NCBI GenBank assembly: GCA_910574635.1
Contig: CAJTCG010000013.1
Location: 7,250-71,249, forward strand
From: Oscillospiraceae bacterium
Lineage (GTDB): Bacteria; Bacillota; Clostridia; Oscillospirales; Oscillospiraceae
Length of the DNA: 64,000 bases
Direction: 5' to 3'
Made by a program: the position numbers and the translations under genes. The notes beneath the pieces were generated by a model. It made no database searches. It saw only the letters and a program-made list of their open reading frames with translations, and was not told the DNA's origin. Shown in pieces: positions 1 through 64,000 of the stretch (the stretch's first letter is position 1; the number at the start of each line of letters is the position of its first letter).

Positions 1-624
1 GCAATCAACCGCTGCCTGGAAGGGGCTGGACGGATGATGCGGGGCGGCAGCATCGTAGACGCCACGCTGATCAGCGCACCCAGCTCTACAAAAAACGTGG
101 AGAAAAAACGGGATCCAGAGATGCACTCGGCGAAGAAGGGAAACCAATGGCATTTTGGTATGAAGTGCCACACCGGCGTGGATGCCGGGAGCGGCTTTGT
201 CCACACAGTGGAGGCCACCGCCGCCAATGTCCACGACGTCACTGTAGCGGCAAGGCTTCTGCGGGAAGATGATAAGGTGGTCTACGGGGACAGTGCCTAC
301 CTTGGGATAGAGAAACGGGAAGAAATCAAAAGCAATCCGCAGCTTTCTGCCATTGAATACCGCATCAACCGCAGGCCGGGCCGGTTCCCCAGGGTTTCAG
401 ACAATGCCATTGACTGGGAGCGGCATATTGAAAACCGAAAATCTGCCGTACGCTGCAAGGTGGAGCATCCCTACAGGATTGTGAAGAACATTTTCGGTTT
501 TCGAAAGACCGTTTACCGGGGTCTGAGAAAAAATCTTATACCTTTGTCTGTTTGCCTGGCTTTTACCTGCTTTAATCAGTGCTTCCATAAATTGCGTCCC
601 CTACTCCTTCATCGGATAAGCTGA
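1..624 (+). pseudogene. IS5-type transposase, 3' fragment
   Basis: The frame is open from the left edge of the window, so the gene begins outside it. The visible protein resembles the catalytic half of IS5-group DDE transposases: GGSIVDATLI carries the first Asp region, GDSAYLG the second, and the RCKVEHPYRIVK segment the Glu region. After about position 570 the similarity I expect (a hydrophobic tail of the kind LYVLFASANL) is lost and the frame runs into the antisense of another transposase fragment (572-829, minus). The ending therefore looks like a rearrangement junction and not a natural C-terminus. Probably non-functional; whether the missing 5' part is intact lies outside the window. 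Confidence 0.75.
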
Positions 625-829
625 ACCAGCATTGCAGCAGATACATCCGCAGCATGGTTTCTATCTCAATCGGCGGACGCCCGCGTTTCCCGGTTGGATA
701 GTGGGGGACGACCAGCGATACCCATTCCTCCCATGGGATGATCTCGTCCATGATTTCCAGAAATTCTTCCCGTTTTGTTCTCTTTTTCCGGCATCTGTAT
801 TCCATATCGCTAAAACTTTCCTGTTTCAT
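572..829 (-). pseudogene. IS5-type transposase, N-terminal fragment in opposite orientation
   Basis: This 85-aa frame matches the start of IS5-group transposases (EFLEIMDEIIPWEEW, then GKRGRPPIEIETMLRMYLLQCWF and LSDEGVGDAIY) and then hits a stop at the point where the full protein should continue. A purine-rich ribosome site lies just upstream of the ATG. It points towards the neighbouring C-terminal fragment, so the two halves meet tail to tail at about 572-585. This requires an inversion within one element or fusion of two copies. The sequence beyond the ATG to about 900 is AT-richer and probably contains the element end. Confidence 0.75.
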
Positions 830-1160
830 ACCCCGCGCCCCCTTTCCCTTATTTTATCACATCTTTTATCATTTGGGGAAATTAAATCAGGGTTTCCTTG
901 AATCACGCTTTGAAAATTTCCGTTCGCTCGGGACAGCTGCCCTATACCTCAGAAGATATTTCCCACAAAATCCAGTCATTTATACGCAGATTACAACATC
1001 ATCCCTCTGCTGTTTCCAGTTTCTTCCTCCATCCTTCGCTTTCCTATATTTGTCCGCAGAAGTAATATTGCTATTTGGCTCCTTGCTTATTGACGACACT
1101 GTCTAAGGCGGGTCCTCTTCGTTTGCAGCAAAAATTTTGCGAGAAGCACAAAAAATTTGT
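830..1160. other. AT-richer non-coding stretch beside the IS fragments
   Basis: No convincing gene is seen. Bases 830-900 are probably the 5' flank of the transposase fragment; a candidate inverted-repeat end is near 884-900, but the partner end is not in the window. The rest (901-1160) has lower GC than the genome average and no start with a ribosome site, and may be remnant insertion DNA. The right end carries the promoter of the permease gene. Confidence 0.4.
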
Positions 1161-1190
1161 TTGACAAAGGTCGACCTTTATGCATATAAT
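1161..1190 (+). promoter_or_regulatory. Sigma-A promoter with palindromic operator (purine permease)
   Basis: TTGACA at 1161-1166 and TATAAT at 1185-1190 are both perfect, with an 18-bp spacer. The spacer holds a perfect 14-bp palindrome, AAAGGTCGACCTTT (1166-1179), which would place a bound repressor between -35 and -10. The same core, extended to 20 bp, recurs before the molybdenum hydroxylase gene at 21649-21668. Confidence 0.85.
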
Positions 1191-1248
1191 GAAAGCCAAG
1201 GGCCCGGCGCCTGTCCGGGCAAGTATGCGGAGAAAGGAAGCGATCACG

Positions 1249-2604
1249 ATGAACCGGACAAAACAGGCCCCGGAATGCAGCATCAACAACATTTACCAAT
1301 TGGATGGGAGGGTCCCCCTGGGGAAGGCCATCCCCTTCGGCCTCCAGCACATCCTGGCGATGTTCGTCTCCAACCTGGCCCCCATCACCCTCATCGCCGC
1401 CTCCGCCCAGCCGGCCCTCAGTCAGGCTGAGGTGGCCATCCTGCTGCAAAACGCCATGTTCGTGGCGGGCATCGCCACGCTGATCCAGCTCTATCCCATC
1501 TGGAAGGTAGGGTCCAAGCTGCCGGTAGTCATGGGCGTCAGCTTCACCTTCGTGGCGGTGCTCAGCTCCATCGCCGCCAACTACGGCTACCCTTCCCTGG
1601 TGGGCGCGGTCATCGTGGGCGGCCTGATGGAGGGCACCCTAGGCCTTTTGGCGAAGTACTGGCGGAAGATTATCACCCCCATCGTGGCGGCCTCCGTGGT
1701 GACGGCCATCGGCTTCTCCCTCTTCACCGTGGGCACCCGGTCCTTCGGCGGCGGCTACGCCGAGGACTTCGGTTCCGCCCAGAATCTGCTGCTGGGCGTT
1801 GTCACCCTGGCGGCGTGCCTCCTCTGGAACACCCTGGCCAAGGGCTACCTCAAGCAGCTCAGCGTTCTGGCAGGCCTGGTGGTGGGTTACATCGTGGCCA
1901 TCTTCATGGGCAAGGTGGACCTGGGGACGCTGATGTCCGGCGGGCTTATAGCCCTGCCCCGCTTCCTTCCCTACATGCCGCAGTTCCATCCCGGCGCCGT
2001 GGCCTCCGCCTGCATCATCTTCCTGGTCTCCGCGGCGGAAACCATCGGGGACACCTCCGCCCTGGTCTCCGGCGGCCTGGGCCGGGAGATTACCAGCGAG
2101 GAAATCTCCGGCTCCCTGGCCTGCGACGGCTACGCCTCCACCATCGCCGCCCTGTTCGGCTGCCCGCCGGTAACCTCCTTCTCGCAGAACGTGGGCCTGG
2201 TGGCCATGACTAAGGTGGTGAACCGCTTCACCATCATGACCGGCGCGGCGTGCATGCTGCTGGCGGGCCTTCTGCCGCCGGTGGGCAACTTCTTTGCCTC
2301 CCTGCCGGAGTCCGTGCTGGGCGGATGCACCATCATGATGTTCGGCTCCATCGTTATTTCGGGCATGCAGATGATCGCCAACTGCGGCTTCTCCCAGCGG
2401 AACGTGACCATCGCGTCGCTGTCCCTGGCCATCGGCATCGGCTTTACCGCCACCAGCGAGGCGGATATCTGGCATATCTTCCCGGAGACCATCCAGTCCG
2501 TCTTCGCCTCCAACGTGGTGGCCGTGGTCTTTGTGGTCTCCATCATCCTGAGCCTGGTCCTGCCCAAGGACATGGACATCAAGAAGGTTGTGTCGGAGGA
2601 GTAA
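1249..2604 (+). CDS. NCS2-family xanthine/uracil permease
   Basis: A 451-aa polytopic membrane protein of the nucleobase:cation symporter-2 family, expected to import xanthine, uric acid or another purine with a cation. The family features visible are the SFTFVAVL segment, the QNVGLVAMTKVVNR signature and the AETIGDTSALVSGG stretch. The start at 1249 is preferred because AGAAAGGAAG lies 8 nt upstream; longer starts overlap the promoter. It is monocistronic, ending at a strong hairpin. Its promoter shares an operator with the fused molybdenum hydroxylase gene at 21.7 kb, which supports a purine rather than a uracil substrate (inference). Confidence 0.9.
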   Translation: MNRTKQAPECSINNIYQLDGRVPLGKAIPFGLQHILAMFVSNLAPITLIAASAQPALSQAEVAILLQNAMFVAGIATLIQLYPIWKVGSKLPVVMGVSFTFVAVLSSIAANYGYPSLVGAVIVGGLMEGTLGLLAKYWRKIITPIVAASVVTAIGFSLFTVGTRSFGGGYAEDFGSAQNLLLGVVTLAACLLWNTLAKGYLKQLSVLAGLVVGYIVAIFMGKVDLGTLMSGGLIALPRFLPYMPQFHPGAVASACIIFLVSAAETIGDTSALVSGGLGREITSEEISGSLACDGYASTIAALFGCPPVTSFSQNVGLVAMTKVVNRFTIMTGAACMLLAGLLPPVGNFFASLPESVLGGCTIMMFGSIVISGMQMIANCGFSQRNVTIASLSLAIGIGFTATSEADIWHIFPETIQSVFASNVVAVVFVVSIILSLVLPKDMDIKKVVSEE

Positions 2605-2626
2605 GTACATCGCCTGACGGAAAAAA

Positions 2627-2656
2627 GGGGTCCCCCTCCAGCGGAGGGGGACCCTT
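2627..2656 (+). terminator. Bidirectional rho-independent terminator
   Basis: A 12-bp perfect GC-rich stem (2628-2639 with 2643-2654) has a 3-nt loop, is preceded by six A and followed by TTTCATTTT. It sits between the convergent permease and ridA genes. Confidence 0.9.
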
Positions 2657-2677
2657 TCATTTTGGAAAATTTGCGGG

Positions 2678-3046
2678 TTATTTCGCGGCAATGGCCTCGA
2701 TCTCGCAGAGGACGCCCTTGGGCAGGTCCTTCACGGCCACGCAGGAGCGGGCGGGCTTGGAGGTGAAGTACTTGGCGTAGACCTCGTTGAAGGCGGCGAA
2801 GTCGCCCATGTCCGCCAGGAAGCAGGTGGTCTTGAAGACCTTGTCGAAGCCGGCTCCGGCGGCCTCCAGAATGGCGCCCACGTTCTTGCAGCTCTGCTCC
2901 GCCTGGGCGGCGATGCCGGCGGGCACCTCGCCGGTGGCGGGGTCCACGGGGATCTGGCCGGAGGTGTAGACAAAGCCGTTCACTTCAAAACCCTGGGAGT
3001 AGGGGCCGATGGCGCCGGGGGCGTTCTTGGTTTCCAAAACTTTCAT
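2678..3046 (-). CDS. ridA: RidA family enamine/imine deaminase
   Basis: A 122-aa protein of the RidA/YjgF/YER057c/UK114 family, which hydrolyses reactive 2-aminoacrylate and other enamines released by PLP enzymes. Family marks are the N-terminal APGAIGPYSQG, YTSGQIPVDPATG and the C-terminal PARSCVAV segment, which carries the conserved substrate-binding Arg, followed by CEIEAIA. The start at 3046 has AAAGGAG upstream; longer frames run into the leader. It is transcribed alone from a likely promoter at 3081-3109 on the minus strand (TTGCTT, 17-bp spacer, TAGAGT). Confidence 0.93.
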   Translation of the reverse strand: MKVLETKNAPGAIGPYSQGFEVNGFVYTSGQIPVDPATGEVPAGIAAQAEQSCKNVGAILEAAGAGFDKVFKTTCFLADMGDFAAFNEVYAKYFTSKPARSCVAVKDLPKGVLCEIEAIAAK

Positions 3047-3149
3047 GATGACAGTCTCCTTTTTTGTATTTGATGCTTCTACTCTAATACAAGTACCGGA
3101 GAAAAGCAAGGGGCGGCGTGAGAAAATTTTGGAAAAGTGAAAAACTTTT

Positions 3150-4496
3150 TTAGCGCGCCGGTATGCCAACGCTGGTACTCTCCATGCCGGTGTTCTCCAG
3201 AATATACGTCTGGTCTTCCTCCGAAAACTCCGCCAGGGCGGCGGTGAAAGCACAGGGGTCCGCCTGGGCCTGGGTCTGGAGAATTATGTCCAGGGGAGTG
3301 CGGAAGTCCGTTCGGGCGTCTTTCGTTGCCAAAAGGAAGGACATGACCGCCCGGTTCCGGGTTTGCTGGTCCCCGCCCACGGCGGCTTCCGCCACGGCGT
3401 CCATCAGGGGATTGAACCAGTCAGAGCCGTACATGAACCGGCCCAGCGCACCCCAGTTGTCCCCCGTGGCCTCGCCCACGCAGTTTAGAAGGTCCATATC
3501 GCCCACGTCCTCCGGCCGGAATTCCAGATCCAGCACCAGCTGCTGGAGGCGCTGGTTCCGCTCCATGTAGCCCTGGTCCACCTCCGGGACCCGCTCAAAG
3601 CTGCCCTCGGCGGTCTCGTGGCCGGAGTAGTCTTTCACAAAGGCCTCCGCCGCCCCAACGGGGGTCAGCAGCTCGGGATGCTCCCCGGCGTCGCACGCCG
3701 CCTGGAGGTCCGCGTAATGCTCGGCGGCGGGCTTGCCGCTGTCGGGGAAGTAGAGGTACTGAGTGCCCCGCGCGTCCAGCCACTGCTCTACGGCCCACAG
3801 GCCCCCCTCGCCCTGCCGGGCGGGCTGGCGGAGGAGGAGCTGATTGTAGATGCGGGTATCGCCGTCCTTTAGGAAATAGGGGTAGTATTTCAGGACCACA
3901 TGGCCCCCGCTTTCGTCCAGCCGGCACAGGAAGTCCTGAACGGAGAAGGACTGGAGGTTGTTTCGGGTGAGGAAGTCCTCCCGGACCTGGGGGCCCAGCT
4001 TGCAGAGCTTCTCCCACACAGGCCAGTCCGGGTGGTCCGGGACGCTTTCGGCATCCGGGCGGTAGAACTGCACGTCGGTGGGGTAGGTGTAGGCGTAGTA
4101 CCGCTCCCCGTCGGTGGCGAAGACCTCGATGCCGGAGCCGTCGGAGCTGATGTGCTGCTCAAAGGCCGCCTGGTCCATCGCCAGAAAGCCGAAGAGGAAG
4201 CCCCCCTCGCCGCCGAAGTCCTCCATGGCCGCCTCGTAGGAGGCTTTTTCGTAAACGGAGATCAGGGGCTTCCAGCTCTCCTCAGCGTCGGGGAAGTCCG
4301 TATCTACCCGCAGGAGGTCCAGGTGTTCGGTGGGCAGGGCTACGCTCAGCCCGCCGCAGTCATAGATGGTCATATCCTCGCCGCCGTCCGGGGGAAGCGG
4401 GTCTCGCCCGGCGTCCGGCGCCTCCGCCCCGCCGCCGCAGGCGGTGAGCGTGAGCAGACAGGCCAGCGCCAGGGTAAAGACTTCTAATCGGCGCAT
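3150..4496 (-). CDS. Predicted lipoprotein of unknown function
   Basis: A 448-aa protein with a lipoprotein signal peptide: charged MRR, a hydrophobic stretch, then the lipobox LTAC at about residues 17-20, so it should be anchored to the outer face of the membrane. A Gly/Pro/Asp-rich linker follows, then an acidic, aromatic-rich domain that I do not recognise. The C-terminal third is helical in character. Promoter elements upstream are weak, although ATTATA at 4529-4534 could be a -10 for this strand. It is not obviously part of an operon: ridA downstream has its own promoter, and polA diverges upstream. No function is assigned. Confidence 0.8.
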   Translation of the reverse strand: MRRLEVFTLALACLLTLTACGGGAEAPDAGRDPLPPDGGEDMTIYDCGGLSVALPTEHLDLLRVDTDFPDAEESWKPLISVYEKASYEAAMEDFGGEGGFLFGFLAMDQAAFEQHISSDGSGIEVFATDGERYYAYTYPTDVQFYRPDAESVPDHPDWPVWEKLCKLGPQVREDFLTRNNLQSFSVQDFLCRLDESGGHVVLKYYPYFLKDGDTRIYNQLLLRQPARQGEGGLWAVEQWLDARGTQYLYFPDSGKPAAEHYADLQAACDAGEHPELLTPVGAAEAFVKDYSGHETAEGSFERVPEVDQGYMERNQRLQQLVLDLEFRPEDVGDMDLLNCVGEATGDNWGALGRFMYGSDWFNPLMDAVAEAAVGGDQQTRNRAVMSFLLATKDARTDFRTPLDIILQTQAQADPCAFTAALAEFSEEDQTYILENTGMESTSVGIPAR

Positions 4497-4545
4497 GGAC
4501 AGAACTCCTTTCCTTGTATCAAATGCTTATTATAAAGTATGACAG

Positions 4546-4560
4546 CTTCCCTTCGGGAAG
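4546..4560. other. Small inverted repeat in the polA/lipoprotein intergenic region
   Basis: CTTCCC-TTC-GGGAAG forms a perfect 6-bp stem with a 3-nt loop in the divergent region. There is no T-run. It may be an operator or part of the 5' leader of the lipoprotein gene; its role is unknown. Confidence 0.35.
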
Positions 4561-4621
4561 AAGTTACAAAAGAAAAACAAAAAGCGACAAACCGGAAACG
4601 AAAAAACAGGAGCTTCCGCTG

Positions 4622-4650
4622 TTGTGAATCCGGTTTAGACGTGGTATAAT
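4622..4650 (+). promoter_or_regulatory. Sigma-A promoter of polA
   Basis: TTGTGA (4622-4627), a 17-bp spacer and a perfect TATAAT (4645-4650), about 44 bp before the polA start codon. Confidence 0.75.
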
Positions 4651-4693
4651 CATCCAGACTGTAATTTTTCCTTTTTGACAGGAGGTCTCCCCT

Positions 4694-7354
4694 ATGAAGC
4701 TCATGGTCATCGACGGAAACAGCATCATCAACCGGGCCTACTACGGCATCCGGCCTCTGACGACCCGGGACGGGCTCTATACCCACGCCGTCTTCGGCTT
4801 TCTGACGACGCTGCTGCGCCTGGAGGGGGAGGAGGCCCCGGACGCGGTCTGCGTCACCTTCGACCTCCACGCCCCCACCTTCCGCCACAAGGCGGACGCG
4901 GCTTATAAAGCCACCCGGAAGCCCATGCCGGAGGAGCTGCGCCAGCAGGTGCCGGTCCTCAAGGAGGTGCTGGACGCCCTGAACATCCCCCGCTATGAGC
5001 TGGAGGGCTGGGAGGCGGACGATCTCCTGGGCACCATTTCCCGGAAATGCGCCGGGGCGGGCTGGGAGTGCGTCGTTGTCACCGGAGACAAGGACAGTCT
5101 CCAGCTGATTGATGAACACACGAAGGTGAAGCTGGTCTCCACCCGCATGGGCCAGACCACGACGAAGGACATGACGGAGGAGGCCTTTCGGGAGGAGTAC
5201 GGCTTCGCCCCCGTCCACATGATTGATTTGAAGGCCCTGATGGGGGACAGCTCCGACAACATCCCCGGCGTGAAGGGCGTGGGGGAGAAGACCGCCATGG
5301 GCCTGGTTCAAATGTATGGCTCGATTGAACATCTCTATGCCCACATGCCGGAAATCGTGACCGCCCCGGACACCCCCGCCAAGCCCGGCATTATCAAAAA
5401 GCTGGCGGAGGGAGAGGCGGACGCCCGGCATTCTTACTGGCTGGCCACCATCGTCACCGACGCGCCCCTGGACTTCCGCCCGGAGGACAGCCGGAGAAAA
5501 GCTCCGGGCCCCGGAGCATACCCCCTGTTTTTGAAGCTGGAGTTCACCAAGCTCATTGAGAAATTCGGCCTCAGCCCGGACAGCGCCCCGGTCCCGGAGG
5601 CCCGGGAGGCCGCTGCCGCCGTGGTGGAGACAGTGACGGACCCCGCCCGGGGAGAGGAGCTGCTGGCCCTCTGGAAAGAGGCGGATCACGTATCCCTGCT
5701 GGCCCGGCCGGACTGCTCCGCCGTGGGAGTCTATTGTGAGACGGGGGAGGGCCCCGCCGTCATGGCGGAGCTGTTTTTTGAACGGTATCAGGGGGACTGG
5801 AACTGCCTTCTCTCCGCCCTGTTTTCAGAGGAGATCAAGAAGGTTTCCCACAACGTCAAGGACCTGACCCGGATGCTGCTGGAGAGCGGCCTCCCGGCGG
5901 AGGGCTTTGTTTTCGACACCGCCCTGGGGGCCTACCTGCTGGACGCGACGGCGGGGAGCTACGACCTCCAGAGGCTGTTTGTCGCCTATTTTAACGAGGA
6001 GCTGCCAAAGCCCCTCTATCTGGAGCCGGACGCTTTCTCCCTCCTGGGGGACGGAGAGGCCGCCGCTTCCCTGGACAGCTGCGTCACGGCGGTGGAGGCG
6101 ATCTATGAGGCGCTGGTCCCCAGGATCCGGGAGCGGGGCCAGTGGGGGTTGTTCCAGACCGCCGAGCTGCCCCTGTGCCGGGTGCTGGCGGAGATGGAGC
6201 GGACGGGCTGCGGCGTGGACGCCCGGGCTCTGGCGGAATTCGGCGAGAGCCTCTCCGCCCGGATGGCGGAGCGGGAGGCCGCCATTTACGAGATGGCCGG
6301 GGGCAAGTTCAACATCAACTCTCCCAAGCAGCTGGGGGAAGTGCTGTTCGATCGCCTGGGCCTGCCCCACGGGAAAAAGACGAAAACCGGCTGGTCCACC
6401 AATGCCGACGTGCTGGAAAAGCTCCAGCACCCCATTGTGGACGCGGTGCTGGAATACCGGCAGTACGCCAAGCTGAAATCCACATACGCCGACGGGCTTT
6501 TGAAGGCCATGGACCCCGACGGGCGGGTGCGGACAAACTTCCAGATGACCGTTACCGCCACGGGCCGTCTCAGCTCCACGGAGCCGAATTTGCAAAATAT
6601 CCCCACAAGGACGGACCTTGGCAGCGAGTTCCGCCGGATGTTCACGGCGGCGGAGGGCTGCGTCCTGGTGGACGCGGACTACTCCCAGATTGAGTTGCGC
6701 ATTCTGGCCCACATCGCCGGGGACGAGGCTATGCGGGAGGCCTTCCTGGCGGGAGGCGACTTCCACGCCGAGACGGCGGCCAAGGTCTTCCATGTGGCCC
6801 GGGAGGACGTGACCCACGAAATGCGCCGCCGGGCCAAGGCGGTGAACTTCGGCATTGTCTACGGCATCTCCGCTTTTTCCTTAAGCCAGGACCTGGGGGT
6901 CACCGTGGCGGAGGCCAGGGAATATATGGACGGCTACTTTGCCGCTTTCCCCGGCGTGCGCCATTATATGGATGAGGTGGTCAAAAAGGCCCGGGAGACG
7001 GGCTATGTGGAAACCCTCTTCCACCGCCGCCGGGACCTGCCGGAGCTGATTTCATCCAATAAAAATATGCAGTCCTTCGGCGAGCGGGTGGCGCTGAACA
7101 TGCCCATCCAGGGAACGGCGGCGGACGTAATGAAGCTGGCTATGGCGGCGGTGTGGAAGCGCCTTCGGGCGGAGAAGCCCCAGGCCCGGCTGGTCCTCCA
7201 GGTTCACGACGAGCTGATTGTGGAGTGCTCCGAGGACGAGGCGGCGGATGTGGCGAGGCTGCTGGAAGAAGAGATGGAGAACGTGGTCCGCCTCAGCGTC
7301 CCCCTGACGGCGGAGGCCCACTGGGGAAAGAACTGGCTGGAGGCGAAGGGATGA
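4694..7354 (+). CDS. polA: DNA polymerase I
   Basis: An 886-aa family A polymerase for Okazaki-fragment maturation and repair synthesis. The N-terminal 290 residues are the 5'-3' nuclease (IDGNSIINRAYY, ADDLLGT, GDKDSLQL, GDSSDNIPG). The middle 3'-5' exonuclease-like domain lacks the catalytic DxE residues (the strand reads SLLARPD), so proofreading is probably absent, as in Bacillus Pol I. The polymerase domain has motif A DYSQIELR (Asp about residue 660), motif B KAVNFGIVYG (Lys about 715) and motif C VHDE (Asp about 839). AGGAGGT precedes the ATG. It heads a tightly packed run in which a small membrane protein and an EamA transporter follow with overlapping start/stop codons. Confidence 0.97.
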   Translation: MKLMVIDGNSIINRAYYGIRPLTTRDGLYTHAVFGFLTTLLRLEGEEAPDAVCVTFDLHAPTFRHKADAAYKATRKPMPEELRQQVPVLKEVLDALNIPRYELEGWEADDLLGTISRKCAGAGWECVVVTGDKDSLQLIDEHTKVKLVSTRMGQTTTKDMTEEAFREEYGFAPVHMIDLKALMGDSSDNIPGVKGVGEKTAMGLVQMYGSIEHLYAHMPEIVTAPDTPAKPGIIKKLAEGEADARHSYWLATIVTDAPLDFRPEDSRRKAPGPGAYPLFLKLEFTKLIEKFGLSPDSAPVPEAREAAAAVVETVTDPARGEELLALWKEADHVSLLARPDCSAVGVYCETGEGPAVMAELFFERYQGDWNCLLSALFSEEIKKVSHNVKDLTRMLLESGLPAEGFVFDTALGAYLLDATAGSYDLQRLFVAYFNEELPKPLYLEPDAFSLLGDGEAAASLDSCVTAVEAIYEALVPRIRERGQWGLFQTAELPLCRVLAEMERTGCGVDARALAEFGESLSARMAEREAAIYEMAGGKFNINSPKQLGEVLFDRLGLPHGKKTKTGWSTNADVLEKLQHPIVDAVLEYRQYAKLKSTYADGLLKAMDPDGRVRTNFQMTVTATGRLSSTEPNLQNIPTRTDLGSEFRRMFTAAEGCVLVDADYSQIELRILAHIAGDEAMREAFLAGGDFHAETAAKVFHVAREDVTHEMRRRAKAVNFGIVYGISAFSLSQDLGVTVAEAREYMDGYFAAFPGVRHYMDEVVKKARETGYVETLFHRRRDLPELISSNKNMQSFGERVALNMPIQGTAADVMKLAMAAVWKRLRAEKPQARLVLQVHDELIVECSEDEAADVARLLEEEMENVVRLSVPLTAEAHWGKNWLEAKG

Positions 7355-7521
7355 CGGAAGAAATCGGTTTTTCCTGGCTGGCGGGAGTCAGCCTGCCGGC
7401 AGCAGCCTTTTTTCTGCTGGGAATTTACGGCCGGGCGTGGCGGATGCTGCCGGGGGTCGTGGTTTTGGGCATTGGGCATACCGGCGTCCACCTGGGCTAT
7501 AGAAGGGAGGCACCGGCATGA
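7351..7521 (+). CDS. 56-aa small membrane protein
   Basis: The ATG overlaps the polA stop (ATGA) and the stop overlaps the next ATG in the same way, so the small frame fits between its neighbours with translational coupling at both ends. The protein has two hydrophobic stretches, centred on SLPAAAFFLLGIYG and MLPGVVVLGIGHTGVHLGY. I do not recognise a family. The paired ATGA overlaps are the main evidence that it is real; the alternative is a chance open frame filling a 160-bp gap. Confidence 0.55.
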   Translation: MTEEIGFSWLAGVSLPAAAFFLLGIYGRAWRMLPGVVVLGIGHTGVHLGYRREAPA

Positions 7522-8366
7522 AGCGCCTCATCGTTCTTTTGGGCGTGGCGGGGGTGTCCCTCTCCGCCGTCTTTGTCCGTTGGTCCACAGCGCCGTCCCT
7601 GGTGCTGGCCTTTTACCGCATGGCCTTTTCCGTCCTGCTGCTGCTTCCCCTGGCCTTTGCCCGGCGGGGGGAGTTTCGGGCCCTCCGGCGGCGGGAGCTC
7701 TCTCTGAGCCTTCTCAGCGGGGCCTTTCTGGGGGTCCACTTCGCCTGTTACTTCGAGTCCCTCCGCTGGACCTCCATCGCCGCGGCGGTGGTGCTGGTGG
7801 ACACGGAAGTGCTGTTTGTGGCCCTGGCCTCGGTGCTGGTTTTGCGGAAAAAGCTCAGCCGCCGGGCGTGGACGGCGGTGCTGCTGGCCTTCGGCGGCGG
7901 CGTGGCGGTGGCTCTGGCGGACTCCGGGGGAGGGGGGACGGCCCTCCGGGGGAACCTGTTCGCCCTGACGGGGTCCGTGTGCATGGCGGTCTATACCATG
8001 CTGGGGGCCGTCTGCCGGAGGACCCTCTCCACCACGGTGTACACAACCTTGGTCTATACCTCGGCGGCGGGGACGGTGCTGGCCGCCGCCCTGGCGGGAG
8101 GACAGGCCCTCATAGGCTGGGGCCCGGTCAATCTGCTGGCGGGCCTGGGGATGGCGGTATTCTGCACGCTGCTGGGCCACAGCGTATTCAGCTGGGGCCT
8201 GAAGTACCTGCCCCCGGCCTTTATTTCCACGGCGAATCTGCTGGAGCCGGTGCTGGCCTCCGTGTGGGGGCTGCTCCTCTTCGGGGAGCGGCCCGGCGTT
8301 CTGGTGGTGTTCGGCGGGACGCTGATTCTGCTGGGCATCGGGCTCTACAGCCGGGAGGAAGCGTAG
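7518..8366 (+). CDS. EamA/DMT family transporter
   Basis: A 282-aa protein of about ten membrane helices, made of two EamA repeats as in the drug/metabolite transporter superfamily. The first repeat contains SAVFVRWSTAPSLVLAFYRM, and the second ends with ANLLEPVLASVWGLLLFGE, a typical EamA pattern. The substrate cannot be read from sequence; amino acids or their derivatives are common in the family. It is coupled to the preceding small frame and ends 12 bp before rimI. Confidence 0.88.
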   Translation: MKRLIVLLGVAGVSLSAVFVRWSTAPSLVLAFYRMAFSVLLLLPLAFARRGEFRALRRRELSLSLLSGAFLGVHFACYFESLRWTSIAAAVVLVDTEVLFVALASVLVLRKKLSRRAWTAVLLAFGGGVAVALADSGGGGTALRGNLFALTGSVCMAVYTMLGAVCRRTLSTTVYTTLVYTSAAGTVLAAALAGGQALIGWGPVNLLAGLGMAVFCTLLGHSVFSWGLKYLPPAFISTANLLEPVLASVWGLLLFGERPGVLVVFGGTLILLGIGLYSREEA

Positions 8367-8378
8367 GAAGGAGCGTTT

Positions 8379-8858
8379 ATGGAACAGAGTATGAAGGTGC
8401 AAATCGTCCCCATGAACGGGGACCATCTGGACGAGGTGGCGGAGCTGGAACGGGTCTGCTTCCCGGACCCCTGGTCCCGGAACATGCTGAAAGAGGAGCT
8501 GGAAAACGACCTGGCGGCTTTCCTGGTGGCCCTGGACGGGCAGGGGGCCGTAGCGGGCTACGCGGGACTCCAGGTGGTGCTGGACGAGGGCTATATCCTC
8601 AACGTGGCGGTCCGGCCGGACTGCCGCCGCCAGGGGGTGGCGGGACAGCTTTTGCAGGTCTTTCTGGACTTTGCCAAGGGCAATCAATTGGCCTTTTTGA
8701 CCCTGGAGGTCCGGGCCTCCAACTATCCTGCCATCGCCCTGTACGGAAGCCGGGGCTTTCGGGGTGTGGGGCGGCGGAAGAATTACTATGAGCACCCAAA
8801 GGAGGACGCGGTCATCATGACCCTGGACCTGACGGGGGAAGAGGAGACGGACGAATGA
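8379..8858 (+). CDS. rimI: Ribosomal protein S18 alanine N-acetyltransferase
   Basis: A 159-aa GNAT protein resembling RimI. It has the CFPDPWSRNML substrate-side motif, an acetyl-CoA loop (DCRRQGVAGQLLQ, fitting the R/Q-x-x-G-x-A pattern) and LEVRASNYPAIALYGSRGF. GAAGGAG precedes the ATG. RimI acetylates the N-terminus of S18, and in many bacteria it sits with the t6A genes; here tsaD follows after one intervening gene. No tsaB or tsaE is visible in the window. Confidence 0.88.
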   Translation: MEQSMKVQIVPMNGDHLDEVAELERVCFPDPWSRNMLKEELENDLAAFLVALDGQGAVAGYAGLQVVLDEGYILNVAVRPDCRRQGVAGQLLQVFLDFAKGNQLAFLTLEVRASNYPAIALYGSRGFRGVGRRKNYYEHPKEDAVIMTLDLTGEEETDE

Positions 8859-9451
8859 AACTGAAACTGGCCTCGCCGGAGCAGGTGGCGATGGTTTACG
8901 AACGGGACTTGAAGCCCTCCTTCCCCCCGTCGGAGCTGAAACCCCTGGCCAACATCCAGGCCATGTGCCGGGACGGCTGCTACCAGCCCTGGTGCCTCTT
9001 TGACGGGGAGGAGATTGCGGGGGAGTGCTTCCTCTGGCTGGGCCGCCCCGGCTGGGCGCTGCTGGACTACCTCTGCGTGGCGGAGGACCGCCGGAACAGC
9101 GGCGCGGGGGCCTTGATGCTGAAGCTTTTGCGCCAGGCGGAGGGGGACACGGTTATTTTGGTGGAGAGCGAGGCCCCCGTCCACGCCCCGGACCCGGCGA
9201 TGGCGGAGCGCCGCCTGGGGTTTTACGCCCGGAACGGGCTGCGCACCGCCGGGTACGACACGGACGTGTTCGGCGCCCACTACAAGACCCTGTACCTCTC
9301 CGAGGGGCCTGTGCCGGACGGGCGGCTGATGGAGGAGAACCGCTTCATCTACCGGGACCGCTTCCCCAAGGAGAAGTATGAGCGCTACGTCCGCATTCCC
9401 CGGGACCCGGCGGCGGGACCCATTCGCCAGGTTCCCTGGAATGAAGACTGA
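8855..9451 (+). CDS. GNAT family N-acetyltransferase
   Basis: A 198-aa protein with a GNAT core: strand-loop segment WALLDYLCVAEDRRNSGAGALMLKLL, in which RRNSGAG is the acetyl-CoA pyrophosphate loop, followed by YARNGLRTAGYD. The C-terminal 60 residues (ENRFIYRDRFPKEKYERYV) are not typical of RimI. The start overlaps the rimI stop (ATGA). The substrate is unknown; its position between rimI and tsaD suggests only co-expression. Confidence 0.75.
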   Translation: MKLKLASPEQVAMVYERDLKPSFPPSELKPLANIQAMCRDGCYQPWCLFDGEEIAGECFLWLGRPGWALLDYLCVAEDRRNSGAGALMLKLLRQAEGDTVILVESEAPVHAPDPAMAERRLGFYARNGLRTAGYDTDVFGAHYKTLYLSEGPVPDGRLMEENRFIYRDRFPKEKYERYVRIPRDPAAGPIRQVPWNED

Positions 9452-9460
9452 GGGAGGGAC

Positions 9461-10486
9461 ATGATGAAAATTCTTGGTTTTGAGTCCTCCTGTGACGAAA
9501 CCGCCGTGGCGGTGGTGGAGGACGGACGGACCGTGCTGTCCGACGCCATCGCCTCCCAGGTGGAGATTCACGCCCTGTACGGCGGCGTGGTGCCGGAGAT
9601 TGCCTCCCGGAAGCATGTGGAGGCCATCGCCGCCCTGACGGAAAAGGCTCTGGCGGACGCGGGCTGTACCCGCGGCGATATCGACGCGGTGGCGGTGACC
9701 TACGCGCCGGGGCTTATCGGCGCGGTGCTGGTGGGGCTGAGCTTCGCCAAGTCCGCCGCCCTGGGGCTGGGGGTCCCGTTGATTCCTGTTCACCATATCC
9801 GGGGCCATATTGCCGCCAACTACCTGGCCTTCCCCGAGCTGGAGCCCCCCTTTCTGGCCCTGGCCATCTCCGGGGGGAACACCCTGCTCATCGACGTGGC
9901 GGGCTATACGGATATGAAAATATTGGGAGGCACCCGGGACGACGCGGCGGGGGAGTGTTTTGACAAGGCGGCCCGGGTGCTGGGGCTGTCCTATCCTGGG
10001 GGGAAGCCCATTGATGAGCTGGCCCGGCAGTCGGCGGGCGGCGTGTATCACCTGCCCCACGCCCAGGTGGACGGCGCGCCCCTGGACATGAGCTTTTCCG
10101 GACTGAAAACAGCGGTGGTGAACCTGGCCCACCACGCGGAGCAGGTGGGGGAGCCCCTGGACCGGGGAGCCCTGGCCCGGGACTTCACCCAGGCCGTCAG
10201 CGATACCCTGGTGCCCCGGGCTATGGAGGCGGTCCGGCTGGCGGGGCGGGGAACCCTTGTGGCCGCCGGAGGCGTAGCCGCCAATTCCATCGTGCGGGCG
10301 GATCTGGAGCGGGCCTGCCGGGAGGCGGGGATCAAGCTGTACCTGCCGCCCCTGCGCCTCTGCGGGGACAACGGGGCCATGATTGCCGCCCAGGGCTATT
10401 ACGAGTTCCTGGCGGGTCATACGGCAGGAATGGAACTGAACGCCTACGCCACCCGGGACATTTCCGAGGAGCTGAAAAACGCGTGA
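9461..10486 (+). CDS. tsaD: tRNA N6-threonylcarbamoyladenosine transferase TsaD
   Basis: A 341-aa TsaD/Kae1/Gcp protein, the catalytic partner that transfers threonylcarbamoyl from threonylcarbamoyl-AMP to A37 of ANN-decoding tRNAs. Seen are FESSCDETAVAVV at the N-terminus, the metal-binding HHIRGH, AISGGNTLL, GECFDKAARVLGL and GGVAANSIVR. GAGGGAGG lies just before tandem ATG codons at 9461 and 9464. It is the last gene of the run starting at polA and ends at a hairpin that includes its stop codon. Confidence 0.96.
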   Translation: MMKILGFESSCDETAVAVVEDGRTVLSDAIASQVEIHALYGGVVPEIASRKHVEAIAALTEKALADAGCTRGDIDAVAVTYAPGLIGAVLVGLSFAKSAALGLGVPLIPVHHIRGHIAANYLAFPELEPPFLALAISGGNTLLIDVAGYTDMKILGGTRDDAAGECFDKAARVLGLSYPGGKPIDELARQSAGGVYHLPHAQVDGAPLDMSFSGLKTAVVNLAHHAEQVGEPLDRGALARDFTQAVSDTLVPRAMEAVRLAGRGTLVAAGGVAANSIVRADLERACREAGIKLYLPPLRLCGDNGAMIAAQGYYEFLAGHTAGMELNAYATRDISEELKNA

Positions 10487-10513
10487 GGGGATACTCCCTT
10501 CACGCGCTTTTTC
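10480..10513 (+). terminator. Terminator after tsaD
   Basis: A stem pairs CGCGTGA-GGG with CCCTTCACGCG (one bulge) and is followed by CTTTTTC. It covers the tsaD stop codon and separates tsaD from the convergent MGMT-like gene. Confidence 0.7.
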
Positions 10514-10830
10514 TACCCCTCCAGGGGGTCCCATTGGCACAGCGCCAAGTCCACCGTGCCGTCCGGCCGGAAGGCCGCGCCCTCCGCCTCCAGCAGGGCC
10601 CGCTGGGTTCCGGGGGCGTACAGGTCAAAGGCGGCCTTGGTGCCTCCCAGGCGGTCCACCACCCGGTGGCAGGGGACGGAGGGGTCCTGACAGCCCGCCA
10701 TGGCGCAGCCCACCGCCCGGGCACAGCGTGGCCTCCCCGCCAGATGGGCAATCTGCCCATAGGTAGCCACCTTCCCGGCGGGAATCCGGCGGACAATCTC
10801 CCGGAAGGCGGCAAAGGTTTCCCCCCTCAC
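10513..10830 (-). CDS. MGMT-like DNA-binding domain protein
   Basis: About 105 aa covering only the C-terminal DNA-binding/active-site domain of O6-alkylguanine-DNA alkyltransferases. It has IPAGKVATYGQIA, GRPRCARAVGCAM and VPCHRVV; the nucleophilic Cys of PCHR is kept, unlike classical alkyltransferase-like (Atl) proteins, where it is replaced. No N-terminal Ada-like domain is present. The chosen start is a GTG at 10830 that overlaps the stop of the upstream omega-amidase gene (GTGA), so the two are translationally coupled. It could repair O6-alkylguanine or flag it for nucleotide excision repair. Confidence 0.82.
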   Translation of the reverse strand: MRGETFAAFREIVRRIPAGKVATYGQIAHLAGRPRCARAVGCAMAGCQDPSVPCHRVVDRLGGTKAAFDLYAPGTQRALLEAEGAAFRPDGTVDLALCQWDPLEG

Positions 10831-11642
10831 CGCTGCCGCACCTCGTAGAGGTCCGTCCGCCGGGCGGAGAGAATGGGGAGCTGGCGGCGGACGGACTCCA
10901 CCCGGCGGAGGTTCAGATCGGCGTACAGCGTGGCCTCCCCGGACCCGGCCTGGCAGAGAATGCTGCCCCAGGGGTCCACGGCGATGGAATGCCCGTAGGC
11001 CACATAAGAGGCCGTCTCGTCCCGGGCGGGGGAGACCCCCACGGTGAAGCACTGGTTGTCCACCGCCCGCTGGCGGAAAAGGAGCTCCCAGTGGGCGGGG
11101 CCGGTGGTCATATTGAAGGCGGCGGGGACGAAGATGCACCTGGCCCCCCGGAGGCACATGCACCGGGCCAGCTCCGCAAACCGGAAGTCGAAGCAGACGC
11201 AAAGGCCCATGGGGCCGAACTCCGTCTCGAAGGTGGTGACGGCATTTCCCGGGGAAAGGACGTCGGACTCCCGGAAGCGCTGGCCCCCCTCCACGTCGAT
11301 GTCGAAGAGGTGGGCCTTCCGGTGCTTTGCCAGAAGCTCTCCCTTCCGCCCGTAGACAAAGCTGGTGTTGTAGACCCGGTCCCCCTCCAGCTCTGGCAGG
11401 GAGCCGCCTACCACGTACAGCTCCAGTTCCGCCGCCAGGGCGGACAGGGCCCGCTGAACTTCTCCGCCCTCCGGTTCTCCGTAGGAGCGGAAGCAGGCGT
11501 TGTCATAGGGGCAGCAGAACATCTCCGGCAGGACGGCGATGTCCGCCCCCCGGGCCTTGGCCTCACGGAGGCGGAGGCAGGCGGTTTCCAGGTTTTCCGA
11601 TTTGTCCGCCGTGACGGGCATTTGAATCAGCGCGGCGCGCAT
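10827..11642 (-). CDS. Nitrilase-superfamily omega-amidase (Nit2-like)
   Basis: A 271-aa carbon-nitrogen hydrolase with the complete catalytic triad: Glu40 in LPEMF, Lys109 in HRKAHLFD and Cys150 in LCVCFDFRF. The stretch AAFNMTTGPAHWELLFRQRAVDNQ and SPARDETASYVAYGHS follow omega-amidases of the Nit2 type, which deamidate alpha-ketoglutaramate and alpha-ketosuccinamate left by glutamine or asparagine transaminases. The start at 11642 has GGGAGG upstream. It is divergent from yjbQ and shares its promoter DNA. Confidence 0.88.
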   Translation of the reverse strand: MRAALIQMPVTADKSENLETACLRLREAKARGADIAVLPEMFCCPYDNACFRSYGEPEGGEVQRALSALAAELELYVVGGSLPELEGDRVYNTSFVYGRKGELLAKHRKAHLFDIDVEGGQRFRESDVLSPGNAVTTFETEFGPMGLCVCFDFRFAELARCMCLRGARCIFVPAAFNMTTGPAHWELLFRQRAVDNQCFTVGVSPARDETASYVAYGHSIAVDPWGSILCQAGSGEATLYADLNLRRVESVRRQLPILSARRTDLYEVRQR

Positions 11643-11676
11643 GGACAGTCCTCCCTTTCGGATTGATACAATATGG

Positions 11677-11706
11677 ATTGTATCACAGGCCGAACCGTGA
11701 TACAAT
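11677..11706. promoter_or_regulatory. Symmetric overlapping divergent promoter
   Basis: ATTGTATCA (11677-11685) and TGATACAAT (11698-11706) form a 9-bp inverted repeat with a 12-bp spacer. Read on the plus strand it gives TTGTAT-N17-TACAAT towards yjbQ; read on the minus strand it gives the identical TTGTAT-N17-TACAAT towards the omega-amidase. Each -35 lies over the other's -10, so the two promoters should exclude each other. A further TGATACAAT copy at 11664-11672 extends the symmetry. Confidence 0.75.
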
Positions 11707-11733
11707 ACGAAAAACGAACAAGGAGGCCAAACC

Positions 11734-12186
11734 ATGGCAGTCTATACGGAGAAGAAAACCTACCAGACCAAGGCCCACATGGGCATGATCGACGTGACGG
11801 AGGATTTCCAGCACGCGGTTTCGGCGGCGTGCCGGGAGCACGGCATTTCCGCCGGGACGGTGACGGGCTTCACCACCGGGGGCGTGGCGGGGCTGACCAC
11901 CCTGGAGTTTGAGCCGGGGATGGTAAACCACGATTTGAAGGCGGCGCTGGATGTGTTTTCCCCTTACCTGGACGAGAAGGGACATGTGGTGCCCTACTGG
12001 CACCATGAGACCTGGCACGATGACAACGGCTCTTCCCATATCAAGGCGGCTCTGCTGTCCCCCTTCATCACCGTGCCCTTCGTGGACGGGAAGATCACCG
12101 TGGGGCCCTGGCAGAACCTGACCCTGGTGGAGTGCGACACAAGAAACCGGGTCCGGGACATCGTGTTTCAGGTGATGGGGGAGTAG
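11734..12186 (+). CDS. yjbQ: YjbQ/UPF0047 family protein
   Basis: A 150-aa protein of the YjbQ (UPF0047) family. The conserved features are the C-terminal SSHIKAALLSPFITVPFVDGKITVGPWQNLTLVECD and the metal-site His residues around WHHETWHDD. Some members show a weak thiamine-phosphate synthase activity, but the cellular role is unsettled. AAGGAGG precedes the ATG. It is monocistronic between the symmetric promoter and a strong terminator. Confidence 0.88.
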   Translation: MAVYTEKKTYQTKAHMGMIDVTEDFQHAVSAACREHGISAGTVTGFTTGGVAGLTTLEFEPGMVNHDLKAALDVFSPYLDEKGHVVPYWHHETWHDDNGSSHIKAALLSPFITVPFVDGKITVGPWQNLTLVECDTRNRVRDIVFQVMGE

Positions 12187-12239
12187 GCCGTGGGACGGGA
12201 GAATCGTGGGCGGATTCCTTTGGCAATACGGTAAAGAGC

Positions 12240-12272
12240 GGCGGCGGGAAGATTCCCGCCGCCGTCTTTTTT
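12240..12272 (+). terminator. Bidirectional terminator, yjbQ / M56 gene
   Basis: An 11-bp perfect GC-rich stem (12240-12250 with 12253-12263), a 2-nt loop and a run of seven T after GTC. It lies between convergent genes. Confidence 0.9.
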
Positions 12273-12277
12273 ACAGT

Positions 12278-15200
12278 TCAGTCTGCCGCTTCATACCATT
12301 CGTACACGAAGTCATAGATGGAAGGGCCTTCCACTTTGGGCTGGACCCGGAACCAGAAGGTTTGATTGTTCTGCCGGAGCCCTACAAGCGTATTGTGAGG
12401 GTTGAAAGCGAAACTTTGCCGGCGGTCCGGGGAGGACAGTTCCAGCATATCGGGGGAGTGGGAGTAATAGCCCGGAGCCAGAGCCCATTCGTAGTTTTCC
12501 GTAAAGGCTGCTGCTTGGTCAAGCTGACCGGCATTCACCGTGCGGGTCTTTACGTTTTCCTCCCCTTGGGTGAAGAGGGAAAAGAGCGCAGCGCCATCAG
12601 ATAACATCTCATCCAGCGTCTCTTGAATGGGGATGCTCTGGCCCTCCGCGATCTCATACCAGGACTGCGCCAGATGGAAAATGGACGGCGTTCCAGGCGT
12701 GGGCTCCGCCCGAAGCCAAACGGATTCCTGGCGGCCAAGATGGCGGGTGTTGAGCAGGACCAACTCGCTTTCCGGCCAGAAGCGGAGGCTCAATTCCCCG
12801 CCGGGGCTCATCATCAGCAGGGACCCGGCGGGCATGCTGCCGGGGTCTTCGGCATAGCTCCAGAGATACTTGTCCGTAAATTCCCCGATCCAGTCCGACA
12901 GGGCCTGGGGGGCTACGTCGTACCGTCCGCCCCCTTCGGAGGCCAGCAGGGTCGTGTTGATGGTATCCCCCTCCATGAGACGGTCCATCACCGCCTGGGC
13001 TAGATTGGCGGCAGAGGCGATGGAAGTCTCCGCCTGGAGCGTGGCGGTGCCCAAGTAGATGATGTCCGAGGGCGGCATCTCCCGGAGTTTTTCCCGGACC
13101 AGCTCCTCAGAAAGGACGAGGCTGCCCTCCTGTTGGAAGCTGTAAAGATACACGAAGTCCGCGTAAGAAATCTCGTCCGAAGAGTTCCATGAGGGGACCA
13201 GGAACAGCAGATAGAGGTTCTCGGAGGAGGGAGCGGCCCAGTGGTCCTGTACCCCCTCGCCCAGCGCCGGGGCGTCCTGGAGCTCCGGCGTGTGGAACTC
13301 ATAGGAAACCTGCTTGAAGACGTAGAACTTCCCGTCCACCTCCAGCCCGCGGCTTTCGCCGATATTGGTGATCCGCCAGTCGTCGTAGAAAAGGGCGCTG
13401 TCCAGGCGGGAGGCGTGGAACCGCTCCTCCACCGCCGTCAGGGCGGCGTCCTTGACGGTGAACTCCTCGTCGAACCACTCGATCATGTGGTCCGTGAAAT
13501 GCCGTTGGTCGTTGTAAATCAGGAGATTCTCCCCGTCGAAGTACAGCGTCCGGTACTGATAAGACGGGTCCGAGGATACCTGGGCCCGGAAGGGCATGGA
13601 GCGTGTGGCGGGGTCCCAGCCGTCGAACCGGAAGGCCGTACCTGTGGGCCAGACGGTCCACAGCAGGGGCCGCAGGTCCGCCTTGCAGTACTTCCCGTCC
13701 CGGCGGAAGTAAAAGTGGTCGGCGTACATGTCATTGGAAACCAGCTCATCCACGCCGTCGCCGTCCAGGTCCATGCGCTGGGGATAGTCCTCCATCCGAG
13801 CCAGGAGAACGGGCCAGCCCTCCTCGTTCAAATAGTAGTATTCGTGGGTGACGGTCCGGGGTCCGTCGTTGGCGTTGTAGGTGATGCAAAAGCCGTCGTG
13901 GCCCAGGAGATTGCGGAACAGGGAGGCGCTGTACTTCCCGCCCGCGCCGGGGCGGAAGGACCAGAAGGGCTGGGGAAAGGAGCTTCTGGCCATATGCTGC
14001 ACTCCGGCGAAGACCTCGCCGCCCATGGCGGAGTCCCCGCCCTCAAAGAACATCAGCCCGTAGTCTCCCAGGACGTGGTCCGGGTCCTCCAGGCCCCCCA
14101 GCATCTTCGGGGAGCCATAGGGGAAGGGAAGCGCCTCCGCCTCTTGGGGCTCATAGGGCTCCAGGCCGTCCAGGGGGATGGTGACGGCGGCGTTCCAGCC
14201 GGGGCGGTCCGCCGGTTTCAGGCTCTCGCAGGAAAGGACCGTCTCCCGGACACGGTCGATTACCTGATTCATCAGGGACATGCCCTCGGTCCGGCCCTGC
14301 TTTATCTCCGGGGCCCAGTCGGGGCGGCTGATGCCATACTGATACTGCCCGTCGCTGCCCAAAATCTCCATGTTTCTGGACAGGTAATCCGGCTCCAAAT
14401 CGAGCTGGTAGAGGGAACAGAGCCAGCCCATGGGGTCCGAGAGGCTGGCGGACAGGGAGTAGGACATCCCCCAGTAGACCCGCAGCAGCTCGCCGTCCTC
14501 CAGGTCGAAATGCTCCGGCGGGTTCTCCGGGGTGTAGACGACCAGCTTGGACATAATGCCGCCGTCCGGTCCGCCGTAGTTTTCCAGCTCCTCTGCCAGA
14601 GTGGACACGGCCTCGTCCACGTCGTGGAAGCGGGCCGGTTCGGGGGCCGGGGTTTTGGCCCCGGTGAAGGTGACGGCACACACCAGCGCCGCCAGGGCCA
14701 CGGCGGCGAAGAGGGCCCGGCCCAGATAGACCGGGTTCTCCGCCACGCGGGTGATCCGGTCCTTGAGCTGGCGCTTCCCCGCCGTCATGGTGGTGGCGGA
14801 GAGAAGGGGATTCGCCGGGGCTTTCCGCACGGGGATGAGGGAGAGAAGCGTCCGGCCATAGGGCACCCGCTCCGCCTCCCCCAGCCGCCGGAGGGCCCCC
14901 TCGTCACAGGCCAGCTCGCAGTCCGTCCGGGAGGCCAGGGCCGCCCACCAGACCAGGGGGTCGAACCAGTAGACCGTCAGGCACACGGCCCGGAGCAGGG
15001 ACCAGAGGGGGTCCAGGTGCCGGGCGTGGGTCTCCTCATGAGCCAGGACGTGCCGGAGGCGGTCCGGGCTTTGGAGGGCGGCGGGGGTCAGGTAAATGGC
15101 GGGGCGGAACAGCCCGAAGAGGCAGGGGGAGGGGAGGCCCTCCTCCACCAGATAGACCCGGCGGGGGGAGCCCTCCACGGGATAGGGCCTCCGGGCCCTG

Positions 15201-15682
15201 CGGAGCTTTCGCCAGAAGAGAAGATTGGAGAGGACCAGCCAGCAGGCCATGACGGCACAGCCGGCGTACCAGATAGGGGGCAGAAGGTCCGACAGGGCAA
15301 TCTGCCGCTGATAGGTCCCAACGCCTTCCGCCGGGTTTCCCATGGCATCCTGGTAGTCAAAAGCGTAGGTGCTGTCCGGCGTGGCGGGGCCGATGGCCAC
15401 CGGCGGAGCGTTGTGCGCTCCGTAAAGATAGCCGCCGTCCGCCCTCCAGGTTGTTACGGAGTCCGGCGCAATGTACAGGGCCTCCACCCGGTCCGCCGCG
15501 GGCTTCGCCGCCGTCAGCAGGCTGAAGCCCGCCGCCGGGAGGTTCACCGGCACCAGCAGCCGCAGCAGCACCAGCCCCCAGAGGGCGTACTGGGCCCGGC
15601 GGGAGAGGACCTTCCGAAACAGCCGCCGGAGGGCCAGCAGCGCCAGGATCAGCGCCGAGGAGGTCAGAAGGATTTCCTTCAT
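12278..15682 (-). CDS. BlaR1/MecR1-like M56 membrane protease with very long extracytoplasmic region
   Basis: A 1134-aa protein. The first 340 residues look like the M56 receptor-protease core: N-terminal helices, the zinc motif HEETH at 215-219 with a likely third ligand Glu256 in DCELACDE, and a final helix near 320-340. The remaining roughly 790 residues, expected outside the cell, are not a penicillin-binding sensor. They include a calcium-loop-like DLDGDGVDEL segment, and the last 200 residues contain a duplicated unit ending in SIFHLAQSWYE and SIYDFVYEWYE. The start overlaps the upstream blaI stop (ATGA). The M56 family senses a ligand and cleaves its cognate BlaI; the ligand here is unknown. 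Confidence 0.85.
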   Translation of the reverse strand: MKEILLTSSALILALLALRRLFRKVLSRRAQYALWGLVLLRLLVPVNLPAAGFSLLTAAKPAADRVEALYIAPDSVTTWRADGGYLYGAHNAPPVAIGPATPDSTYAFDYQDAMGNPAEGVGTYQRQIALSDLLPPIWYAGCAVMACWLVLSNLLFWRKLRRARRPYPVEGSPRRVYLVEEGLPSPCLFGLFRPAIYLTPAALQSPDRLRHVLAHEETHARHLDPLWSLLRAVCLTVYWFDPLVWWAALASRTDCELACDEGALRRLGEAERVPYGRTLLSLIPVRKAPANPLLSATTMTAGKRQLKDRITRVAENPVYLGRALFAAVALAALVCAVTFTGAKTPAPEPARFHDVDEAVSTLAEELENYGGPDGGIMSKLVVYTPENPPEHFDLEDGELLRVYWGMSYSLSASLSDPMGWLCSLYQLDLEPDYLSRNMEILGSDGQYQYGISRPDWAPEIKQGRTEGMSLMNQVIDRVRETVLSCESLKPADRPGWNAAVTIPLDGLEPYEPQEAEALPFPYGSPKMLGGLEDPDHVLGDYGLMFFEGGDSAMGGEVFAGVQHMARSSFPQPFWSFRPGAGGKYSASLFRNLLGHDGFCITYNANDGPRTVTHEYYYLNEEGWPVLLARMEDYPQRMDLDGDGVDELVSNDMYADHFYFRRDGKYCKADLRPLLWTVWPTGTAFRFDGWDPATRSMPFRAQVSSDPSYQYRTLYFDGENLLIYNDQRHFTDHMIEWFDEEFTVKDAALTAVEERFHASRLDSALFYDDWRITNIGESRGLEVDGKFYVFKQVSYEFHTPELQDAPALGEGVQDHWAAPSSENLYLLFLVPSWNSSDEISYADFVYLYSFQQEGSLVLSEELVREKLREMPPSDIIYLGTATLQAETSIASAANLAQAVMDRLMEGDTINTTLLASEGGGRYDVAPQALSDWIGEFTDKYLWSYAEDPGSMPAGSLLMMSPGGELSLRFWPESELVLLNTRHLGRQESVWLRAEPTPGTPSIFHLAQSWYEIAEGQSIPIQETLDEMLSDGAALFSLFTQGEENVKTRTVNAGQLDQAAAFTENYEWALAPGYYSHSPDMLELSSPDRRQSFAFNPHNTLVGLRQNNQTFWFRVQPKVEGPSIYDFVYEWYEAAD

Positions 15683-16056
15683 TTGTCCTCACCTCCCGCC
15701 TTATCCAGGATGGCGGACAGCTCGGCGATGTCCGATTCGGACAGCCGGCGGCTTTCCACCATGGCGCTCATCATCAGCCCCAGGCTGCCGCCGTAGACCT
15801 TGGAGAGGAAGCTCTCCGTCTCGTCCCTGGCGGCATCCTCCCGCCGGAGGGCGGGGTAGTAGCGCTTGGCCTTTCCGCCCTCCTCGTGGCGGACGGCCCC
15901 CTTGGCCTCCAGCCGGGAAAGCATGGTGATCACCGTGTTTTTGCTCCAGCCGGTCTCCTCCCGGAGAGCCGCCGTCAGCTCTGTGATGGTGCTGGGAGCG
16001 CGGTCCCACAGGCGGCGCATCAGCTTCCACTCGCTGTTGGAAAGTTCAATTTTCAT
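15679..16056 (-). CDS. BlaI/MecI/CopY family repressor
   Basis: A 125-aa winged-helix repressor. The N-terminal LSNSEWKLMRRLWDRAPSTITEL and the recognition region GWSKNTVITMLSRLEAKGAV are typical of BlaI, including the NTV-x-TxLxRLxxKG pattern; the C-terminal helices are for dimerisation. In the BlaR-BlaI system the paired M56 protease inactivates this repressor. GGGAGGTG precedes the ATG. Two matching 20-bp dyads overlap its promoter, which indicates autorepression of the two-gene operon. Confidence 0.92.
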   Translation of the reverse strand: MKIELSNSEWKLMRRLWDRAPSTITELTAALREETGWSKNTVITMLSRLEAKGAVRHEEGGKAKRYYPALRREDAARDETESFLSKVYGGSLGLMMSAMVESRRLSESDIAELSAILDKAGGEDK

Positions 16057-16075
16057 GAAAACACCTCCCTTGGTC

Positions 16076-16129
16076 AGGTATACGTCTGTCTACCTGAAGC
16101 GTAACAGAGAGGTAGACGTTTGTCAACCT
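16076..16129 (-). promoter_or_regulatory. blaI promoter with two 20-bp operators
   Basis: On the minus strand TTGACA (16121-16126) and TACGCT (16098-16103) are 17 bp apart. Two related dyads flank the -10: AGGTATACGTCTGTCTACCT (16076-16095) and AGGTAGACGTTTGTCAACCT (16110-16129), differing at a few positions, with centres 34 bp apart. The second covers the -35, the first lies around the start of transcription. They are the obvious binding sites for the encoded BlaI-type repressor. Confidence 0.8.
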
Positions 16130-16362
16130 CAAATTGGTTACAAAATGGAAACGCCCGCCGTCCAAGGACAGCGGGCGCCGATGCTTCAAGGGCCAGAGAG
16201 ACTATTTCCACTTTTTGCCGAAATTTCCAGAGTTTTCTTATGGATTTCGACAAAAAGCCGGAGCGGGACGTGCTATCATCAAATTTGAAAAGCCCGTCCC
16301 ATCCGGGGCCGGGGGCAAAAAATGGCGAATCAGATTTATTTTTGACAAAAGAGGGGAACGCT
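16130..16362. other. blaI-spoIIA intergenic region with a GC-rich hairpin
   Basis: Bases 16152-16177 form a strong stem (CGCCCGC with GCGGGCG, and GTCC with GGAC). It lacks a U-tail in the plus direction and has only a mixed T-rich tail in the minus direction. The rest carries the leader of the spoIIA operon; I looked for a sigma-H promoter (AGGA...GAAT) and found no clear match. Confidence 0.4.
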
Positions 16363-16668
16363 ATGGAAATCCTGGCAAAGAGCGCGGACCGGAATCTGCT
16401 GCTGGAGCTCAGCGGGGAGCTGGACCACCACGGGGCCCGGACCGCCCTCCGGGAGATGGAGGAGGCCCTGGACGCGGCCCTGCCCCGGAAGCTGGTGCTG
16501 GACCTGTCGGGAGTGACCTTTATGGACAGCTCCGGCATCGCGGTAATTCTCCGGGCCCGGCAGAAGATGCAGCTTCTGGACGGGGGGCTGCTGGTGCGGG
16601 GGGTGCCGCCCCAGGCCCGGCGGGTGCTGGAGGCCGCCGGGGTGAACCGGCTGGTGACGATCAAATAA
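16363..16668 (+). CDS. spoIIAA: Anti-sigma-F factor antagonist SpoIIAA
   Basis: A 101-aa STAS-domain protein. The phosphorylatable Ser lies in the FMDSSGIAVIL motif (Ser56/57). Dephosphorylated SpoIIAA binds SpoIIAB and frees sigma-F in the forespore. The start at 16363 has GAGGGG upstream; longer frames extend into the intergenic region without support. It is the first gene of the canonical spoIIA operon, 15 bp before spoIIAB. Confidence 0.95.
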   Translation: MEILAKSADRNLLLELSGELDHHGARTALREMEEALDAALPRKLVLDLSGVTFMDSSGIAVILRARQKMQLLDGGLLVRGVPPQARRVLEAAGVNRLVTIK

Positions 16669-16683
16669 GGAGGTTTTACATAC

Positions 16684-17127
16684 ATGAGGACCAAGGCAGT
16701 CAATGAGGTCACGATGGACTTTCCCAGCCAGAGCCGGAACGAGAGCTTCGCCCGCTCCGCCGCGGCCTGCTTCGCCGCCCAGATGGACCCTACCCTCAAC
16801 GAACTGGAGGACATCAAAACCGCCGTCAGCGAGGCGGTGACCAACGCCATCGTCCACGGCTACCCGGACGCCATCGGCGGCGTGACGCTGAAGCTGCGGG
16901 TGCTGGCGGGGAACGTGCTGGAGCTGACGGTAAAGGACCACGGCCGGGGCATCCCCGATGTGGACAAGGCCCGCCAGCCCATGTTTACCACCGGCGGGGA
17001 GGAGCGCAGCGGCATGGGCTTTACCATCATGGAGAGCTTCATGGATAAGGTGACGGTGCGGTCCGCCGTGAACAAGGGGACCACGGTGGTGATGCGGAAA
17101 AAGCTGGTCCCCCGCGTGAAGAAATGA
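16684..17127 (+). CDS. spoIIAB: Anti-sigma-F factor and kinase SpoIIAB
   Basis: A 147-aa GHKL-type Ser kinase that binds and inhibits sigma-F and phosphorylates SpoIIAA. The N box AVSEAVTNAIVHGYP (near residue 55) and the ATP-lid motifs DHGRGIPD and GMGFTIMESFMD are present. AAGGAGG lies before the ATG. The stop overlaps the sigF start (ATGA). Confidence 0.96.
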   Translation: MRTKAVNEVTMDFPSQSRNESFARSAAACFAAQMDPTLNELEDIKTAVSEAVTNAIVHGYPDAIGGVTLKLRVLAGNVLELTVKDHGRGIPDVDKARQPMFTTGGEERSGMGFTIMESFMDKVTVRSAVNKGTTVVMRKKLVPRVKK

Positions 17128-17828
17128 GCGCCGCGCTGGAGCTCCTCCGGGCGGCCCAGCAGGGGGACCGGGACGCCTGTGAACAGGCGGTCATTGAGAA
17201 CAACGGCCTGATCTGGAGCGTGGTCCGGCGGTACTATGGCCGGGGCGTGGAGCCGGACGATTTATATCAACTGGGCTGCCTGGGGTTTTTGAAGGCGGTC
17301 CAGGGCTTTGACTTCGATTACGGCACCTGCTTTTCCACCTACGCCGTGCCGAAAATCGCGGGGGAGATCCGCCGCTTCCTGCGGGACGACGGGGCGGTGA
17401 AGGTGGGGCGGAGCATCCGGGAACAGGCCCAGACCCTCTACGCCGCCCGGGAACGTCTCCGCCACCAGCTGGGCCGGGAGCCGGCCCTGTCGGAGCTGTC
17501 GGAGGCCACGGGCCTGACGCCGGAGGAGATCGCCCGGACGGACCTGGCCACCGACGCGCCGGAGTCCCTCCAGCAGGAGACGGCGGACGGGCTGACCCTG
17601 GAGGGGGCCCTGGGCACCGAGGCTCCGGAGGAGGGGCTGGTGGAGCGCATCGCCCTCCGGGAGGCCATCGATCGCCTGCCGGAAAAGGAGCGCATGACCA
17701 TTCTCCTCCGCTATTTCAAGGGCCTGACCCAGGAGCAGACGGCCCGGGTGGTGGGGGTGTCCCAGGTGCAGATATCCCGGCTGGAGCGCCGGGGCCTGAA
17801 ACGGCTCCGGGAGACGTTCGAGGAATGA
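17124..17828 (+). CDS. sigF: Sporulation sigma factor SigF
   Basis: A 234-aa sigma-70 family factor for early forespore transcription. Region 2 reads DLYQLGCLGFLKAVQGFDFDYGTCFSTYAVPKIAGEIRR (quoted in part: DDLYQLGCLGFLKA), and region 4 contains LTQEQTARVVGVSQVQISRLE, its helix-turn-helix. It ends the spoIIA operon. Its 3' end is antisense to an open continuation of the convergent DUF4130 gene. A matching sigma-F/G type promoter is visible upstream of sigG at 35.9 kb. Confidence 0.96.
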   Translation: MSAALELLRAAQQGDRDACEQAVIENNGLIWSVVRRYYGRGVEPDDLYQLGCLGFLKAVQGFDFDYGTCFSTYAVPKIAGEIRRFLRDDGAVKVGRSIREQAQTLYAARERLRHQLGREPALSELSEATGLTPEEIARTDLATDAPESLQQETADGLTLEGALGTEAPEEGLVERIALREAIDRLPEKERMTILLRYFKGLTQEQTARVVGVSQVQISRLERRGLKRLRETFEE

Positions 17829-18570
17829 AGTGCTCCGCCCCCTGGAACTCCGTCATGGTGCCCCAGTAGCGCTTGGGCATGTTGCTCATGCGGAGGCGGG
17901 GATTCTCCCGCTCCTTGATGGCGATGGTGTCGTAGAACCGCTTCCACAGGAGGCGGTAGCGGGCTTCCGTTTTATCCGGCGGGGCCATCTGGAAATCCGC
18001 CAGGGGCCGGATGACCGACTGGCCGGGGACGTGGAACAGGGCCTCTTTGTGGGTGCGGTCGTAGAGGAAAAAGCGCTCGTTGTGAAACCGGGCGGAAAAG
18101 TGCCCGCCCAGCACGGGGAGCACTCGGTTTTTCGGCTCGATCTCGCCTCCCAGCACGCCCCCCAGGTCCGAAAAGCGGACGAAGCCCTTTAATAGATGGA
18201 CCTCCCCGTTCAGGTGCTGGACGGCCCGGATGACCGGGTACAAGGTCTCGTCGGAGCGGTTGCGGAGGAAGCCGGGGCCCTCCCGGAGCAGCTTGGCGAC
18301 CACCTGGAACAAATGCAGCTCCTTCTCCGAAAGGCAGGTGAGGAAGCCCCGCCGCAGCAGCACGGCGGCCTCCGGGGACAGGGCGGCGACCTTTTGCAGC
18401 ACCCGGGCGGCGTGGTCCGGGTCCGTGAGTACCGTCCGGGAATTGAATAAGCTGAAAACACCATCCTCGCCGGAGCAGAATCCGGCGGGGATTTCCTTAT
18501 GGGCGTAGCTGTCGAAGACGCAGGAGAGGAAGCCCTCGAAGCTGCCGTCGTAATGGTAGATCACGTCCAT
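17716..18570 (-). CDS. DUF4130 family protein paired with radical SAM enzyme
   Basis: A 284-aa frame. The first 248 residues fit the DUF4130 family (TIGR03915-like): the start MDVIYHYDGSFEGFLSCVFDSYAHKEIP, then LLREGPGFLRNRSDETLYPVIRAV and NMPKRYWGTMTEF near the end. These proteins are regularly encoded beside the radical SAM protein found immediately upstream here, and are guessed to act in DNA modification or repair because relatives are fused to uracil-DNA-glycosylase domains. The last 36 residues (Pro/Gly-rich) are antisense to sigF and look like read-through beyond the conserved end, giving a convergent overlap of 113 bp. Confidence 0.85.
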   Translation of the reverse strand: MDVIYHYDGSFEGFLSCVFDSYAHKEIPAGFCSGEDGVFSLFNSRTVLTDPDHAARVLQKVAALSPEAAVLLRRGFLTCLSEKELHLFQVVAKLLREGPGFLRNRSDETLYPVIRAVQHLNGEVHLLKGFVRFSDLGGVLGGEIEPKNRVLPVLGGHFSARFHNERFFLYDRTHKEALFHVPGQSVIRPLADFQMAPPDKTEARYRLLWKRFYDTIAIKERENPRLRMSNMPKRYWGTMTEFQGAEHFIPRTSPGAVSGPGAPAGISAPGTPPPPGPSAPGSGP

Positions 18571-18591
18571 GGAACACCTCCGGGTGCGCCG

Positions 18592-19866
18592 TCACGCCGT
18601 CTCCGCCGGGTCGAAGAGGGACAACTGCACCGCCTCCTGCTGGGGCAGCAGGGGGCGCTCGGCGGCGATGAGCCCCCGGAGAACGCTGTCCGGCGTAAAG
18701 CGCAGTCCCTCCGCCATTTTGCCGGAGGCGGTGAGGAAGTACTGGGCCCGCTTCATGACCACGCCCAGCTTTTTCAGATTGTCGATGTGGAGGGGCCCCA
18801 CCCGCCGGGCGCTGAGAATCCGCCGGGCGGAGGTGACCCCCACGCCGGGAATCCGCAGCAGGGTCTCATAGGCGGCGGTGTTGACCTCCACCGGGAAGAA
18901 GTCCAAGTGGGCCAGGGCCCAGCTGCACTTGGGGTCCACCCGGGTGTCGAAGTCCTGGGTTCCCTCGTCCAGCAGCTCCTCCGCCCGGAAGCCATAGAAC
19001 CGCAGCAGCCAGTCCGCCTGATAGAGCCGGTGCTCCCGCAGAAGAGGCGGCTTCACGTCCTTGGCGGGGAGGAGGGCGTGCTCTACCACGGGGACGTAGG
19101 CGGAATAGAACACACGTTTTAGACCGTAGCGGTCATAGAGCCCCTGGGTCAGCCGGAGGATGTGGAAATCCGTGTCCCGGGTGGCCCCCACGATGAGCTG
19201 GGTGCTCTGCCCGGCGGGGGCGAAGCGGGGGGCGTGCCGGTACTTTACCAGCTCTTCCCGGCTCTGACGGTTCCGGGTCTGAATCTGCCGCATGGGGGCC
19301 AGGATGGCCCCCTTTGTCTTGTCCGGGGCCAGGGAATTCAGCCCCGCCTCCGAGGGCAGCTCGATGTTCACGCTGAGCCGGTCCGCCAGAAAGCCCAGCC
19401 GCTCCACCAGCTCCGGTGCCGTGCCGGGAATGGCCTTGGCGTGGATATAGCCGTTGAAGCGGTACTGCTCCCGAAGGAGGGCCAGGCAGCGGATCATCAG
19501 CTCCGTGGTGTAGTCCGGGCTGCGGAAGACCCCGGAGGAGAGAAAGAGCCCCTCGATATAATTCCGGCGGTAGAACTGGATGGTGAGGTCCGCCAGCTCC
19601 TCCGGGGTAAAGGCCGCCCGCCGGGTATCGTTGCTCCGGCGGTTGACGCAGTATTTGCAGTCGTACACGCAGCGGTTGGTCAGCAGCACCTTCAGCAGCG
19701 TGACGCAGCGCCCGTCGGCGGAGAAGGTGTGGCAGCAGCCCGCCGAGGCGGTGGAGGTGTTGCCGATATACCCCTTTTTCGCGGTCCGGGTCCCGCCGCT
19801 GGAGGTACAGGCGGCGTCATACTTGGCGGCGTCGGTGAGGACGGTCAGCTTCTCCAGGACGTCCAT
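18592..19866 (-). CDS. Putative DNA modification/repair radical SAM protein
   Basis: A 424-aa protein resembling TIGR03916. The radical SAM cluster motif is C66-VYD-C70-KY-C73, followed by a TIM-barrel-like region. Towards the C-terminus, LLRIPGVGVTSARRILSAR is a helix-hairpin-helix, a common DNA-binding element. Additional Cys residues near the N-terminus (AACTSSGG, SAGCCHTF) may bind another cluster. The ATG at 19866 overlaps the end of a small upstream gene. Its substrate is unknown; the operon sits behind a LexA-like box, which supports a DNA-damage role. Confidence 0.88.
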   Translation of the reverse strand: MDVLEKLTVLTDAAKYDAACTSSGGTRTAKKGYIGNTSTASAGCCHTFSADGRCVTLLKVLLTNRCVYDCKYCVNRRSNDTRRAAFTPEELADLTIQFYRRNYIEGLFLSSGVFRSPDYTTELMIRCLALLREQYRFNGYIHAKAIPGTAPELVERLGFLADRLSVNIELPSEAGLNSLAPDKTKGAILAPMRQIQTRNRQSREELVKYRHAPRFAPAGQSTQLIVGATRDTDFHILRLTQGLYDRYGLKRVFYSAYVPVVEHALLPAKDVKPPLLREHRLYQADWLLRFYGFRAEELLDEGTQDFDTRVDPKCSWALAHLDFFPVEVNTAAYETLLRIPGVGVTSARRILSARRVGPLHIDNLKKLGVVMKRAQYFLTASGKMAEGLRFTPDSVLRGLIAAERPLLPQQEAVQLSLFDPAETA

Positions 19867-20033
19867 GGCTTCTTGCTCAGGCTGGCCCAAAGCCGCACAT
19901 TCCAGGCCGCCGGGAGGCAGACCGCCTTGCGGGAGCGCCGGGCGGGCCGCTCGATCAAATCGATGAAGCGGAAAAGCTGGGCGGTGAGGATGGCGGCGCC
20001 CAAGAGCGTAAAGAATAAAGTCCAGCCGGTCAT
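19845..20033 (-). CDS. 62-aa small membrane protein leading the radical SAM operon
   Basis: A good ribosome site (GGAGGG) precedes the ATG at 20033. The protein begins with one clear transmembrane helix (WTLFFTLLGAAILTAQLF) followed by a basic stretch (ERPARRSRK). Its stop lies 22 bp inside the radical SAM gene, which itself has a weak ribosome site, so the small frame may serve translational coupling. No family is recognised. It could be a leader peptide rather than a functional protein. Confidence 0.55.
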   Translation of the reverse strand: MTGWTLFFTLLGAAILTAQLFRFIDLIERPARRSRKAVCLPAAWNVRLWASLSKKPWTSWRS

Positions 20034-20056
20034 AGGAATCCCTCCGCATAGAAAAT

Positions 20057-20098
20057 TTGTTCGAGTATTATTGTAACTCGAACAATCGTTCTTGTCAA
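20057..20098 (-). promoter_or_regulatory. Sigma-A promoter with LexA-like box and large dyad
   Basis: On the minus strand TTGACA (20093-20098) and TACAAT (20070-20075) are 17 bp apart. GAAC-AATC-GTTC (20080-20091) fills the spacer and matches the GAAC-N4-GTTC core of Firmicute LexA boxes. A 10-bp inverted repeat (TTGTTCGAGT, 20057-20066, and ACTCGAACAA, 20076-20085) overlaps the -10, and contains a second GAAC with an imperfect partner. Confidence 0.75.
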
Positions 20099-20137
20099 GA
20101 GGGAAAACAAAAAACGGCCCGAATAAATGGGCCGTTT

Positions 20138-20500
20138 TCAAAAGACACATGGAGGTTGTCTCACGTTTAAGGAGCCGTCCAGGTAGACCGCCCCGCCGAA
20201 ACCCAGGATGGGGAAGAAGAGGAAGGGCAGCAGGGTCAGCCCCAAGCCGAACCAGGCGCTCCGGTTGAAGGCGAGGGCCAGGTCGGCGCCGCATCGAAAG
20301 AGAATGTATACATTGTAAACGGGCAGGAGCAGCCGGAGTATCCGCCGCCCGCTGCCATAGAGCTCGTGGAAGAGCAGCCAAGTCCGGTAGACCGGCACCA
20401 CCGCCTCCCAGCCCCGGCAGCCCATCTTCTGAAAGCAGCGCCACCGCCCCGCCGTCCCGGCCAGCCAGAGCGCCGCCGCCGCGGTAAGCATTCCGGCCAT
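20138..20500 (-). CDS. Small membrane protein of DUF5684-like type
   Basis: A 120-aa protein with about four membrane helices. The segment FQKMGCRGWEAVVPVYRTWLLFHELYG resembles the K-x-G-x-x-x-W-x-x-x-I/V-P-x-Y pattern of DUF5684 signal-peptidase-associated membrane proteins. GGGAGG precedes the ATG at 20500; a longer in-frame start exists but has no support. Function unknown. It has its own promoter. Confidence 0.7.
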   Translation of the reverse strand: MAGMLTAAAALWLAGTAGRWRCFQKMGCRGWEAVVPVYRTWLLFHELYGSGRRILRLLLPVYNVYILFRCGADLALAFNRSAWFGLGLTLLPFLFFPILGFGGAVYLDGSLNVRQPPCVF

Positions 20501-20550
20501 GTTCGCCTCCCGTCTATTCTCATGGTGAATCCAAGATATTCCTGGGGAAA

Positions 20551-20579
20551 ATAGTAACACATAAGTATTCAAATGTCAA
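20551..20579 (-). promoter_or_regulatory. Sigma-A promoter of the DUF5684-like gene
   Basis: On the minus strand a perfect TTGACA (20574-20579), a 17-bp spacer and TACTAT (20551-20556). An ACAT...ATGT dyad lies in the spacer; the neighbouring divergent XRE regulator could bind here (inference). Confidence 0.7.
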
Positions 20580-20635
20580 CATATGCGTTCGGAGGCCGTC
20601 CCGTTTTCGGATACACTTTTTAAGAGGTGATGAAC

Positions 20636-20881
20636 ATGAGCGAGATGCGCCTGGACCCTGTGGTGGTGGGCGAGGTGATTGCCGCCTACCGGCTTCGGAA
20701 GGGCGTGACCCAGGAGGTGCTGAGCGGCCTGGCGGACATCGGCAGAACCCACCTCAGCGCCATTGAACGGGGCGGGCGGAAGCCCACGCTGGAAACGCTC
20801 TACCGGATCAGCCTGGCGCTGGACGTAAAAATGAGCGACATCGTCCTGGACATTGAACGGGCCCTGAAGACGCCCCGCTGA
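20636..20881 (+). CDS. XRE-family helix-turn-helix regulator
   Basis: An 81-aa single-domain Cro/C1-type regulator. The helix-turn-helix is RLRKGVTQEVLSGLADIGRTHLSAIERGGRKPTLETLYRIS. AAGAGGTG lies 7 nt before the ATG at 20636; earlier GTG/ATG codons are too close to it. It diverges from the DUF5684-like gene and precedes thiN by 70 bp. Its targets are unknown; autoregulation or control of the divergent gene is plausible. Confidence 0.88.
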   Translation: MSEMRLDPVVVGEVIAAYRLRKGVTQEVLSGLADIGRTHLSAIERGGRKPTLETLYRISLALDVKMSDIVLDIERALKTPR

Positions 20882-20950
20882 AAGGACTGGCGTTTTCCCG
20901 GCGGAGATGGTATGATGAGAACATGAAAAACGCCGCAAGGAGAGCTGAAC

Positions 20951-21580
20951 ATGAGACGCTGTTTTATCTTTGCCGCCGGGAGCTTTTATGGATTGCGGGA
21001 GCGCCCCGTTCCCGGCGACCTCGTCATCGCCGCCGACGCGGGCTATCGGATCTGCCGGGGGGAGGGAATTGTGCCGGACCTGCTCCTGGGGGATTTCGAC
21101 TCCATGGAGCCCCCGGCGGGCTTCGCCCAGGTCCGCCGCCTGCCGGTGGAGAAGGACGACACGGATACCCTGGCGGCCCTCCGGGCGGGTCTGGAACAAA
21201 CGTGCGATATTTTTTATATTTACGGCGGCACCGGCGGCAAGCGGCTGGATCATACGCTGGCAAATCTCCAGTCTCTGCTGTTCCTCCGCCGGAGGGGGGC
21301 CAGGGGCTTCCTGTATGACGACGATTTCGTCTGGACCGTTCTGGAGGACGAGGCGCTGGTCATTCGGAAAACGGTGGAGTGGGGCCTGTTCTCCGCTTTC
21401 TGCCTGGGGGACCGGGCGGAGGGCGTGGACGAGGAGGGCTTCCAGTACCCCTTGAAAGACGCTGTCCTGACCCCGGAGTTTCCCCTGGGGGTCAGCAATC
21501 ACATCCTGGAGCCATCGGCCTGCGTCAGCGTCCGAAAGGGAGCCCTGGCGGTGGGCTGGGAATTAGCGCCGTTAGACTAA
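20951..21580 (+). CDS. thiN: Thiamine pyrophosphokinase
   Basis: A 209-aa protein that converts thiamine and ATP to thiamine diphosphate. Recognised motifs are ADAGYRIC, the metal/pyrophosphate motif GDFDSM, KDDTDTLAAL and GGTGGKRLDHTLANL. AAGGAG precedes the ATG. An extended -10 (TGGTATGAT at 20908-20916) lies upstream. In many Firmicutes thiN follows rpe and rsgA; here it is isolated. Confidence 0.93.
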   Translation: MRRCFIFAAGSFYGLRERPVPGDLVIAADAGYRICRGEGIVPDLLLGDFDSMEPPAGFAQVRRLPVEKDDTDTLAALRAGLEQTCDIFYIYGGTGGKRLDHTLANLQSLLFLRRRGARGFLYDDDFVWTVLEDEALVIRKTVEWGLFSAFCLGDRAEGVDEEGFQYPLKDAVLTPEFPLGVSNHILEPSACVSVRKGALAVGWELAPLD

Positions 21581-21610
21581 ACATAGAATAACGAAATGAC
21601 AAAAGTGTCC

Positions 21611-21668
21611 TTGATTATGGGTTGACCTTCATGTATAATAGACAATAACGGAAAGGTCGACCTTTCCG
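21611..21668 (+). promoter_or_regulatory. Promoter and 20-bp palindromic operator of the fused molybdenum hydroxylase
   Basis: TTGATT (21611-21616) and TATAAT (21634-21639) are 17 bp apart. Ten bases downstream of the -10 is the perfect palindrome CGGAAAGGTCGACCTTTCCG (21649-21668). A degenerate copy, GGTTGACCTT (21620-21629), lies in the promoter spacer. The core AAAGGTCGACCTTT is identical to that in the purine permease promoter at 1166-1179. Confidence 0.85.
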
Positions 21669-21720
21669 AATACGACATAGCCGTGGGACCGGGGTCGGGC
21701 ACGGAAGCAAGGAGTTTTTT

Positions 21721-24270
21721 ATGGCGGCATTTACCGTAAACGGCAAACTAGTCACCGTGGAGAAAAACCAGAAGCTGATCCGCTTCCTGCGGGACGATTT
21801 GGGGCTGACCTCCGTGAAGGACGGATGCAGCGAAGGGGCCTGCGGCACCTGCACGGTGCTGATCGACGGCAAGCCCACCCGGGCGTGCATTCCCCAGACG
21901 GACAAGCTGGAGGGGAAGAGCGTCCTCACCGTGGAGGGCCTGACGGACTTTGAAAAGCGGGTCTATACATACGCCTTCGGTCAGGCCGGGGCGGTTCAGT
22001 GCGGCTTCTGCATCCCGGGCATGGTGATGTGCGCCAAGGCCCTTTTGGACGGGAATCCAAACCCCGCCCGGGAGGAGGCGGCCTTCGCCATCCGCAACAA
22101 CATCTGCCGGTGTACCGGCTATGTGAAGATCATCGACGCCATCCTGCTGGCGGCGGAGCTGCTCCGGGCCGGAGAGGTGCCGGAGATCCCCTCCGATTGG
22201 TCCCTGGGGGCCCGGGTACCCCGGGTGGACGTGGAAGAAAAGGTCACCGGCACGGGCGTGTACCCTGACGATATTTACATGGACGGCATGCTCTACGCCT
22301 CCGCCGTCCGCTCTCAGTACCCCAGGGCCCGGGTGCTGGCGATTCATACGGAAGAGGCCAAGGCCCTGCCCGGCGTGGCGGGGATCTTCACCGCCGCCGA
22401 TATTCCCGGGAGCAACAAGGTGGGGCACCTGAAAAAGGACTGGGACACCATGATCGCCGTGGGGGATATCACCCACTATTTAGGCGACGCCGTGTGCATT
22501 GTGGCCGCCGAGGACGCGGAGATACTGGCCAAGGCCAAGGCCCTGGTGAAGGTGGACTATGAGGAGCTGCCCATGGTGCGGAATCCCCAGGAGGCCATGG
22601 CGGAGAACGCCCCCCTGGTCCACCGGGAGGGGAACCTGCTGGCCCACAAGCACATCCAGCGGGGAGACCCGGCGGCTGCCATCGCGAAAGCCAAGCATGT
22701 GCTGACGGAGAAATTCTCCACCCCCTGGACGGAACACGCCTTCCTGGAGCCGGAGTGTGCCGTGGCCTATCCCGACGGGGACGGGGTCATGGTCCTCTCC
22801 ACGGACCAGGGAACCTACGACACCCAGCACGAGACCATGGGGATGCTGGGCCTCCCGGCGGAAAAGGTGAAGGTCCAAAACTGCCTGGTGGGCGGCGGCT
22901 TCGGCGGCAAGGAGGACGTGACGGTCCAGCACCACGCCGCGTTGGTAGCCTACCTGACGAAGCGCCCGGTGAAGGTGAAGCTCAGCCGGGCGGAGAGCCT
23001 GCTGATTCACCCCAAGCGGCACCCCATGGAGATGGAGTTTACCCTGGGCTGTGACGAAAACGGCGTTATCCAGGGCGTGAAGGCCAGTGTGGTGGCCGAC
23101 ACCGGGGCCTACGCCTCCCTGGGCGGGCCGGTGCTGGAGCGGGCCTGCACCCACGCCGCCGGGCCCTATAACTACCAGAACTTCGAGATTGACGGCTGGG
23201 CCTGGTACACCAACAATCCCCCCGCCGGGGCCTTCCGGGGCTTCGGCGTCACCCAGACCTGCTTCTGCATTGAAAGCCTTTTGAACCAGATGGCGGACGT
23301 GGTGGGCGTCAGCCCCTGGGAAATCCGCTACCGCAACGCCATCCGCCCCGGCCAGGAGCTGCCAAACGGCCAGATTATGGATGAGTCCACCGGCCTGGTG
23401 GAGACTCTGGAGGCGGTGAAGCCCTACTACGAAAAGGCCAAATATGCGGGCCTTGCCTGTGCCATGAAGAACGCGGGCGTGGGCGTGGGCATCCCGGACA
23501 CGGGCCGGGTGCGGCTGACGGTGGAGGACGGCAAGGTCCACATTTTCGCCGGGGCCTCCTGCATCGGCCAGGGCCTGGGCACGGTGCTGACTCAGATGAT
23601 CTGCGACCAGACGGGCCTTCCCCATGAGGACGTGGTCTATGAGAGGTCGAACACCTATTTCGCGCCGGATTCCGGCACCACCTCCGGCTCCCGGCAGACC
23701 CTGTTTACCGGCGAGGCGTGCCGCCGGGCCTGCGAGGGATTGAAAGCCGCCCTGGAAGAGGGGGGCCTTGGCTCCTTGAACGGCAAGGAGTTTTATGGCG
23801 AGTACCTGGGCAAAACGGACCCCCTGGGGGCCGACGTGCCCAACCCGGTCAGCCATATCGCCTACGGCTACGCCACCCAGGTGTGCATCTTGGACGAGGA
23901 CGGGAAGCTGAAGCAGATCGTCGCCGCCCACGACGTGGGCAAGGCGGTAAATCCCCTCTCGGTGGAGGGCCAGATCGAGGGCGGCGTGGTCATGTCCATG
24001 GGCTACGCCCTGACAGAGCGCTATCCCCTGGAGGACTGCAAGCCCAATGTGAAGTTCGGCACCCTGGGCCTGTTCCGGGCCAGCCAGATCCCTGAAATCG
24101 TCCCCATTATCGTGGAGAAGCCGGGGCTGAATGTGGCCTGCGGGGCCATCGGCATCGGGGAGATTACCTCCATTCCCACCGCCCCCGCCATTGCCGGCGC
24201 CTATTACCGCTACGACGGAAAGCGCCGCACGGCCCTGCCCCTGGAAGGGACCCCCTACAGCAAAAAATAA
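21721..24270 (+). CDS. Fused [2Fe-2S]/molybdenum hydroxylase (xanthine dehydrogenase-like)
   Basis: An 849-aa single-chain enzyme with the Desulfovibrio aldehyde oxidoreductase layout: a plant-type [2Fe-2S] domain (DGCSEGACGTCTVLIDG), a second [2Fe-2S] domain (GFCIPGMVM...NICRCTGY), then the molybdopterin-binding domains (GGGFGGKEDV, AFRGFGVTQ, and the GEI motif in GIGEIT with the catalytic Glu). No FAD domain is present. Length and layout fit TIGR03311, a family proposed to be selenium-dependent xanthine dehydrogenases. AAGGAG precedes the ATG. The convergent MocA-like gene supports a cofactor-maturation context; other labile-selenium genes are not in the window. Confidence 0.9.
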   Translation: MAAFTVNGKLVTVEKNQKLIRFLRDDLGLTSVKDGCSEGACGTCTVLIDGKPTRACIPQTDKLEGKSVLTVEGLTDFEKRVYTYAFGQAGAVQCGFCIPGMVMCAKALLDGNPNPAREEAAFAIRNNICRCTGYVKIIDAILLAAELLRAGEVPEIPSDWSLGARVPRVDVEEKVTGTGVYPDDIYMDGMLYASAVRSQYPRARVLAIHTEEAKALPGVAGIFTAADIPGSNKVGHLKKDWDTMIAVGDITHYLGDAVCIVAAEDAEILAKAKALVKVDYEELPMVRNPQEAMAENAPLVHREGNLLAHKHIQRGDPAAAIAKAKHVLTEKFSTPWTEHAFLEPECAVAYPDGDGVMVLSTDQGTYDTQHETMGMLGLPAEKVKVQNCLVGGGFGGKEDVTVQHHAALVAYLTKRPVKVKLSRAESLLIHPKRHPMEMEFTLGCDENGVIQGVKASVVADTGAYASLGGPVLERACTHAAGPYNYQNFEIDGWAWYTNNPPAGAFRGFGVTQTCFCIESLLNQMADVVGVSPWEIRYRNAIRPGQELPNGQIMDESTGLVETLEAVKPYYEKAKYAGLACAMKNAGVGVGIPDTGRVRLTVEDGKVHIFAGASCIGQGLGTVLTQMICDQTGLPHEDVVYERSNTYFAPDSGTTSGSRQTLFTGEACRRACEGLKAALEEGGLGSLNGKEFYGEYLGKTDPLGADVPNPVSHIAYGYATQVCILDEDGKLKQIVAAHDVGKAVNPLSVEGQIEGGVVMSMGYALTERYPLEDCKPNVKFGTLGLFRASQIPEIVPIIVEKPGLNVACGAIGIGEITSIPTAPAIAGAYYRYDGKRRTALPLEGTPYSKK

Positions 24271-24317
24271 AGCTGATGGATGCAGAGCACCCCAAGAAGA
24301 GCAGCGAGTTCCATTGT

Positions 24318-24350
24318 GGGGCCTGAGCCCCCGCTCAGGCCATTTCCCCT
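24318..24350 (+). terminator. Hairpin between the molybdenum hydroxylase and MocA-like genes
   Basis: A perfect 9-bp stem GGCCTGAGC / GCTCAGGCC (24320-24328 with 24333-24341), 4-nt loop, followed by ATTTCCCC. The tail is U-poor, so it is a moderate terminator candidate for convergent genes. Confidence 0.6.
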
Positions 24351-24365
24351 CAAGCTGTCGGCCTC

Positions 24366-24941
24366 TTAAGGCTTCAATCCTTTCAGAGCCTCCGGCGTGT
24401 CCACATCCGTCAGCTCCTCCTCCGGCACTTCCAGCAAAACAAGGTCTTCCTCATGCCGCCGGATGACGGTGTTTCCCCCGTGGTCCTCCCGGAGCTCCAG
24501 CAGCTCCGGGAAGAACCGGGCGGGGAAGACGCAGGGATTCCCCCGGACCCCGCCGTGAGCCAGGGCGGCGATCTTCTCCGGCTGGGAGCGCCAGAGCTCC
24601 ACCAGGGCCTTGACGCTCTCCCGCTTTAAAAGAGGCTGATCGCTGACCAGGAACATGGCGGCGGCGCAGCCTCCCAGGGATTCCAGTCCCAGGCGGATGG
24701 TGTGGCTGATGCCCCAATCCGGGTGCTCGTTCCGGACGGCGGAGAAGCGAAACCGCTCCGCCAGGTCCAAAACCTCCGGGTATTGGGTTACCACCGCGAC
24801 CTGTTCAAATTTCTCCCTAGGCACCGCCTCCAGCGCCCGGAGAATCAGGCTCCGGCCCCCCACTCCGGCGGCCAGCTTGTTCTCCCCAAACCGGCGGGCG
24901 TTTCCCGCCGCCATCACCACACAGCCCAATGTCTGTACCAT
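24366..24941 (-). CDS. MocA-like molybdenum cofactor cytidylyltransferase
   Basis: A 191-aa nucleotidyltransferase of the MobA/MocA fold. The nucleotide-binding loop is VVMAAGNARRFGENKL, and the metal-binding motif is the conserved LVSDQPLL; GVRGNPCVFPARFF resembles the substrate loop. It most likely makes the CMP-dinucleotide form of the molybdenum cofactor required by xanthine dehydrogenase-family enzymes, which flank it on both sides. The ATG at 24941 is preceded by GGGGGT; an upstream TTG at 24950 is less likely. A promoter (TTGACT-N18-TATACT) lies at 24981-25010 on the minus strand. Confidence 0.85.
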   Translation of the reverse strand: MVQTLGCVVMAAGNARRFGENKLAAGVGGRSLILRALEAVPREKFEQVAVVTQYPEVLDLAERFRFSAVRNEHPDWGISHTIRLGLESLGGCAAAMFLVSDQPLLKRESVKALVELWRSQPEKIAALAHGGVRGNPCVFPARFFPELLELREDHGGNTVIRRHEEDLVLLEVPEEELTDVDTPEALKGLKP

Positions 24942-24980
24942 ATTCTGCAACCCCCATATTTAGCAAGTGTTTATAAAAGT

Positions 24981-25010
24981 AGTATATCCTCTTTTCTCCC
25001 GTCCAGTCAA
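24981..25010 (-). promoter_or_regulatory. Promoter of the MocA-like gene
   Basis: On the minus strand TTGACT (25005-25010), an 18-bp spacer and TATACT (24981-24986). The GGTCGACC operator is absent here, and no comparably clear promoter for the divergent xdhA gene was found. Confidence 0.55.
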
Positions 25011-25060
25011 GGGTCCCGTTTCCCCGGGAGCGAAGTTGTAATAGAAAAGGAGGGCACCCT

Positions 25061-27355
25061 ATGAGCAAAAGCGTCGGCAAGAGCGTGATCCGGGTGGACG
25101 CCTATGAGAAGGCCACAGGCCGGGCCAAATACATGGACGACCTCTGTGACCGCAGCGCCCTGATCGCGAAAATCTGCCATTCCACCATCGCCCACGGCTT
25201 TGTGAAGTCCGTGGATACCTCGGCGGCGGAGGCCGTCCCGGGCGTGGTGAAGGTTCTGACCTGCTTCGACGCGCCGGACATCGAGTTTCCCACGGCGGGC
25301 CATCCCTGGTCCACGGACCCCCATCACCAGGACGTGGCGGACCGGAAGCTTTTAAACCGGCACGTCCGCTACTACGGCGACGAGGTAGCGGTGGTCATCG
25401 CTGAGGACGAGGTGGCCGCCGCCCAGGCGGTCCGGGCTTTGAAGGTGGAGTATGAGGAGCTGCCCTTTGTTCTGGACGTGCAGGAAGCCATGAAGGACGG
25501 CGCGCCTCAGATTCAAGAGCGGGCCCAAAACAACATCCTGGCCCATTCCGACGTTCGCCGGGGAGATTACGAGACTGCCCGGCGGGAGCCCGGCCTCATC
25601 AAGGTGGAGGGCTGGTACGACACCCCCACCGTCCAGCACTGCCACATTGAAAACCACGGCTGCTTCGCCTATGAGGAGGCGGGCCGGGTGGTGGTGGTCA
25701 GCTCCACCCAGATTCCCCACATCGTCCGCCGGGTGGTGGGCCAGGCCCTGGGGATTCCCTGGGGCAAGGTCCGCATCATCAAGCCCTATATCGGCGGCGG
25801 CTTTGGCAACAAGCAGGACGCGCTGTATGAGCCCCTGTGCGCCTGGTGCTCCACGAAGGTCGGAGGACGCCTGGTGAAGCTGGAGTGCAGCCGGGAGGAG
25901 ACCTTTGTCTCCAACCGGGTCCGCCACGCCATCCGCACCCACATTATTTCCTATGTCCGGCCCGACGGCACATTGGTCGCCCGGAAGCTGGAGGCGTTTT
26001 CCAACCAGGGGGCCTACGCCTCCCACGGCCACGGCATCGTGGCCAAGGGCATGAACGCCTTCCCTCAGCTCTACCCCTGCCCCAATGTGGAGTGCGACAG
26101 CTGGACGGTGTACACGAACCGGCCCTCCGCCGGGGCCATGCGGGGCTATGGCATCCCCCAGGCCATGTTCGCCGGGGAGAGCCACATTGACGACATCTGC
26201 AAGGCGATTCACATGTCCCCCCTGGAATTCCGCCGGAAAAACCTGATGCCCGTGGGCTATGTGGACGGCTTTTCCAAGAACGAGCTCTATTCCGACACCT
26301 TCAACCAGTGCATGGACAAGGCCTTGGAGCTGCTGGACTACCGGAAAAAGTTTGAGGAATACCAAAACCAGACCGGCCCGATCCGCAGGGGCGTGGGGCT
26401 GGCGGTGTTCTGGTACAATACCGCCGTTTGGCCCATCTCCCTGGAATCCTCCTCCTGCCGGATGGTGCTGAATCAGGACGGCTCTCTCCAGTTCCAGACC
26501 GGCGAGACGGAGATCGGCCAGGGATGCGACACGGCCTATTCCCAGATGGTGGCGGACGCCGTGGGCATTCCCCTTGGCGACGTCCATGTAGTCTCCACCC
26601 AGGACACGGATATTACCCCCTTCGGCACCGGGGCCTATGCCTCCCGGCAGACCTACATCGGCGGCTTTTCCATCATGCAGACGGCCCTGGCCCTGCGGGA
26701 GCGGATTCTGGCCGTGGCCCACGAGCAGACCCGGATGCCCATATCCAACCTGGATCTGGTGGACGGGCAGATTGTCCGCAAGAGCGACGGGCGCGTTCTG
26801 AAATCCCTGGGGGACCTGGCGACGGAAAGCCTGTACTCCCTGGAGAGCAGCCGGCATATCACCGCCGAGACCACGGCGCAGATCAAGTCCAACGCCTATT
26901 CCTTCGGCTGCTCCTTCGCGGAGGTGGAGGTGGACATTCCCATGTGCAAGGCCACCCTTCTGCGGCTGGTGAACGTCCACGACTGCGGCACGTTGATTAA
27001 CCCCGCCCTGGCGGAGGCCCAGGTCCACGGCGGCATGTCCATGGCCATCGGCTACGGCCTTTCCGAGGAATTGAAGTTCGACGAAAAGACCGGCAAACCC
27101 TTGAACAACAACCTGCTGGACTATAAGCTCTCCACCTTCATGGACCACCCCACGCTGGAGGCCGCTTTTGTGGAGAACCCGGAGCCCACCAGCCCCTACG
27201 GCACCAAGGCCCTGGGCGAGCCCCCGGCCTGCTCCGGCGCCCCGGCCATTCGCAACGCGATTTTGAACGCCACCGGCGTGGCCATCGATTCCTGCCCCAT
27301 CACGCCCCATGTCCTCTATCGGAAGTTCAAAGAGGCGGGGCTCATCAACGACTAA
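25061..27355 (+). CDS. xdhA: Xanthine dehydrogenase-type molybdenum-binding subunit
   Basis: A 764-aa large subunit of a three-component molybdenum hydroxylase. Seen are KATGRAKYMDD at the start, the molybdopterin segments GGGFGNKQDA and GAMRGYGIPQ, GQGCDTAYSQM, and the C-terminal GTKALGEPPAC with the catalytic Glu equivalent. The substrate could be xanthine, hypoxanthine or another N-heterocycle; motif reading does not resolve this. AAAGGAGGG precedes the ATG, and the FAD and [2Fe-2S] subunit genes follow directly, so it heads a three-gene operon. Confidence 0.9.
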   Translation: MSKSVGKSVIRVDAYEKATGRAKYMDDLCDRSALIAKICHSTIAHGFVKSVDTSAAEAVPGVVKVLTCFDAPDIEFPTAGHPWSTDPHHQDVADRKLLNRHVRYYGDEVAVVIAEDEVAAAQAVRALKVEYEELPFVLDVQEAMKDGAPQIQERAQNNILAHSDVRRGDYETARREPGLIKVEGWYDTPTVQHCHIENHGCFAYEEAGRVVVVSSTQIPHIVRRVVGQALGIPWGKVRIIKPYIGGGFGNKQDALYEPLCAWCSTKVGGRLVKLECSREETFVSNRVRHAIRTHIISYVRPDGTLVARKLEAFSNQGAYASHGHGIVAKGMNAFPQLYPCPNVECDSWTVYTNRPSAGAMRGYGIPQAMFAGESHIDDICKAIHMSPLEFRRKNLMPVGYVDGFSKNELYSDTFNQCMDKALELLDYRKKFEEYQNQTGPIRRGVGLAVFWYNTAVWPISLESSSCRMVLNQDGSLQFQTGETEIGQGCDTAYSQMVADAVGIPLGDVHVVSTQDTDITPFGTGAYASRQTYIGGFSIMQTALALRERILAVAHEQTRMPISNLDLVDGQIVRKSDGRVLKSLGDLATESLYSLESSRHITAETTAQIKSNAYSFGCSFAEVEVDIPMCKATLLRLVNVHDCGTLINPALAEAQVHGGMSMAIGYGLSEELKFDEKTGKPLNNNLLDYKLSTFMDHPTLEAAFVENPEPTSPYGTKALGEPPACSGAPAIRNAILNATGVAIDSCPITPHVLYRKFKEAGLIND

Positions 27356-27370
27356 AGGAGGGCCCAGCGT

Positions 27371-28252
27371 ATGTATGACATGAAAGCCCTGTATCAGGCG
27401 AAGAGCGTCAAGGACGCCGTGGCCCTGCGCCTTGCCCATCCCGAGGCTCAGATCATCGCCGGAGGCTCCGACGTGCTGGTCCAGATGCGGGAGGGCAGGC
27501 GGGCCGGGGCGGAGCTCATCTCCATCCAGACCCTGGACGAGATCCGGGGCGTGTCCCTGGACGCCGACGGGACCCTTCGCATCGGCTCTCTCACCAGCTT
27601 TTCCCATATCACCCGGGACCCCCTGATTCAGAAATACATCAACGTCCTGGGCGAGGCCGTGGACCAGGTGGGCGGCCCCCAGATTCGGAACATCGGCACC
27701 ATCGGCGGAAACACCTGCAACGGCGTCACCTCCGCCGACTCCGCCTCCACCCTCCACGCCTGGGACGCCGTGGTGGAACTGACGGGCCCGGAGGGCGTCC
27801 GCCGCCAGTCAATCCATGACTTCTATATCAAGGCGGGCAAGGTGGACATTCGGGAAGGAGAAATCCAGACCGCCATCTTGATTCCCAAGGAGAGCTACGA
27901 GAACTGCTTCGGCCACTATATCAAGTACGCCATGCGAAACGCCATGGACATCGCCAGCCTGGGAACCTCCGTCAACGTCCGCCTCTCCGCTGACAAAAAG
28001 ACGGTGGAACGGGCCCGGGTCGCCTTCGGCGTGGCGGGCCCCGTGCCCCTGCGGGCCGAAACGGCGGAAAGACTAGCCGCCGGACAGCCCGTCAGCCTGG
28101 AGCTGGCGGAGCGGTTCGCCCAGGCCGTCAAGGAGGACATCAACCCCCGGGACTCCTGGCGGGCGGCCAGGGACTTCCGCCTCCACATCGCCGTGGAGAG
28201 CGCGAAGCGGGCCTTTATTGAGTCCGTGAAACTGGCGGGAGGTGACTTGTGA
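27371..28252 (+). CDS. xdhB: Xanthine dehydrogenase-type FAD-binding subunit
   Basis: A 293-aa FAD subunit of the CoxM/XdhB family. The FAD-binding loops are IIAGGSDVLVQMR near residue 40 and GGPQIRNIGTIGGNTCNGVTSADSAS near 110-130, the typical pattern. It passes electrons from the iron-sulfur centres to NAD or another acceptor. AAAGGAGGG lies before the ATG; its stop overlaps the next start (TGATG). Confidence 0.93.
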   Translation: MYDMKALYQAKSVKDAVALRLAHPEAQIIAGGSDVLVQMREGRRAGAELISIQTLDEIRGVSLDADGTLRIGSLTSFSHITRDPLIQKYINVLGEAVDQVGGPQIRNIGTIGGNTCNGVTSADSASTLHAWDAVVELTGPEGVRRQSIHDFYIKAGKVDIREGEIQTAILIPKESYENCFGHYIKYAMRNAMDIASLGTSVNVRLSADKKTVERARVAFGVAGPVPLRAETAERLAAGQPVSLELAERFAQAVKEDINPRDSWRAARDFRLHIAVESAKRAFIESVKLAGGDL

Positions 28253-28758
28253 TGGAGAAACACAACATTCAATATCAGACGGTCCGCTTCAACCTCAACG
28301 GCAAGGACGTGGAGCGGACGGTGGACGTCCGGGCCAGCCTTACGGACATGCTGCGGAACGACTTCCGCATGACCTCTGTCAAAAAGGGCTGCGAGGTGGG
28401 GGAGTGCGGAGCCTGCAACGTGCTGATTGACGGCGAGGCGTTCAACTCCTGCATCTACCTGGCCGTCTGGGCGGAGGGAAAGAAGGTCCGCACCCTGGAG
28501 GGCCTCCTGGGCCCCAACGGGGAGCTTTCCGACATCCAGCAGGCCTTTGTGGACGAGGCGGCGATTCAGTGCGGCTTCTGCTCCCCGGGCTTCATCCTGA
28601 CGGCAGTGGAGATTCTGGAGTCCGGCAAGGAGTATACGGACGCGGAGCTGCGCAAGCTCCTTTCCGGCCACCTCTGCCGGTGCACGGGGTATGAAAACAT
28701 CCTCCGGGCGGTGAAGAAAACTATGTACAAGCGGCTGGGGAAGGAACTGCCCCGGTGA
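28252..28758 (+). CDS. xdhC: Xanthine dehydrogenase-type [2Fe-2S] subunit
   Basis: A 168-aa iron-sulfur subunit with two [2Fe-2S] domains: the plant-ferredoxin-type CEVGECGACNVLIDG near residues 45-60 and the helical domain with CGFCSPGFI and HLCRCTGYENI. GGAGGT lies 8 nt before the ATG at 28252; a GTG one codon upstream is less likely. It completes the xdhABC-type operon and ends at a hairpin with a T-run. Confidence 0.93.
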   Translation: MEKHNIQYQTVRFNLNGKDVERTVDVRASLTDMLRNDFRMTSVKKGCEVGECGACNVLIDGEAFNSCIYLAVWAEGKKVRTLEGLLGPNGELSDIQQAFVDEAAIQCGFCSPGFILTAVEILESGKEYTDAELRKLLSGHLCRCTGYENILRAVKKTMYKRLGKELPR

Positions 28759-28763
28759 CGGCA

Positions 28764-28806
28764 AACCGGCGGGGCGCTGTGCGCGTCCCGCCGGTTCGTG
28801 GTTTTT
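28764..28806 (+). terminator. Terminator of the xdhABC-type operon
   Basis: A perfect 10-bp stem AACCGGCGGG / CCCGCCGGTT (28764-28773 with 28787-28796), followed after CGTGG by TTTTT. Confidence 0.8.
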
Positions 28807-28965
28807 AGAGCAGTTCCCAGAAATCATGAGAAAAAAGGAAGCGAGGGCAGGGAGCGCAGGGCAAGGCGGAGGACGCAGGCGGGCTGACGCCCGTCAAGGA
28901 CGACAACGCGGCCCTGCGATTCCTGGACCGCTGAACTTTTCTCATGATTTTTGGGTGCTGCTCTA
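28806..28965. mobile_element. MITE-like element with 29-bp inverted repeats and TA ends
   Basis: The ends TAGAGCAG...ATCATGAGAAAA (28806-28834) and the reverse complement at 28937-28965 match at 26 of 29 positions. The 160-bp unit starts and ends with TA, as expected if it inserted at a TA target. The interior holds GGGCTGACGCCC and related small stems but no gene. Its right terminus provides the TAG stop of the aldolase gene. No second copy was seen in this window. Confidence 0.7.
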
Positions 28966-29628
28966 ATAACCTGTTTTCTTACCCTCCGGCTGCCCGTAGG
29001 ATTTGAACCGCTCCATGACGTCCTCCATGGCCTCCTTGCCGAGGACGTTGGGCGTCCCGATGCACAGGGCCCGGTATTGAAGCTCCGCCACATATTCCAT
29101 ATTCAGCGCCAGGCCGTAGGCCCCGGCGAGGTCCTTTCCGCAGGCCACCAGCCCGTGGTTTCCCAGCAGCACGGCGTCGCTGTCCCCGGCAGTCTCCACG
29201 GCGGCCTCCGCCAGCTCTAAGGTGCCGAAGGGGTAGTAGGGCGTGCAGGGGACCTCCGCCGCCCCGGCGTCGGCGATGGCGTAGTGAACGGCCCGGAGGG
29301 GCCGGCCCAGCACGGCGAAGGTGGTGCAGTACATGGAATGGGTGTGGACCACGGCCCGGATGTGGGGCTTGTTCTTGTAAAAAAGGGTGTGGAGGGCCCA
29401 CTCGCTGGAGGGCTTCCGGGTTCCATCCACAATGTTGGCCTCCAGATCCGTCACCACCACGTCCTCCGGCCGGGTGTCGAAATAGCCGATGCCGGAGGGG
29501 CTGATGGCCATGAGGCCCTGCTCCGGGACATAGACGCTGATGTTTCCGCTGGTGCCGGTGCAAAGGCGGCTGGCGCTCATTTTCCTGCCGTACTCCACCA
29601 CCAGCTCCCGTTCTTTTTGCAGCAGCAT
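28963..29628 (-). CDS. Class II aldolase/adducin family protein
   Basis: A 221-aa zinc-dependent aldolase related to fuculose-1-phosphate aldolase. Seen are GTSGNISVYV, the catalytic-Glu region SSEWALHTLFY, the zinc ligands in HTHSMYC and the later GNHGLVACG. AGGAGG precedes the ATG at 29628. It lies 13 bp downstream of the MtnA-like gene, a pairing that in other bacteria forms a DHAP shunt for 5-methylthio- or 5-deoxy-ribulose-1-phosphate; ribulose-1-phosphate is another possible substrate. Its stop codon lies within the terminal repeat of the adjacent MITE-like element. Confidence 0.85.
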   Translation of the reverse strand: MLLQKERELVVEYGRKMSASRLCTGTSGNISVYVPEQGLMAISPSGIGYFDTRPEDVVVTDLEANIVDGTRKPSSEWALHTLFYKNKPHIRAVVHTHSMYCTTFAVLGRPLRAVHYAIADAGAAEVPCTPYYPFGTLELAEAAVETAGDSDAVLLGNHGLVACGKDLAGAYGLALNMEYVAELQYRALCIGTPNVLGKEAMEDVMERFKSYGQPEGKKTGY

Positions 29629-29641
29629 AGCCGAATCCTCC

Positions 29642-30694
29642 TCAGTAAAATTCCCGGACTTCCGAGTCAAAATATTGGTCCAGCAGATAGGGGACGTAGA
29701 CCCCCTTGTCCGTCACCACCCCGGAAATCAGGTGCGGGGGCGTCACGTCAAAGGAGGGATAAACTCCTTTGACCTCCGGGACGGTGTTGGGAATGCCCCA
29801 GGAGGTCAGCACGGGGCCGGGGTCCCGCTGTTCGATGACAATGTCCGCCGCCGACCGCTTGTCCCGGTCGGGGATGCCGGTGACGTAGTAGGGAACGCCG
29901 AAGTACTTGGCCAGAATCGCAATCTGAAAGGTGCCCGTCTTGTTGGCGATGTGCCCGTCCCGGGCAATGGTGTCCGCGGCGGAGGTAAAGACATCGATTC
30001 CCTCCCGCTCCATGGCGTAGGCAATCATATTGTCCGTGAGCACCGTGGTGTCAAAGCCTGCCTGGGCGAAGCAGCTGGCGGTGAGCCGGGCCCCCTGGAG
30101 GAAAGGCCGGGTCTCCGCGCAGAACACCCGGAAGGTCTTTCCCGTTCGCCTTGCGGCCCGGATAAGAGTTCCGATGATGGTTTCCCCGTAGCACTGTGTG
30201 AGAACCGTTCCGCCCTCGGGGATGAGGCCCACCAGATGGTCCCCCACCAGCTGCATCGTGCTGTAGCGCCGCCCCAGGGATTCCAGGGTGTCTTCCACAA
30301 TGGCGGCGACGGGGTTTTGTCCCGCTTCCAGCGCTGCCTCCGCCACGTCCGCGCAGCGGAAGGTGATCTGGCCGTAGCGGTTGGCGGTGGTGGGCCGGGC
30401 GTGGGCCAGCTCCTGGGCCGCCTGGCGGAGAAAGGCAAGCTGTTCCGCCCGGCCTTTATCCCGGGCCTGGTGGGCCGCCAGGGCCATGCCCATGCCCACG
30501 GCGGTATAGGGCCCGGCGCTCTGGGTCACCATGTCCGCAATGGCCCGGACCACCTGCCGGTAGGTTTCGCAGACCTCGAACCGGACCTCCCTCGGGTAGA
30601 CCCGGCGGTCTAAAATGCGGACCTTTCCATCCTCGTACCAGGCCACATGTTCGTATTGCAGGAGGAAGGGCATGCCCTCGTCCATCCGCTTCAT
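29642..30694 (-). CDS. MtnA-like (aldose-1-phosphate) isomerase
   Basis: A 350-aa protein of the MtnA/eIF2B-alpha-like isomerase family, which converts 5-methylthioribose-1-phosphate or a similar aldose-1-phosphate to the ketose. The catalytic Cys (168, in VLTQCYGE) and Asp (241, in SAADTIARDG) are kept, with ETRPFLQGARLTA and ANKTGTFQIAILAKYFGVPYYV. It differs from canonical MtnA at the Cys loop (QCYGE in place of HCNTG), so the substrate may differ. AAGGAGG precedes the ATG at 30694. It forms an operon with the downstream aldolase. Confidence 0.85.
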   Translation of the reverse strand: MKRMDEGMPFLLQYEHVAWYEDGKVRILDRRVYPREVRFEVCETYRQVVRAIADMVTQSAGPYTAVGMGMALAAHQARDKGRAEQLAFLRQAAQELAHARPTTANRYGQITFRCADVAEAALEAGQNPVAAIVEDTLESLGRRYSTMQLVGDHLVGLIPEGGTVLTQCYGETIIGTLIRAARRTGKTFRVFCAETRPFLQGARLTASCFAQAGFDTTVLTDNMIAYAMEREGIDVFTSAADTIARDGHIANKTGTFQIAILAKYFGVPYYVTGIPDRDKRSAADIVIEQRDPGPVLTSWGIPNTVPEVKGVYPSFDVTPPHLISGVVTDKGVYVPYLLDQYFDSEVREFY

Positions 30695-30740
30695 ATTGGC
30701 GCGCCTCCTTCGCGGCGGGGTTCCGCCCCGTGTTTTCCAC

Positions 30741-30810
30741 ATCATACCCCATCGGGCGGGAAAATGCAAACGGAAAAATGATTGTCCTTTTCCTCTCCAT
30801 CCGTTATAAT
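30741..30810. promoter_or_regulatory. Divergent promoter pair, MtnA-like operon and glycerate kinase
   Basis: Minus strand: TTGCAT (30764-30769), a 17-bp spacer, TATGAT (30741-30746). Plus strand: TTGTCC (30782-30787), a 17-bp spacer, TATAAT (30805-30810). The two -35 elements are only 12 bp apart. Confidence 0.75.
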
Positions 30811-30838
30811 GGAATACAACAAAAGGGAGGCGGCAAGC

Positions 30839-32080
30839 ATGACGGAGCTTCGAAGGCACGCGGAACAAATTTACGGCAAGGCAATTCGCCGGGCGCTGCC
30901 GGATGTGGCGGTGAGGGAGGCCCTGAGGGACTTCCGTCCCGGCCCTGGCCGGACGCTGCTGGTTTCCGTGGGAAAGGCGGCGTGGCGGATGGCCTCCGCC
31001 GCCCTGGAAGCCGTAAGCGTGGACGGCGGTTTGGTGGTGACGAAATACGGCCACAGCCAGGGGCCCCTGCCGGGCCTGGAGATTTTGGAGGCGGGGCACC
31101 CGGTGGCGGACGCGGCTTCCTTCGCCGCGTCGGAGCGGGCTTTGGAGCTGGTCCAGGGACTGGGGGAGGAGGATGACCTGCTGTTTCTCCTCTCCGGCGG
31201 GGGCTCCGCCCTCTTCGAGGCGTCGGACCTCTCCCTGGCGGAATTCCAGGACATCAACCGCCGGCTTCTTTCCTGCGGCGCGGACATCCAGGAGGTCAAC
31301 CGGGTCCGCAAGCGGCTGTCCAACGTAAAGGGGGGCCGTTTCGGCGCGGCCTGCGCCCCGGCCCGGGTGTTTTCCGTGGTGCTTTCCGACGTGCTGGGGG
31401 ACCGGCTGGACATGATCGCCTCCGGCCCCGCCGCTGTGGACGGCTCTACGCTGGAAGAAACCTTGGCGGTGGTGGAGAAGTACGGCTTAGAGCTGTCTCC
31501 TCAGGCCCGGGCCCTGCTGGCCCGGCCCCTTCCGGCGGCGCTGTCCCATGTGGAGAGCCGGATCTGCGGCAGCGTCTCCCAGCTCTGCCAAACGGCGGCG
31601 GAGGTCTGCCGGGGACTTGGCTACGAGGCCCGGGTCCTCACAGACCGGGCGGCGGGGGAGGCCCGGGAGACCGGGGAAAATCTGGCCCGGACTCTCCTCC
31701 GGGAGCGGGAGGCGGGGAAGCCCCTGGCCCTCATCCTGGGCGGCGAGACTGTGGTGCGGATCACCGGAAAAGGAAAGGGAGGCCGGAACCAGGAGCTGGC
31801 CCTGGCGGCGGCCCCCGTCCTGGCGGGGACGGAGGGAACGGCCCTGTTCTCCGTGGGCTCCGACGGCACCGACGGCCCCACAGACGCGGCGGGGGGCTAT
31901 GTGGATGGCGGAACCCGGGACCGCCTCCGGGCACTGGGGATGGAAGTCCCGGCGGTGCTGGCGGAGAACGACTCCTACCACGCCTTGAAGAAAATCGGGG
32001 GCCTGATCGTCACCGGGCCTACGGGCACCAATGTCAACGATTTGAGCGTGGGGCTGTACCGGCCTCCGGCAATGCCGTGA
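30839..32080 (+). CDS. Glycerate 2-kinase (MOFRL family)
   Basis: A 413-aa protein of the GckA/TtuD glycerate kinase family, with the phosphate loop SGGGSALFE, the family segment SNVKGGRFGA and the C-terminal MOFRL domain (GGETVVRITGKGKGGRNQELAL and SVGSDGTDGPTDAAGG). It would phosphorylate glycerate to 2-phosphoglycerate for glycolysis. AAAGGGAGG precedes the ATG at 30839. It is transcribed divergently from the MtnA-like/aldolase operon, which suggests related carbon recovery but does not prove it. Confidence 0.9.
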   Translation: MTELRRHAEQIYGKAIRRALPDVAVREALRDFRPGPGRTLLVSVGKAAWRMASAALEAVSVDGGLVVTKYGHSQGPLPGLEILEAGHPVADAASFAASERALELVQGLGEEDDLLFLLSGGGSALFEASDLSLAEFQDINRRLLSCGADIQEVNRVRKRLSNVKGGRFGAACAPARVFSVVLSDVLGDRLDMIASGPAAVDGSTLEETLAVVEKYGLELSPQARALLARPLPAALSHVESRICGSVSQLCQTAAEVCRGLGYEARVLTDRAAGEARETGENLARTLLREREAGKPLALILGGETVVRITGKGKGGRNQELALAAAPVLAGTEGTALFSVGSDGTDGPTDAAGGYVDGGTRDRLRALGMEVPAVLAENDSYHALKKIGGLIVTGPTGTNVNDLSVGLYRPPAMP

Positions 32081-32182
32081 TACTTGGAGGCGGTTTTTCC
32101 CATGATCTGAGAGGAACAGCGGAGAAGGGGACGCCCGGAGATGTCCCGGAGATGTCAGAGTTTGCCTTTTTCGGAATAATAC

Positions 32183-32211
32183 TTGATCATTTTCCACAGG
32201 AATGATACAAT
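32183..32211 (+). promoter_or_regulatory. Sigma-A promoter of the FapA gene
   Basis: TTGATC (32183-32188), 17-bp spacer, TACAAT (32206-32211). An 80-nt leader follows with a very GC-rich section (32232-32272). Confidence 0.7.
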
Positions 32212-32291
32212 ATCAACCATTGAGTTTGAGAACGCGGGGGCGTAGGCCGCGAAGCGCGGGCGCCGCTGCGGGATTCAAGTAAAGGCAGGGG

Positions 32292-33884
32292 ATGAGTATG
32301 TCAATCTTTGAGCGGTTTGTCTCAAAAGAGGCGGGCGGGCAGGAGAGAAAAGCGTTTCATCCCACTCCTTACAGGAGGATGTTCTCAGAGCTGGAAACGA
32401 CGGGCGGCGAGCTGAAGGAGCAGTATCCTGATGACTTCAAAACGGTGGAGAGCTTTATCTGGGCTTTAAAGGAGGCGTGCAGGGCCCGGTACAAGAAGGC
32501 GGTGAACGGCGACCTGCAGCCCATGAAGGCGGAGGCTCGCTTTTTTCTTGCCGGGGACCGGATGAGCGCCTACGCGTGCCTGCTTCGGCCGGAGAACGGC
32601 GGAGAAGAGATTACCTTGGAAGAATTCCTGGGGGATATGCACTACGAGGGCATACAGTACGGGATTTTGCGGGAAGACATACAACGGGAATTCGGCCTGG
32701 GATATTTTCGGATTTTTCCCGTGGCGCGGGGGAAGCCCCCCGTAGCGGGGGAAGACGGAAAGGTGACGGAGCTTCTCCAGCGCCGCAAAAATATGAGCCT
32801 GGAGGTACAAAGCGGAAGCCAGGTGGATTTTAAAGAGGACGCCCAGCTCCAGCCCATTCGGAAGGGGACGGTCATCTGCCTGATACGGCCCCCAAGGGAG
32901 GGCGTGGATGGCATGGACGTAACGGGCCAGATCCTTCCCAGCCCTCCGCCAGAGGGCGCGTGCGTACCCCAGGGGAAGAACACAGTCATTGGCCGGGGCG
33001 GACAGGCACTGACTGCCGGCGTGGATGGGATTTTGTACATCGAGGACGACCGCTTCTGCATTCACGAGCAGAAAATCATTGACGGCGATGTGGATCAATT
33101 CCAGGGGACGCTCCGGGTTTCCGGCAACCTTTACATAGGGGGAAATGTGGACGGCGGCGTTGAAGTGGAGGCCTCCGGCGAGATTGTAATCAACGGAAAA
33201 ATGGGGCAGGCCCGGGTAACGTCCACAAACGGAACCATCCGGGTGCAGAAGGGCGTTTATGGAACGGAGGGCAAAACCTTTTTGACGGCCGCCTGCCAGG
33301 TGCAGTCCCCTGTGATGGAGTGGGCGGAAATTGACGGCGGAACCAGCGTGATCGCGGAGACGATTTCCAACAGCGTCATTCGCTGCGGCGGCACGGTCTA
33401 TGTGATGAGCGGGCGGGGAATGATTGTGAACAGTGTGATTCGGGCCGGAGACAGCATTTTGTGCCAGCGGGTCGGCAATCTGGCCGGAGGCCGGAGCAAG
33501 TTTTCCGTTGGCTACCCGCCCCATGTCCCGGAATCGTGGGAACGAGTCAAGGCGGAACAGGCGGAGGTCCAGTCGACCCTGGAGAAGCTGTGGAATCCGA
33601 TGATTGGCCTGAAAAGAAAAGGAAGCCGCATTTCGGAAGGAGAGAAGTCGCTGCTGGAGCAGCTTGTGGAGCAGCGGGAGCTTTATTTTAAAAAGCAGGA
33701 AGCCCTGATTGCGGAATTAAAGTCTTTGAATAAGGCGCTGGATAAAAAAAGCAAAGGGCGAATACGCTGTGAGAAGCTGTACCCCTTTCTGGATGTTCAG
33801 ATTGGCAGATTGTCGGAGGAAATCACCACCGTGGAGGAGAACTGCAATATTCATGTTGAGGAGAATAGGGTGCTCTTAAAATAG
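32292..33884 (+). CDS. FapA (DUF342) family protein
   Basis: A 530-aa protein of the FapA/DUF342 family, with an N-terminal alpha/beta part, a central beta-helix-like section (DGDVDQFQGTLRVSGNLYIGGNV, ASGEIVINGKMGQARV, SNSVIRCGGTVYVMSGRG) and a C-terminal coiled coil from about residue 410 (ERVKAEQAEVQSTLEKL onwards). Members are linked to polar flagellum placement and cell-surface attachment in Vibrio, but are also common in non-motile Firmicutes. No flagellar genes are nearby. It is monocistronic between its own promoter and a strong terminator. Confidence 0.85.
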   Translation: MSMSIFERFVSKEAGGQERKAFHPTPYRRMFSELETTGGELKEQYPDDFKTVESFIWALKEACRARYKKAVNGDLQPMKAEARFFLAGDRMSAYACLLRPENGGEEITLEEFLGDMHYEGIQYGILREDIQREFGLGYFRIFPVARGKPPVAGEDGKVTELLQRRKNMSLEVQSGSQVDFKEDAQLQPIRKGTVICLIRPPREGVDGMDVTGQILPSPPPEGACVPQGKNTVIGRGGQALTAGVDGILYIEDDRFCIHEQKIIDGDVDQFQGTLRVSGNLYIGGNVDGGVEVEASGEIVINGKMGQARVTSTNGTIRVQKGVYGTEGKTFLTAACQVQSPVMEWAEIDGGTSVIAETISNSVIRCGGTVYVMSGRGMIVNSVIRAGDSILCQRVGNLAGGRSKFSVGYPPHVPESWERVKAEQAEVQSTLEKLWNPMIGLKRKGSRISEGEKSLLEQLVEQRELYFKKQEALIAELKSLNKALDKKSKGRIRCEKLYPFLDVQIGRLSEEITTVEENCNIHVEENRVLLK

Positions 33885-33907
33885 CAGCCGCCCGCTTTGC
33901 GCAGCAA

Positions 33908-33949
33908 AGCGCCGTCAGGAACCCAACGGTCCTGACGGCGCTGTTTTTT
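33908..33949 (+). terminator. Terminator after the FapA gene
   Basis: A perfect 13-bp stem (33908-33920 with 33930-33942), a 9-nt loop and GTTTTTTG. Confidence 0.93.
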
Positions 33950-33978
33950 GAAAGCCGCGCTGTTTTCGCGGCGTATTT

Positions 33979-34572
33979 TCAGTGAGGCAGAACCAGGCTG
34001 ACGGCGCACAGGGCCAGGGCGGCGGCGCAGCCGATGTCCACAGCTTTTCGGTGGTTGGCAAAAAGCTTTTGCAGCGCCGCTCCGGCAAAGAGCCAGGCCA
34101 GATTGGCAGCCGGCCCGGTGAAGGGGAGGAACAGCCCCACCGCCAGCAGGGCCCAGAAGGACCTGGTGTAGGGCAGGACAAAAGAGGTCATTGCCATCAG
34201 GCAAAAAACCATGATTTTCACATTCGTCAGCTGTACCAGCAGTCCCGTGAGAAAGCCCGGAGCCTCCGGGGCCTGGCCCTCCGGCCCGGCGGAGGAGCGG
34301 AGGGTGTGCCAGGCCATCCACAGCAGGTAAGCCGCTCCCACCCAGGACAAAAGCCCCACGTACTGATCCAAAACGGCGCCCAGGAAATAGGTGACCAGCA
34401 CGGAGGCCAGGGACACCAATGAAAAGCCGGTGAGCAGCCCCCGCCACTGCCGCAGGGCGGGACCCTTTCCATACCGCAGGGCGGTGGAGAGGGAGCAGAG
34501 GTTGGCGGGGCCGGGGGTAATGGCGCCTACATAGCAGTAGAGCAGGAAGGAGGGGAGAAGGGACAGGGGCAT
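33979..34572 (-). CDS. LysE family amino-acid exporter
   Basis: A 197-aa membrane protein of the LysE/RhtB family with six helices. The signature AITPGPANLCSLSTALRYGK sits near the N-terminus, and LTNVKIMVFCLMAM and GPAANLAWLFAG are typical. The start at 34572 is chosen for AAAGGA at a workable distance; an alternative ATG at 34584 directly abuts the purine run. It is divergent from a LysR regulator, the usual LysE/LysG arrangement. Confidence 0.9.
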   Translation of the reverse strand: MPLSLLPSFLLYCYVGAITPGPANLCSLSTALRYGKGPALRQWRGLLTGFSLVSLASVLVTYFLGAVLDQYVGLLSWVGAAYLLWMAWHTLRSSAGPEGQAPEAPGFLTGLLVQLTNVKIMVFCLMAMTSFVLPYTRSFWALLAVGLFLPFTGPAANLAWLFAGAALQKLFANHRKAVDIGCAAALALCAVSLVLPH

Positions 34573-34626
34573 GACGGACACCATCCTTTGGTTGAGATGG
34601 GCCCATCATAGCAGAAAAGAATCTAT

Positions 34627-34655
34627 TTGAAAAGCGAAAGTTTTTAAAGTATACT
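34627..34655 (+). promoter_or_regulatory. Promoter of the lysR-type gene
   Basis: TTGAAA (34627-34632), 17-bp spacer, TATACT (34650-34655). The intergenic region is the expected binding area for the LysR-type regulator. Confidence 0.65.
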
Positions 34656-34688
34656 ATTGATAAAACCGATGAGTTGGGAGGGACCCCT

Positions 34689-35642
34689 ATGGAACTGAAA
34701 AATCTTCGCACCTTCCAGACGGTGGTGGACCAGGGGAGCTATCAAAAGGCGGCGGAGCGGCTGGGCTATACCCAGTCCACCATTACCGTCCAAATCCAGC
34801 AGCTGGAGGAGGAGCTGGGGGTTCCCCTCTTTGAGCGGGTGGGCCGGAGAATGGTGCTGACGGAGGCGGGAGAGCGGGCGCTGCCCCAGGCCCGGGAGCT
34901 GCTGGAGGCGGCGGAGCGGCTTTTGGAGTGCGGAAAAACCGGGAGCGTTCCCACGGGGACCCTCCGGGTGGACATGGCGGAGACCCTGCTGTGCTATCAG
35001 ATGCAGCCGGTGATCCGGGCCTTCCGGGAGCGGGCCCCCCAGGTCCGGCTGATTGTGCGGAGCTGCAACTGCATGCAGATTCCCCAAGGGGTCCGCACCG
35101 GGGCCTGTGATTTGGGAGTGGGATACGACATGGACTGGAACCGGGAGGCCCTGGAGGTGGAGTCCATGGGGAGCTATGACATTGTGCTCCTGGTCTCCCC
35201 GGATTTTACGGAGCCGGATTTCACCACCCCCGGTCAGCGGAAAGCCGCCTCCCTGGTCACCGACGAGCCGGACAGCATTTTCCGCCGCCGCCTGGAGGCG
35301 TACCTCTGCCAGCGGGAGATTGAACTGGACGTGACGCTGGAGCTGTGGAGCATCGAAACCATCAAGCGCTGCGTCATGAGCAACCTGGGCTTTACCTACC
35401 TGCCCCGCTTTGTGGCGGAGGAGGAACTGGCGGACGGACGGCTGGTGGAGCTGGAAGCGCCCATCTCCGGCGTTCCCGCCCCGGCCCTGTGCGCCTGGCG
35501 GAAGGGGAGGTGGGTTACCCCGGCCATGGAGCTCTTTCTTTCGCTGCTGCGGGAGGCCCTGGCGGAGGGAGAGCCCCTCAGTGCCGCCGCTTCCGCTCCG
35601 GCCCTGGGTCCCTTCTCTGGAAGGGCTTGTCGATTAAAATAA
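34689..35642 (+). CDS. LysR-family transcriptional regulator
   Basis: A 317-aa LysR-type regulator. The winged helix-turn-helix is at residues 3-60 (LRTFQTVVDQGSYQKAAERLGYTQSTITVQI then LEEELGVPLFERVGRRMVLT), and the C-terminal two-lobed effector domain starts at about residue 90. GGGAGG precedes the ATG at 34689. It is divergent from the LysE exporter and probably controls it in response to an amino acid. Its 3' end overlaps the convergent YlmC-type gene by 65 bp. Confidence 0.92.
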   Translation: MELKNLRTFQTVVDQGSYQKAAERLGYTQSTITVQIQQLEEELGVPLFERVGRRMVLTEAGERALPQARELLEAAERLLECGKTGSVPTGTLRVDMAETLLCYQMQPVIRAFRERAPQVRLIVRSCNCMQIPQGVRTGACDLGVGYDMDWNREALEVESMGSYDIVLLVSPDFTEPDFTTPGQRKAASLVTDEPDSIFRRRLEAYLCQREIELDVTLELWSIETIKRCVMSNLGFTYLPRFVAEEELADGRLVELEAPISGVPAPALCAWRKGRWVTPAMELFLSLLREALAEGEPLSAAASAPALGPFSGRACRLK

Positions 35643-35856
35643 TGTCGTCCCCTATGCGCTGAATGCAGTCCCAGGGGATGTAGAACTCCTCTCCCCGCCC
35701 GAAGAGCCCGAAGAACCGGGCGGGCCCGTAAACTACAATGGCAACCACCTGCCCCTCCGGGGCCCGGAGGTCCAGGTCCGCTACCAGTCCCAGGCGGGAG
35801 CCGTCGTTGATGTTGATGACCTCCTTCCGGCGGAGGTCCTGAAACCGGAACTGCAT
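35578..35856 (-). CDS. YlmC/YmxH family PRC-barrel sporulation protein
   Basis: A 92-aa PRC-barrel protein. The pattern FRFQDLRRKEVININDGSRLGLVADLDL and FYIPWDCIQRIGDDIILID is that of YlmC/YmxH proteins of spore formers; the exact function is unknown. AAAGGAG precedes the ATG at 35856. It lies directly upstream of and divergent from sigG, which supports a sporulation context. The end overlaps lysR antisense by 65 bp. Confidence 0.9.
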   Translation of the reverse strand: MQFRFQDLRRKEVININDGSRLGLVADLDLRAPEGQVVAIVVYGPARFFGLFGRGEEFYIPWDCIQRIGDDIILIDKPFQRRDPGPERKRRH

Positions 35857-35923
35857 GGCCCTCAACTCCTTTCGTGAAAGCCTATGCGCCCCCTGGGCCG
35901 TCCTATTCTGACAAAAGGTCCCA

Positions 35924-35953
35924 GTATAGGAAAAATGGCCTCTGGAGATACTG
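35924..35953 (+). promoter_or_regulatory. Sigma-F/sigma-G type promoter of sigG
   Basis: GTATA (35924-35928), a 15-bp spacer, then GGAGATACTG (35944-35953), which fits the GYATA / GGnnAnAnTR consensus of forespore sigma factors at all fixed positions. It lies 72 bp before the sigG start. Confidence 0.8.
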
Positions 35954-36025
35954 ACTTTGCGGCGGCAAGAGGGGGAAGACCTCCCGTCCGCCGTGTGGAA
36001 GTATACACAAGAGGGGGCTTCTTTC

Positions 36026-36796
36026 ATGCAGGGAAAAGTCGAGATCGCGGGGGTCAACACCGCCAAGCTGAAGGTGCTGAAAAACGAGGAAACCATGGCG
36101 CTTCTCCGCCGGACCAAGGAGGGAGACCAGGAGGCCCGCCGCCAGCTCATTGAGGGAAACCTCCGGCTGGTGCTGTCCGTCATCCAGCGCTTTTCCAGCC
36201 GGGGGGAGAACGTGGACGACCTGTTTCAAGTGGGCTGCGTAGGGCTTATCAAGGCCATTGACAACTTCGACATCAACCAGCCGGTGAAATTTTCCACCTA
36301 CGGCGTGCCCATGATCATTGGCGAGATCCGCCGCTATCTCCGGGACAACAGCGCCATCCGGGTTTCCCGGTCCATGCGGGACACGGCCTACCGGGTCCTC
36401 CAGGTCCGGGAGCGGCTGATTTCCGAGACCCAGCGGGAGCCCACCGTGGAGCAGATTGCCAAGGAGCTGGACATCCCCCGGGAGGACGTGGTCTTCGCCA
36501 TGGACGCCATTGTGGACCCGGTGTCCCTCTATGAGCCGGTGTACTCCGACGGCGGGGACGCCCTGTGCGTCATGGACCAGGTTCGGGATACCCAGAATAC
36601 CGACGAGCACTGGACGGACCGCATCGCCCTGAAGGACGCCTTGAAGCGCCTGGACGACCGGGAGCGGCGCATCCTGTCCCTGCGGTTTTATGAGGGCAAG
36701 ACCCAGATGGAGGTCTCCGCCGAGGTGGGCATCTCCCAGGCCCAGGTCTCCCGGCTGGAGAAGGGGGCCATCAATACCATCAAAAAAAATATTTAG
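36026..36796 (+). CDS. sigG: Sporulation sigma factor SigG
   Basis: A 256-aa sigma factor for late forespore genes. The N-terminal KVEIAGVNTAKLKVLKNEE is the SigG signature; region 2 (NLRLVLSVIQRF, DDLFQVGCVGLIKAID) and region 4 (YEGKTQMEVSAEVGISQAQVSRLEKGA) are complete. GAGGGGG precedes the ATG at 36026. The upstream promoter matches sigma-F/G, so expression should follow sigma-F and then be autocatalytic. It ends at a strong terminator. Confidence 0.97.
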   Translation: MQGKVEIAGVNTAKLKVLKNEETMALLRRTKEGDQEARRQLIEGNLRLVLSVIQRFSSRGENVDDLFQVGCVGLIKAIDNFDINQPVKFSTYGVPMIIGEIRRYLRDNSAIRVSRSMRDTAYRVLQVRERLISETQREPTVEQIAKELDIPREDVVFAMDAIVDPVSLYEPVYSDGGDALCVMDQVRDTQNTDEHWTDRIALKDALKRLDDRERRILSLRFYEGKTQMEVSAEVGISQAQVSRLEKGAINTIKKNI

Positions 36797-36801
36797 TCCA
36801 G

Positions 36802-36828
36802 GGCCCGCTGCTTCCGGCGGGCCTTTTT
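36802..36828 (+). terminator. Terminator after sigG
   Basis: Stem GGCCCGC / GCGGGCC (36802-36808 with 36817-36823) and TTTTT. Confidence 0.92.
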
Positions 36829-36839
36829 CGTGGTTTCCC

Positions 36840-36868
36840 TTGTATTTTCTTCCGGGAACTGCTATAAT
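36840..36868 (+). promoter_or_regulatory. Sigma-A promoter of the M50 protease / scp operon
   Basis: TTGTAT (36840-36845), 17-bp spacer, perfect TATAAT (36863-36868), 27 bp before the start codon. Confidence 0.85.
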
Positions 36869-36894
36869 GATACAACTGTGAAAGGGGGAGGACT

Positions 36895-37548
36895 ATGGAT
36901 TTCGGCGGGCTTGTCCGCTCCATTGACTGGAATTTTCTGGAGAGCACCTTGACAAGAGTCCTGGCGGTCCTCCTCTGCCTGACGGTCCACGAGACCTGCC
37001 ACGGCCTGGCGGCTTACGCGCTGGGGGACCCTACGGCCCGGGATCGCCGCCGTCTGAGCCTGAACCCCCTGCGGCATATTGACTGGCTGGGCCTTGCCAT
37101 GATGCTGGCTGTGGGCTTTGGCTGGGCCAAGCCTGTTCCGGTGGACCCCCGGCATTTTAAAAGGCCCAAGCAGGGCATGGCCCTCACCGCCCTGGCGGGC
37201 CCGGCGTCCAATTTCCTGCTGGCCCTGCTGGCGATGGCCCTCAGCCGGGTGATTTACCAGTATTTCCCCTACAGCCGGGGCGGGGCCCTGGCCTTCGAGT
37301 TTTTGCTGTATACCCTGGCCCCCCTGTCCATTGGCTTGGGGCTGTTCAACCTGCTGCCCATTCCGCCTCTGGATGGGTCCAAGGTGCTGGGGGCCTTCCT
37401 GCCGGACACAACCTACTTTGGCCTGATGCGCTATGAGCGCTTCGGTATGTTTTTGCTGCTGGCCCTGAGCTGGTTCGGCGTCACCGGGGACCTTATCAGC
37501 GGGGCGATCCTTGGCGTTTACCGCTTCTTCTTCGAGCTGTTTTTCTAA
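36895..37548 (+). CDS. Site-2 protease family (M50) membrane metalloprotease
   Basis: A 217-aa membrane protein with the zinc motif HETCH at residues 32-36 and the second site NLLPIPPLDGSKV, whose Asp completes the active site. It is the short type without a PDZ domain, often next to scpA in Clostridia; its substrate is unknown. GGGGGAGG precedes the ATG. It is the first gene of a long run through rluB. Confidence 0.9.
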   Translation: MDFGGLVRSIDWNFLESTLTRVLAVLLCLTVHETCHGLAAYALGDPTARDRRRLSLNPLRHIDWLGLAMMLAVGFGWAKPVPVDPRHFKRPKQGMALTALAGPASNFLLALLAMALSRVIYQYFPYSRGGALAFEFLLYTLAPLSIGLGLFNLLPIPPLDGSKVLGAFLPDTTYFGLMRYERFGMFLLLALSWFGVTGDLISGAILGVYRFFFELFF

Positions 37549-37586
37549 ATCCGGCCGGGCCCGTTCCGGCGCGGTGGGAGGTATTT

Positions 37587-38381
37587 TTGGAAAGTCCCGT
37601 ATTCAAACTGGAAAAGGTGGTCCACTCCCGAACGGAGGAGTTACAGGACTTCGAGGGTCCCCTGGACCTGATTCTCTTCCTTCTGGGGAAGAATAAGATG
37701 GAGATTCAAGACATCTCCATTTCCCTAATCTGCGACCAATACTTAAGCTGGCTGGACCGGCGGAAGGAGCTGGACCTGGAGGTGGCCAGTGAATTCGCCG
37801 CCATGGCCTCCCATTTGGTGTACCTCAAAACCCGGATGCTCCTCTCCATTGAGGACGAGGAGGCCAAAAGCGAGATGGAAGCCCTCATCCAGTCCCTGGA
37901 GGAGCGCCGCCGGGGGGAGAGCTATGCCTACGTCAAGGCCATGGGGGAGAAGCTGGCCCCCCTGGGGGAGTTCGGCCGGAGTGTTTGCGTCCGGGGGCCG
38001 GAGCCTCTGGAGCCCGGGGAGATCCTTTACGACCACCGCCCCCGGGACCTTCTGCGGGCCATGCGGGAGCTCCAGGCCAGGGCGGAGCGGAAGCTGCCGC
38101 CGCCAAAAGCGGCCTTCCAGGAAATCGCCCGGCACGAGCCCTATCCGGTGGAGCGGAAAGCCCGGGACATCCTGCGCCGTTTGCGGGACGGAACCGTTAC
38201 CCGCTTTCTCCAGCTCTTTCACGGCAGCCGGAGCCGCAGCGAGATTGTGGCCACCTTCCTGGCGGTGCTGGAGCTGTGCCGGTCCCATGTGCTGCAATTG
38301 ACGGGCTCGGAAACCGAGTGCACCGTCCGGCAGGTGGGAGACCCGCCGGAGCATCTCGCCGCCCAGGCGGAAGAAATCTGA
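37587..38381 (+). CDS. scpA: Segregation and condensation protein A
   Basis: A 264-aa kleisin that bridges Smc heads in the bacterial condensin. Typical segments are FEGPLDLILFLLGKNKMEIQDISISLICDQYL and ASHLVYLKTRMLL near the N-terminus, and a C-terminal winged helix. The start is a TTG with GGGAGG upstream; no ATG suits the conserved N-terminus. scpB follows 9 bp later. Confidence 0.95.
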   Translation: MESPVFKLEKVVHSRTEELQDFEGPLDLILFLLGKNKMEIQDISISLICDQYLSWLDRRKELDLEVASEFAAMASHLVYLKTRMLLSIEDEEAKSEMEALIQSLEERRRGESYAYVKAMGEKLAPLGEFGRSVCVRGPEPLEPGEILYDHRPRDLLRAMRELQARAERKLPPPKAAFQEIARHEPYPVERKARDILRRLRDGTVTRFLQLFHGSRSRSEIVATFLAVLELCRSHVLQLTGSETECTVRQVGDPPEHLAAQAEEI

Positions 38382-38390
38382 GGAGGCCCC

Positions 38391-39002
38391 ATGGAGAGAA
38401 AGGAAATCGAATCCGCCGTGGAGGCGATCTTGTTCGCCTCCGGCGAACCCGTGCAAATCAAACGCCTCTGCGCCGCCCTGGAGCTGGCCCGCCCCGCCGT
38501 GGAGCGGGCGCTGAAGGACCTGGGCGACCACTATGCCTTCGACCAGCGGGGCATCCGCCTGGTGCAGATGGAGGACTGCTGGCAGCTTTGCTCCGCCCCG
38601 GAGTTTGGGGACGCGGTCCACCGGGCCCTGGAGGTCCGCAAGCCCGCCAAGCTCAGCCAGCCGGCCCTGGAGGCCCTGACCATCATCGCCTACTACCAGC
38701 CCACCACCCGGGCCTATGTGGATCAAATCCGGGGCGTGGACAGCTCGTATACCATGAGCCTGCTCCTCAACCGGGACCTTATTGAGGAGTGCGGGCGGCT
38801 TCAGGTGCCGGGGCGGCCCCGGCTGTACCGGACCACCAAGCAGTTTCTCCGGGCCTTTCACCTCAGTAGCTTGGAGGACCTTCCGGAACTGACGGAGCCC
38901 TCCGAGGAGGAGGACCCCCTGGACCCGGAGGCCGACGGCCAGATGCGCCTGGGGGAGAACGGAGAGATCGTGTCCTCTCAGGAGGAGGAAGAGACGGAAT
39001 AA
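38391..39002 (+). CDS. scpB: Segregation and condensation protein B
   Basis: A 203-aa ScpB with two winged-helix domains: IESAVEAILFASGEPVQIKRL at the start, KLSQPALEALTIIAYYQPTTRAYVDQIRGVDS in the second, and GRPRLYRTTKQFLRAFHL. It works with ScpA and Smc in chromosome segregation. AGGAGG precedes the ATG. The last 40 residues are acidic. Confidence 0.95.
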   Translation: MERKEIESAVEAILFASGEPVQIKRLCAALELARPAVERALKDLGDHYAFDQRGIRLVQMEDCWQLCSAPEFGDAVHRALEVRKPAKLSQPALEALTIIAYYQPTTRAYVDQIRGVDSSYTMSLLLNRDLIEECGRLQVPGRPRLYRTTKQFLRAFHLSSLEDLPELTEPSEEEDPLDPEADGQMRLGENGEIVSSQEEEETE

Positions 39003-39020
39003 GGAAGGGAGGCGCCGCCT

Positions 39021-39725
39021 GTGGTATGGCTGTGGATTCTGGCGGTAATCATACTGCTGACTGCCGTGCTCTGCTGGACCCGGGTGGGCTTCTGGGTGGC
39101 CTTTGGCGGGGAGGCGCTCCGCCTGGACGTGAAATTTGGGCTGCTGCGGGTACATATTCTTCCCGCCAAGCCCCAAAAGCCCAGGGAGGAGAAGCCGAAA
39201 GAGGAGAAGAAAAAGCCCCCCAAAGAGCCGGAGGAGAAGGAACCGAAGCCTAAGCGCGCCTTCACCCTGGAGGACGGAAAGGACGCCCTCCGCACCCTGC
39301 TCCCGCCGCTGAAGCGGGCGCTGCGGCGGTTTGGCCGGGGCATCCGGGTAAAGCCCCTGCGGCTGTCCCTGGTGCTGGGGGGGCAGGAGGACCCCGCCGC
39401 CGCGGCCCAAGCTTATGGGGAGATCCAGGCCGCCGTCTGGACGGGGATGCCCCTGCTGGAGCGCCTGGTGGACGTCCGGGACGTATACATTCACACGGAC
39501 GTGGACTTTATGGCCTCCGCTGCGGCGGTGGAGGGAGAGACCGGCGTTACGATCCGCATCGGCACGCTGCTGGCCATGGGCTTCGGCTTGGCGTTCCCGG
39601 CCCTGGGCTGGTTCCTGCGCTGGCGGAAGCGTTGCAAGGCCCGGCCTCCCAAGCCGGAAAGGAAAACCAAGAAGCCCAAGGGCCATCCGCCGGAGGAGCC
39701 GCCAACCGAGAAGCCGGCCGCGTAA
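39021..39725 (+). CDS. DUF2953 family membrane protein
   Basis: A 234-aa protein with an N-terminal transmembrane helix, a highly charged Lys/Glu/Pro linker (residues 50-78), a DUF2953-like domain and a Lys/Pro-rich tail after a second hydrophobic segment. The GTG start has GGGAGG 8 nt upstream. DUF2953 genes commonly precede ytfJ in spore formers, as here. Function unknown. Confidence 0.85.
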   Translation: MVWLWILAVIILLTAVLCWTRVGFWVAFGGEALRLDVKFGLLRVHILPAKPQKPREEKPKEEKKKPPKEPEEKEPKPKRAFTLEDGKDALRTLLPPLKRALRRFGRGIRVKPLRLSLVLGGQEDPAAAAQAYGEIQAAVWTGMPLLERLVDVRDVYIHTDVDFMASAAAVEGETGVTIRIGTLLAMGFGLAFPALGWFLRWRKRCKARPPKPERKTKKPKGHPPEEPPTEKPAA

Positions 39726-39777
39726 GGCGTGATGACCGCTATGATGATGGAATCCAACAGGAGAAAGGACGAAAAAG

Positions 39778-40185
39778 ATGGACAACATGGATAAGAAGCA
39801 CCCGGTCAGCGAGCTGATGCGTTCCACCATTGAAAAAATTCACGAGCTGGTGGATACCAACGTCATTGTGGGACAGCCCATCACCACCCCTGACGGCGTG
39901 ACCCTGATTCCCATTTCCCGGGTCAACTTCGGCTTTGGCAGCGGCGGAGGGGATTACGGCAAATCCATGAAGGGCGAGAACTTCGGTGGCGGAGGCGGCG
40001 CGGGGGTGAAAATCGACCCCGTGGCCTTCCTGACCATCAAAGACGGCGTGACCCGGGTCCTGCCGGTGGCGGTGCCCCCGGTGTCCACCCTGGATCGCAT
40101 TGTGGACATGGCGCCGGACCTGATGGACAAGGCGGAAAAATTCCTGGACAAGAAAAAGGCGGAGAAGGAGCAAGAATCCGTCTGA
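39778..40185 (+). CDS. ytfJ: Sporulation protein YtfJ (GerW family)
   Basis: A 135-aa protein of the YtfJ/GerW family. The pattern HPVSELMRSTIEKIHELVDTNVIVGQPI, then the Gly-rich SRVNFGFGSGGGDYG and GGGGGAGVKIDPVAFL, is diagnostic. In Bacillus it is a forespore protein required for spore germination responses. GAGAAAGGA precedes the ATG. It lies between DUF2953 and a D,D-carboxypeptidase gene, a conserved clostridial order. Confidence 0.93.
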   Translation: MDNMDKKHPVSELMRSTIEKIHELVDTNVIVGQPITTPDGVTLIPISRVNFGFGSGGGDYGKSMKGENFGGGGGAGVKIDPVAFLTIKDGVTRVLPVAVPPVSTLDRIVDMAPDLMDKAEKFLDKKKAEKEQESV

Positions 40186-40234
40186 GCCGGGCATACTATC
40201 ATCACTTGACTGTTGACGAACGGAGTGATGACGC

Positions 40235-41347
40235 TTGCTGAAAACTTTCCCTTTCCGAAGGGCCGGGGCGCTGGCCCTGGCCCTGGCCTGCCTGCTGGCG
40301 GGCCGGGTCCGGGCAGTGGAGGTCTCCGCCTCCGCCGCGGTCCTGATGGATATGGACAGCGGCCGGGTGCTCTACGAACGGAACGCCGGAGCCCGGATGC
40401 TCATCGCCAGCACCACGAAGATTCTGACGGCCCTGGTGGCCATCCGGGACGGGAATTTGTCCGACACGGTGAAGGTGAGCCGGGAGGCCGCCTATACGGA
40501 GGGTTCCTCCATGTATCTCAAGGAGGGGGAGGAGCTGACCCTGGAGACTCTGCTCTACGGTTTGCTCCTCTGCTCCGGGAACGACGCCGCCGTGGCGGTG
40601 GCGGAGCATGTGGGGGGCAGCGTGGAGGGCTTTGTGGAACGGATGAACGAAACCGCCCTGGAGCTGGGGATGGAGGATTCCTCCTTCGCCAACCCCAACG
40701 GCCTGGACGACGAGGAGCACTATTCCACCGCCTACGACATGGCCCTGCTGGCCCGGGCGGCCATGGGAAACGAGACCCTGGTCCGCATTGCCTCCACCCG
40801 GACGGCGACCATCGGCGGGCGGACCATGACGAACCACAATAAGCTGCTTCGCTACATGGACGGCTGCCTGGGCCTGAAAACCGGCTACACCCGGGCGGCG
40901 GGCCGGACCTTGGTGAGCTGCGCGGAGCGAAACGGCCAGCGGCTCATTGCCGTGACCCTCCAGGACGGCAACGACTGGGCGGACCACCAGAGCCTCTATG
41001 ACTACGGCTTTTCCGCCTACCCCGCCAAACGGATGGCCCAGCTGGGCCACGAGGTGGCGGAGGAGGCGGGGATTCCCCTCATCGCGGCGGACAGCTTCGC
41101 CTGGCCCCTGGCGCAGGGGGAAGCGCTGGAAACCTCCGTGAAGCTTGAGCGGGATCTGACCGGGCCCCTCCGGGCAGGAACCCGGGTGGGGAAGGCGGTG
41201 TTCTCCCTGAACGGGAAGGAAGTGGGCCGGGTGGGCCTTCTGATAGGAAGCGATATCAGTCCGCCTCCCGGCGAAGAGGCCGCAAGCTCCGGCTCCTGGA
41301 AGCCGGAGGTGGAGACTGCCATGACGGTACTGCGAAAGTATAGGTGA
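40235..41347 (+). CDS. D-alanyl-D-alanine carboxypeptidase (DacF/DacB type)
   Basis: A 370-aa S11 penicillin-binding protein with a signal peptide (residues 1-27). The active-site motifs are STTK (Ser59, Lys62), SGN (114-116) and KTG (215-217), followed by a C-terminal beta domain. It trims D-Ala from peptidoglycan stem peptides; the context after ytfJ suggests a role in spore cortex formation. The start is a TTG after GGAGTG. It ends 4 bp before rluB. Confidence 0.92.
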   Translation: MLKTFPFRRAGALALALACLLAGRVRAVEVSASAAVLMDMDSGRVLYERNAGARMLIASTTKILTALVAIRDGNLSDTVKVSREAAYTEGSSMYLKEGEELTLETLLYGLLLCSGNDAAVAVAEHVGGSVEGFVERMNETALELGMEDSSFANPNGLDDEEHYSTAYDMALLARAAMGNETLVRIASTRTATIGGRTMTNHNKLLRYMDGCLGLKTGYTRAAGRTLVSCAERNGQRLIAVTLQDGNDWADHQSLYDYGFSAYPAKRMAQLGHEVAEEAGIPLIAADSFAWPLAQGEALETSVKLERDLTGPLRAGTRVGKAVFSLNGKEVGRVGLLIGSDISPPPGEEAASSGSWKPEVETAMTVLRKYR

Positions 41348-41351
41348 GGCA

Positions 41352-42077
41352 ATGGAAGAACGGCTGCAAAAGCTCCTCTCCGCCGCCGGGGTCTGCTCCC
41401 GGCGGGCGGCGGAGGGCTACATAGAGGCGGGCCGGGTGACGGTGAACGGCGAGACGGCCCGGCTGGGGGCCAAGGCCGACCCGGACCGGGACGAGATCCG
41501 CCTGGACGGAAAGCCCCTGCCCGCCAGGGCGGAGCCGGTGTATCTCCTTTTGAACAAGCCCCGGGGTTACGTCACCACCCTCTCCGACGAAAAGGGGCGG
41601 AAGACCGTGGCGGAGCTGGTGGCGGACTGCGGCGTCCGGGTGTACCCGGTGGGCCGCCTGGATTTGGATTCCGAGGGGCTGCTGCTGCTGACCAACGACG
41701 GCTGTCTGGCCCGGCGGCTGACCCACCCCAGCTGTGAGGTGGAAAAGACCTACCACGTCTGGGTCCGGGGTCCGGTCGAACAGGCGGCGGAACGCCTCGC
41801 CCAAATCCGGGACCTGGAGGGGGAGCCCATCCGCCCCGCCCGGGTAGAGACTCTCCGGCAGGGGAAAGAGGCGGCTAAGCTGGCCGTCACCATCCACCAG
41901 GGGAAGAACCGGCAGGTCCGCCGGATGTGCGCCGCCTGCGGCCTGGAGGTGGAGCGCCTCCGCCGGGTGCGGGAGCACACGCTGGCGCTGGGAACCCTGC
42001 CGCCGGGGAAGTGGCGGCGCCTGACGGCGGAGGAGGTCCGGGAACTGCGGGGTGGAGGCCGCGAAAGGGCCGTTTAG
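41352..42077 (+). CDS. rluB: Pseudouridine synthase RluB/RsuA family
   Basis: A 241-aa enzyme: an N-terminal S4 domain (RLQKLLSAAGVCSRRAAEGYIEAGRVTVNG), then the RsuA/RluB catalytic domain with VGRLDLDSEGLLLLTNDG holding the catalytic Asp and GKNRQVRRMCAACG. It modifies 23S rRNA near the peptidyl transferase centre if RluB. It closes the scp operon; a new promoter for the OLE-type RNA starts 24 bp later. Confidence 0.92.
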   Translation: MEERLQKLLSAAGVCSRRAAEGYIEAGRVTVNGETARLGAKADPDRDEIRLDGKPLPARAEPVYLLLNKPRGYVTTLSDEKGRKTVAELVADCGVRVYPVGRLDLDSEGLLLLTNDGCLARRLTHPSCEVEKTYHVWVRGPVEQAAERLAQIRDLEGEPIRPARVETLRQGKEAAKLAVTIHQGKNRQVRRMCAACGLEVERLRRVREHTLALGTLPPGKWRRLTAEEVRELRGGGRERAV

Positions 42078-42100
42078 AAAAAATTCATATACTGTATATC

Positions 42101-42129
42101 TTGCATATTTTCCCCTTCTATGCTATACT
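42101..42129 (+). promoter_or_regulatory. Sigma-A promoter of the OLE-type RNA
   Basis: TTGCAT (42101-42106), 17-bp spacer, TATACT (42124-42129), giving a predicted start at about 42136. Confidence 0.75.
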
Positions 42130-42135
42130 GATTTC

Positions 42136-42790
42136 CGCTAAGCGGCGGCGCAGTATTCTAGTCAGATCTGCCGTTTCCTAGGGAGGGCCTAAAAATCCTC
42201 TGAAGGGCACATCGATGAAACCCGTGGTGCCTGCTTGATACGCCCAGTTTTGGGTGGGTGCTGGGGGGAAGCGTACTCGGTACGCTTGCGGACTCAGGGC
42301 GTTTTCCAATGGCATGGTTTATCCGACCCTGTTTCCGTGGAGACCTGTTCTTGTGCGCGGACGTACTCCCACTGTGGTAATTCCGGCCCGCGTACGAAGC
42401 AGATTGTGAACCTGCAATGCGGTGCATCGGTCTTTCGGGGCCGTAACGCTGTGTGCAGCCGTAGCCTGCCTTGAGTGGGGCGGGTGGATTAGGGAACTAC
42501 GGAGGGCGGCCCCGGCCAGGGCGGCGTTCCGATCGCCCTTTGAAACCCGTTTTGCAAAAGAGGCTAAAGAAGCGGACAGACTGTGGTGGAAATCACCTAG
42601 GCTGTCCTGACGGGGCAGAAAAGGGATTGCAGTGCGGACTAAGTGGCAATCGGGTAGCGCGGAGAGGCAACGCCGCGCCGGAGCACCGAACGGGAAACCG
42701 CCTCCATCGGCAACGAGAGGTGTGTTCCGGGGAAATCCAACCCGTACCTAAGCCGTAAGATTTACTTTTTCTGCCGCCGCCGGCTTAGCT
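42136..42790 (+). ncRNA. ole: Large structured RNA, probable OLE RNA
   Basis: A 760-bp interval without a credible gene has its own promoter and is dense in paired segments; for example CTAAGCCG (42748-42755) is exactly complementary to CGGCTTAG (42781-42788) near the 3' end. The size (about 650 nt) matches Ornate Large Extremophilic (OLE) RNA. The next gene encodes an OapA-like membrane protein, followed by dxs, tlyA, nadK, argR and recN, exactly the conserved OLE neighbourhood of B. halodurans and other Firmicutes. The primary sequence was not aligned to the OLE consensus, so the call rests on context, size and structure. The boundaries are estimates. Confidence 0.85.
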
Positions 42791-42841
42791 TATAAAACAT
42801 AAGAGGCCGTCCCCCATGGGCGGTCCTTTCGGGAGGTTCCT

Positions 42842-43384
42842 TTGAAAAAACAGCAGAAGGGAAAGGCCTCTTCCCCATATCGTTGGGCCCTTACGGTCTT
42901 TTTGATGGCGGTGGTCCTCTCCGCCGTGCTGAGTCTGGCGTCGGAGTCGATGCTGGAGGGCGCGGGCGTGACCGCCGCTCTTTTGATGCTGGCGCTGTTC
43001 ATCGGCCTGGGCATTTTATTCGACATTATCGGCGTGGCCGTCACGGCGGCGGACCCCAAGCCTTTTCACGCCATGGCCTCCCACAAGGAGAAGGGGGCCA
43101 AGCAGTCGCTGACGCTGCTGCGGAACGCGGGGCGGGTCTCCAGCGTCTGCAACGACGTGGTGGGGGACATCTGCGGCATCGTCAGCGGCGCCACGGGGGC
43201 GGTGATTGTCACCCAGCTCCAGCGTGCGCTGAATTTGCGGACGATGCTGATTTCCGTGGCCGTCACGGCCCTGGTTTCCGGCCTGACCATCGGCGGCAAG
43301 GCCCTGGGCAAGACGGTGGCCATTAAAAAGAGCACCCAGGTGGTCTATTGGGCCGGGCGTTTTTTGTACCTGTTCCACCATTGA
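42842..43384 (+). CDS. oapA: OLE-associated membrane protein OapA
   Basis: A 180-aa protein with about four membrane helices. The central segment FDIIGVAVTAADPKPFHAMASHKEKGAKQSL followed by AGRVSSVCNDVVGDICGIVSG is what I recognise as the core of OapA, the RNA-binding partner that holds OLE RNA at the membrane. It lies directly after the RNA. The start is a TTG with GGGAGG 6 nt upstream. Basic residues at the N-terminus and between helices would suit RNA contact. Confidence 0.88.
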   Translation: MKKQQKGKASSPYRWALTVFLMAVVLSAVLSLASESMLEGAGVTAALLMLALFIGLGILFDIIGVAVTAADPKPFHAMASHKEKGAKQSLTLLRNAGRVSSVCNDVVGDICGIVSGATGAVIVTQLQRALNLRTMLISVAVTALVSGLTIGGKALGKTVAIKKSTQVVYWAGRFLYLFHH

Positions 43385-43395
43385 GAGGAGAAGCT

Positions 43396-45252
43396 ATGCT
43401 TTTGGATTCCATCCACTCTCCCGCCGACGTCCGGGCGCTGCCGGAGGGCCAGCTCCCCCAGCTCTGCCAGGAGCTGAGGGAGTTTCTTGTAAAGAGCGTC
43501 TCTAAGACCGGGGGGCACCTGGCCTCCAACCTGGGGGCGGTGGAGCTGACGGTGGCCATCCACCGATGTTTCGACACGGAGCGGGACCGGTTGGTCTTCG
43601 ACGTGGGCCACCAGTGCTACGTCCATAAAATGTTAACGGGCCGGCGGGAGCAGTTTGCCACCCTCCGCCAGTTGGATGGCCTCTCCGGCTTCCCCAAGCC
43701 CCACGAGAGCGTCCACGACGCCTTCATCGCCGGGCACGCCTCCAACTCCGTTTCCGTAGCCCTGGGCATGGCCCGGGCCCGGACCTTGGGAGGGGAGGAC
43801 TACCGCGTCCTGGCCCTCATCGGCGACGGGGCCCTCACCGGAGGGCTGGCCTACGAGGGGCTGAACAACGCCGGGGCCTCCGGCGAGCCCCTGATTGTCA
43901 TTTTGAACGACAACGGCATGTCCATCAACCTCAACGTGGGGGCCATGCCCTCCCATTTGGCCCGGCTCCGGTCCCGGCCCGGGTATTACCATTTCAAAAA
44001 GTGGTACCGGAGCTTGTTTGGTCCCCGGCCCATGAAAAATCCCCTCTACCGCTTTAACCACAAGATGAAGACCTTCTTGAAGCGGAGCCTCTTTCCCGGG
44101 AGCACCCTCTTTGAGGACATGGGCTTCACCTACCTGGGCCCTGTGGACGGCCATGACCTGCCCCGGCTGTGCGACGCTCTGCGCTGGGCCCGGGAATTGG
44201 ACTGCCCGGTGGTGGTCCATGTGAACACCGTCAAGGGCAGGGGCTGCGCCTTCGCGGAGCGGAACCCGGACATGTACCACGGCGTGGGCCCCTTCGACCC
44301 CGAGACGGGCCTTTTGAAAAAGGCGGGGGAGGAGAGCTTTTCCTCCGTCTTCGGCAAGGCTCTGGCGGACTTCGCCCGGGAGGACGCCCGGGTCTGCGCG
44401 ATCACCGCCGCCATGGCCGACGGCACCGGCCTTTCCGGCTTTGCCAAGACCTTCCCGGACCGCTTTTTCGACGTGGGCATCGCCGAGGGTCAAGGCGTTT
44501 CCATGGCGGCGGGCATGGCGGCCCAGGGCCTGCTGCCGGTGTTTGCCGTGTATTCCACCTTTTTGCAGCGGGGCTATGACATGCTCATTCACGACGTGGC
44601 CCTGGAGAAGCTCCATGTGGTCCTGGGCGTGGACCGGGCGGGCCTGGTGGGGGCCGACGGCGAGACCCACCACGGCTGCTTTGACGCGCTGTTTCTCCCG
44701 GCCCTGCCGGGCTATACCGTCCTCTGCCCCGCCAGCTTTGCCGAGCTGCGGCATATGCTGCAAAGGGCCCTCTTTGCGCTGACCGGCCCCGTGGCGGTCC
44801 GCTATCCCCGGGGGGGAGAGGGGGCCTACCGGGACGACGCCTCGGACAAGCCGCTGGTCCGCCTCCGGGCGGGGCGGGACGTGACCCTGCTGAGCTATGG
44901 CGTGCTGGTAAACCAGGCATTGGCGGCGGCGGCGCTGCTGGAGAAAAAGGGCATCCGGGCGGAAGTCCTGAAGCTGAATCAGATCGCCCCCCTGGACGGG
45001 GCGGTTTTGGCGGACTTTTTCCAGGAAACGGATATCCTATTGGTGCTGGAGGACTGCTTCGGCGCGGGCTGTGTGGGCCAGCGCGTGGCCGCCATCCTGG
45101 CGGGAGAGGGGCGGGCCCCCAAAAAGCTGATCTTAAAGAACCTGGGCCGGACCTTTGCCCCGGAGGGCGGCGTCCCTCAGCTGGAGGAGCGCTTCGGCCT
45201 GGATGCCGCCGCCGTGGCCGCGGCGGCGGAGGAGGCTTGCCATGAGCGATAA
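43396..45252 (+). CDS. dxs: 1-deoxy-D-xylulose-5-phosphate synthase
   Basis: A 618-aa thiamine-diphosphate enzyme making DXP from pyruvate and glyceraldehyde-3-phosphate for isoprenoids. Seen are SKTGGHLASNLGAVELTVA, DVGHQCYVHKMLTGR, the ThDP/Mg motif GDGALTGGLAYEGLNNAG, and the second-half FFDVGIAEGQGVSMAAGMA and DRAGLVGADGETHHG. GAGGAG precedes the ATG. It is the first enzyme gene after oapA and overlaps the tlyA start. Confidence 0.97.
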   Translation: MLLDSIHSPADVRALPEGQLPQLCQELREFLVKSVSKTGGHLASNLGAVELTVAIHRCFDTERDRLVFDVGHQCYVHKMLTGRREQFATLRQLDGLSGFPKPHESVHDAFIAGHASNSVSVALGMARARTLGGEDYRVLALIGDGALTGGLAYEGLNNAGASGEPLIVILNDNGMSINLNVGAMPSHLARLRSRPGYYHFKKWYRSLFGPRPMKNPLYRFNHKMKTFLKRSLFPGSTLFEDMGFTYLGPVDGHDLPRLCDALRWARELDCPVVVHVNTVKGRGCAFAERNPDMYHGVGPFDPETGLLKKAGEESFSSVFGKALADFAREDARVCAITAAMADGTGLSGFAKTFPDRFFDVGIAEGQGVSMAAGMAAQGLLPVFAVYSTFLQRGYDMLIHDVALEKLHVVLGVDRAGLVGADGETHHGCFDALFLPALPGYTVLCPASFAELRHMLQRALFALTGPVAVRYPRGGEGAYRDDASDKPLVRLRAGRDVTLLSYGVLVNQALAAAALLEKKGIRAEVLKLNQIAPLDGAVLADFFQETDILLVLEDCFGAGCVGQRVAAILAGEGRAPKKLILKNLGRTFAPEGGVPQLEERFGLDAAAVAAAAEEACHER

Positions 45253-46066
45253 AATGAGATTGGACCTGCTTTTAGTGGAGCGGGGCCTGGAGGAGAGCCG
45301 CCAGCGGGCCCAGGCCGTCATCATGAGCGGCGTGGTCTACGTGGACGGCCGGAAGGCGGATAAGCCCGGCATGGCGGTCCCCGCCGCCGCTGCGGTGGAA
45401 GTCCGGGGGGACAAGCTCCCCTACGTGAGCCGTGGCGGGCTGAAGCTGGAGAAGGCCATGGCGGCCTTTCCCGTCCATTTGGAGGGGGCCGTCTGCGCCG
45501 ACATTGGGGCCTCCACCGGGGGCTTCACGGACTGCATGCTCCAAAACGGCGCGGCCAAGGTCTACGCCGTGGACGTGGGCCGGGGCCAATTGGCCTGGAA
45601 GCTGCGAAGCGACCCCCGGGTGGTCTGCCTGGAGCGGACCAACGCCCGGTATCTCAGCCGGGAGCAGGTGCCGGAGGAGCTGGCCTTCGCCTCGGTGGAC
45701 GTGAGCTTCATCTCCCTGAAATTGATCCTGCCCCCCCTGGCGGCCCTGCTGGCGGAGGGGGGACAGGCGGTTTCCCTGGTGAAGCCCCAGTTTGAGGCGG
45801 GCCGGGAGAAGGTGGGGAAGAAGGGCGTGGTCCGGGACCCCGCCGTCCACTTGGAGGTTTTGGAGCGCTATCTGGACCACGCCGCGGAAGCGGGGCTGAC
45901 GGTGCGGGGCCTGACGTACTCCCCCATCCGGGGGCCGGAGGGGAACATCGAGTACCTGGGCTTCCTGCAAAAGGGCGGCGGCGCGGCGGCGCCCTTTGAT
46001 TTAAAGGCCCTGGTGGAGGAGTCCCACCAGGTCTTGAAGGAACACGGAGAGGGGGAGCGCCCATGA
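45242..46066 (+). CDS. tlyA: TlyA family rRNA methyltransferase/hemolysin-like protein
   Basis: A 274-aa protein with an N-terminal S4 RNA-binding domain (MRLDLLLVERGLEESRQRAQAVIMSGVVYVDG) and an FtsJ-type SAM domain (VCADIGASTGGFTDCMLQNGA, DVGRGQLAWKLR, DVSFISLKLILP). TlyA proteins 2'-O-methylate 16S and 23S rRNA. The start overlaps dxs by 11 bp with GGAGG upstream; the stop overlaps nadK (ATGA). Confidence 0.94.
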   Translation: MSDKMRLDLLLVERGLEESRQRAQAVIMSGVVYVDGRKADKPGMAVPAAAAVEVRGDKLPYVSRGGLKLEKAMAAFPVHLEGAVCADIGASTGGFTDCMLQNGAAKVYAVDVGRGQLAWKLRSDPRVVCLERTNARYLSREQVPEELAFASVDVSFISLKLILPPLAALLAEGGQAVSLVKPQFEAGREKVGKKGVVRDPAVHLEVLERYLDHAAEAGLTVRGLTYSPIRGPEGNIEYLGFLQKGGGAAAPFDLKALVEESHQVLKEHGEGERP

Positions 46067-46941
46067 GCGCCAAGAAGATCATCCTGTGCCCCAATCCCAA
46101 CCGGGATCAGGGCATGAAGGCAACCCGGGCGGCGGAGGGTATCCTCCGCCAGATGGGCTTTCAGACGGTGGTGTGCTCTCCCTTCCGGGACCGGAAGGAG
46201 GGGGCCTTCGGCGACTATGATGTCCAGCCCCTGCCCCAGGAGCTCCGGGGGGCGGATCTGCTGATTACCTTCGGCGGGGACGGGACCATCCTCCACCTGG
46301 CCAAGCTGGCGGCCCTTCACAAGATGCCGGTGCTGGGCGTGAACATGGGGGGCCTTGGATTTGTGGCCGAGCTGGAGGTCTCTGAGCTGGAGCAGCTCCG
46401 CAGGCTCAAGGACTGGCAGTTTGAGATGGAACAGCGGATGATGCTGGATGTCTCCGTCTTCCGGGACGGGCGGCAGATCTATACGAATCTGGGGCTGAAC
46501 GAGGCCGTCATCCGGGAGGGCCCCATCTCCCACGTCATTCATTTGAAGATCTCCTCCGATGGGCGGCATCTGGCGGACATTGCCGGGGATGGCGTGATTG
46601 TGGCGACCCCAACGGGGTCCACGGCTTACTCCCTCTCCGCCGGGGGGCCGGTGGTGGAGCCGGTGGCCCAGACCATGGTGGTCTGCCCCATCTGCATCCA
46701 CAACATGCGCTTTTCCTCCTACGTCCTCAGCCCCGAGCACACGCTGACGGTGGAGCTGGAGCGGAACGGGCGGAAGCCGGTTTACCTTTTCGTGGACGAG
46801 AGCCGGGCCTTTGCCCTGCGGGCGGACGATAAGATTCAAATCCGCCGCTCCCGCTACGTGACCCGGCTGGTGCGGCTGACGGAGCGGAGTTTCTGCGAGA
46901 TCTTCGCTCAAAAAATGCTTCCGGGAGGGATGGACACATGA
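46063..46941 (+). CDS. nadK: NAD kinase
   Basis: A 292-aa ATP-NAD kinase. The GGDGT motif is at residues 71-75, with the conserved LGVNMGGLGFVAEL, NEAVI and TPTGSTAYSLSAGGP. It makes NADP from NAD. ATGA overlaps join it to tlyA before and argR after. In OLE loci this order (tlyA, nadK, argR, recN) is conserved. Confidence 0.97.
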   Translation: MSAKKIILCPNPNRDQGMKATRAAEGILRQMGFQTVVCSPFRDRKEGAFGDYDVQPLPQELRGADLLITFGGDGTILHLAKLAALHKMPVLGVNMGGLGFVAELEVSELEQLRRLKDWQFEMEQRMMLDVSVFRDGRQIYTNLGLNEAVIREGPISHVIHLKISSDGRHLADIAGDGVIVATPTGSTAYSLSAGGPVVEPVAQTMVVCPICIHNMRFSSYVLSPEHTLTVELERNGRKPVYLFVDESRAFALRADDKIQIRRSRYVTRLVRLTERSFCEIFAQKMLPGGMDT

Positions 46942-47387
46942 AACTTGACCGGCAGGCCATGATCCTGGAGATCATTGCCCAGGAGAACATCGAGACTCAG
47001 GAGCAGCTGCTGACCCGGCTCCAGGCCCGGGGGCTCCGCTGCACCCAGGCCACCATTTCCCGGGACATCAAGCAGCTCCATCTGGTAAAGGAGCCGGCGG
47101 GCCAGGGGGTCTATAAGTACGCCGTCTCCGGCAACCGGACGACGCTGAACGTGGCGGCGAAGCTGCGGACCATCTTCCGGGAGTGCATCGTCAGCATCGA
47201 CTATGCCCAAAACATCGTGGTGGTGAAGACTATGCCGGGACTGGCCAACGGGGCCTGTTCCGCCCTGGACAATATGGACATGAACGACATCGTGGGCTCC
47301 CTGGCGGGAGATGACACCGCCCTGCTGGTGATGCGGAACACCGAGGCGGCGGAGCTGCTCTGCCAGGAGATAAAGGATATGCTTTGA
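46938..47387 (+). CDS. argR: Arginine repressor ArgR/AhrC
   Basis: A 149-aa arginine-dependent regulator: an N-terminal winged helix (ILEIIAQENIETQEQLLTRLQARGLRCTQATISRDIKQLHLVK) and a C-terminal hexamerisation/arginine-binding domain (VVKTMPGLANGACSALDNMD, IVGSLAGDDTALLVM). The start overlaps the nadK stop. No arginine biosynthesis genes are in the window. Confidence 0.96.
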   Translation: MKLDRQAMILEIIAQENIETQEQLLTRLQARGLRCTQATISRDIKQLHLVKEPAGQGVYKYAVSGNRTTLNVAAKLRTIFRECIVSIDYAQNIVVVKTMPGLANGACSALDNMDMNDIVGSLAGDDTALLVMRNTEAAELLCQEIKDML

Positions 47388-47536
47388 CTTAAAGAGGGGA
47401 CTTCGTCCCCCCTTTAGATTCCCCCCACCAGTGACATCGGTCACTGGTGACGCCGCCCCAGGCGGCTAAGGTCAAGGAATTTTTGTGACGCGCATGTCGT
47501 CACAAAAATGATTTTAAAATGGAGGAGACGGCCGCC
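47388..47536. other. Intergenic array of four hairpins between argR and recN
   Basis: Four inverted repeats follow each other: GGGGAC/GTCCCC (about 47396-47410), CACCAGTGAC/GTCACTGGTG (47426-47449, 4-nt loop), GCCGCC/GGCGGC (about 47452-47466) and ATTTTTGTGACG/CGTCACAAAAAT (47479-47490 with 47498-47509). No gene is present. The first may act as a terminator of the upstream operon; the last could be an operator or leader structure for recN. Confidence 0.65.
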
Positions 47537-49219
47537 ATGCTGGAGCTTCTGCACATCGAAAATATTGCGGTTATTGAGGAGGCGGACATCCAATTCCGCC
47601 CGGGCTTCAACGCCCTCACCGGCGAGACCGGAGCGGGCAAATCCATCGTCATCGACGCCATGGGGGCCGTCCTGGGGGGCCGGACCTCCCGGGACCTCAT
47701 CCGCACCGGGGCCGCTAAGGCTTTCGTCAGCGCGGAGTTCTCCTCCGTTCCGGCGGAGCTGCCGGGCCTTCAGGAAAACGGCGTTTCCCCTGACGAGGAC
47801 GGGAACCTGCTGCTCCAGCGGGAAATCTCCGGCGACGGCAAGAACGCCTGCCGGGCCAATGGACGGCCCATCACCGTGGCCCAGCTCCGGCAGATTGGCG
47901 GGGAGCTCTTGAATATCCACGGCCAGCACGACGGGGCCCAGCTTCTGGACGAGGAGCTCCACGGGGCCTATCTGGACCGCTTCGGCAAAACGGAGGAGCC
48001 CTTGGGAGCTTACCTAAGGGCTTACACGGTGCTCTCGGGCCTTCGGGAGCAGATCAGGGCCCTCCAGATGGACGAGGCGGAGAAGGCCCGGCGGGTGGAC
48101 AGCCTCCGCTTCCAAATCGGCGAGCTGGAGCGGGCGGAGCTCCGCCCCGGCGAGGAGGAGGAGCTGGAAGCGCGGCGGAATCTCCTGCGCAACGGTGAGA
48201 AATATCTCTCCGCCCTCTCCGGCGCGGATTACTGCCTCTCCGGCGACGACGAAAGCGCCGGGGCGGTGAACCAGCTCCGGGACGCGGAGGAGGCCCTGTC
48301 CGGCGTGCGGAACCTGGACGAGGAGCTGGGGGCGGCGTACAAGCGCCTGGGGGCTTTGCGGAGCGAGGCCTATGACCTGGCGGAAACCATCCGGGATCTG
48401 CGGGGGGCCTTCGACTTCTCCCCGGAGGAGCTGGACGCGGCGGAGAGCCGGGCGGACCAGCTCTACCGCTTGAAAAAGAAATACGGGGCCACTGTGGAGG
48501 AGATGCTGGCCTATTTGGATCAGCGCCGGGCGGAGCTGGACTCCATCGAGACGGCGGACGACACGAGGATTCTCCTGGAGAAGAAGCTGGGCAAGGCGGA
48601 AAAGGCCGTTGGGGCGGCGGGAGCGGCCTTGACAAAGGCACGGAAGGCGGCGGCGGCGGTCCTGGAGGCCCGCATTCAAAAGGAGCTCCGGGACCTGGAC
48701 ATGAACCGGGTCCGGTTTGCCATCGACTTTGCGGAAAGGGACCCCGGCCCCGACGGCTGTGACGTGGTCCGCTTCCTGATGTCCGCCAACGCCGGGGAGG
48801 ATTTGAAGCCCATCTCCAAAATCGCCTCCGGCGGCGAGCTGGCCCGGATCATGCTGGCGCTGAAAAACGTCCTGGCGGAGCAGGAGGCCGTGGGCACCCT
48901 GGTCTTCGATGAGGTAGACACCGGCGTTTCCGGCCGGGCGGCCCAGAAGGTGGCGGAAAAGCTGGCTCAGGTGAGCCGGAGAAAACAGGTCCTCTGCGTC
49001 ACCCACCTGCCCCAGCTGGCCGCCATGGCGGACACCCACTTCTCCGTGGAGAAGGGGGAGGCCAAGGGCCGGACCTACACCCATGTGGTCCTGCTGGATC
49101 GGGAGAGGCGGAAGGTGGAGCTGGCCCGGATCACCGGAGGCTCCAAGGTGACGGAGGCGCTGCTGAAAAGTGCCGGAGAGCTGCTGGACGCGGCGGAAGC
49201 CTATCGGGCAGCATTATAA
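47537..49219 (+). CDS. recN: DNA repair protein RecN
   Basis: A 560-aa SMC-like ATPase recruited early to double-strand breaks. Walker A GETGAGKS is at residues 29-36, the ABC signature is in ISKIASGGELARIMLALK, and Walker B in LVFDEVDTGVSG; the middle is coiled coil. The start at 47537 has GGAGGAG upstream and matches the conserved N-terminus (LELLHIENIAVIEE); an ATG 18 bp earlier is not needed. It ends 44 bp before nth. Confidence 0.96.
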   Translation: MLELLHIENIAVIEEADIQFRPGFNALTGETGAGKSIVIDAMGAVLGGRTSRDLIRTGAAKAFVSAEFSSVPAELPGLQENGVSPDEDGNLLLQREISGDGKNACRANGRPITVAQLRQIGGELLNIHGQHDGAQLLDEELHGAYLDRFGKTEEPLGAYLRAYTVLSGLREQIRALQMDEAEKARRVDSLRFQIGELERAELRPGEEEELEARRNLLRNGEKYLSALSGADYCLSGDDESAGAVNQLRDAEEALSGVRNLDEELGAAYKRLGALRSEAYDLAETIRDLRGAFDFSPEELDAAESRADQLYRLKKKYGATVEEMLAYLDQRRAELDSIETADDTRILLEKKLGKAEKAVGAAGAALTKARKAAAAVLEARIQKELRDLDMNRVRFAIDFAERDPGPDGCDVVRFLMSANAGEDLKPISKIASGGELARIMLALKNVLAEQEAVGTLVFDEVDTGVSGRAAQKVAEKLAQVSRRKQVLCVTHLPQLAAMADTHFSVEKGEAKGRTYTHVVLLDRERRKVELARITGGSKVTEALLKSAGELLDAAEAYRAAL

Positions 49220-49263
49220 GAGGTATTACAAAAGACTTTATGAAACATACGGGAGGGGCCGCT

Positions 49264-49902
49264 ATGAAATCCAAAGCCGCTGTGAAGCGCATTATTGAGA
49301 CTTTGAAGGGCGTTTATCCCGAGGGGCTGTGCTCCCTGCGGTATGAGAAGGATTACGAGCTCCTCTTTGCCGTGCGCCTCTCCGCCCAGTGCACCGACGC
49401 GCGGGTGAACCAGGTGACCCCCGCCCTGTATGCCCGTTTTCCCACCCTGGAGAGCTTTGCCGAGGCGGACCCCAGGGAGGTGGGGGAGTACATCCACTCC
49501 TGCGGCTTCTACAACGGCAAGGCCAAGGATATGGTCCTTTGCGCCCAGCGGCTGCTGGCGGATTTCGGCGGGAAGGTCCCCGGCACCATGGAGGAGCTGA
49601 CCAGCCTCCCCGGCGTGGGCCGGAAGACCGCCAACCTCATTCTGGGGGATATCTACGGCCAGCCCGCCTACGTCTGCGATACCCACTGCATCCGCATCAC
49701 GGGGCGCCTTGGGATCACGGACGGGTCCAAGGACCCCCTCCAGGTGGAAAAGCAGCTCCGGGAGGCCCTGCCCCCCAAGGAGTCCAATAACTTCTGCCAC
49801 CGGATGGTTCTCTTTGGCCGGGACACCTGCACCGCCCGGAGCCCCAAGTGCCAGGGCTGTCCCCTTGCGAAGGACTGCGACACGGCGAAGGCCGGGCAAT
49901 AA
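49264..49902 (+). CDS. nth: Endonuclease III
   Basis: A 212-aa base-excision repair glycosylase/AP lyase. The helix-hairpin-helix LPGVGRKTANLIL carries the catalytic Lys121, Asp139 is in VCDTHCIR, and the [4Fe-4S] cluster is C189-X6-C196-X2-C199-X5-C205. The ATG at 49264 has GGAGGGG upstream; a longer frame exists but is unsupported. It follows recN, making a small repair cluster, and ends at a terminator. Confidence 0.97.
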   Translation: MKSKAAVKRIIETLKGVYPEGLCSLRYEKDYELLFAVRLSAQCTDARVNQVTPALYARFPTLESFAEADPREVGEYIHSCGFYNGKAKDMVLCAQRLLADFGGKVPGTMEELTSLPGVGRKTANLILGDIYGQPAYVCDTHCIRITGRLGITDGSKDPLQVEKQLREALPPKESNNFCHRMVLFGRDTCTARSPKCQGCPLAKDCDTAKAGQ

Positions 49903-49911
49903 GAAAACGAA

Positions 49912-49941
49912 GCGCCTGTGCGAGAGCACAGGCACTTTTTT
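49912..49941 (+). terminator. Terminator after nth
   Basis: Stem GCCTGTGC / GCACAGGC (49914-49921 with 49926-49933), 4-nt loop, then ACTTTTTTG. Confidence 0.93.
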
Positions 49942-49990
49942 GCCTTCCGGCTCATATACTGGCCTTGAAGACCGCAAAGGAGGAAGCGAT

Positions 49991-50248
49991 ATGGATGAGA
50001 AATCGGCCCAGATGGCCGAACAGCTCCGGAAGAATCCGGCGATGCTGAAATCCCTGATGCAGTCCCGGGACGGCCAGACGCTGATGCGGATGCTGACCCA
50101 GGACGACGGGGGCGCGGGACTGCGAAAAGCGGTTCAGTCCGCCGCCAAGGGCGACGCCGGAGCCATGACCCAAATGGTGAGCCAGATCATGCAGAGCCCC
50201 GAGGGGGCGGCGCTGGTGGAGCGCATCAACAAGGCGGTTCAGAAATAG
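49991..50248 (+). CDS. 85-aa hypothetical protein, first of a three-gene cassette
   Basis: A small, soluble, Met/Gln-rich helical protein (SAQMAEQLRKNPAMLKSLMQSRDGQTLMRML). AAAGGAGG precedes the ATG. No domain is recognised. It is co-directional with two further small genes at 27-bp and 3-bp spacing, and resembles the start of the next gene in composition (repeated AMSQIM/AMTQMV-like segments). Confidence 0.75.
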   Translation: MDEKSAQMAEQLRKNPAMLKSLMQSRDGQTLMRMLTQDDGGAGLRKAVQSAAKGDAGAMTQMVSQIMQSPEGAALVERINKAVQK

Positions 50249-50275
50249 CTTTCATGACGAGGGGGTTGGGCCCGT

Positions 50276-50713
50276 ATGGCGGAATTTGACGACAAGCTGA
50301 ACAGCATACTGTCCAACCCGGACGCCATGAGCCAGATTATGCAGCTGGCCCAGTCCCTGGGCGGGGGAGGGGCGCGGGAACCCACCCCGCCGCCCCCGCC
50401 GGACCAGCCCGGCGGGCAGCCGGGAGGTCCCGCCTGGGGGAATCCGCCGCAGGCCGCTCCGCCGTCCGCCGGGGGCGGTGGAGACCTGCTGTCCTCCCTG
50501 TTGGGAGGCGGAGGGCTGGACATGGGACTTCTCACCCGTCTGCTGCCCCTGATTCAGGAGCTGGGGGGCCAGCGGGACTCCAACGCCCGGAATTTACTTT
50601 ACGCCCTGCGGCCCTATCTGCGGAGCGACCGCCAGGAGAAGGTGGAGCGGGCCCTCCAGCTGGCAAGGCTGTTCCACCTGGGGAAGAAATTCCTCTCGGG
50701 ATGGGAGGGCTGA
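50276..50713 (+). CDS. 145-aa hypothetical protein with Pro/Gly-rich linker
   Basis: An N-terminal helix (DDKLNSILSNPDAMSQIMQLAQSLGG) is followed by a Pro/Gly-rich linker (residues 33-66), a Gly/Leu segment and a basic C-terminal domain (NLLYALRPYLRSDRQEKVERALQLARLFHLGKKF). I have an impression of similar proteins in other Clostridia but cannot name a family. It is followed within 3 bp by the third cassette gene. Confidence 0.75.
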   Translation: MAEFDDKLNSILSNPDAMSQIMQLAQSLGGGGAREPTPPPPPDQPGGQPGGPAWGNPPQAAPPSAGGGGDLLSSLLGGGGLDMGLLTRLLPLIQELGGQRDSNARNLLYALRPYLRSDRQEKVERALQLARLFHLGKKFLSGWEG

Positions 50714-50716
50714 GGC

Positions 50717-51139
50717 ATGTATAACCGCTACATCCGCAACGACAACGGCTCTTATACCCGCATTCCGGAAGAGGGGCCGCCGCCCGGTGGACCGCCGCCG
50801 GGAAGCCCGCCTCCGGAGGAGCGTACTTCCGGGGAAACGCAGTCCGGTGGAGCGCCCCAAGGGGGCCCTTCCCCGGGCGGCGGGCCTTCTCCGGGCGGGC
50901 CTCCGTCCGGCGGGGCCCGGCCAAACGGGCCGGGGCCTGGGCGGCCCTCCCACGGCCCGCCCCACGGCGGGCGGCCCTCGGACGGCCTGACGGGAATTCT
51001 CCAGCATCTGCTGGATCAGCTTCACCTGGACCATGTGGACACCGGGGATTTGCTGCTGCTGGCGCTGCTGTTTTTCCTCTTCCGGGAGAACGCGGACGAG
51101 GAGCTGCTGGTGGCCCTGGGGCTGCTGCTGATTTTATAA
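50717..51139 (+). CDS. 140-aa Pro/Gly-rich protein with C-terminal hydrophobic segment
   Basis: The N-terminus MYNRYIRNDNGSYTRIPEE is followed by about 70 residues of Pro/Gly/Ser-rich sequence and then a Leu-rich C-terminus (TGDLLLLALLFFLF and ELLVALGLLLIL). The layout (conserved head, disordered middle, membrane-like tail) suggests a surface or spore-envelope protein, but this is inference. The operon ends at a palindromic terminator. Confidence 0.72.
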   Translation: MYNRYIRNDNGSYTRIPEEGPPPGGPPPGSPPPEERTSGETQSGGAPQGGPSPGGGPSPGGPPSGGARPNGPGPGRPSHGPPHGGRPSDGLTGILQHLLDQLHLDHVDTGDLLLLALLFFLFRENADEELLVALGLLLIL

Positions 51140-51142
51140 ACG

Positions 51143-51172
51143 GAAAAAGGACGGGAATTCCCGTCCTTTCCT
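51143..51172. terminator. Bidirectional terminator
   Basis: AAAGGACGGG-AATT-CCCGTCCTTT (51146-51169) is a perfect palindrome; the minus-strand reading has a run of five T. It separates convergent genes. Confidence 0.85.
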
Positions 51173-51176
51173 TGTC

Positions 51177-51959
51177 TCAATTTATGGGCACCATGGACTC
51201 CGTCCCGCCGTCGTCCAGCAGCACCGTGCCGTCGGGCAGGGTGAACCGGGAGGCGTCGTATTCCGTCTGGTCCACGTAGAGGGAGGTCATCCGGTAGACG
51301 GCGTTTTCCCCCAGCAGGCGCTCCGCCTGGACCAGCAGGCCGTTTTCCACGCTGACCCAATACCGGGTGGAATAGCCCGCCTCATCCGCCGCTGTCTCCA
51401 CGTAGATGCAGGTCAGGGTGTCCAGGGGCCGGTAGTCCGCCAAAGAGATGTCCTCCACAGGCAGATCCAGGATGTCCTCATAGGTGGGGATGGACTGCTC
51501 CACGTCGGCGGAGAACTCTCCCGCCGGCAGTACGGCGACCTCCGCGTCCTGGTCATAGCCGTACCAAATATAAGTTTTCTCCCCATTGGTAAGGCTGATG
51601 CGGGTATTCCCGTCCGGCAGTCCCCGGTCCACCCGGGTCCAGGGTCCCCGGACGATGGTGTAGAGCTCAACCGTCCCGCCGCCGCCGTCCCAAAGGTACT
51701 CAAGGGTCATGTTCCGCCCGTAGTTTTCCGGTCTTGAGAGGCTGGAAACAGCGGCCTGGACCGTCTCGGGCGTGATTTCAACAACCGTCACGCCGGAGGA
51801 GTCGCCGCCGTCCCCGGCGGCGGGGTCCCTGGGAAGATCGGAGGGGGGGAGGGTAATATGGGCGGTGCGGTTCAAGCTGCCCCCCAGCATCAGGGCCACG
51901 AGGAGAACGGCAATGGCCAGTACGGCCCAGGTGACCCAATTCAGCTTCTGCTTATCCAT
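51177..51959 (-). CDS. Membrane-anchored hypothetical protein
   Basis: A 260-aa protein with an N-terminal transmembrane helix (WVTWAVLAIAVLLVALMLGG) and an extracytoplasmic region. After a Pro/Asp/Gly-rich linker, the domain from residue 60 (NMTLEYLWDGGGGTVELYTIVRG, then ISLTNGEKTYIWYGYD) resembles the beta-rich LolA-like fold seen in some clostridial spore lipoproteins, which I offer only as a lead. It lies 6 bp downstream of the wecB stop on the same strand, so it is probably co-transcribed. Confidence 0.75.
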   Translation of the reverse strand: MDKQKLNWVTWAVLAIAVLLVALMLGGSLNRTAHITLPPSDLPRDPAAGDGGDSSGVTVVEITPETVQAAVSSLSRPENYGRNMTLEYLWDGGGGTVELYTIVRGPWTRVDRGLPDGNTRISLTNGEKTYIWYGYDQDAEVAVLPAGEFSADVEQSIPTYEDILDLPVEDISLADYRPLDTLTCIYVETAADEAGYSTRYWVSVENGLLVQAERLLGENAVYRMTSLYVDQTEYDASRFTLPDGTVLLDDGGTESMVPIN

Positions 51960-51965
51960 GGCCCG

Positions 51966-53117
51966 TTACGCCCCGTAATCGGCGGGCCGTTCTTCCCGGA
52001 GGCCGAAACGCCACTCGACGGCGTCGGCGATGCGGCGGCAGGCGTGCCCGTCGCCGTAGGGATTCACGGCGTGGGCCATCTTGTCGTAGGCCTGCTTGTC
52101 CCGGATGAGCCGGGTGGCCATGGTGACGATGTCGTCCTGGACGACGCCCGCCAGCTTCACGGTTCCGGCGGCCACGGCCTCGGGCCGTTCCGTCTCCCGG
52201 CGGAGAACCAGCACGGGCTTGCCCAGGGCCGGGGCCTCCTCCTGGAGCCCGCCGGAGTCCGTCAGCACTAAGAAGCAGCGGTCCATCAGGTTGTGCATCT
52301 CGTCGGCGGGCAGGGGGTCGATCAAATGGACCCGGGGCGCGCCTCGGAGGTATTGATCCACGGCTTCCTGGACCACCGGGCTGAGATGGACGGGGTAGAC
52401 CAGTTCCACGTCCCGGTTCTCCTCGGCAATCTGCCGGAGGGCCAGCATGATTTGTTTCATAGGCTCGCCGTAGTTCTCCCGCCGGTGGCAGGTGACCAGA
52501 AGAACTTTCTTCTCCCCGTAGGGCAGACGGTTCAGCTCATCTGTGGTGAAACGGTAATCCTTCCGCACGGTGGTGTTCAGCGCGTCGATGACGGTGTTTC
52601 CCGTGATGAAGATGCCCCCGGGGTCCTGTCCCTCCCGGAGGAGGTTTTCCCGGTTCCCGGCGGTGGGGCAGAAGTGCAGGTCCGCGATGGAGGAGGTCAG
52701 CACCCGGTTCATCTCCTCGGGAAAGGGGGCGTATTTGTCATAGGTCCGCAGGCCCGCCTCCACATGGCCCACGGAAACCTGATGATAATACGCGGAGAGA
52801 GCCCCGGCGAAGGTGGTGGAGGTGTCCCCGTGGACCAGGATCATGTCGGGCTTCAGCTCGTCGATGGCCTCGTCCATGCCCAGGAGGCACTTGCTGGTGA
52901 TGTGGGAGAGGGTCTGCCGGGGGGCCATGATGTCCAGGTCCCGGTCAGGCCGAACGCCGAAGACCTCCAGCACGCTGTCCAGCATCTGCCGGTGCTGGGC
53001 GGTAACGCAGCAGAGGCTTTCAATGCCGGGACGGGAGGCCAGCTCCTTTACCAGAGGGCACATTTTGATGGCCTCCGGACGGGTGCCGAAGACGCTCATG
53101 ATACGCACGTTTTTCAT
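51966..53117 (-). CDS. wecB: UDP-N-acetylglucosamine 2-epimerase (non-hydrolysing)
   Basis: A 383-aa enzyme interconverting UDP-GlcNAc and UDP-ManNAc, for teichoic acid linkage units or capsule. Motifs: SVFGTRPEAIKMCPLV, VHGDTSTTFAGALSAYY, HVEAGLRT, NTVIDAL, TCHRRENYG and LTDSGGLQEEAPALGKPVLVLR. The start overlaps the tagO-type gene stop (ATGA), so the two form an operon typical for wall polysaccharide initiation. Confidence 0.96.
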   Translation of the reverse strand: MKNVRIMSVFGTRPEAIKMCPLVKELASRPGIESLCCVTAQHRQMLDSVLEVFGVRPDRDLDIMAPRQTLSHITSKCLLGMDEAIDELKPDMILVHGDTSTTFAGALSAYYHQVSVGHVEAGLRTYDKYAPFPEEMNRVLTSSIADLHFCPTAGNRENLLREGQDPGGIFITGNTVIDALNTTVRKDYRFTTDELNRLPYGEKKVLLVTCHRRENYGEPMKQIMLALRQIAEENRDVELVYPVHLSPVVQEAVDQYLRGAPRVHLIDPLPADEMHNLMDRCFLVLTDSGGLQEEAPALGKPVLVLRRETERPEAVAAGTVKLAGVVQDDIVTMATRLIRDKQAYDKMAHAVNPYGDGHACRRIADAVEWRFGLREERPADYGA

Positions 53118-54271
53118 GTCTGCTCCTTGTCCCCATGACCGGGGGCTTCCTCTTTTTCCTGGTGTTCGCCGTGGTGTCCCAGATCCCTGAGCTCCTCAAG
53201 CTCTTCGTGGAGCTCCTCCCGGATCTCCTTGGGGAACACCACTCGGGCGGCCACGGCCCCTACGATGCACAGCGTCGCGAAGAAAAGCATGGCCTTCTGC
53301 TCCCCTCCAGTGGTCAGCACCACCGCGGAGAGGCCCAGCATGGCGGAAATGACGTACAGCGTCGCCACCGCCTGTTTCTGATTCAGCCCCATGTCGATGA
53401 GCCGGTGGTGGATGTGGCCCCGGTCGGCGTGCATGGGGCTTTGCCCGTGGGCCAGGCGGCGGATGAAGGCGAAAGTAGTATCGAAAATGGGCAGTCCTAA
53501 AATCAGGAAGGGCACGGCGAAGGAGATCACCGCGTAGAACTTGAAGAGTCCCTGGATGGACATGGTGGCCAGGATATAGCCCAGGAAGGTGGCCCCGGTG
53601 TCCCCCATGAACATCTTGGCGGGGTTGAGGTTGTAGGGCATGAAGCCCACACAGGCCCCCACCAGCGCCGCCATGACGATGGCGACCTGGGCCTCGGAGG
53701 CCAGGAGGGCAATAACCAGCATGGTGGTGGCGGAGATGGCGGAGACGCCGTTGGCCAGGCCGTCCAGCCCGTCGATGAGGTTCACCGCGTTGGTGATGGC
53801 TACGATCCAGAGCACCGTGAAGGGCACGGACAGGGGGCCCAGCACCCAGTAGAGGCTGTCTGAAAAGATGTTGGGGTTGGAAAAGGCCTGAATGACCACG
53901 CCGTTCAAGGCGGGGATCAGGGCGGCGGCGATCTGGACCACGAATTTCAGCATGGCGGGCAGGGCCATGATGTCGTCCACCACCCCCAGGACCACGATGA
54001 TGACGGAGCCCAGGAGGATGCTCTGCATCTGGCCGTTCCCCCCCCGGACGCCGCCCAGGATGAGGACGCTGACCATAAAGCCAATGAAGATGGCCAGGCC
54101 CCCCAGGCGGGGGATGGGGACCTTGTGCATCCGGCGGGCGTCCTTAGGCACGTCCACCGCCCCCACCTTGTAGGCGAAGGTTTTTACCACGGGGGTCATC
54201 AGGAAGCTGACGACCAGCGCCGTCAAAAGGGCGAGGGCCACATAGGCAATCAGCCGGTTATCTAAGGGCAT
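53114..54271 (-). CDS. tagO: Undecaprenyl-phosphate GlcNAc-1-phosphate transferase (TagO/WecA family)
   Basis: A 385-aa polytopic enzyme of the MraY/WecA superfamily that starts lipid-linked wall polysaccharide assembly. Motifs: HKVPIPRLGGLAIF, VLGVVDDIMALP with the metal-binding DD, NAVNLIDGLDGLANG and the C-terminal HIHHRLIDMG. The tail is charged and His/Glu-rich. It is co-directional with trpS upstream (12-bp gap) and overlaps wecB downstream. Confidence 0.94.
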   Translation of the reverse strand: MPLDNRLIAYVALALLTALVVSFLMTPVVKTFAYKVGAVDVPKDARRMHKVPIPRLGGLAIFIGFMVSVLILGGVRGGNGQMQSILLGSVIIVVLGVVDDIMALPAMLKFVVQIAAALIPALNGVVIQAFSNPNIFSDSLYWVLGPLSVPFTVLWIVAITNAVNLIDGLDGLANGVSAISATTMLVIALLASEAQVAIVMAALVGACVGFMPYNLNPAKMFMGDTGATFLGYILATMSIQGLFKFYAVISFAVPFLILGLPIFDTTFAFIRRLAHGQSPMHADRGHIHHRLIDMGLNQKQAVATLYVISAMLGLSAVVLTTGGEQKAMLFFATLCIVGAVAARVVFPKEIREELHEELEELRDLGHHGEHQEKEEAPGHGDKEQT

Positions 54272-54283
54272 GTTGCGTTCTCC

Positions 54284-55285
54284 TTATCTGGGTAGAAACC
54301 CGACCTTTTTGTAGACCTTGGCCAGGGTGCGGCCGGCAATGCGGGAGGCCCGCTCCGCGCCCTGGCGGTAGAGGCCCTCCAGATACGCCTTGTCGGCCAT
54401 CAGGCGCTGGGCCTCCTCCCGGATGGGGCGGAACAGCTCGATGACCGCGTCGCCCACGGCGGGCTTGAAGACTCCGTAGCCCTGGCCCTGGAATTCGGCC
54501 TCCGCCTCCTCCAGGGTCTTTCCTGCGGCGGCGCAGTAGATGGTCAGCAGGTTGGAGACACCGGGCTTCGACTCCTTGTCATAGCGGACGGCGGTTTCGC
54601 TGTCGGTGACGGCCCGCTTGAACTTCCGCTGGATGACCTCCGGCGGGTCCATCAGGTTGACGCAGCCGTCGGGGTCGGATTTGCTCATCTTGTTCATGGG
54701 GTTGCCCAGGCTCATGATCCGGGCGCCCTGGTCCACTCTTTGAATGAAGGGTTCCGGCAGGGTGAAGGTGTCGCTGTAGACGCCGTTGAAGCGCTGGGCA
54801 ATGTCCCGGCACAGCTCCACATGCTGGCGCTGGTCCTCGCCCACGGGCACCAGGTCCGTCTGGTAGAGCAGGATGTCCGCCGCCATGAGCACCGGGTAGG
54901 TAAAGAGGCCGGCGGTGATGTTGTCGGCGTGCTGCTGGGATTTCTGCTTGAACTGGGTCATGCGGCTCAGCTCGCCGAACTGGGTGCAGCAGCTCAGCAC
55001 CCAGCTCAGCTCCGCGTGCTGGGGGACGTGGCTCTGGATGAAGAGGATGCTCTTCTCCGGGTCCAGGCCGCAGGCGACATACTGGGCCAGCTGGCCCAGC
55101 GCCCGGCGGCGCAGATCTGCGGGCACCTGCCGCACGGTGATGGCATGCATATCCACGATGCAGTAGACGCACTCGTATTCGTCCTGAAGGGCGACCCAGT
55201 TTTTGATGGCGCCCATATAAGACCCAAGGGTCAGCTCTCCGCTGGGCTGGATGCCGCTGAAAATCCGTTTCTTCTTGCTTTCCAT
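54284..55285 (-). CDS. trpS: Tryptophanyl-tRNA synthetase
   Basis: A 333-aa class Ic synthetase. The HIGH-equivalent is in SGIQPSGELTLGSYMGA and the KMSKS motif is in NPMNKMSKSDPDG; VPVGEDQRQHVELCRDIA is conserved. It is preceded by a T-box riboswitch with a UGG specifier. The wall-polysaccharide genes downstream may be co-transcribed and so be partly under tryptophan control. Confidence 0.97.
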   Translation of the reverse strand: MESKKKRIFSGIQPSGELTLGSYMGAIKNWVALQDEYECVYCIVDMHAITVRQVPADLRRRALGQLAQYVACGLDPEKSILFIQSHVPQHAELSWVLSCCTQFGELSRMTQFKQKSQQHADNITAGLFTYPVLMAADILLYQTDLVPVGEDQRQHVELCRDIAQRFNGVYSDTFTLPEPFIQRVDQGARIMSLGNPMNKMSKSDPDGCVNLMDPPEVIQRKFKRAVTDSETAVRYDKESKPGVSNLLTIYCAAAGKTLEEAEAEFQGQGYGVFKPAVGDAVIELFRPIREEAQRLMADKAYLEGLYRQGAERASRIAGRTLAKVYKKVGFLPR

Positions 55286-55469
55286 AACATACCTCGCTGT
55301 CCGGTTCCGGAGCGCCGGAACCTGCTCAATTTTACTAGTTTACCACGAACTGGCGAAAAGTGCAATTGCCGGAGGGCAAAAACGGTGGAGATTCCTTTTT
55401 ATTGAATTATCGAAGATAAAGCATGGCGCCCGCCCCTTTCAAAATGCCGGCCGATTCCCGGGTGAAGGG

Positions 55470-55781
55470 TCAAAAAAAGACCCCCATCCCAAGAAAAGAC
55501 CTGTTGCAGGTATCTTTGGGACAAAAGCCTTAAAACTTCTGCGGTGCCACCCAAATTGGCGGTTTCAAACCGCCCGCTCGGCGGCGCGCCGTCACGCGCC
55601 TTTCCTTGGTAACGGGGGAAAAGCCCGTCGAAGCGTAATGAGGGAGCCTGCTCCCGGTTCAGCCCGCCCTCCGCGGTCCATTCAACAGGCTTGCGTCTGC
55701 CGCCCTTCCACCACCGGCGGCTCGCTATGAAAACCAAGACCCCGTTTACTTCTCCGCATCATCGGTTTGCGCTTATATGTT
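55470..55781 (-). promoter_or_regulatory. Tryptophan T-box riboswitch of trpS
   Basis: On the minus strand the leader carries the invariant T-box GGGTGGCACCGC (55541-55552), which pairs with the acceptor end of uncharged tRNA. The candidate specifier is TGG (55678-55680) in the context GAATGGACC, fitting Trp. A terminator hairpin follows (TCCCAAAGATACCTG pairing with the CAGGT...TTGGGA arm, about 55484-55522), then a run of seven T (55472-55478). When tRNA-Trp is uncharged, the antiterminator forms and trpS is read. Confidence 0.92.
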
Positions 55782-55787
55782 TTATAC

Positions 55788-55816
55788 AGCATACGCCGCG
55801 GGGCCGGGTTTGTCAA
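55788..55816 (-). promoter_or_regulatory. Promoter of the trpS T-box leader
   Basis: On the minus strand a perfect TTGACA (55811-55816), 17-bp spacer and TATGCT (55788-55793), giving a start near 55781. Confidence 0.75.
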
Positions 55817-55876
55817 GTGCCGGAGCGCATTTTGACGGTTTTTATAAACGCGGGCCCTTCAGGACGGGCCGTTTCC

Positions 55877-55898
55877 CCTGTTTTTGAACAGGTTTTTT
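55877..55898 (+). terminator. Small terminator-like hairpin upstream of the signal peptidase genes
   Basis: CCTGTT-TTTG-AACAGG (55877-55892) followed by TTTTTT. It reads in the plus direction just before the lepB promoter, with no gene immediately upstream on that strand; it may insulate lepB from antisense transcription through the T-box. Confidence 0.55.
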
Positions 55899-55909
55899 GG
55901 CAAAACCCC

Positions 55910-55938
55910 TTGTGATTTCAAGATTTTCTTGCTATACT
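55910..55938 (+). promoter_or_regulatory. Sigma-A promoter of the signal peptidase operon
   Basis: TTGTGA (55910-55915), 17-bp spacer, TATACT (55933-55938). Confidence 0.75.
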
Positions 55939-55979
55939 AATTAAGATTGAAAATTTTTAACGCCATAGGAGGAAGCAGC

Positions 55980-56573
55980 ATGCCGGACGAGAAGAAGGAT
56001 GAAAAAAAGCAGGAACAGCCGGGCCGGGGCCTCTACGATTGGGCCCAGGCGCTGGTGTGCTCCGTATTGGCGGCGGTGGTGATGTTTGCCTTCGGGGCCC
56101 GGGTGGTGGGCGTCTCCGGCGGTTCCATGCGGGAAACGCTGCAAAACGGAGATCTGCTGCTGGTGGTGAACCGGGTTCTTTGCGGGGATTTTGAGCGGGG
56201 CGACGTGGTCATTGCCGCCAAGGCCGGTTTTGAGAACGGAGAGCCCATTGTCAAGCGGGTCATCGCCACGGAGGGAGAGACCGTGGACGTGGATTTTGAC
56301 AACGGCGTGGTCTATGTGGACGGCCAGGCTCTGGAGGAGCCTTATATCCGGGAGGCCACCCATCTGTCGGAGGGAACGGAGTTCCCCTTCACCGTGCCGG
56401 AGGGCTGCGTCTTCCTCATGGGGGACAACCGCAACGGAAGCCGGGACAGCCGGGCCCCGGAGCTGGGGGCGGTGGACCAGCGCTGCCTTATCGGCCGGGC
56501 GGTGTTTTTGCTGCTGCCGGGAATGACCGAGGACCTGGGTATGCGGGAGTGGGATCGCATTGGGTCGCTCTGA
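55980..56573 (+). CDS. lepB: Type I signal peptidase, first copy
   Basis: A 197-aa membrane-anchored peptidase removing signal peptides. After a charged N-terminus there is one transmembrane helix (residues 23-40), then the catalytic Ser49 in SGGSMRETL, Lys92 in PIVKRVIA, and the conserved FLMGDNRNGSRDSR. AGGAGG precedes the ATG at 55980. A paralogue of the same length follows 35 bp later. Confidence 0.94.
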   Translation: MPDEKKDEKKQEQPGRGLYDWAQALVCSVLAAVVMFAFGARVVGVSGGSMRETLQNGDLLLVVNRVLCGDFERGDVVIAAKAGFENGEPIVKRVIATEGETVDVDFDNGVVYVDGQALEEPYIREATHLSEGTEFPFTVPEGCVFLMGDNRNGSRDSRAPELGAVDQRCLIGRAVFLLLPGMTEDLGMREWDRIGSL

Positions 56574-56608
56574 GAGGCGGTACCCTGGAATCAAGGAGAG
56601 AAAGAGAC

Positions 56609-57202
56609 ATGCAGAAAGAAGCGCGGGCGGAACCGGAGAAGAAGGGCCGGGGCCGCGAAATGTACGAGTGGGTCCAGGCCCTGGTCTGCTCCGTGCTGGC
56701 CGTGGTGCTGGTATTTACCTTCGGCGCACGCCTCATCGGTGTGGACGGGCACTCCATGGTGCCTACCCTCCAGGACGGGGACCGGCTGCTGGTGCTGAAC
56801 TCCATGCTCTGCGGCGGATATGAGCCGGGGGACATCGTGGTTTTGCGGAAGGAGAGCTTCCTCCCCACGCCCATCGTCAAGCGGGTCATCGCCGCGGAGG
56901 GCCAGGTGGTGGACATCGATTTTGGGTCCGGCGTGGTCTATGTGGACGGAAAACGCCTCCATGAGGACTATATCAACGAGCTGACCTTCACGCCGGAGGG
57001 AACGGAATTTCCCCTCACCGTGCCGGAGGGCTGCGTTTTCGTCATGGGGGACAACCGCAACCACTCTACCGACAGCCGGAGCAGTCAGCTGGGCACCATC
57101 GACACGCGCTATATCATTGGCCGGGCGGCGTTTCTGGCCCTGCCCGGCCCGGACGCCGAAACGGGAATCCGGGACTACGGACGAATTGGAGGAATCGGCT
57201 AG
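56609..57202 (+). CDS. lepB: Type I signal peptidase, second copy
   Basis: A 197-aa paralogue of the preceding gene with the same layout: helix at residues 23-40, Ser49 in DGHSMVPTL, Lys91 in PIVKRVIAAEG and VFVMGDNRNHSTDSR. The substrate-side segment differs (LHEDYINELTF in place of LEEPYIREATH), so the copies may have different substrates. AAGGAGAG precedes the ATG. Its TAG stop overlaps the GTG start of rbgA. Confidence 0.94.
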   Translation: MQKEARAEPEKKGRGREMYEWVQALVCSVLAVVLVFTFGARLIGVDGHSMVPTLQDGDRLLVLNSMLCGGYEPGDIVVLRKESFLPTPIVKRVIAAEGQVVDIDFGSGVVYVDGKRLHEDYINELTFTPEGTEFPLTVPEGCVFVMGDNRNHSTDSRSSQLGTIDTRYIIGRAAFLALPGPDAETGIRDYGRIGGIG

Positions 57203-58071
57203 TGGAAATCCAATGGTACCCCGGGCACATGGCAAAGACCCGGCGGATGATCGGGGAACAGCTGAAAAACGTGGACGCGGTGTGCGAGATTTTGGATGCC
57301 CGCATTCCCCGCTCCAGCCGCAACCCGGACATAGACGGCCTGACGGCGGGGAAGCCCCGGCTGGTGGTTTTGAACCGGGCGGACCAGGCGGACCGGGAGG
57401 CGACCAAAGACTGGGCGGCTTTCTTCAAGGAAAAGGGCTGGGCGGTGCTGGAAACGGATTCTAAGAGCGGCGCGGGCACGGCGAAATTTTCCGCCGCGGT
57501 CCGGGAGCTGCTGGCGGACAAGCTGCGCGCTTACGCCGAGAAGGGCCAGACGGGCCGGGTGGTCCGGGTCATGGTCCTGGGCATCCCCAACGTGGGGAAG
57601 TCCACCTTTATCAATAAAATCGCGGGCCGGAAGACCGCCAAGGCGGAGGACCGCCCCGGCGTTACCCGCTCGAAGCAGTGGGTGCCCATCGACCGGGGTC
57701 TTGAGCTGCTGGATACCCCCGGCATCCTCTGGCCCAAGCTGGACGACAAGGACGTGGGGCTCCATCTGGCCTTTACCGGCGCGGTGAAAGACGAGATTCT
57801 GGACACGGAGACCCTGGGGTGCCATTTGATGGCGTACCTTGCGGAGCACTACCCCGAGGCGCTGAAAACCGGCTACAAGCTCCCCGCCCTTCCGGAGCGG
57901 GAGGGGGAGGAGAACGACGTGGCCTACGGCTGGCGGCTTCTGGAGACCGCCGGGCGGCGGCGGGGCTTTCTTGTCTCCGGCGGCGAGGTGGACACCGAGC
58001 GCATGGCGAAGATTTTGCTGGACGAATTCCGCTCCGGCAAGCTGGGGCGGTTTACGCTGGAGGCACCGTAA
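57202..58071 (+). CDS. rbgA: Ribosome biogenesis GTPase RbgA (YlqF)
   Basis: A 289-aa circularly permuted GTPase for late 50S assembly. The N-terminal IQWYPGHMAKTRRMI is typical; the G4 motif NRAD comes first, then G1 GIPNVGKST and G3 DTPGI, with a C-terminal RNA-binding domain. The GTG start overlaps the upstream TAG by one base, so it is coupled to lepB. Confidence 0.96.
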   Translation: MEIQWYPGHMAKTRRMIGEQLKNVDAVCEILDARIPRSSRNPDIDGLTAGKPRLVVLNRADQADREATKDWAAFFKEKGWAVLETDSKSGAGTAKFSAAVRELLADKLRAYAEKGQTGRVVRVMVLGIPNVGKSTFINKIAGRKTAKAEDRPGVTRSKQWVPIDRGLELLDTPGILWPKLDDKDVGLHLAFTGAVKDEILDTETLGCHLMAYLAEHYPEALKTGYKLPALPEREGEENDVAYGWRLLETAGRRRGFLVSGGEVDTERMAKILLDEFRSGKLGRFTLEAP

Positions 58072-58607
58072 TGGGAGATAACAAGCGATGGTCCGCCGCC
58101 GATTTCGCGGCGCTTTTATGGGTGGCCCTGCATTTGTATACTAGCGTCAGCGCGTTTGGATACGGCTTGTATCAAACATATACAACGCGGTTCTGGATTT
58201 TGCTGACGGTCTGGCTCCTGGGCCTGCTGGCCCTGGACGCGTGGCTGTACGCCGCCGGGAGGCCGGGACTGCTCCGCTTTGTAAAATGGTATTGGGTTTT
58301 CAGCGCCGCGATGGCGGCGGCAGTGATTCTGGCCGCCGAACTGGATTTGATTCACGATGTGAACGGGATTCTTGTTTTTGGGGTGCTTTGCACCTTCCTG
58401 ACGCCGCTGAATCAGCTGCTGGCCTTTACGTGGCTGCTGTTTCAATGGCTGGCGGGCTTGCCGGGAATGGTCCGGTACAGCGGGGGATGCGGGGCGGTAT
58501 TGTTCGTCTGCGTGATTCATTTCATCTATTTCGCCTGGCTCCACCGCCGGGCCAAAAGGAGAGAAGCCCATGGACCTGTGGACCCCGGAGCGGGAACAGT
58601 GGAATAG
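58071..58607 (+). CDS. Hypothetical integral membrane protein
   Basis: A 178-aa protein with about five hydrophobic helices (for example FAALLWVALHLYTSVSAFGYG, FWILLTVWLLGLLALDAWLY and AVLFVCVIHFIYFAW). The start overlaps the rbgA stop (TAATG) and its end overlaps the rnhB start by 38 bp, so it sits in the operon. Its codon use is less GC-rich than neighbours. No family is recognised. Confidence 0.72.
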   Translation: MGDNKRWSAADFAALLWVALHLYTSVSAFGYGLYQTYTTRFWILLTVWLLGLLALDAWLYAAGRPGLLRFVKWYWVFSAAMAAAVILAAELDLIHDVNGILVFGVLCTFLTPLNQLLAFTWLLFQWLAGLPGMVRYSGGCGAVLFVCVIHFIYFAWLHRRAKRREAHGPVDPGAGTVE

Positions 58608-59190
58608 GGGGTACAGCTTCCTCTGCGGCGTGGACGAGGCGGGGGCGGGCCCCCTGGCGGGGCCGGTGTACGCCGCCGCCGTCATCCTTCCCCGGGAAAT
58701 CGAGATTCCCGGCCTGAATGACTCCAAGAAGTTGACCGAGAAAAAACGGGAAATCCTCTTTGACGAGATTACCACTCAGGCGGAGGCGTGGTCCGTGGCC
58801 TTCGCCACGGCAGAAGAAATTGACGAAATGGATATCCTCAACGCCCGGATGCTGGCGATGCAAAGAGCCATCGACGGCCTGTCCGTGAAGCCGGACCTGG
58901 CCCTCATCGACGGCAATCGGGACCACGGCAGCCGGTTTGCCATAGAAACGCCCCACGCCTCCCTGATTGGCGGGGATGGAAAAAGCGCCTCCATCGCCGC
59001 GGCTTCCATTCTGGCAAAGGTCAGCCGGGACCGGCATGTATCCCGGGAGCTGGATGCCCTTTACCCGCAATACGGTTTCGCAAAGCACAAGGGTTACGGC
59101 ACGAAGGCCCACTATGCCGCCCTGGACCGGCACGGCCCATGCCCGGCCCACCGGAAGACCTTCCTGAAAAAGTGGGAGGCCCGGCGGTGA
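58570..59190 (+). CDS. rnhB: Ribonuclease HII
   Basis: A 206-aa RNase HII that removes ribonucleotides from DNA. The acidic residues in GVDEAGAGPLAGPV, NDSKKLTEKKRE and LIDG are present, with KVSRDRH and YPQYGFAKHKGYGT. The usual Arg of the GRG motif (DEAGRGPLAGPV) is Ala here; that motif contacts the RNA-DNA junction in characterised enzymes. It overlaps the preceding membrane-protein gene by 38 bp and is joined to yraN by GTGA. Confidence 0.94.
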   Translation: MDLWTPEREQWNRGYSFLCGVDEAGAGPLAGPVYAAAVILPREIEIPGLNDSKKLTEKKREILFDEITTQAEAWSVAFATAEEIDEMDILNARMLAMQRAIDGLSVKPDLALIDGNRDHGSRFAIETPHASLIGGDGKSASIAAASILAKVSRDRHVSRELDALYPQYGFAKHKGYGTKAHYAALDRHGPCPAHRKTFLKKWEARR

Positions 59191-59546
59191 GCGGGACAAA
59201 GGCCTCCGGGGACCAGGGGGAAGCCCTGGCAGGGCGGTATTTGGAGGCGCGGGGCTATACCATCTTAGACCGCCAATGGCGCTGCCGCTTCGGGGAGCTG
59301 GACATTGTGGCCCGCAGCCCCGAGGGCGTCCTCTGCTTTGTGGAGGCAAAGCGCCGGGGCCCCGGCTCCATCGGGCTGCCCCGGGAATTTGTGGACGGGC
59401 GGAAACAGCAGCGCCTCCGCCGGGCCGCGAATCTTTACATGGGCTTTCACGGCCTGGACTGCCCCGCCCGCTTCGACGTGGCGGAGGTTTATGAGGGAAA
59501 GGACGGCGCGTTCCGGGTGGAGTACCTGGAGGACGCCTTTGCATAG
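59187..59546 (+). CDS. yraN: YraN/UPF0102 family nuclease-like protein
   Basis: A 119-aa protein of the UPF0102 family, with a restriction-endonuclease-like fold: GEALAGRYLEARGYTILDRQWRCRFGELDIVA and LCFVEAKRR with the E-x-K pair. Function is not settled; it commonly follows rnhB, as here. The GTG start overlaps the rnhB stop (GTGA). Confidence 0.93.
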   Translation: MSGTKASGDQGEALAGRYLEARGYTILDRQWRCRFGELDIVARSPEGVLCFVEAKRRGPGSIGLPREFVDGRKQQRLRRAANLYMGFHGLDCPARFDVAEVYEGKDGAFRVEYLEDAFA

Positions 59547-59582
59547 ATTCCAAAACACAACCAGAAAGGTGAGATACGAGAC

Positions 59583-61070
59583 ATGAAGTATTTGAGCACC
59601 AGAGACCGTGCCCTGCGGGTGACCGGGGCCGAGGCCGTGAAGCGGGGCCTTTCCCGGGACGGCGGGCTGCTGACCCCGGAGGCCGTTCCCCAGATTGGCG
59701 AGGCCTTTTTGAAGAGCCTTACCGGGGCCTCCTACCAGGAGCGGGCCGCCAAGGTCATGGCCCTTTATCTGACGGACTACAGCGAGGAAGAGCTGCTGGG
59801 CTTTGCGAATAACGCCTACGGTCCCGATAAGTACGGCCACCCCGCCGCCGCCCCCCTGCGGAAGGTGGATGGCTCCACCCACTGTCTGGAGCTGTGGCAC
59901 GGCCCCACCTCCGCCTTTAAGGACATGGCCCTCCAGATGCTGCCTCAGCTCCTTTCCGCCGCCCTGCGGAAGACCGGGGAGGACAAGACGGTCTGCATTC
60001 TGGTGGCCACCTCCGGCGACACCGGCAAAGCCGCCATGGAGGGTTTTGCCGGCGTGCCCCAGACGAAAATCATGGTTTTCTACCCCAAGGACGGCGTGTC
60101 CAAGGTCCAGGAGGCCCAGATGGTCACCCAGGACGGGGAGAATGTGGGCGTCTGCGCCGTGGTGGGCAACTTCGACGACGCCCAGGCGGGGGTGAAGCGC
60201 ATATTCTCCGACGAGGGCATCCGGGAGACCCTGGCGAAGCGGGGCTATCTCCTGTCCTCCGCCAACTCCATCAACTGGGGCCGCATCCTGCCCCAGGTGG
60301 TTTACTACATCTCCGCCTACTGCGACCTGCTCCGGGACGGGGAGATCAGCATGGGGGACAAGGTGAACTTCTGCGTCCCCACCGGCAACTTCGGGGATAT
60401 CCTGGCGGCGTATTACGCGAAGCGCATGGGCCTGCCGGTAGGGAAGCTCATCTGCGCGTCCAATAAAAACGACGTGCTGACGGACTTCCTCCGCACCGGC
60501 GTGTACGACAAAAACCGGCCCTTCCACACCACCATGAGCCCCTCTATGGACATTTTGGTGTCCAGCAACTTGGAGCGGCTGCTGTTCGACCTCTCCGGGG
60601 AGAACGACCAGGAGGTCCGGGGCTATATGGAGGCCCTGAACGCCAGTGGGAAGTACGAGGTTTCAAAGACCATCAAGGCGGCCCTCCGGGAGCAGTTCTG
60701 GGGCGGCTTCTGCGACGAGGCGGGGACTACTGCCACCATCGCCCGGTATTATAAGGAGCACGGCTACCTCATCGACACCCACACCGCCGTGGCGGCGGGA
60801 GTGCTGGAGCAGTACCGGGTGGAGACCGGGGACAAGACCCCGACCATCTTTGTTTCCACTGCTTCCCCTTATAAATTCTGCGACCATGTGCTCCGGGCCA
60901 TCGGCGAAGCCCCCAAGGGGGACGGCGTGGAGCTGCTGGACCAGCTTCACGAAAAGACCGGCGTGGCGGTGCCCCGGCGGCTGGCGGCCCTGAAGGGCAA
61001 GAAACGGCGGTTTGACCTCACCTGCGAGAAGCCGGGCATGGACGGCGTGGTATTGGATTTCTTAAAATAA
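59583..61070 (+). CDS. thrC: Threonine synthase
   Basis: A 495-aa PLP enzyme converting O-phosphohomoserine to threonine. The N-terminus MKYLSTRDRALRVTGAEAV, the PLP-lysine motif GPTSAFKDMALQML, ATSGDTGKAAMEGF and FCVPTGNFGDILAAYYAKRMGLP are those of the long threonine synthases. A weak AAAGGTGAG lies upstream. No other threonine genes are adjacent. Confidence 0.96.
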   Translation: MKYLSTRDRALRVTGAEAVKRGLSRDGGLLTPEAVPQIGEAFLKSLTGASYQERAAKVMALYLTDYSEEELLGFANNAYGPDKYGHPAAAPLRKVDGSTHCLELWHGPTSAFKDMALQMLPQLLSAALRKTGEDKTVCILVATSGDTGKAAMEGFAGVPQTKIMVFYPKDGVSKVQEAQMVTQDGENVGVCAVVGNFDDAQAGVKRIFSDEGIRETLAKRGYLLSSANSINWGRILPQVVYYISAYCDLLRDGEISMGDKVNFCVPTGNFGDILAAYYAKRMGLPVGKLICASNKNDVLTDFLRTGVYDKNRPFHTTMSPSMDILVSSNLERLLFDLSGENDQEVRGYMEALNASGKYEVSKTIKAALREQFWGGFCDEAGTTATIARYYKEHGYLIDTHTAVAAGVLEQYRVETGDKTPTIFVSTASPYKFCDHVLRAIGEAPKGDGVELLDQLHEKTGVAVPRRLAALKGKKRRFDLTCEKPGMDGVVLDFLK

Positions 61071-61107
61071 AGAGCGACGGGCATCAAACAGAAAGGGGGG
61101 AGCTGCT

Positions 61108-61788
61108 ATGGCCCTCTACGCCATTGGGGATCTGCATCTCTCCCTGACGGCCGACAAGCCCATGGAGGTCTTCGGCCCCGCCTGGGAGAACTACACCGCC
61201 CGCATCGGGGAAGGCCTCTCCGCCCTGACGGCGGAGGACGTGCTGGTCCTGGCGGGGGACACCTCCTGGGGCATGAGCCTGGAGGAGGCGGAGGCCGACT
61301 TTCAATTCCTGGACCGGTTCCCCTGCAAGAAGTATCTGGTGAAGGGAAACCACGACTACTGGTGGACCACCGCCGCCAAGCTCCACCGCTTCTTTGACGA
61401 GAAGGGCATCCACACCCTGGACCTCCTTCATAATAACTGCGTCTTCTACGGGGATTACGCCGTCTGCGGCACCCGGGGCTGGTTTTTGGAGGAGGACGCC
61501 CACAACGTCAAGGTCCTCAACCGGGAGGTGGGGCGGCTGGAGGCTTCTTTGAAGGCGGCGGGGGAGAAGCCCATTTTGTGCTTCCTCCACTACCCGCCAC
61601 TTTACCAGGGCTATGAGTGCCCGGAAATCTTGGAAACGCTGGAAAAATACCGGGTTTCCACATGCTGCTACGGCCATCTTCACGGCCACGCCATCCGCCG
61701 GAGGCTGGAGGGAAAACGGGGAGAAACGGAGTTTTCCCTGATCTCCGCCGACTATCTGGGCTTTGTTCCAAAAAAAATTTGTGATTGA
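61108..61788 (+). CDS. Metallophosphoesterase
   Basis: A 226-aa calcineurin-like phosphoesterase. Metal-binding motifs are seen in order: AIGDLHLS, LAGDTSWG, KGNHDYWW and CCYGHLHGH. The substrate is unknown. AAAGGGGGGAG precedes the ATG, and it lies 37 bp after thrC, so it may be co-transcribed. Confidence 0.9.
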   Translation: MALYAIGDLHLSLTADKPMEVFGPAWENYTARIGEGLSALTAEDVLVLAGDTSWGMSLEEAEADFQFLDRFPCKKYLVKGNHDYWWTTAAKLHRFFDEKGIHTLDLLHNNCVFYGDYAVCGTRGWFLEEDAHNVKVLNREVGRLEASLKAAGEKPILCFLHYPPLYQGYECPEILETLEKYRVSTCCYGHLHGHAIRRRLEGKRGETEFSLISADYLGFVPKKICD

Positions 61789-61820
61789 AGGAAAAAAGAC
61801 TGGTATTTTCAATTTTTTTC

Positions 61821-61829
61821 TGATAGAAT
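61821..61829 (+). promoter_or_regulatory. Extended -10 promoter of tig
   Basis: TGATAGAAT forms an extended -10 (TGn-TAGAAT) after an AT-rich stretch; the -35 is poor. It lies about 60 bp before the tig start. Confidence 0.5.
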
Positions 61830-61887
61830 ACTTATTTGCCCGGCCATATACGTTTTGAGTGCCGGGAATGAACGGAGGAAAACAGAC

Positions 61888-63354
61888 ATGAGTGTGAAAA
61901 GCTGCGAGAAGATCGAAAAAAGCCAGGTCGCGTTGACCATCGAGGTGGAGGCCGCGGAGTTTGAGGCCGCCATGGAAAAGGCGTACCGGAAGATGCGGGG
62001 CAAGATCAACGTCCCCGGTTTCCGCCCCGGCAAGGCCCCCCGGAAAATCATCGAGGGCATGTACGGCGCGGAGGTGTTCTTCGACGAGGCCATCAATATT
62101 GCCTTCCCCGACGCCTATGAGGCCGCCGTGAAGGAAAAAGAGCTCCAGGTGGTGGGCTATCCGTCCGTGGAGCTGGTGGGCGAGTGCACCCGGCAGGGCT
62201 TTACCTTCAAAGCTGTCGCGCCCGTGTATCCCGAGGTTACCCTGGGCCAGTATAAGGGCCTGACTGCTCCCAAGGAGGAAGTGCAGGTCACATCCGAGGA
62301 CGTGGACCGCCGCCTCCAGACCCTCACCGACCGGAACACCCGCCTGGTGTCCGTGGAGCGGGAGGCCAAGGAGGGCGATACCGCCGTCATCGATTTCGAG
62401 GGCTTCCTGGACGGAAAGCCTTTCGACGGAGGCAAGGGGACCAACCACAGCCTGGAGCTGGGTTCCCACAGCTTTGTTCCCGGCTTTGAGGAGCAGGTCG
62501 CGGGCATGAAGGCCGGCGAGGAAAAAGACATCGACATCACCTTCCCCGAGGACTACCACGCGGACCTGGCCGGCAAGGCCGTGGTCTTCAAGGTCAAGTG
62601 CCACGAGGTCAAGGAGAAGGAAGTTCCCGCCCTGGACGACGAGTTTGCCAAGGACGTCAGCGAGTTCGACACCCTGGACGAGCTGAAGGCGGATCTCGAA
62701 AAGCAGATCAAAGAGGAGCGGGAGAAGGACGCCCAGCGCGGCTTTGAGGACGCGCTGATGGAGCAGGTGGCCCAGGGCATCACCGCCGAGATCCCCGACG
62801 CCATGGTGGAGGGCCAGGCCCGGCAGTTCGTGGAGAACTTCCGCACCCAGATCGCCCAGCAGGGAATCCCCTATGACCAGTATCTCCAGATGACCGGCAT
62901 CCAGGAGTCCAAGCTGCTGGAGGACGCCAAGGAGCCTGCCCTGCGCCAGGTGAAGATGGACCTGGCCGTCATGGCCGTTATCAAGGCCGAAAACATTGAG
63001 GCCGGCGACGAAGATGTAGAGGAAGAATACAAGAAGCTGGCGGAGCAGTTCGGCATGGATGTGGAGATGGTAAAGAAGTACATCCAGGCCGACCAGGTGA
63101 AGGACCAGGTTTGCAGCCGCCGGGCCATCGACGTGGTGGTGGAGAGCGCCACCGCCGTGAAGCCGGAGGAGAAGCCCGAGGAAAAACCCGCGGAGGAGCC
63201 CGCCGCGGAAGAGAAGAAGCCCGCCCGGAAGCCTCGCAAGAAGAAGACGGAAGAGTCCGAGGGTGCGGAGCCGGACGCGGAAGAGAAAAAGCCCGCCCGG
63301 AAGCCCAGAAAGAAGAAGACGGAGGAGACCGAGGAGCCGAAGGACGCCGAATAA
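61888..63354 (+). CDS. tig: Trigger factor with charged C-terminal extension
   Basis: A 488-aa ribosome-bound chaperone and peptidyl-prolyl isomerase. The ribosome-binding loop region GFRPGKAPRKIIEGMYG is near residue 50, the FKBP domain contains GFLDGKPFDGGKGTNHSLELGS, and the C-terminal helical domain follows. The last 70 residues are an added Lys/Glu/Pro/Ala tail holding a duplicated unit AEEKKPARKPRKKKTEE; the usual length is about 430 aa. GGAGGAAAA precedes the ATG at 61888. It lies upstream of clpP, a common order. Confidence 0.95.
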   Translation: MSVKSCEKIEKSQVALTIEVEAAEFEAAMEKAYRKMRGKINVPGFRPGKAPRKIIEGMYGAEVFFDEAINIAFPDAYEAAVKEKELQVVGYPSVELVGECTRQGFTFKAVAPVYPEVTLGQYKGLTAPKEEVQVTSEDVDRRLQTLTDRNTRLVSVEREAKEGDTAVIDFEGFLDGKPFDGGKGTNHSLELGSHSFVPGFEEQVAGMKAGEEKDIDITFPEDYHADLAGKAVVFKVKCHEVKEKEVPALDDEFAKDVSEFDTLDELKADLEKQIKEEREKDAQRGFEDALMEQVAQGITAEIPDAMVEGQARQFVENFRTQIAQQGIPYDQYLQMTGIQESKLLEDAKEPALRQVKMDLAVMAVIKAENIEAGDEDVEEEYKKLAEQFGMDVEMVKKYIQADQVKDQVCSRRAIDVVVESATAVKPEEKPEEKPAEEPAAEEKKPARKPRKKKTEESEGAEPDAEEKKPARKPRKKKTEETEEPKDAE

Positions 63355-63390
63355 GCCGAATCTTTACTTGCGGATTCACAGATTCGACAC

Positions 63391-63425
63391 ATTTTCACAT
63401 GATGCCTGTGGTATCATGTGAAAAT
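63391..63425. promoter_or_regulatory. Palindrome overlapping the clpP promoter region
   Basis: ATTTTCACATGAT (63391-63403) and ATCATGTGAAAAT (63413-63425) are perfect 13-bp inverted repeats with a 9-bp spacer. An extended -10 (TGG-TATCAT, 63409-63417) overlaps the right arm. There is no T-run, so an operator is more likely than a terminator; it does not match the CtsR consensus. Confidence 0.6.
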
Positions 63426-63505
63426 GGTTATATGGGCATAACTGCCGGGCGCTGGAGCGCGCTTCACCCCTGGCAGGCCCGCACAAAAGACTGGAGGTTA
63501 TCAAA

Positions 63506-64000
63506 TTGAGTCTAGTTCCCTACGTAGTCGAACAGACCAACCGGGGCGAGCGGTCCTATGACATTTTCTCCCGGCTGCTGAACGACCGGATCGTCTTCCT
63601 GGGCGAGGAGGTCAACGCCACCACGGCCAGCCTGATCGTGGCCCAGCTCCTCTATCTGGAGGCCCAGGACCCGGATAAGGACATCCAGCTGTATATCAAC
63701 AGCCCCGGCGGATCGGTTACCGACGGCATGGCGATTTACGACACCATGCAGTACGTCAAATGCGACGTGTCCACCATCTGCGTCGGCATGGCGGCCAGCA
63801 TGGGAGCCTTCCTCCTCTCCGCCGGAGCCAAGGGCAAGCGCATCGCTCTGCCCAACGCGGAGATCATGATTCACCAGCCTTCTGCCGGCACCCAGGGCCA
63901 GATTACCGATATGGCCATCCACCTGAAGCGGTTGGAGACGATCAAAAAGCGGATGAACCGCATCCTGTCGGAAAACACGGGCCGATCCATCGAGGAAGTC
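63506..64000 (+). CDS. clpP: ATP-dependent Clp protease proteolytic subunit, 5' part
   Basis: The first 165 codons of ClpP, cut by the window end. The start is TTG with GGAGG upstream, giving the conserved [23 protein letters not shown]. The catalytic Ser lies in [10 protein letters not shown] and the His in IMIHQPSAG; the Asp is expected beyond the edge or close to it. ClpP degrades unfolded and regulatory proteins with ClpX, whose gene usually follows. Confidence 0.97.

Follow-up and report, generated by a model that had tools for sequence, protein, structure and literature searches.

The OLE locus and its genes

The window, by which we mean the whole analysed stretch of 64,000 nucleotides, lies within contig C13 of an Oscillospiraceae genome (G000, 4.48 Mb) and harbors an OLE RNA, which ranks among the largest bacterial non-coding RNAs, followed by oapA and the genes dxs to recN:

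42101..42129, + strand: likely ole promoter, read in the sequence; TTGCAT (42101-42106), 17-nt spacer, extended -10 TGCTATACT (TATACT, 42124-42129)
42129..42796, + strand: OLE RNA, envelope of the covariance model RF01071; the transcript probably starts near 42136
42188..42198, + strand: A-rich loop L4, CCUAAAAAUCC
42514..42517, + strand: palindromic GGCC of L9.3
42842..43384, + strand: oapA, 180 aa, TTG start, CNNM-type membrane protein with DVVGD (DxxxD), PF01595 30.9 bits
43396..45252, + strand: dxs, TIGR00204 656 bits
45239..46066, + strand: tlyA, TIGR00478 272.6 bits, start placed by the family match
46063..46941, + strand: nadK, PF20143 and PF01513
46938..47387, + strand: argR, TIGR01529 138.1 bits
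47519..49219, + strand: recN, TIGR00634 520.9 bits

The first-pass annotation had claimed an OLE RNA in a gene-free interval of about 760 bp and proposed a run of the Rfam OLE model as the check. The covariance scan bears this out: RF01071 matches 42129-42796 of the forward strand with 399.1 bits (E 9.1e-114), well over the gathering score of 50, the match covers model positions 1-616 of 616 and is thus full length, and the gene-free interval measures 764 bp (42078-42841). This is the single OLE match in the whole assembly. At gathering scores the scan of the window reported a T-box alone besides OLE, which rules out a different RNA family for the interval, the finding that the annotation had named as fatal to its claim. 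The T-box leader (55514-55771, - strand, 98.3 bits) lies upstream of a gene (54284-55285, - strand) that reads by eye as a tryptophanyl-tRNA synthetase. Coding use of the OLE interval was considered and rejected, as its ORFs, of 62-95 aa, are mechanical products that overlap with conserved RNA.

For comparison we used near loci, that is the window and the best 80 of 550 confirmed loci as ranked by OapA, with an identity of 55% or more. They are named Oscillibacter, Dysosmobacter, other Oscillospiraceae or merely Clostridia and are mostly metagenome assemblies; for several with names such as Clostridia bacterium the family was assigned from OapA identity. The L4 string is identical in 63/69 of the near loci examined (window and best 80 of 550), and at L9.3 a script picked GGCC in 67/77 readable ones from the same set. 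In the OLE dimer resolved by cryo-EM the A-rich loop of L4 pairs between the two chains as bridge B1 and the palindrome of L9.3 is the kissing-loop bridge B3 (PMC12286853); both of these dimer-contact sequences can be recognized in the window. The model positions that we took as P13, with the OapB site at its end, are all filled but one deleted position in the cmscan alignment.

The promoter had been described as one of perfect spacing. The 17-nt spacing holds and the -10 element is extended by TG, but the -35 element agrees with the consensus at only 3/6 positions and a strict consensus scan reported no promoter at ole. Upstream DNA could be read in 69 of the 81 near loci (window and best 80 of 550), and within these TATACT is the best -10 in 38/69, the best-scoring -10 ends 19-21 nt ahead of the GCAGTATTC block in 56/69, and scores of at least 7 are reached in 68/69 at the promoter versus 39/69 in a control stretch further upstream. 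A weak ole promoter is therefore likely, on the grounds of position and conservation.

The oapA start codon stands 45 nt behind the OLE match. Much longer spacers were seen in two other loci, about 700 nt in L107 (3021-3800, G016), where N bases occur, and about 500 nt in L073 (4485-5000, G031), with apparent short inverted repeats. The oapA product matches PF01595 (CNNM) with 30.9 bits against a cut-off of 28.4 and has no further Pfam match; none of the NCBIfam models matches it, and a sequence comparison with the PDB gave chance matches only (E 0.4 and 0.92). OapA proteins are known to resemble CNNM proteins and to carry a distinctive DxxxD motif (PMC11332333). The DVVGD of the window fits this motif, which supports the OapA assignment, and DVVGDICG is present in 81/81 near loci (window and best 80 of 550). 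The predicted OapA structure is of moderate confidence (mean pLDDT 74.5); its closest fold is MtCorB and unrelated helical proteins score almost as high, so that the model would lend support to a CorB-like fold without proving it. OapA next to OLE and the downstream order dxs-tlyA-nadK-argR-recN had both been predicted in the first pass; the domain match and the motif uphold the former, and Pfam or TIGR models matched all five downstream genes in that order.

Host and spread of OLE

The closest named OapA among the best 80 of 550 matches is 97% identical and belongs to an uncultured Oscillibacter sp., and several titles among these best 80 of 550 mention gut sites or host animals. The earlier suggestion of a probable intestinal lineage is thus a fair inference drawn from relatives.

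OLE is common in gut-type Clostridia. It was found in 45/60 related genomes and OapA in 47/60, the window's own genome counted; OLE without OapA occurred in 0/60, and in both OapA-only genomes (2/60) oapA lies no more than 170 nt from a contig start. In a sample of the class OLE was present in 151/391 genomes, and it has been reported from 2,822 Bacillota genomes, gut clades among them (PMC11332333). With OLE in thousands of Bacillota, the window locus is an ordinary member. A copy in a gut lineage thus has no value as a first; for comparative structure the lineage is useful because of an additional hairpin in J5/6, which the first-pass annotation had missed.

Three genomes deserve separate mention. 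G041 has two OapA genes and one OLE match, the second OapA (C94:6635-7159) being without OLE on its contig and the other lying on C41. In G037 (99% complete) OLE is on C53 and OapA on C30, possibly unlinked. G008, a 95% complete congener, gave no match for OLE, OapA and MpfA and has OapB, OapC and bS21.

An additional hairpin in J5/6

The region between P4 and P7 is arranged in the window as follows; the stem-loops were placed by alignment to a model of this region:

42211..42220, + strand: J4a/5 kink-turn strand; C85=42213, G89=42217, A90=42218, A91=42219, bases found in 77/77 hairpin-bearing unique regions
42221..42267, + strand: P5 stem-loop
42269..42287, + strand: additional J5/6 hairpin AAGCGUAC-UCG-GUACGCUU, 8 bp, 19 nt, inserted at 141/142 in Rfam numbering
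42290..42336, + strand: P6 stem-loop, first base G144; base 143 before it is C
42337..42343, + strand: J6/7 GUGGAGA, the partner strand of kink-turn 1b; G193-G196 = 42339-42342, bases found in 77/77 hairpin-bearing unique regions

The hairpin at 42269-42287 is present in the predicted minimum-energy fold of 42202-42353. The insert was found in 75/75 readable near loci, 6/81 being unreadable (window and best 80 of 550). Outside the window's family it was found in 1/118 loci and 117 were without it; L251, L231 and L250 had been assigned by hand to the window's family, hence the outside set of 118. The single exception, L002, belongs to another family of the same order and its J5/6 hairpin is 15 nt long. 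Apart from L002, every insert sequence is from the near lineage. The sequences are thus not independent, and the insert would represent nearly a single evolutionary event, with L002 as a second, weaker one.

Pairing in the hairpin was examined on 65 distinct hairpins in 76 rows (L002 omitted, the L116 hairpin cut short by the pattern). Standard pairs fill 464/514 pair cells, whereas 1000 partner shuffles averaged 398 and never exceeded 413; this comparison ignores kinship. Changes on both sides occur at pair 2 (A-U/G-C), pair 4 (C-G/U-G/U-A) and pair 8 (G-C/C-G, 23 each), and because the pairs include such two-sided changes the helix is taken as real. Judged by this alignment, the OLE RNAs of the window's lineage share a covarying J5/6 hairpin.

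The hairpin is much longer in L106, L060, L133 and L251, about 115-125 nt, with regions of 236-246 nt versus 139 in the window. By their titles, L106 and L133 are metagenome genomes from goat reticulum. A named species, Oscillibacter valericigenes (L097), for which a complete genome exists, bears the J5/6 hairpin as well. The literature examined says nothing of a J5/6 hairpin in Oscillospiraceae, and a search gave no paper pairing 'OLE RNA' with 'Oscillibacter'; both 'Oscillospirales' and 'insertion' are absent from the main text of PMC11332333. The hairpin may already stand in supplementary alignments.

Kink-turns 1a and 1b

The J5/6 strand takes part in a debated structure. Two kink-turns have been proposed in print as the OapC site. 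Kink-turn 1a joins the J4a/5 strand to J5/6 and to the left side of P6 (PMC9723947). Kink-turn 1b, formed by J4a/5 with J6/7, was seen by cryo-EM (PMC12286853) and contains three G-A pairs (PMC12412911). The two turns and the P5/P6 form were described as three mutually exclusive, relevant structures (PMC12054373), and OLE was again credited with two potential k-turns (PMC12265935). Support for 1a in H. halodurans comes from a J4a/5-J5/6 construct and from in-line probing, and covariation was reported for both turns (PMC9723947, PMC12054373).

We placed both registers on Rfam numbering ourselves: 1a as C85-G144 and G89.A143, 1b as C85-G196, G89.A195, A90.G194 and A91.G193. A covariance model built for this part of OLE was then run over 231 sources and gave 193 unique regions, 77 with the insert and 116 without. 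Very long, cut-off or degenerate regions (L059, L060, L061, L106, L133, L251, L135, L138, L093 and L250) stand outside the 193. Five mis-registered rows (L108, L116, L128, L129 and L139) were kept in the hairpin group of 77 and left out of the A143 count of 72; they also read GC before G144.

A143 was found in 0/72 hairpin-bearing unique regions with clean register: 71 of them have C at this position and one, L002, has G. By contrast, 101/116 regions without the insert have A143, and A195 is present in 113/116 of them. The bases C85, G89, A90, A91, G193, G194, A195 and G196 are each found in 77/77 hairpin-bearing unique regions. As A143 was never seen and the 1b core is invariant, the published G.A pair of 1a is, judged by sequence, impossible in this lineage and 1b is possible. 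L002, also without A143, keeps UGGAGA, and its genome (G043) has OapC. Base 84 varies in the hairpin-bearing RNAs, of which only 35/72 retain the 84-197 pair of 1b, so the canonical helix of 1b is short.

Partner proteins

The window's genome encodes OapB, OapC and bS21. OapB lies between map and infA (G000:C5:90252-90533) and its residues 7-82 match PDB entry 7k9b, 'OLE-associated protein B', with E 1.1e-6. OapC (G000:C13:103221-103454) matches YbxF (4lck) with E 1.2e-12, and 69 nt separate the end of the oapC ORF from the first start codon of the rpsL ORF. The gene for bS21 (rpsU) is also present (E 1.7e-21). No CorC_HlyC (MpfA-type) protein was found in this genome.

MpfA-type proteins score above the cut-off in 6/45 OLE-positive genomes versus 10/13 genomes devoid of both OLE and OapA (Fisher p 3e-5, kinship and completeness ignored). 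This agrees with the published anticorrelation of OLE and MpfA, which holds in the present sample. In the congener G013 (C1:215474-217709) a CorC_HlyC (MpfA-type) domain precedes OLE by about 1.3 kb, against the usual anticorrelation. Enrichment with OLE was not significant for OapB (36/45 OLE-positive genomes versus 7/13, p 0.08) or for OapC (29/45 versus 5/13, p 0.12). Within the genus OapC was found in 18/32 OLE-positive genomes, a shortfall that comes partly from incomplete assemblies; the rpsL match is missing in 6/12 genomes tested for it, so some OapC absences are uninformative.

The genomes without an OapC match include G003, G009, G026 and G027, in which the long J5/6 hairpin was read, and G019, whose hairpin counts as long by its 746-nt OLE match only. 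In the congeners G003 (L106), G009 (L060) and G027 (L133) rpsL is assembled together with its upstream 1.5 kb and no oapC is there. L7Ae-type matches in G003, G009, G027 and G028 were rejected as OapC, being weak and inside frames of 200 aa or more. A tie between OapC loss and hairpin expansion was likewise set aside as a lead only: G026 has no rpsL match, the others may be one lineage, and G028 is without OapC at rpsL yet has an ordinary hairpin.

Discussion

The data are best explained by an OLE ribonucleoprotein locus that is functional in an Oscillibacter-type bacterium and in which the J5/6 helix probably removes kink-turn 1a and leaves 1b as the OapC site. By analogy with published work on relatives, OLE would be transcribed from its own promoter, would dimerise through L4, L5/L6/L7 and L9.3, and would have the CNNM-like OapA as its membrane anchor; it may tune Mg2+ and stress responses and so cover at least part of the job done elsewhere by MpfA. 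The hairpin itself suggests the remaining steps, namely that the extra J5/6 helix abolishes the turn between J4a/5 and J5/6 and that the turn between J4a/5 and J6/7 stays behind as a preformed site to which OapC could bind. Most likely, then, OLE here acts in the familiar way, as a membrane RNP anchored by OapA, and its OapC site is of the 1b type only.

One might argue that OapC is inactive on OLE in this lineage, that the J6/7 and J4a/5 bases merely shape the five-way junction, that OapC binds other kink-turn RNAs and that the hairpin is neutral. Several facts speak for this. The 1b core is intact in the long-hairpin RNAs L106 (G003), L060 (G009) and L133 (G027), that is in genomes without OapC at an assembled rpsL, and its conservation is therefore not creditable to OapC alone and may serve the RNA junction instead. 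Moreover, cryo-EM of the RNA alone shows the kink-turn (PMC12286853), and OapC is reportedly far more broadly distributed than OLE (PMC9723947). However, 18/32 OLE-positive genomes of the genus keep OapC, some absences carry no information because 6/12 genomes tested for rpsL gave no match to it, and the pairing constraint on the hairpin (464/514 standard cells) shows that it is not plain decoration. We regard an OLE that has no use for OapC as unlikely, though it deserves to be kept in mind. Rather doubtful is a more elaborate history for Oscillospiraceae, according to which the new J5/6 helix abolished 1a so that the RNA no longer switches, and the helix, once grown to about 115 nt, replaced OapC, which was then lost.

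It could also be that 1a still forms after a shift of register, with the J5/6 hairpin opening at its 5' foot to supply the A and the G that normally come from J5/6. In 76/76 rows an A able to face G89 is indeed found in the first J5/6 bases, followed by a base able to pair with C85. The canonical helix of such a turn would nevertheless reach 2 bp in only 5 rows and a single bp in the other 71, compared with 1a helices of at least 2 bp in 95/116 regions without the insert, and its formation would disrupt the covarying hairpin. Thus a re-registered 1a is improbable. That the interval holds some other RNA family or a decayed OLE copy has a practically negligible chance, given the full-length match (E 9e-114), the conservation across relatives and the intact oapA. 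All this concerns the present lineage: kink-turn 1a may well be real in H. halodurans, where the supporting chemistry was done.

The preferred reading, a helix in J5/6 that leaves 1b as the OapC site, bears on a region of OLE, P5-P6, for which three structures that exclude one another, among them two kink-turns, have been published (PMC12054373). The lineage with a plugged J5/6 may be regarded as a natural mutant, and it predicts that 1b is sufficient there. Oscillibacter valericigenes offers a named species with a complete genome for testing this prediction.

Compared with the OLE RNAs of H. halodurans and C. acetobutylicum, the RNA of the window is alike in spanning all 616 model positions, in the L4 A-run, in the L9.3 GGCC, in the adjacent oapA and in the dxs-side neighbours. 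It differs by the extra 19-nt J5/6 hairpin, the UUAA of J5/6 being replaced by G-[hairpin]-GC, and by a gut-type host, as judged from relatives. In other species ispA/xseB is the upstream context of OLE; in the window a pseudouridine synthase gene stands in their place. With respect to the published kink-turns, the window keeps the J4a/5 and J6/7 core bases of 1b unchanged, whereas the J5/6 strand needed for 1a is interrupted and A143 is C. The window's OapA also differs from the CNNM/CorC/MpfA Mg2+ transporters, as it has no CBS or CorC_HlyC match and carries the DxxxD motif. OLE variants 1 and 2, which are commonest in the TANB77 and RF39 clades (PMC11332333), likewise come from gut bacteria and, as does the OLE of the window, deviate from the consensus. 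However, these variants are shortened in P7-P9 or are without P7/P8, and variant 1 is often without the OapB site, whereas the OLE of the window spans the full model with an insertion added and its genome retains both OapB and OapC.
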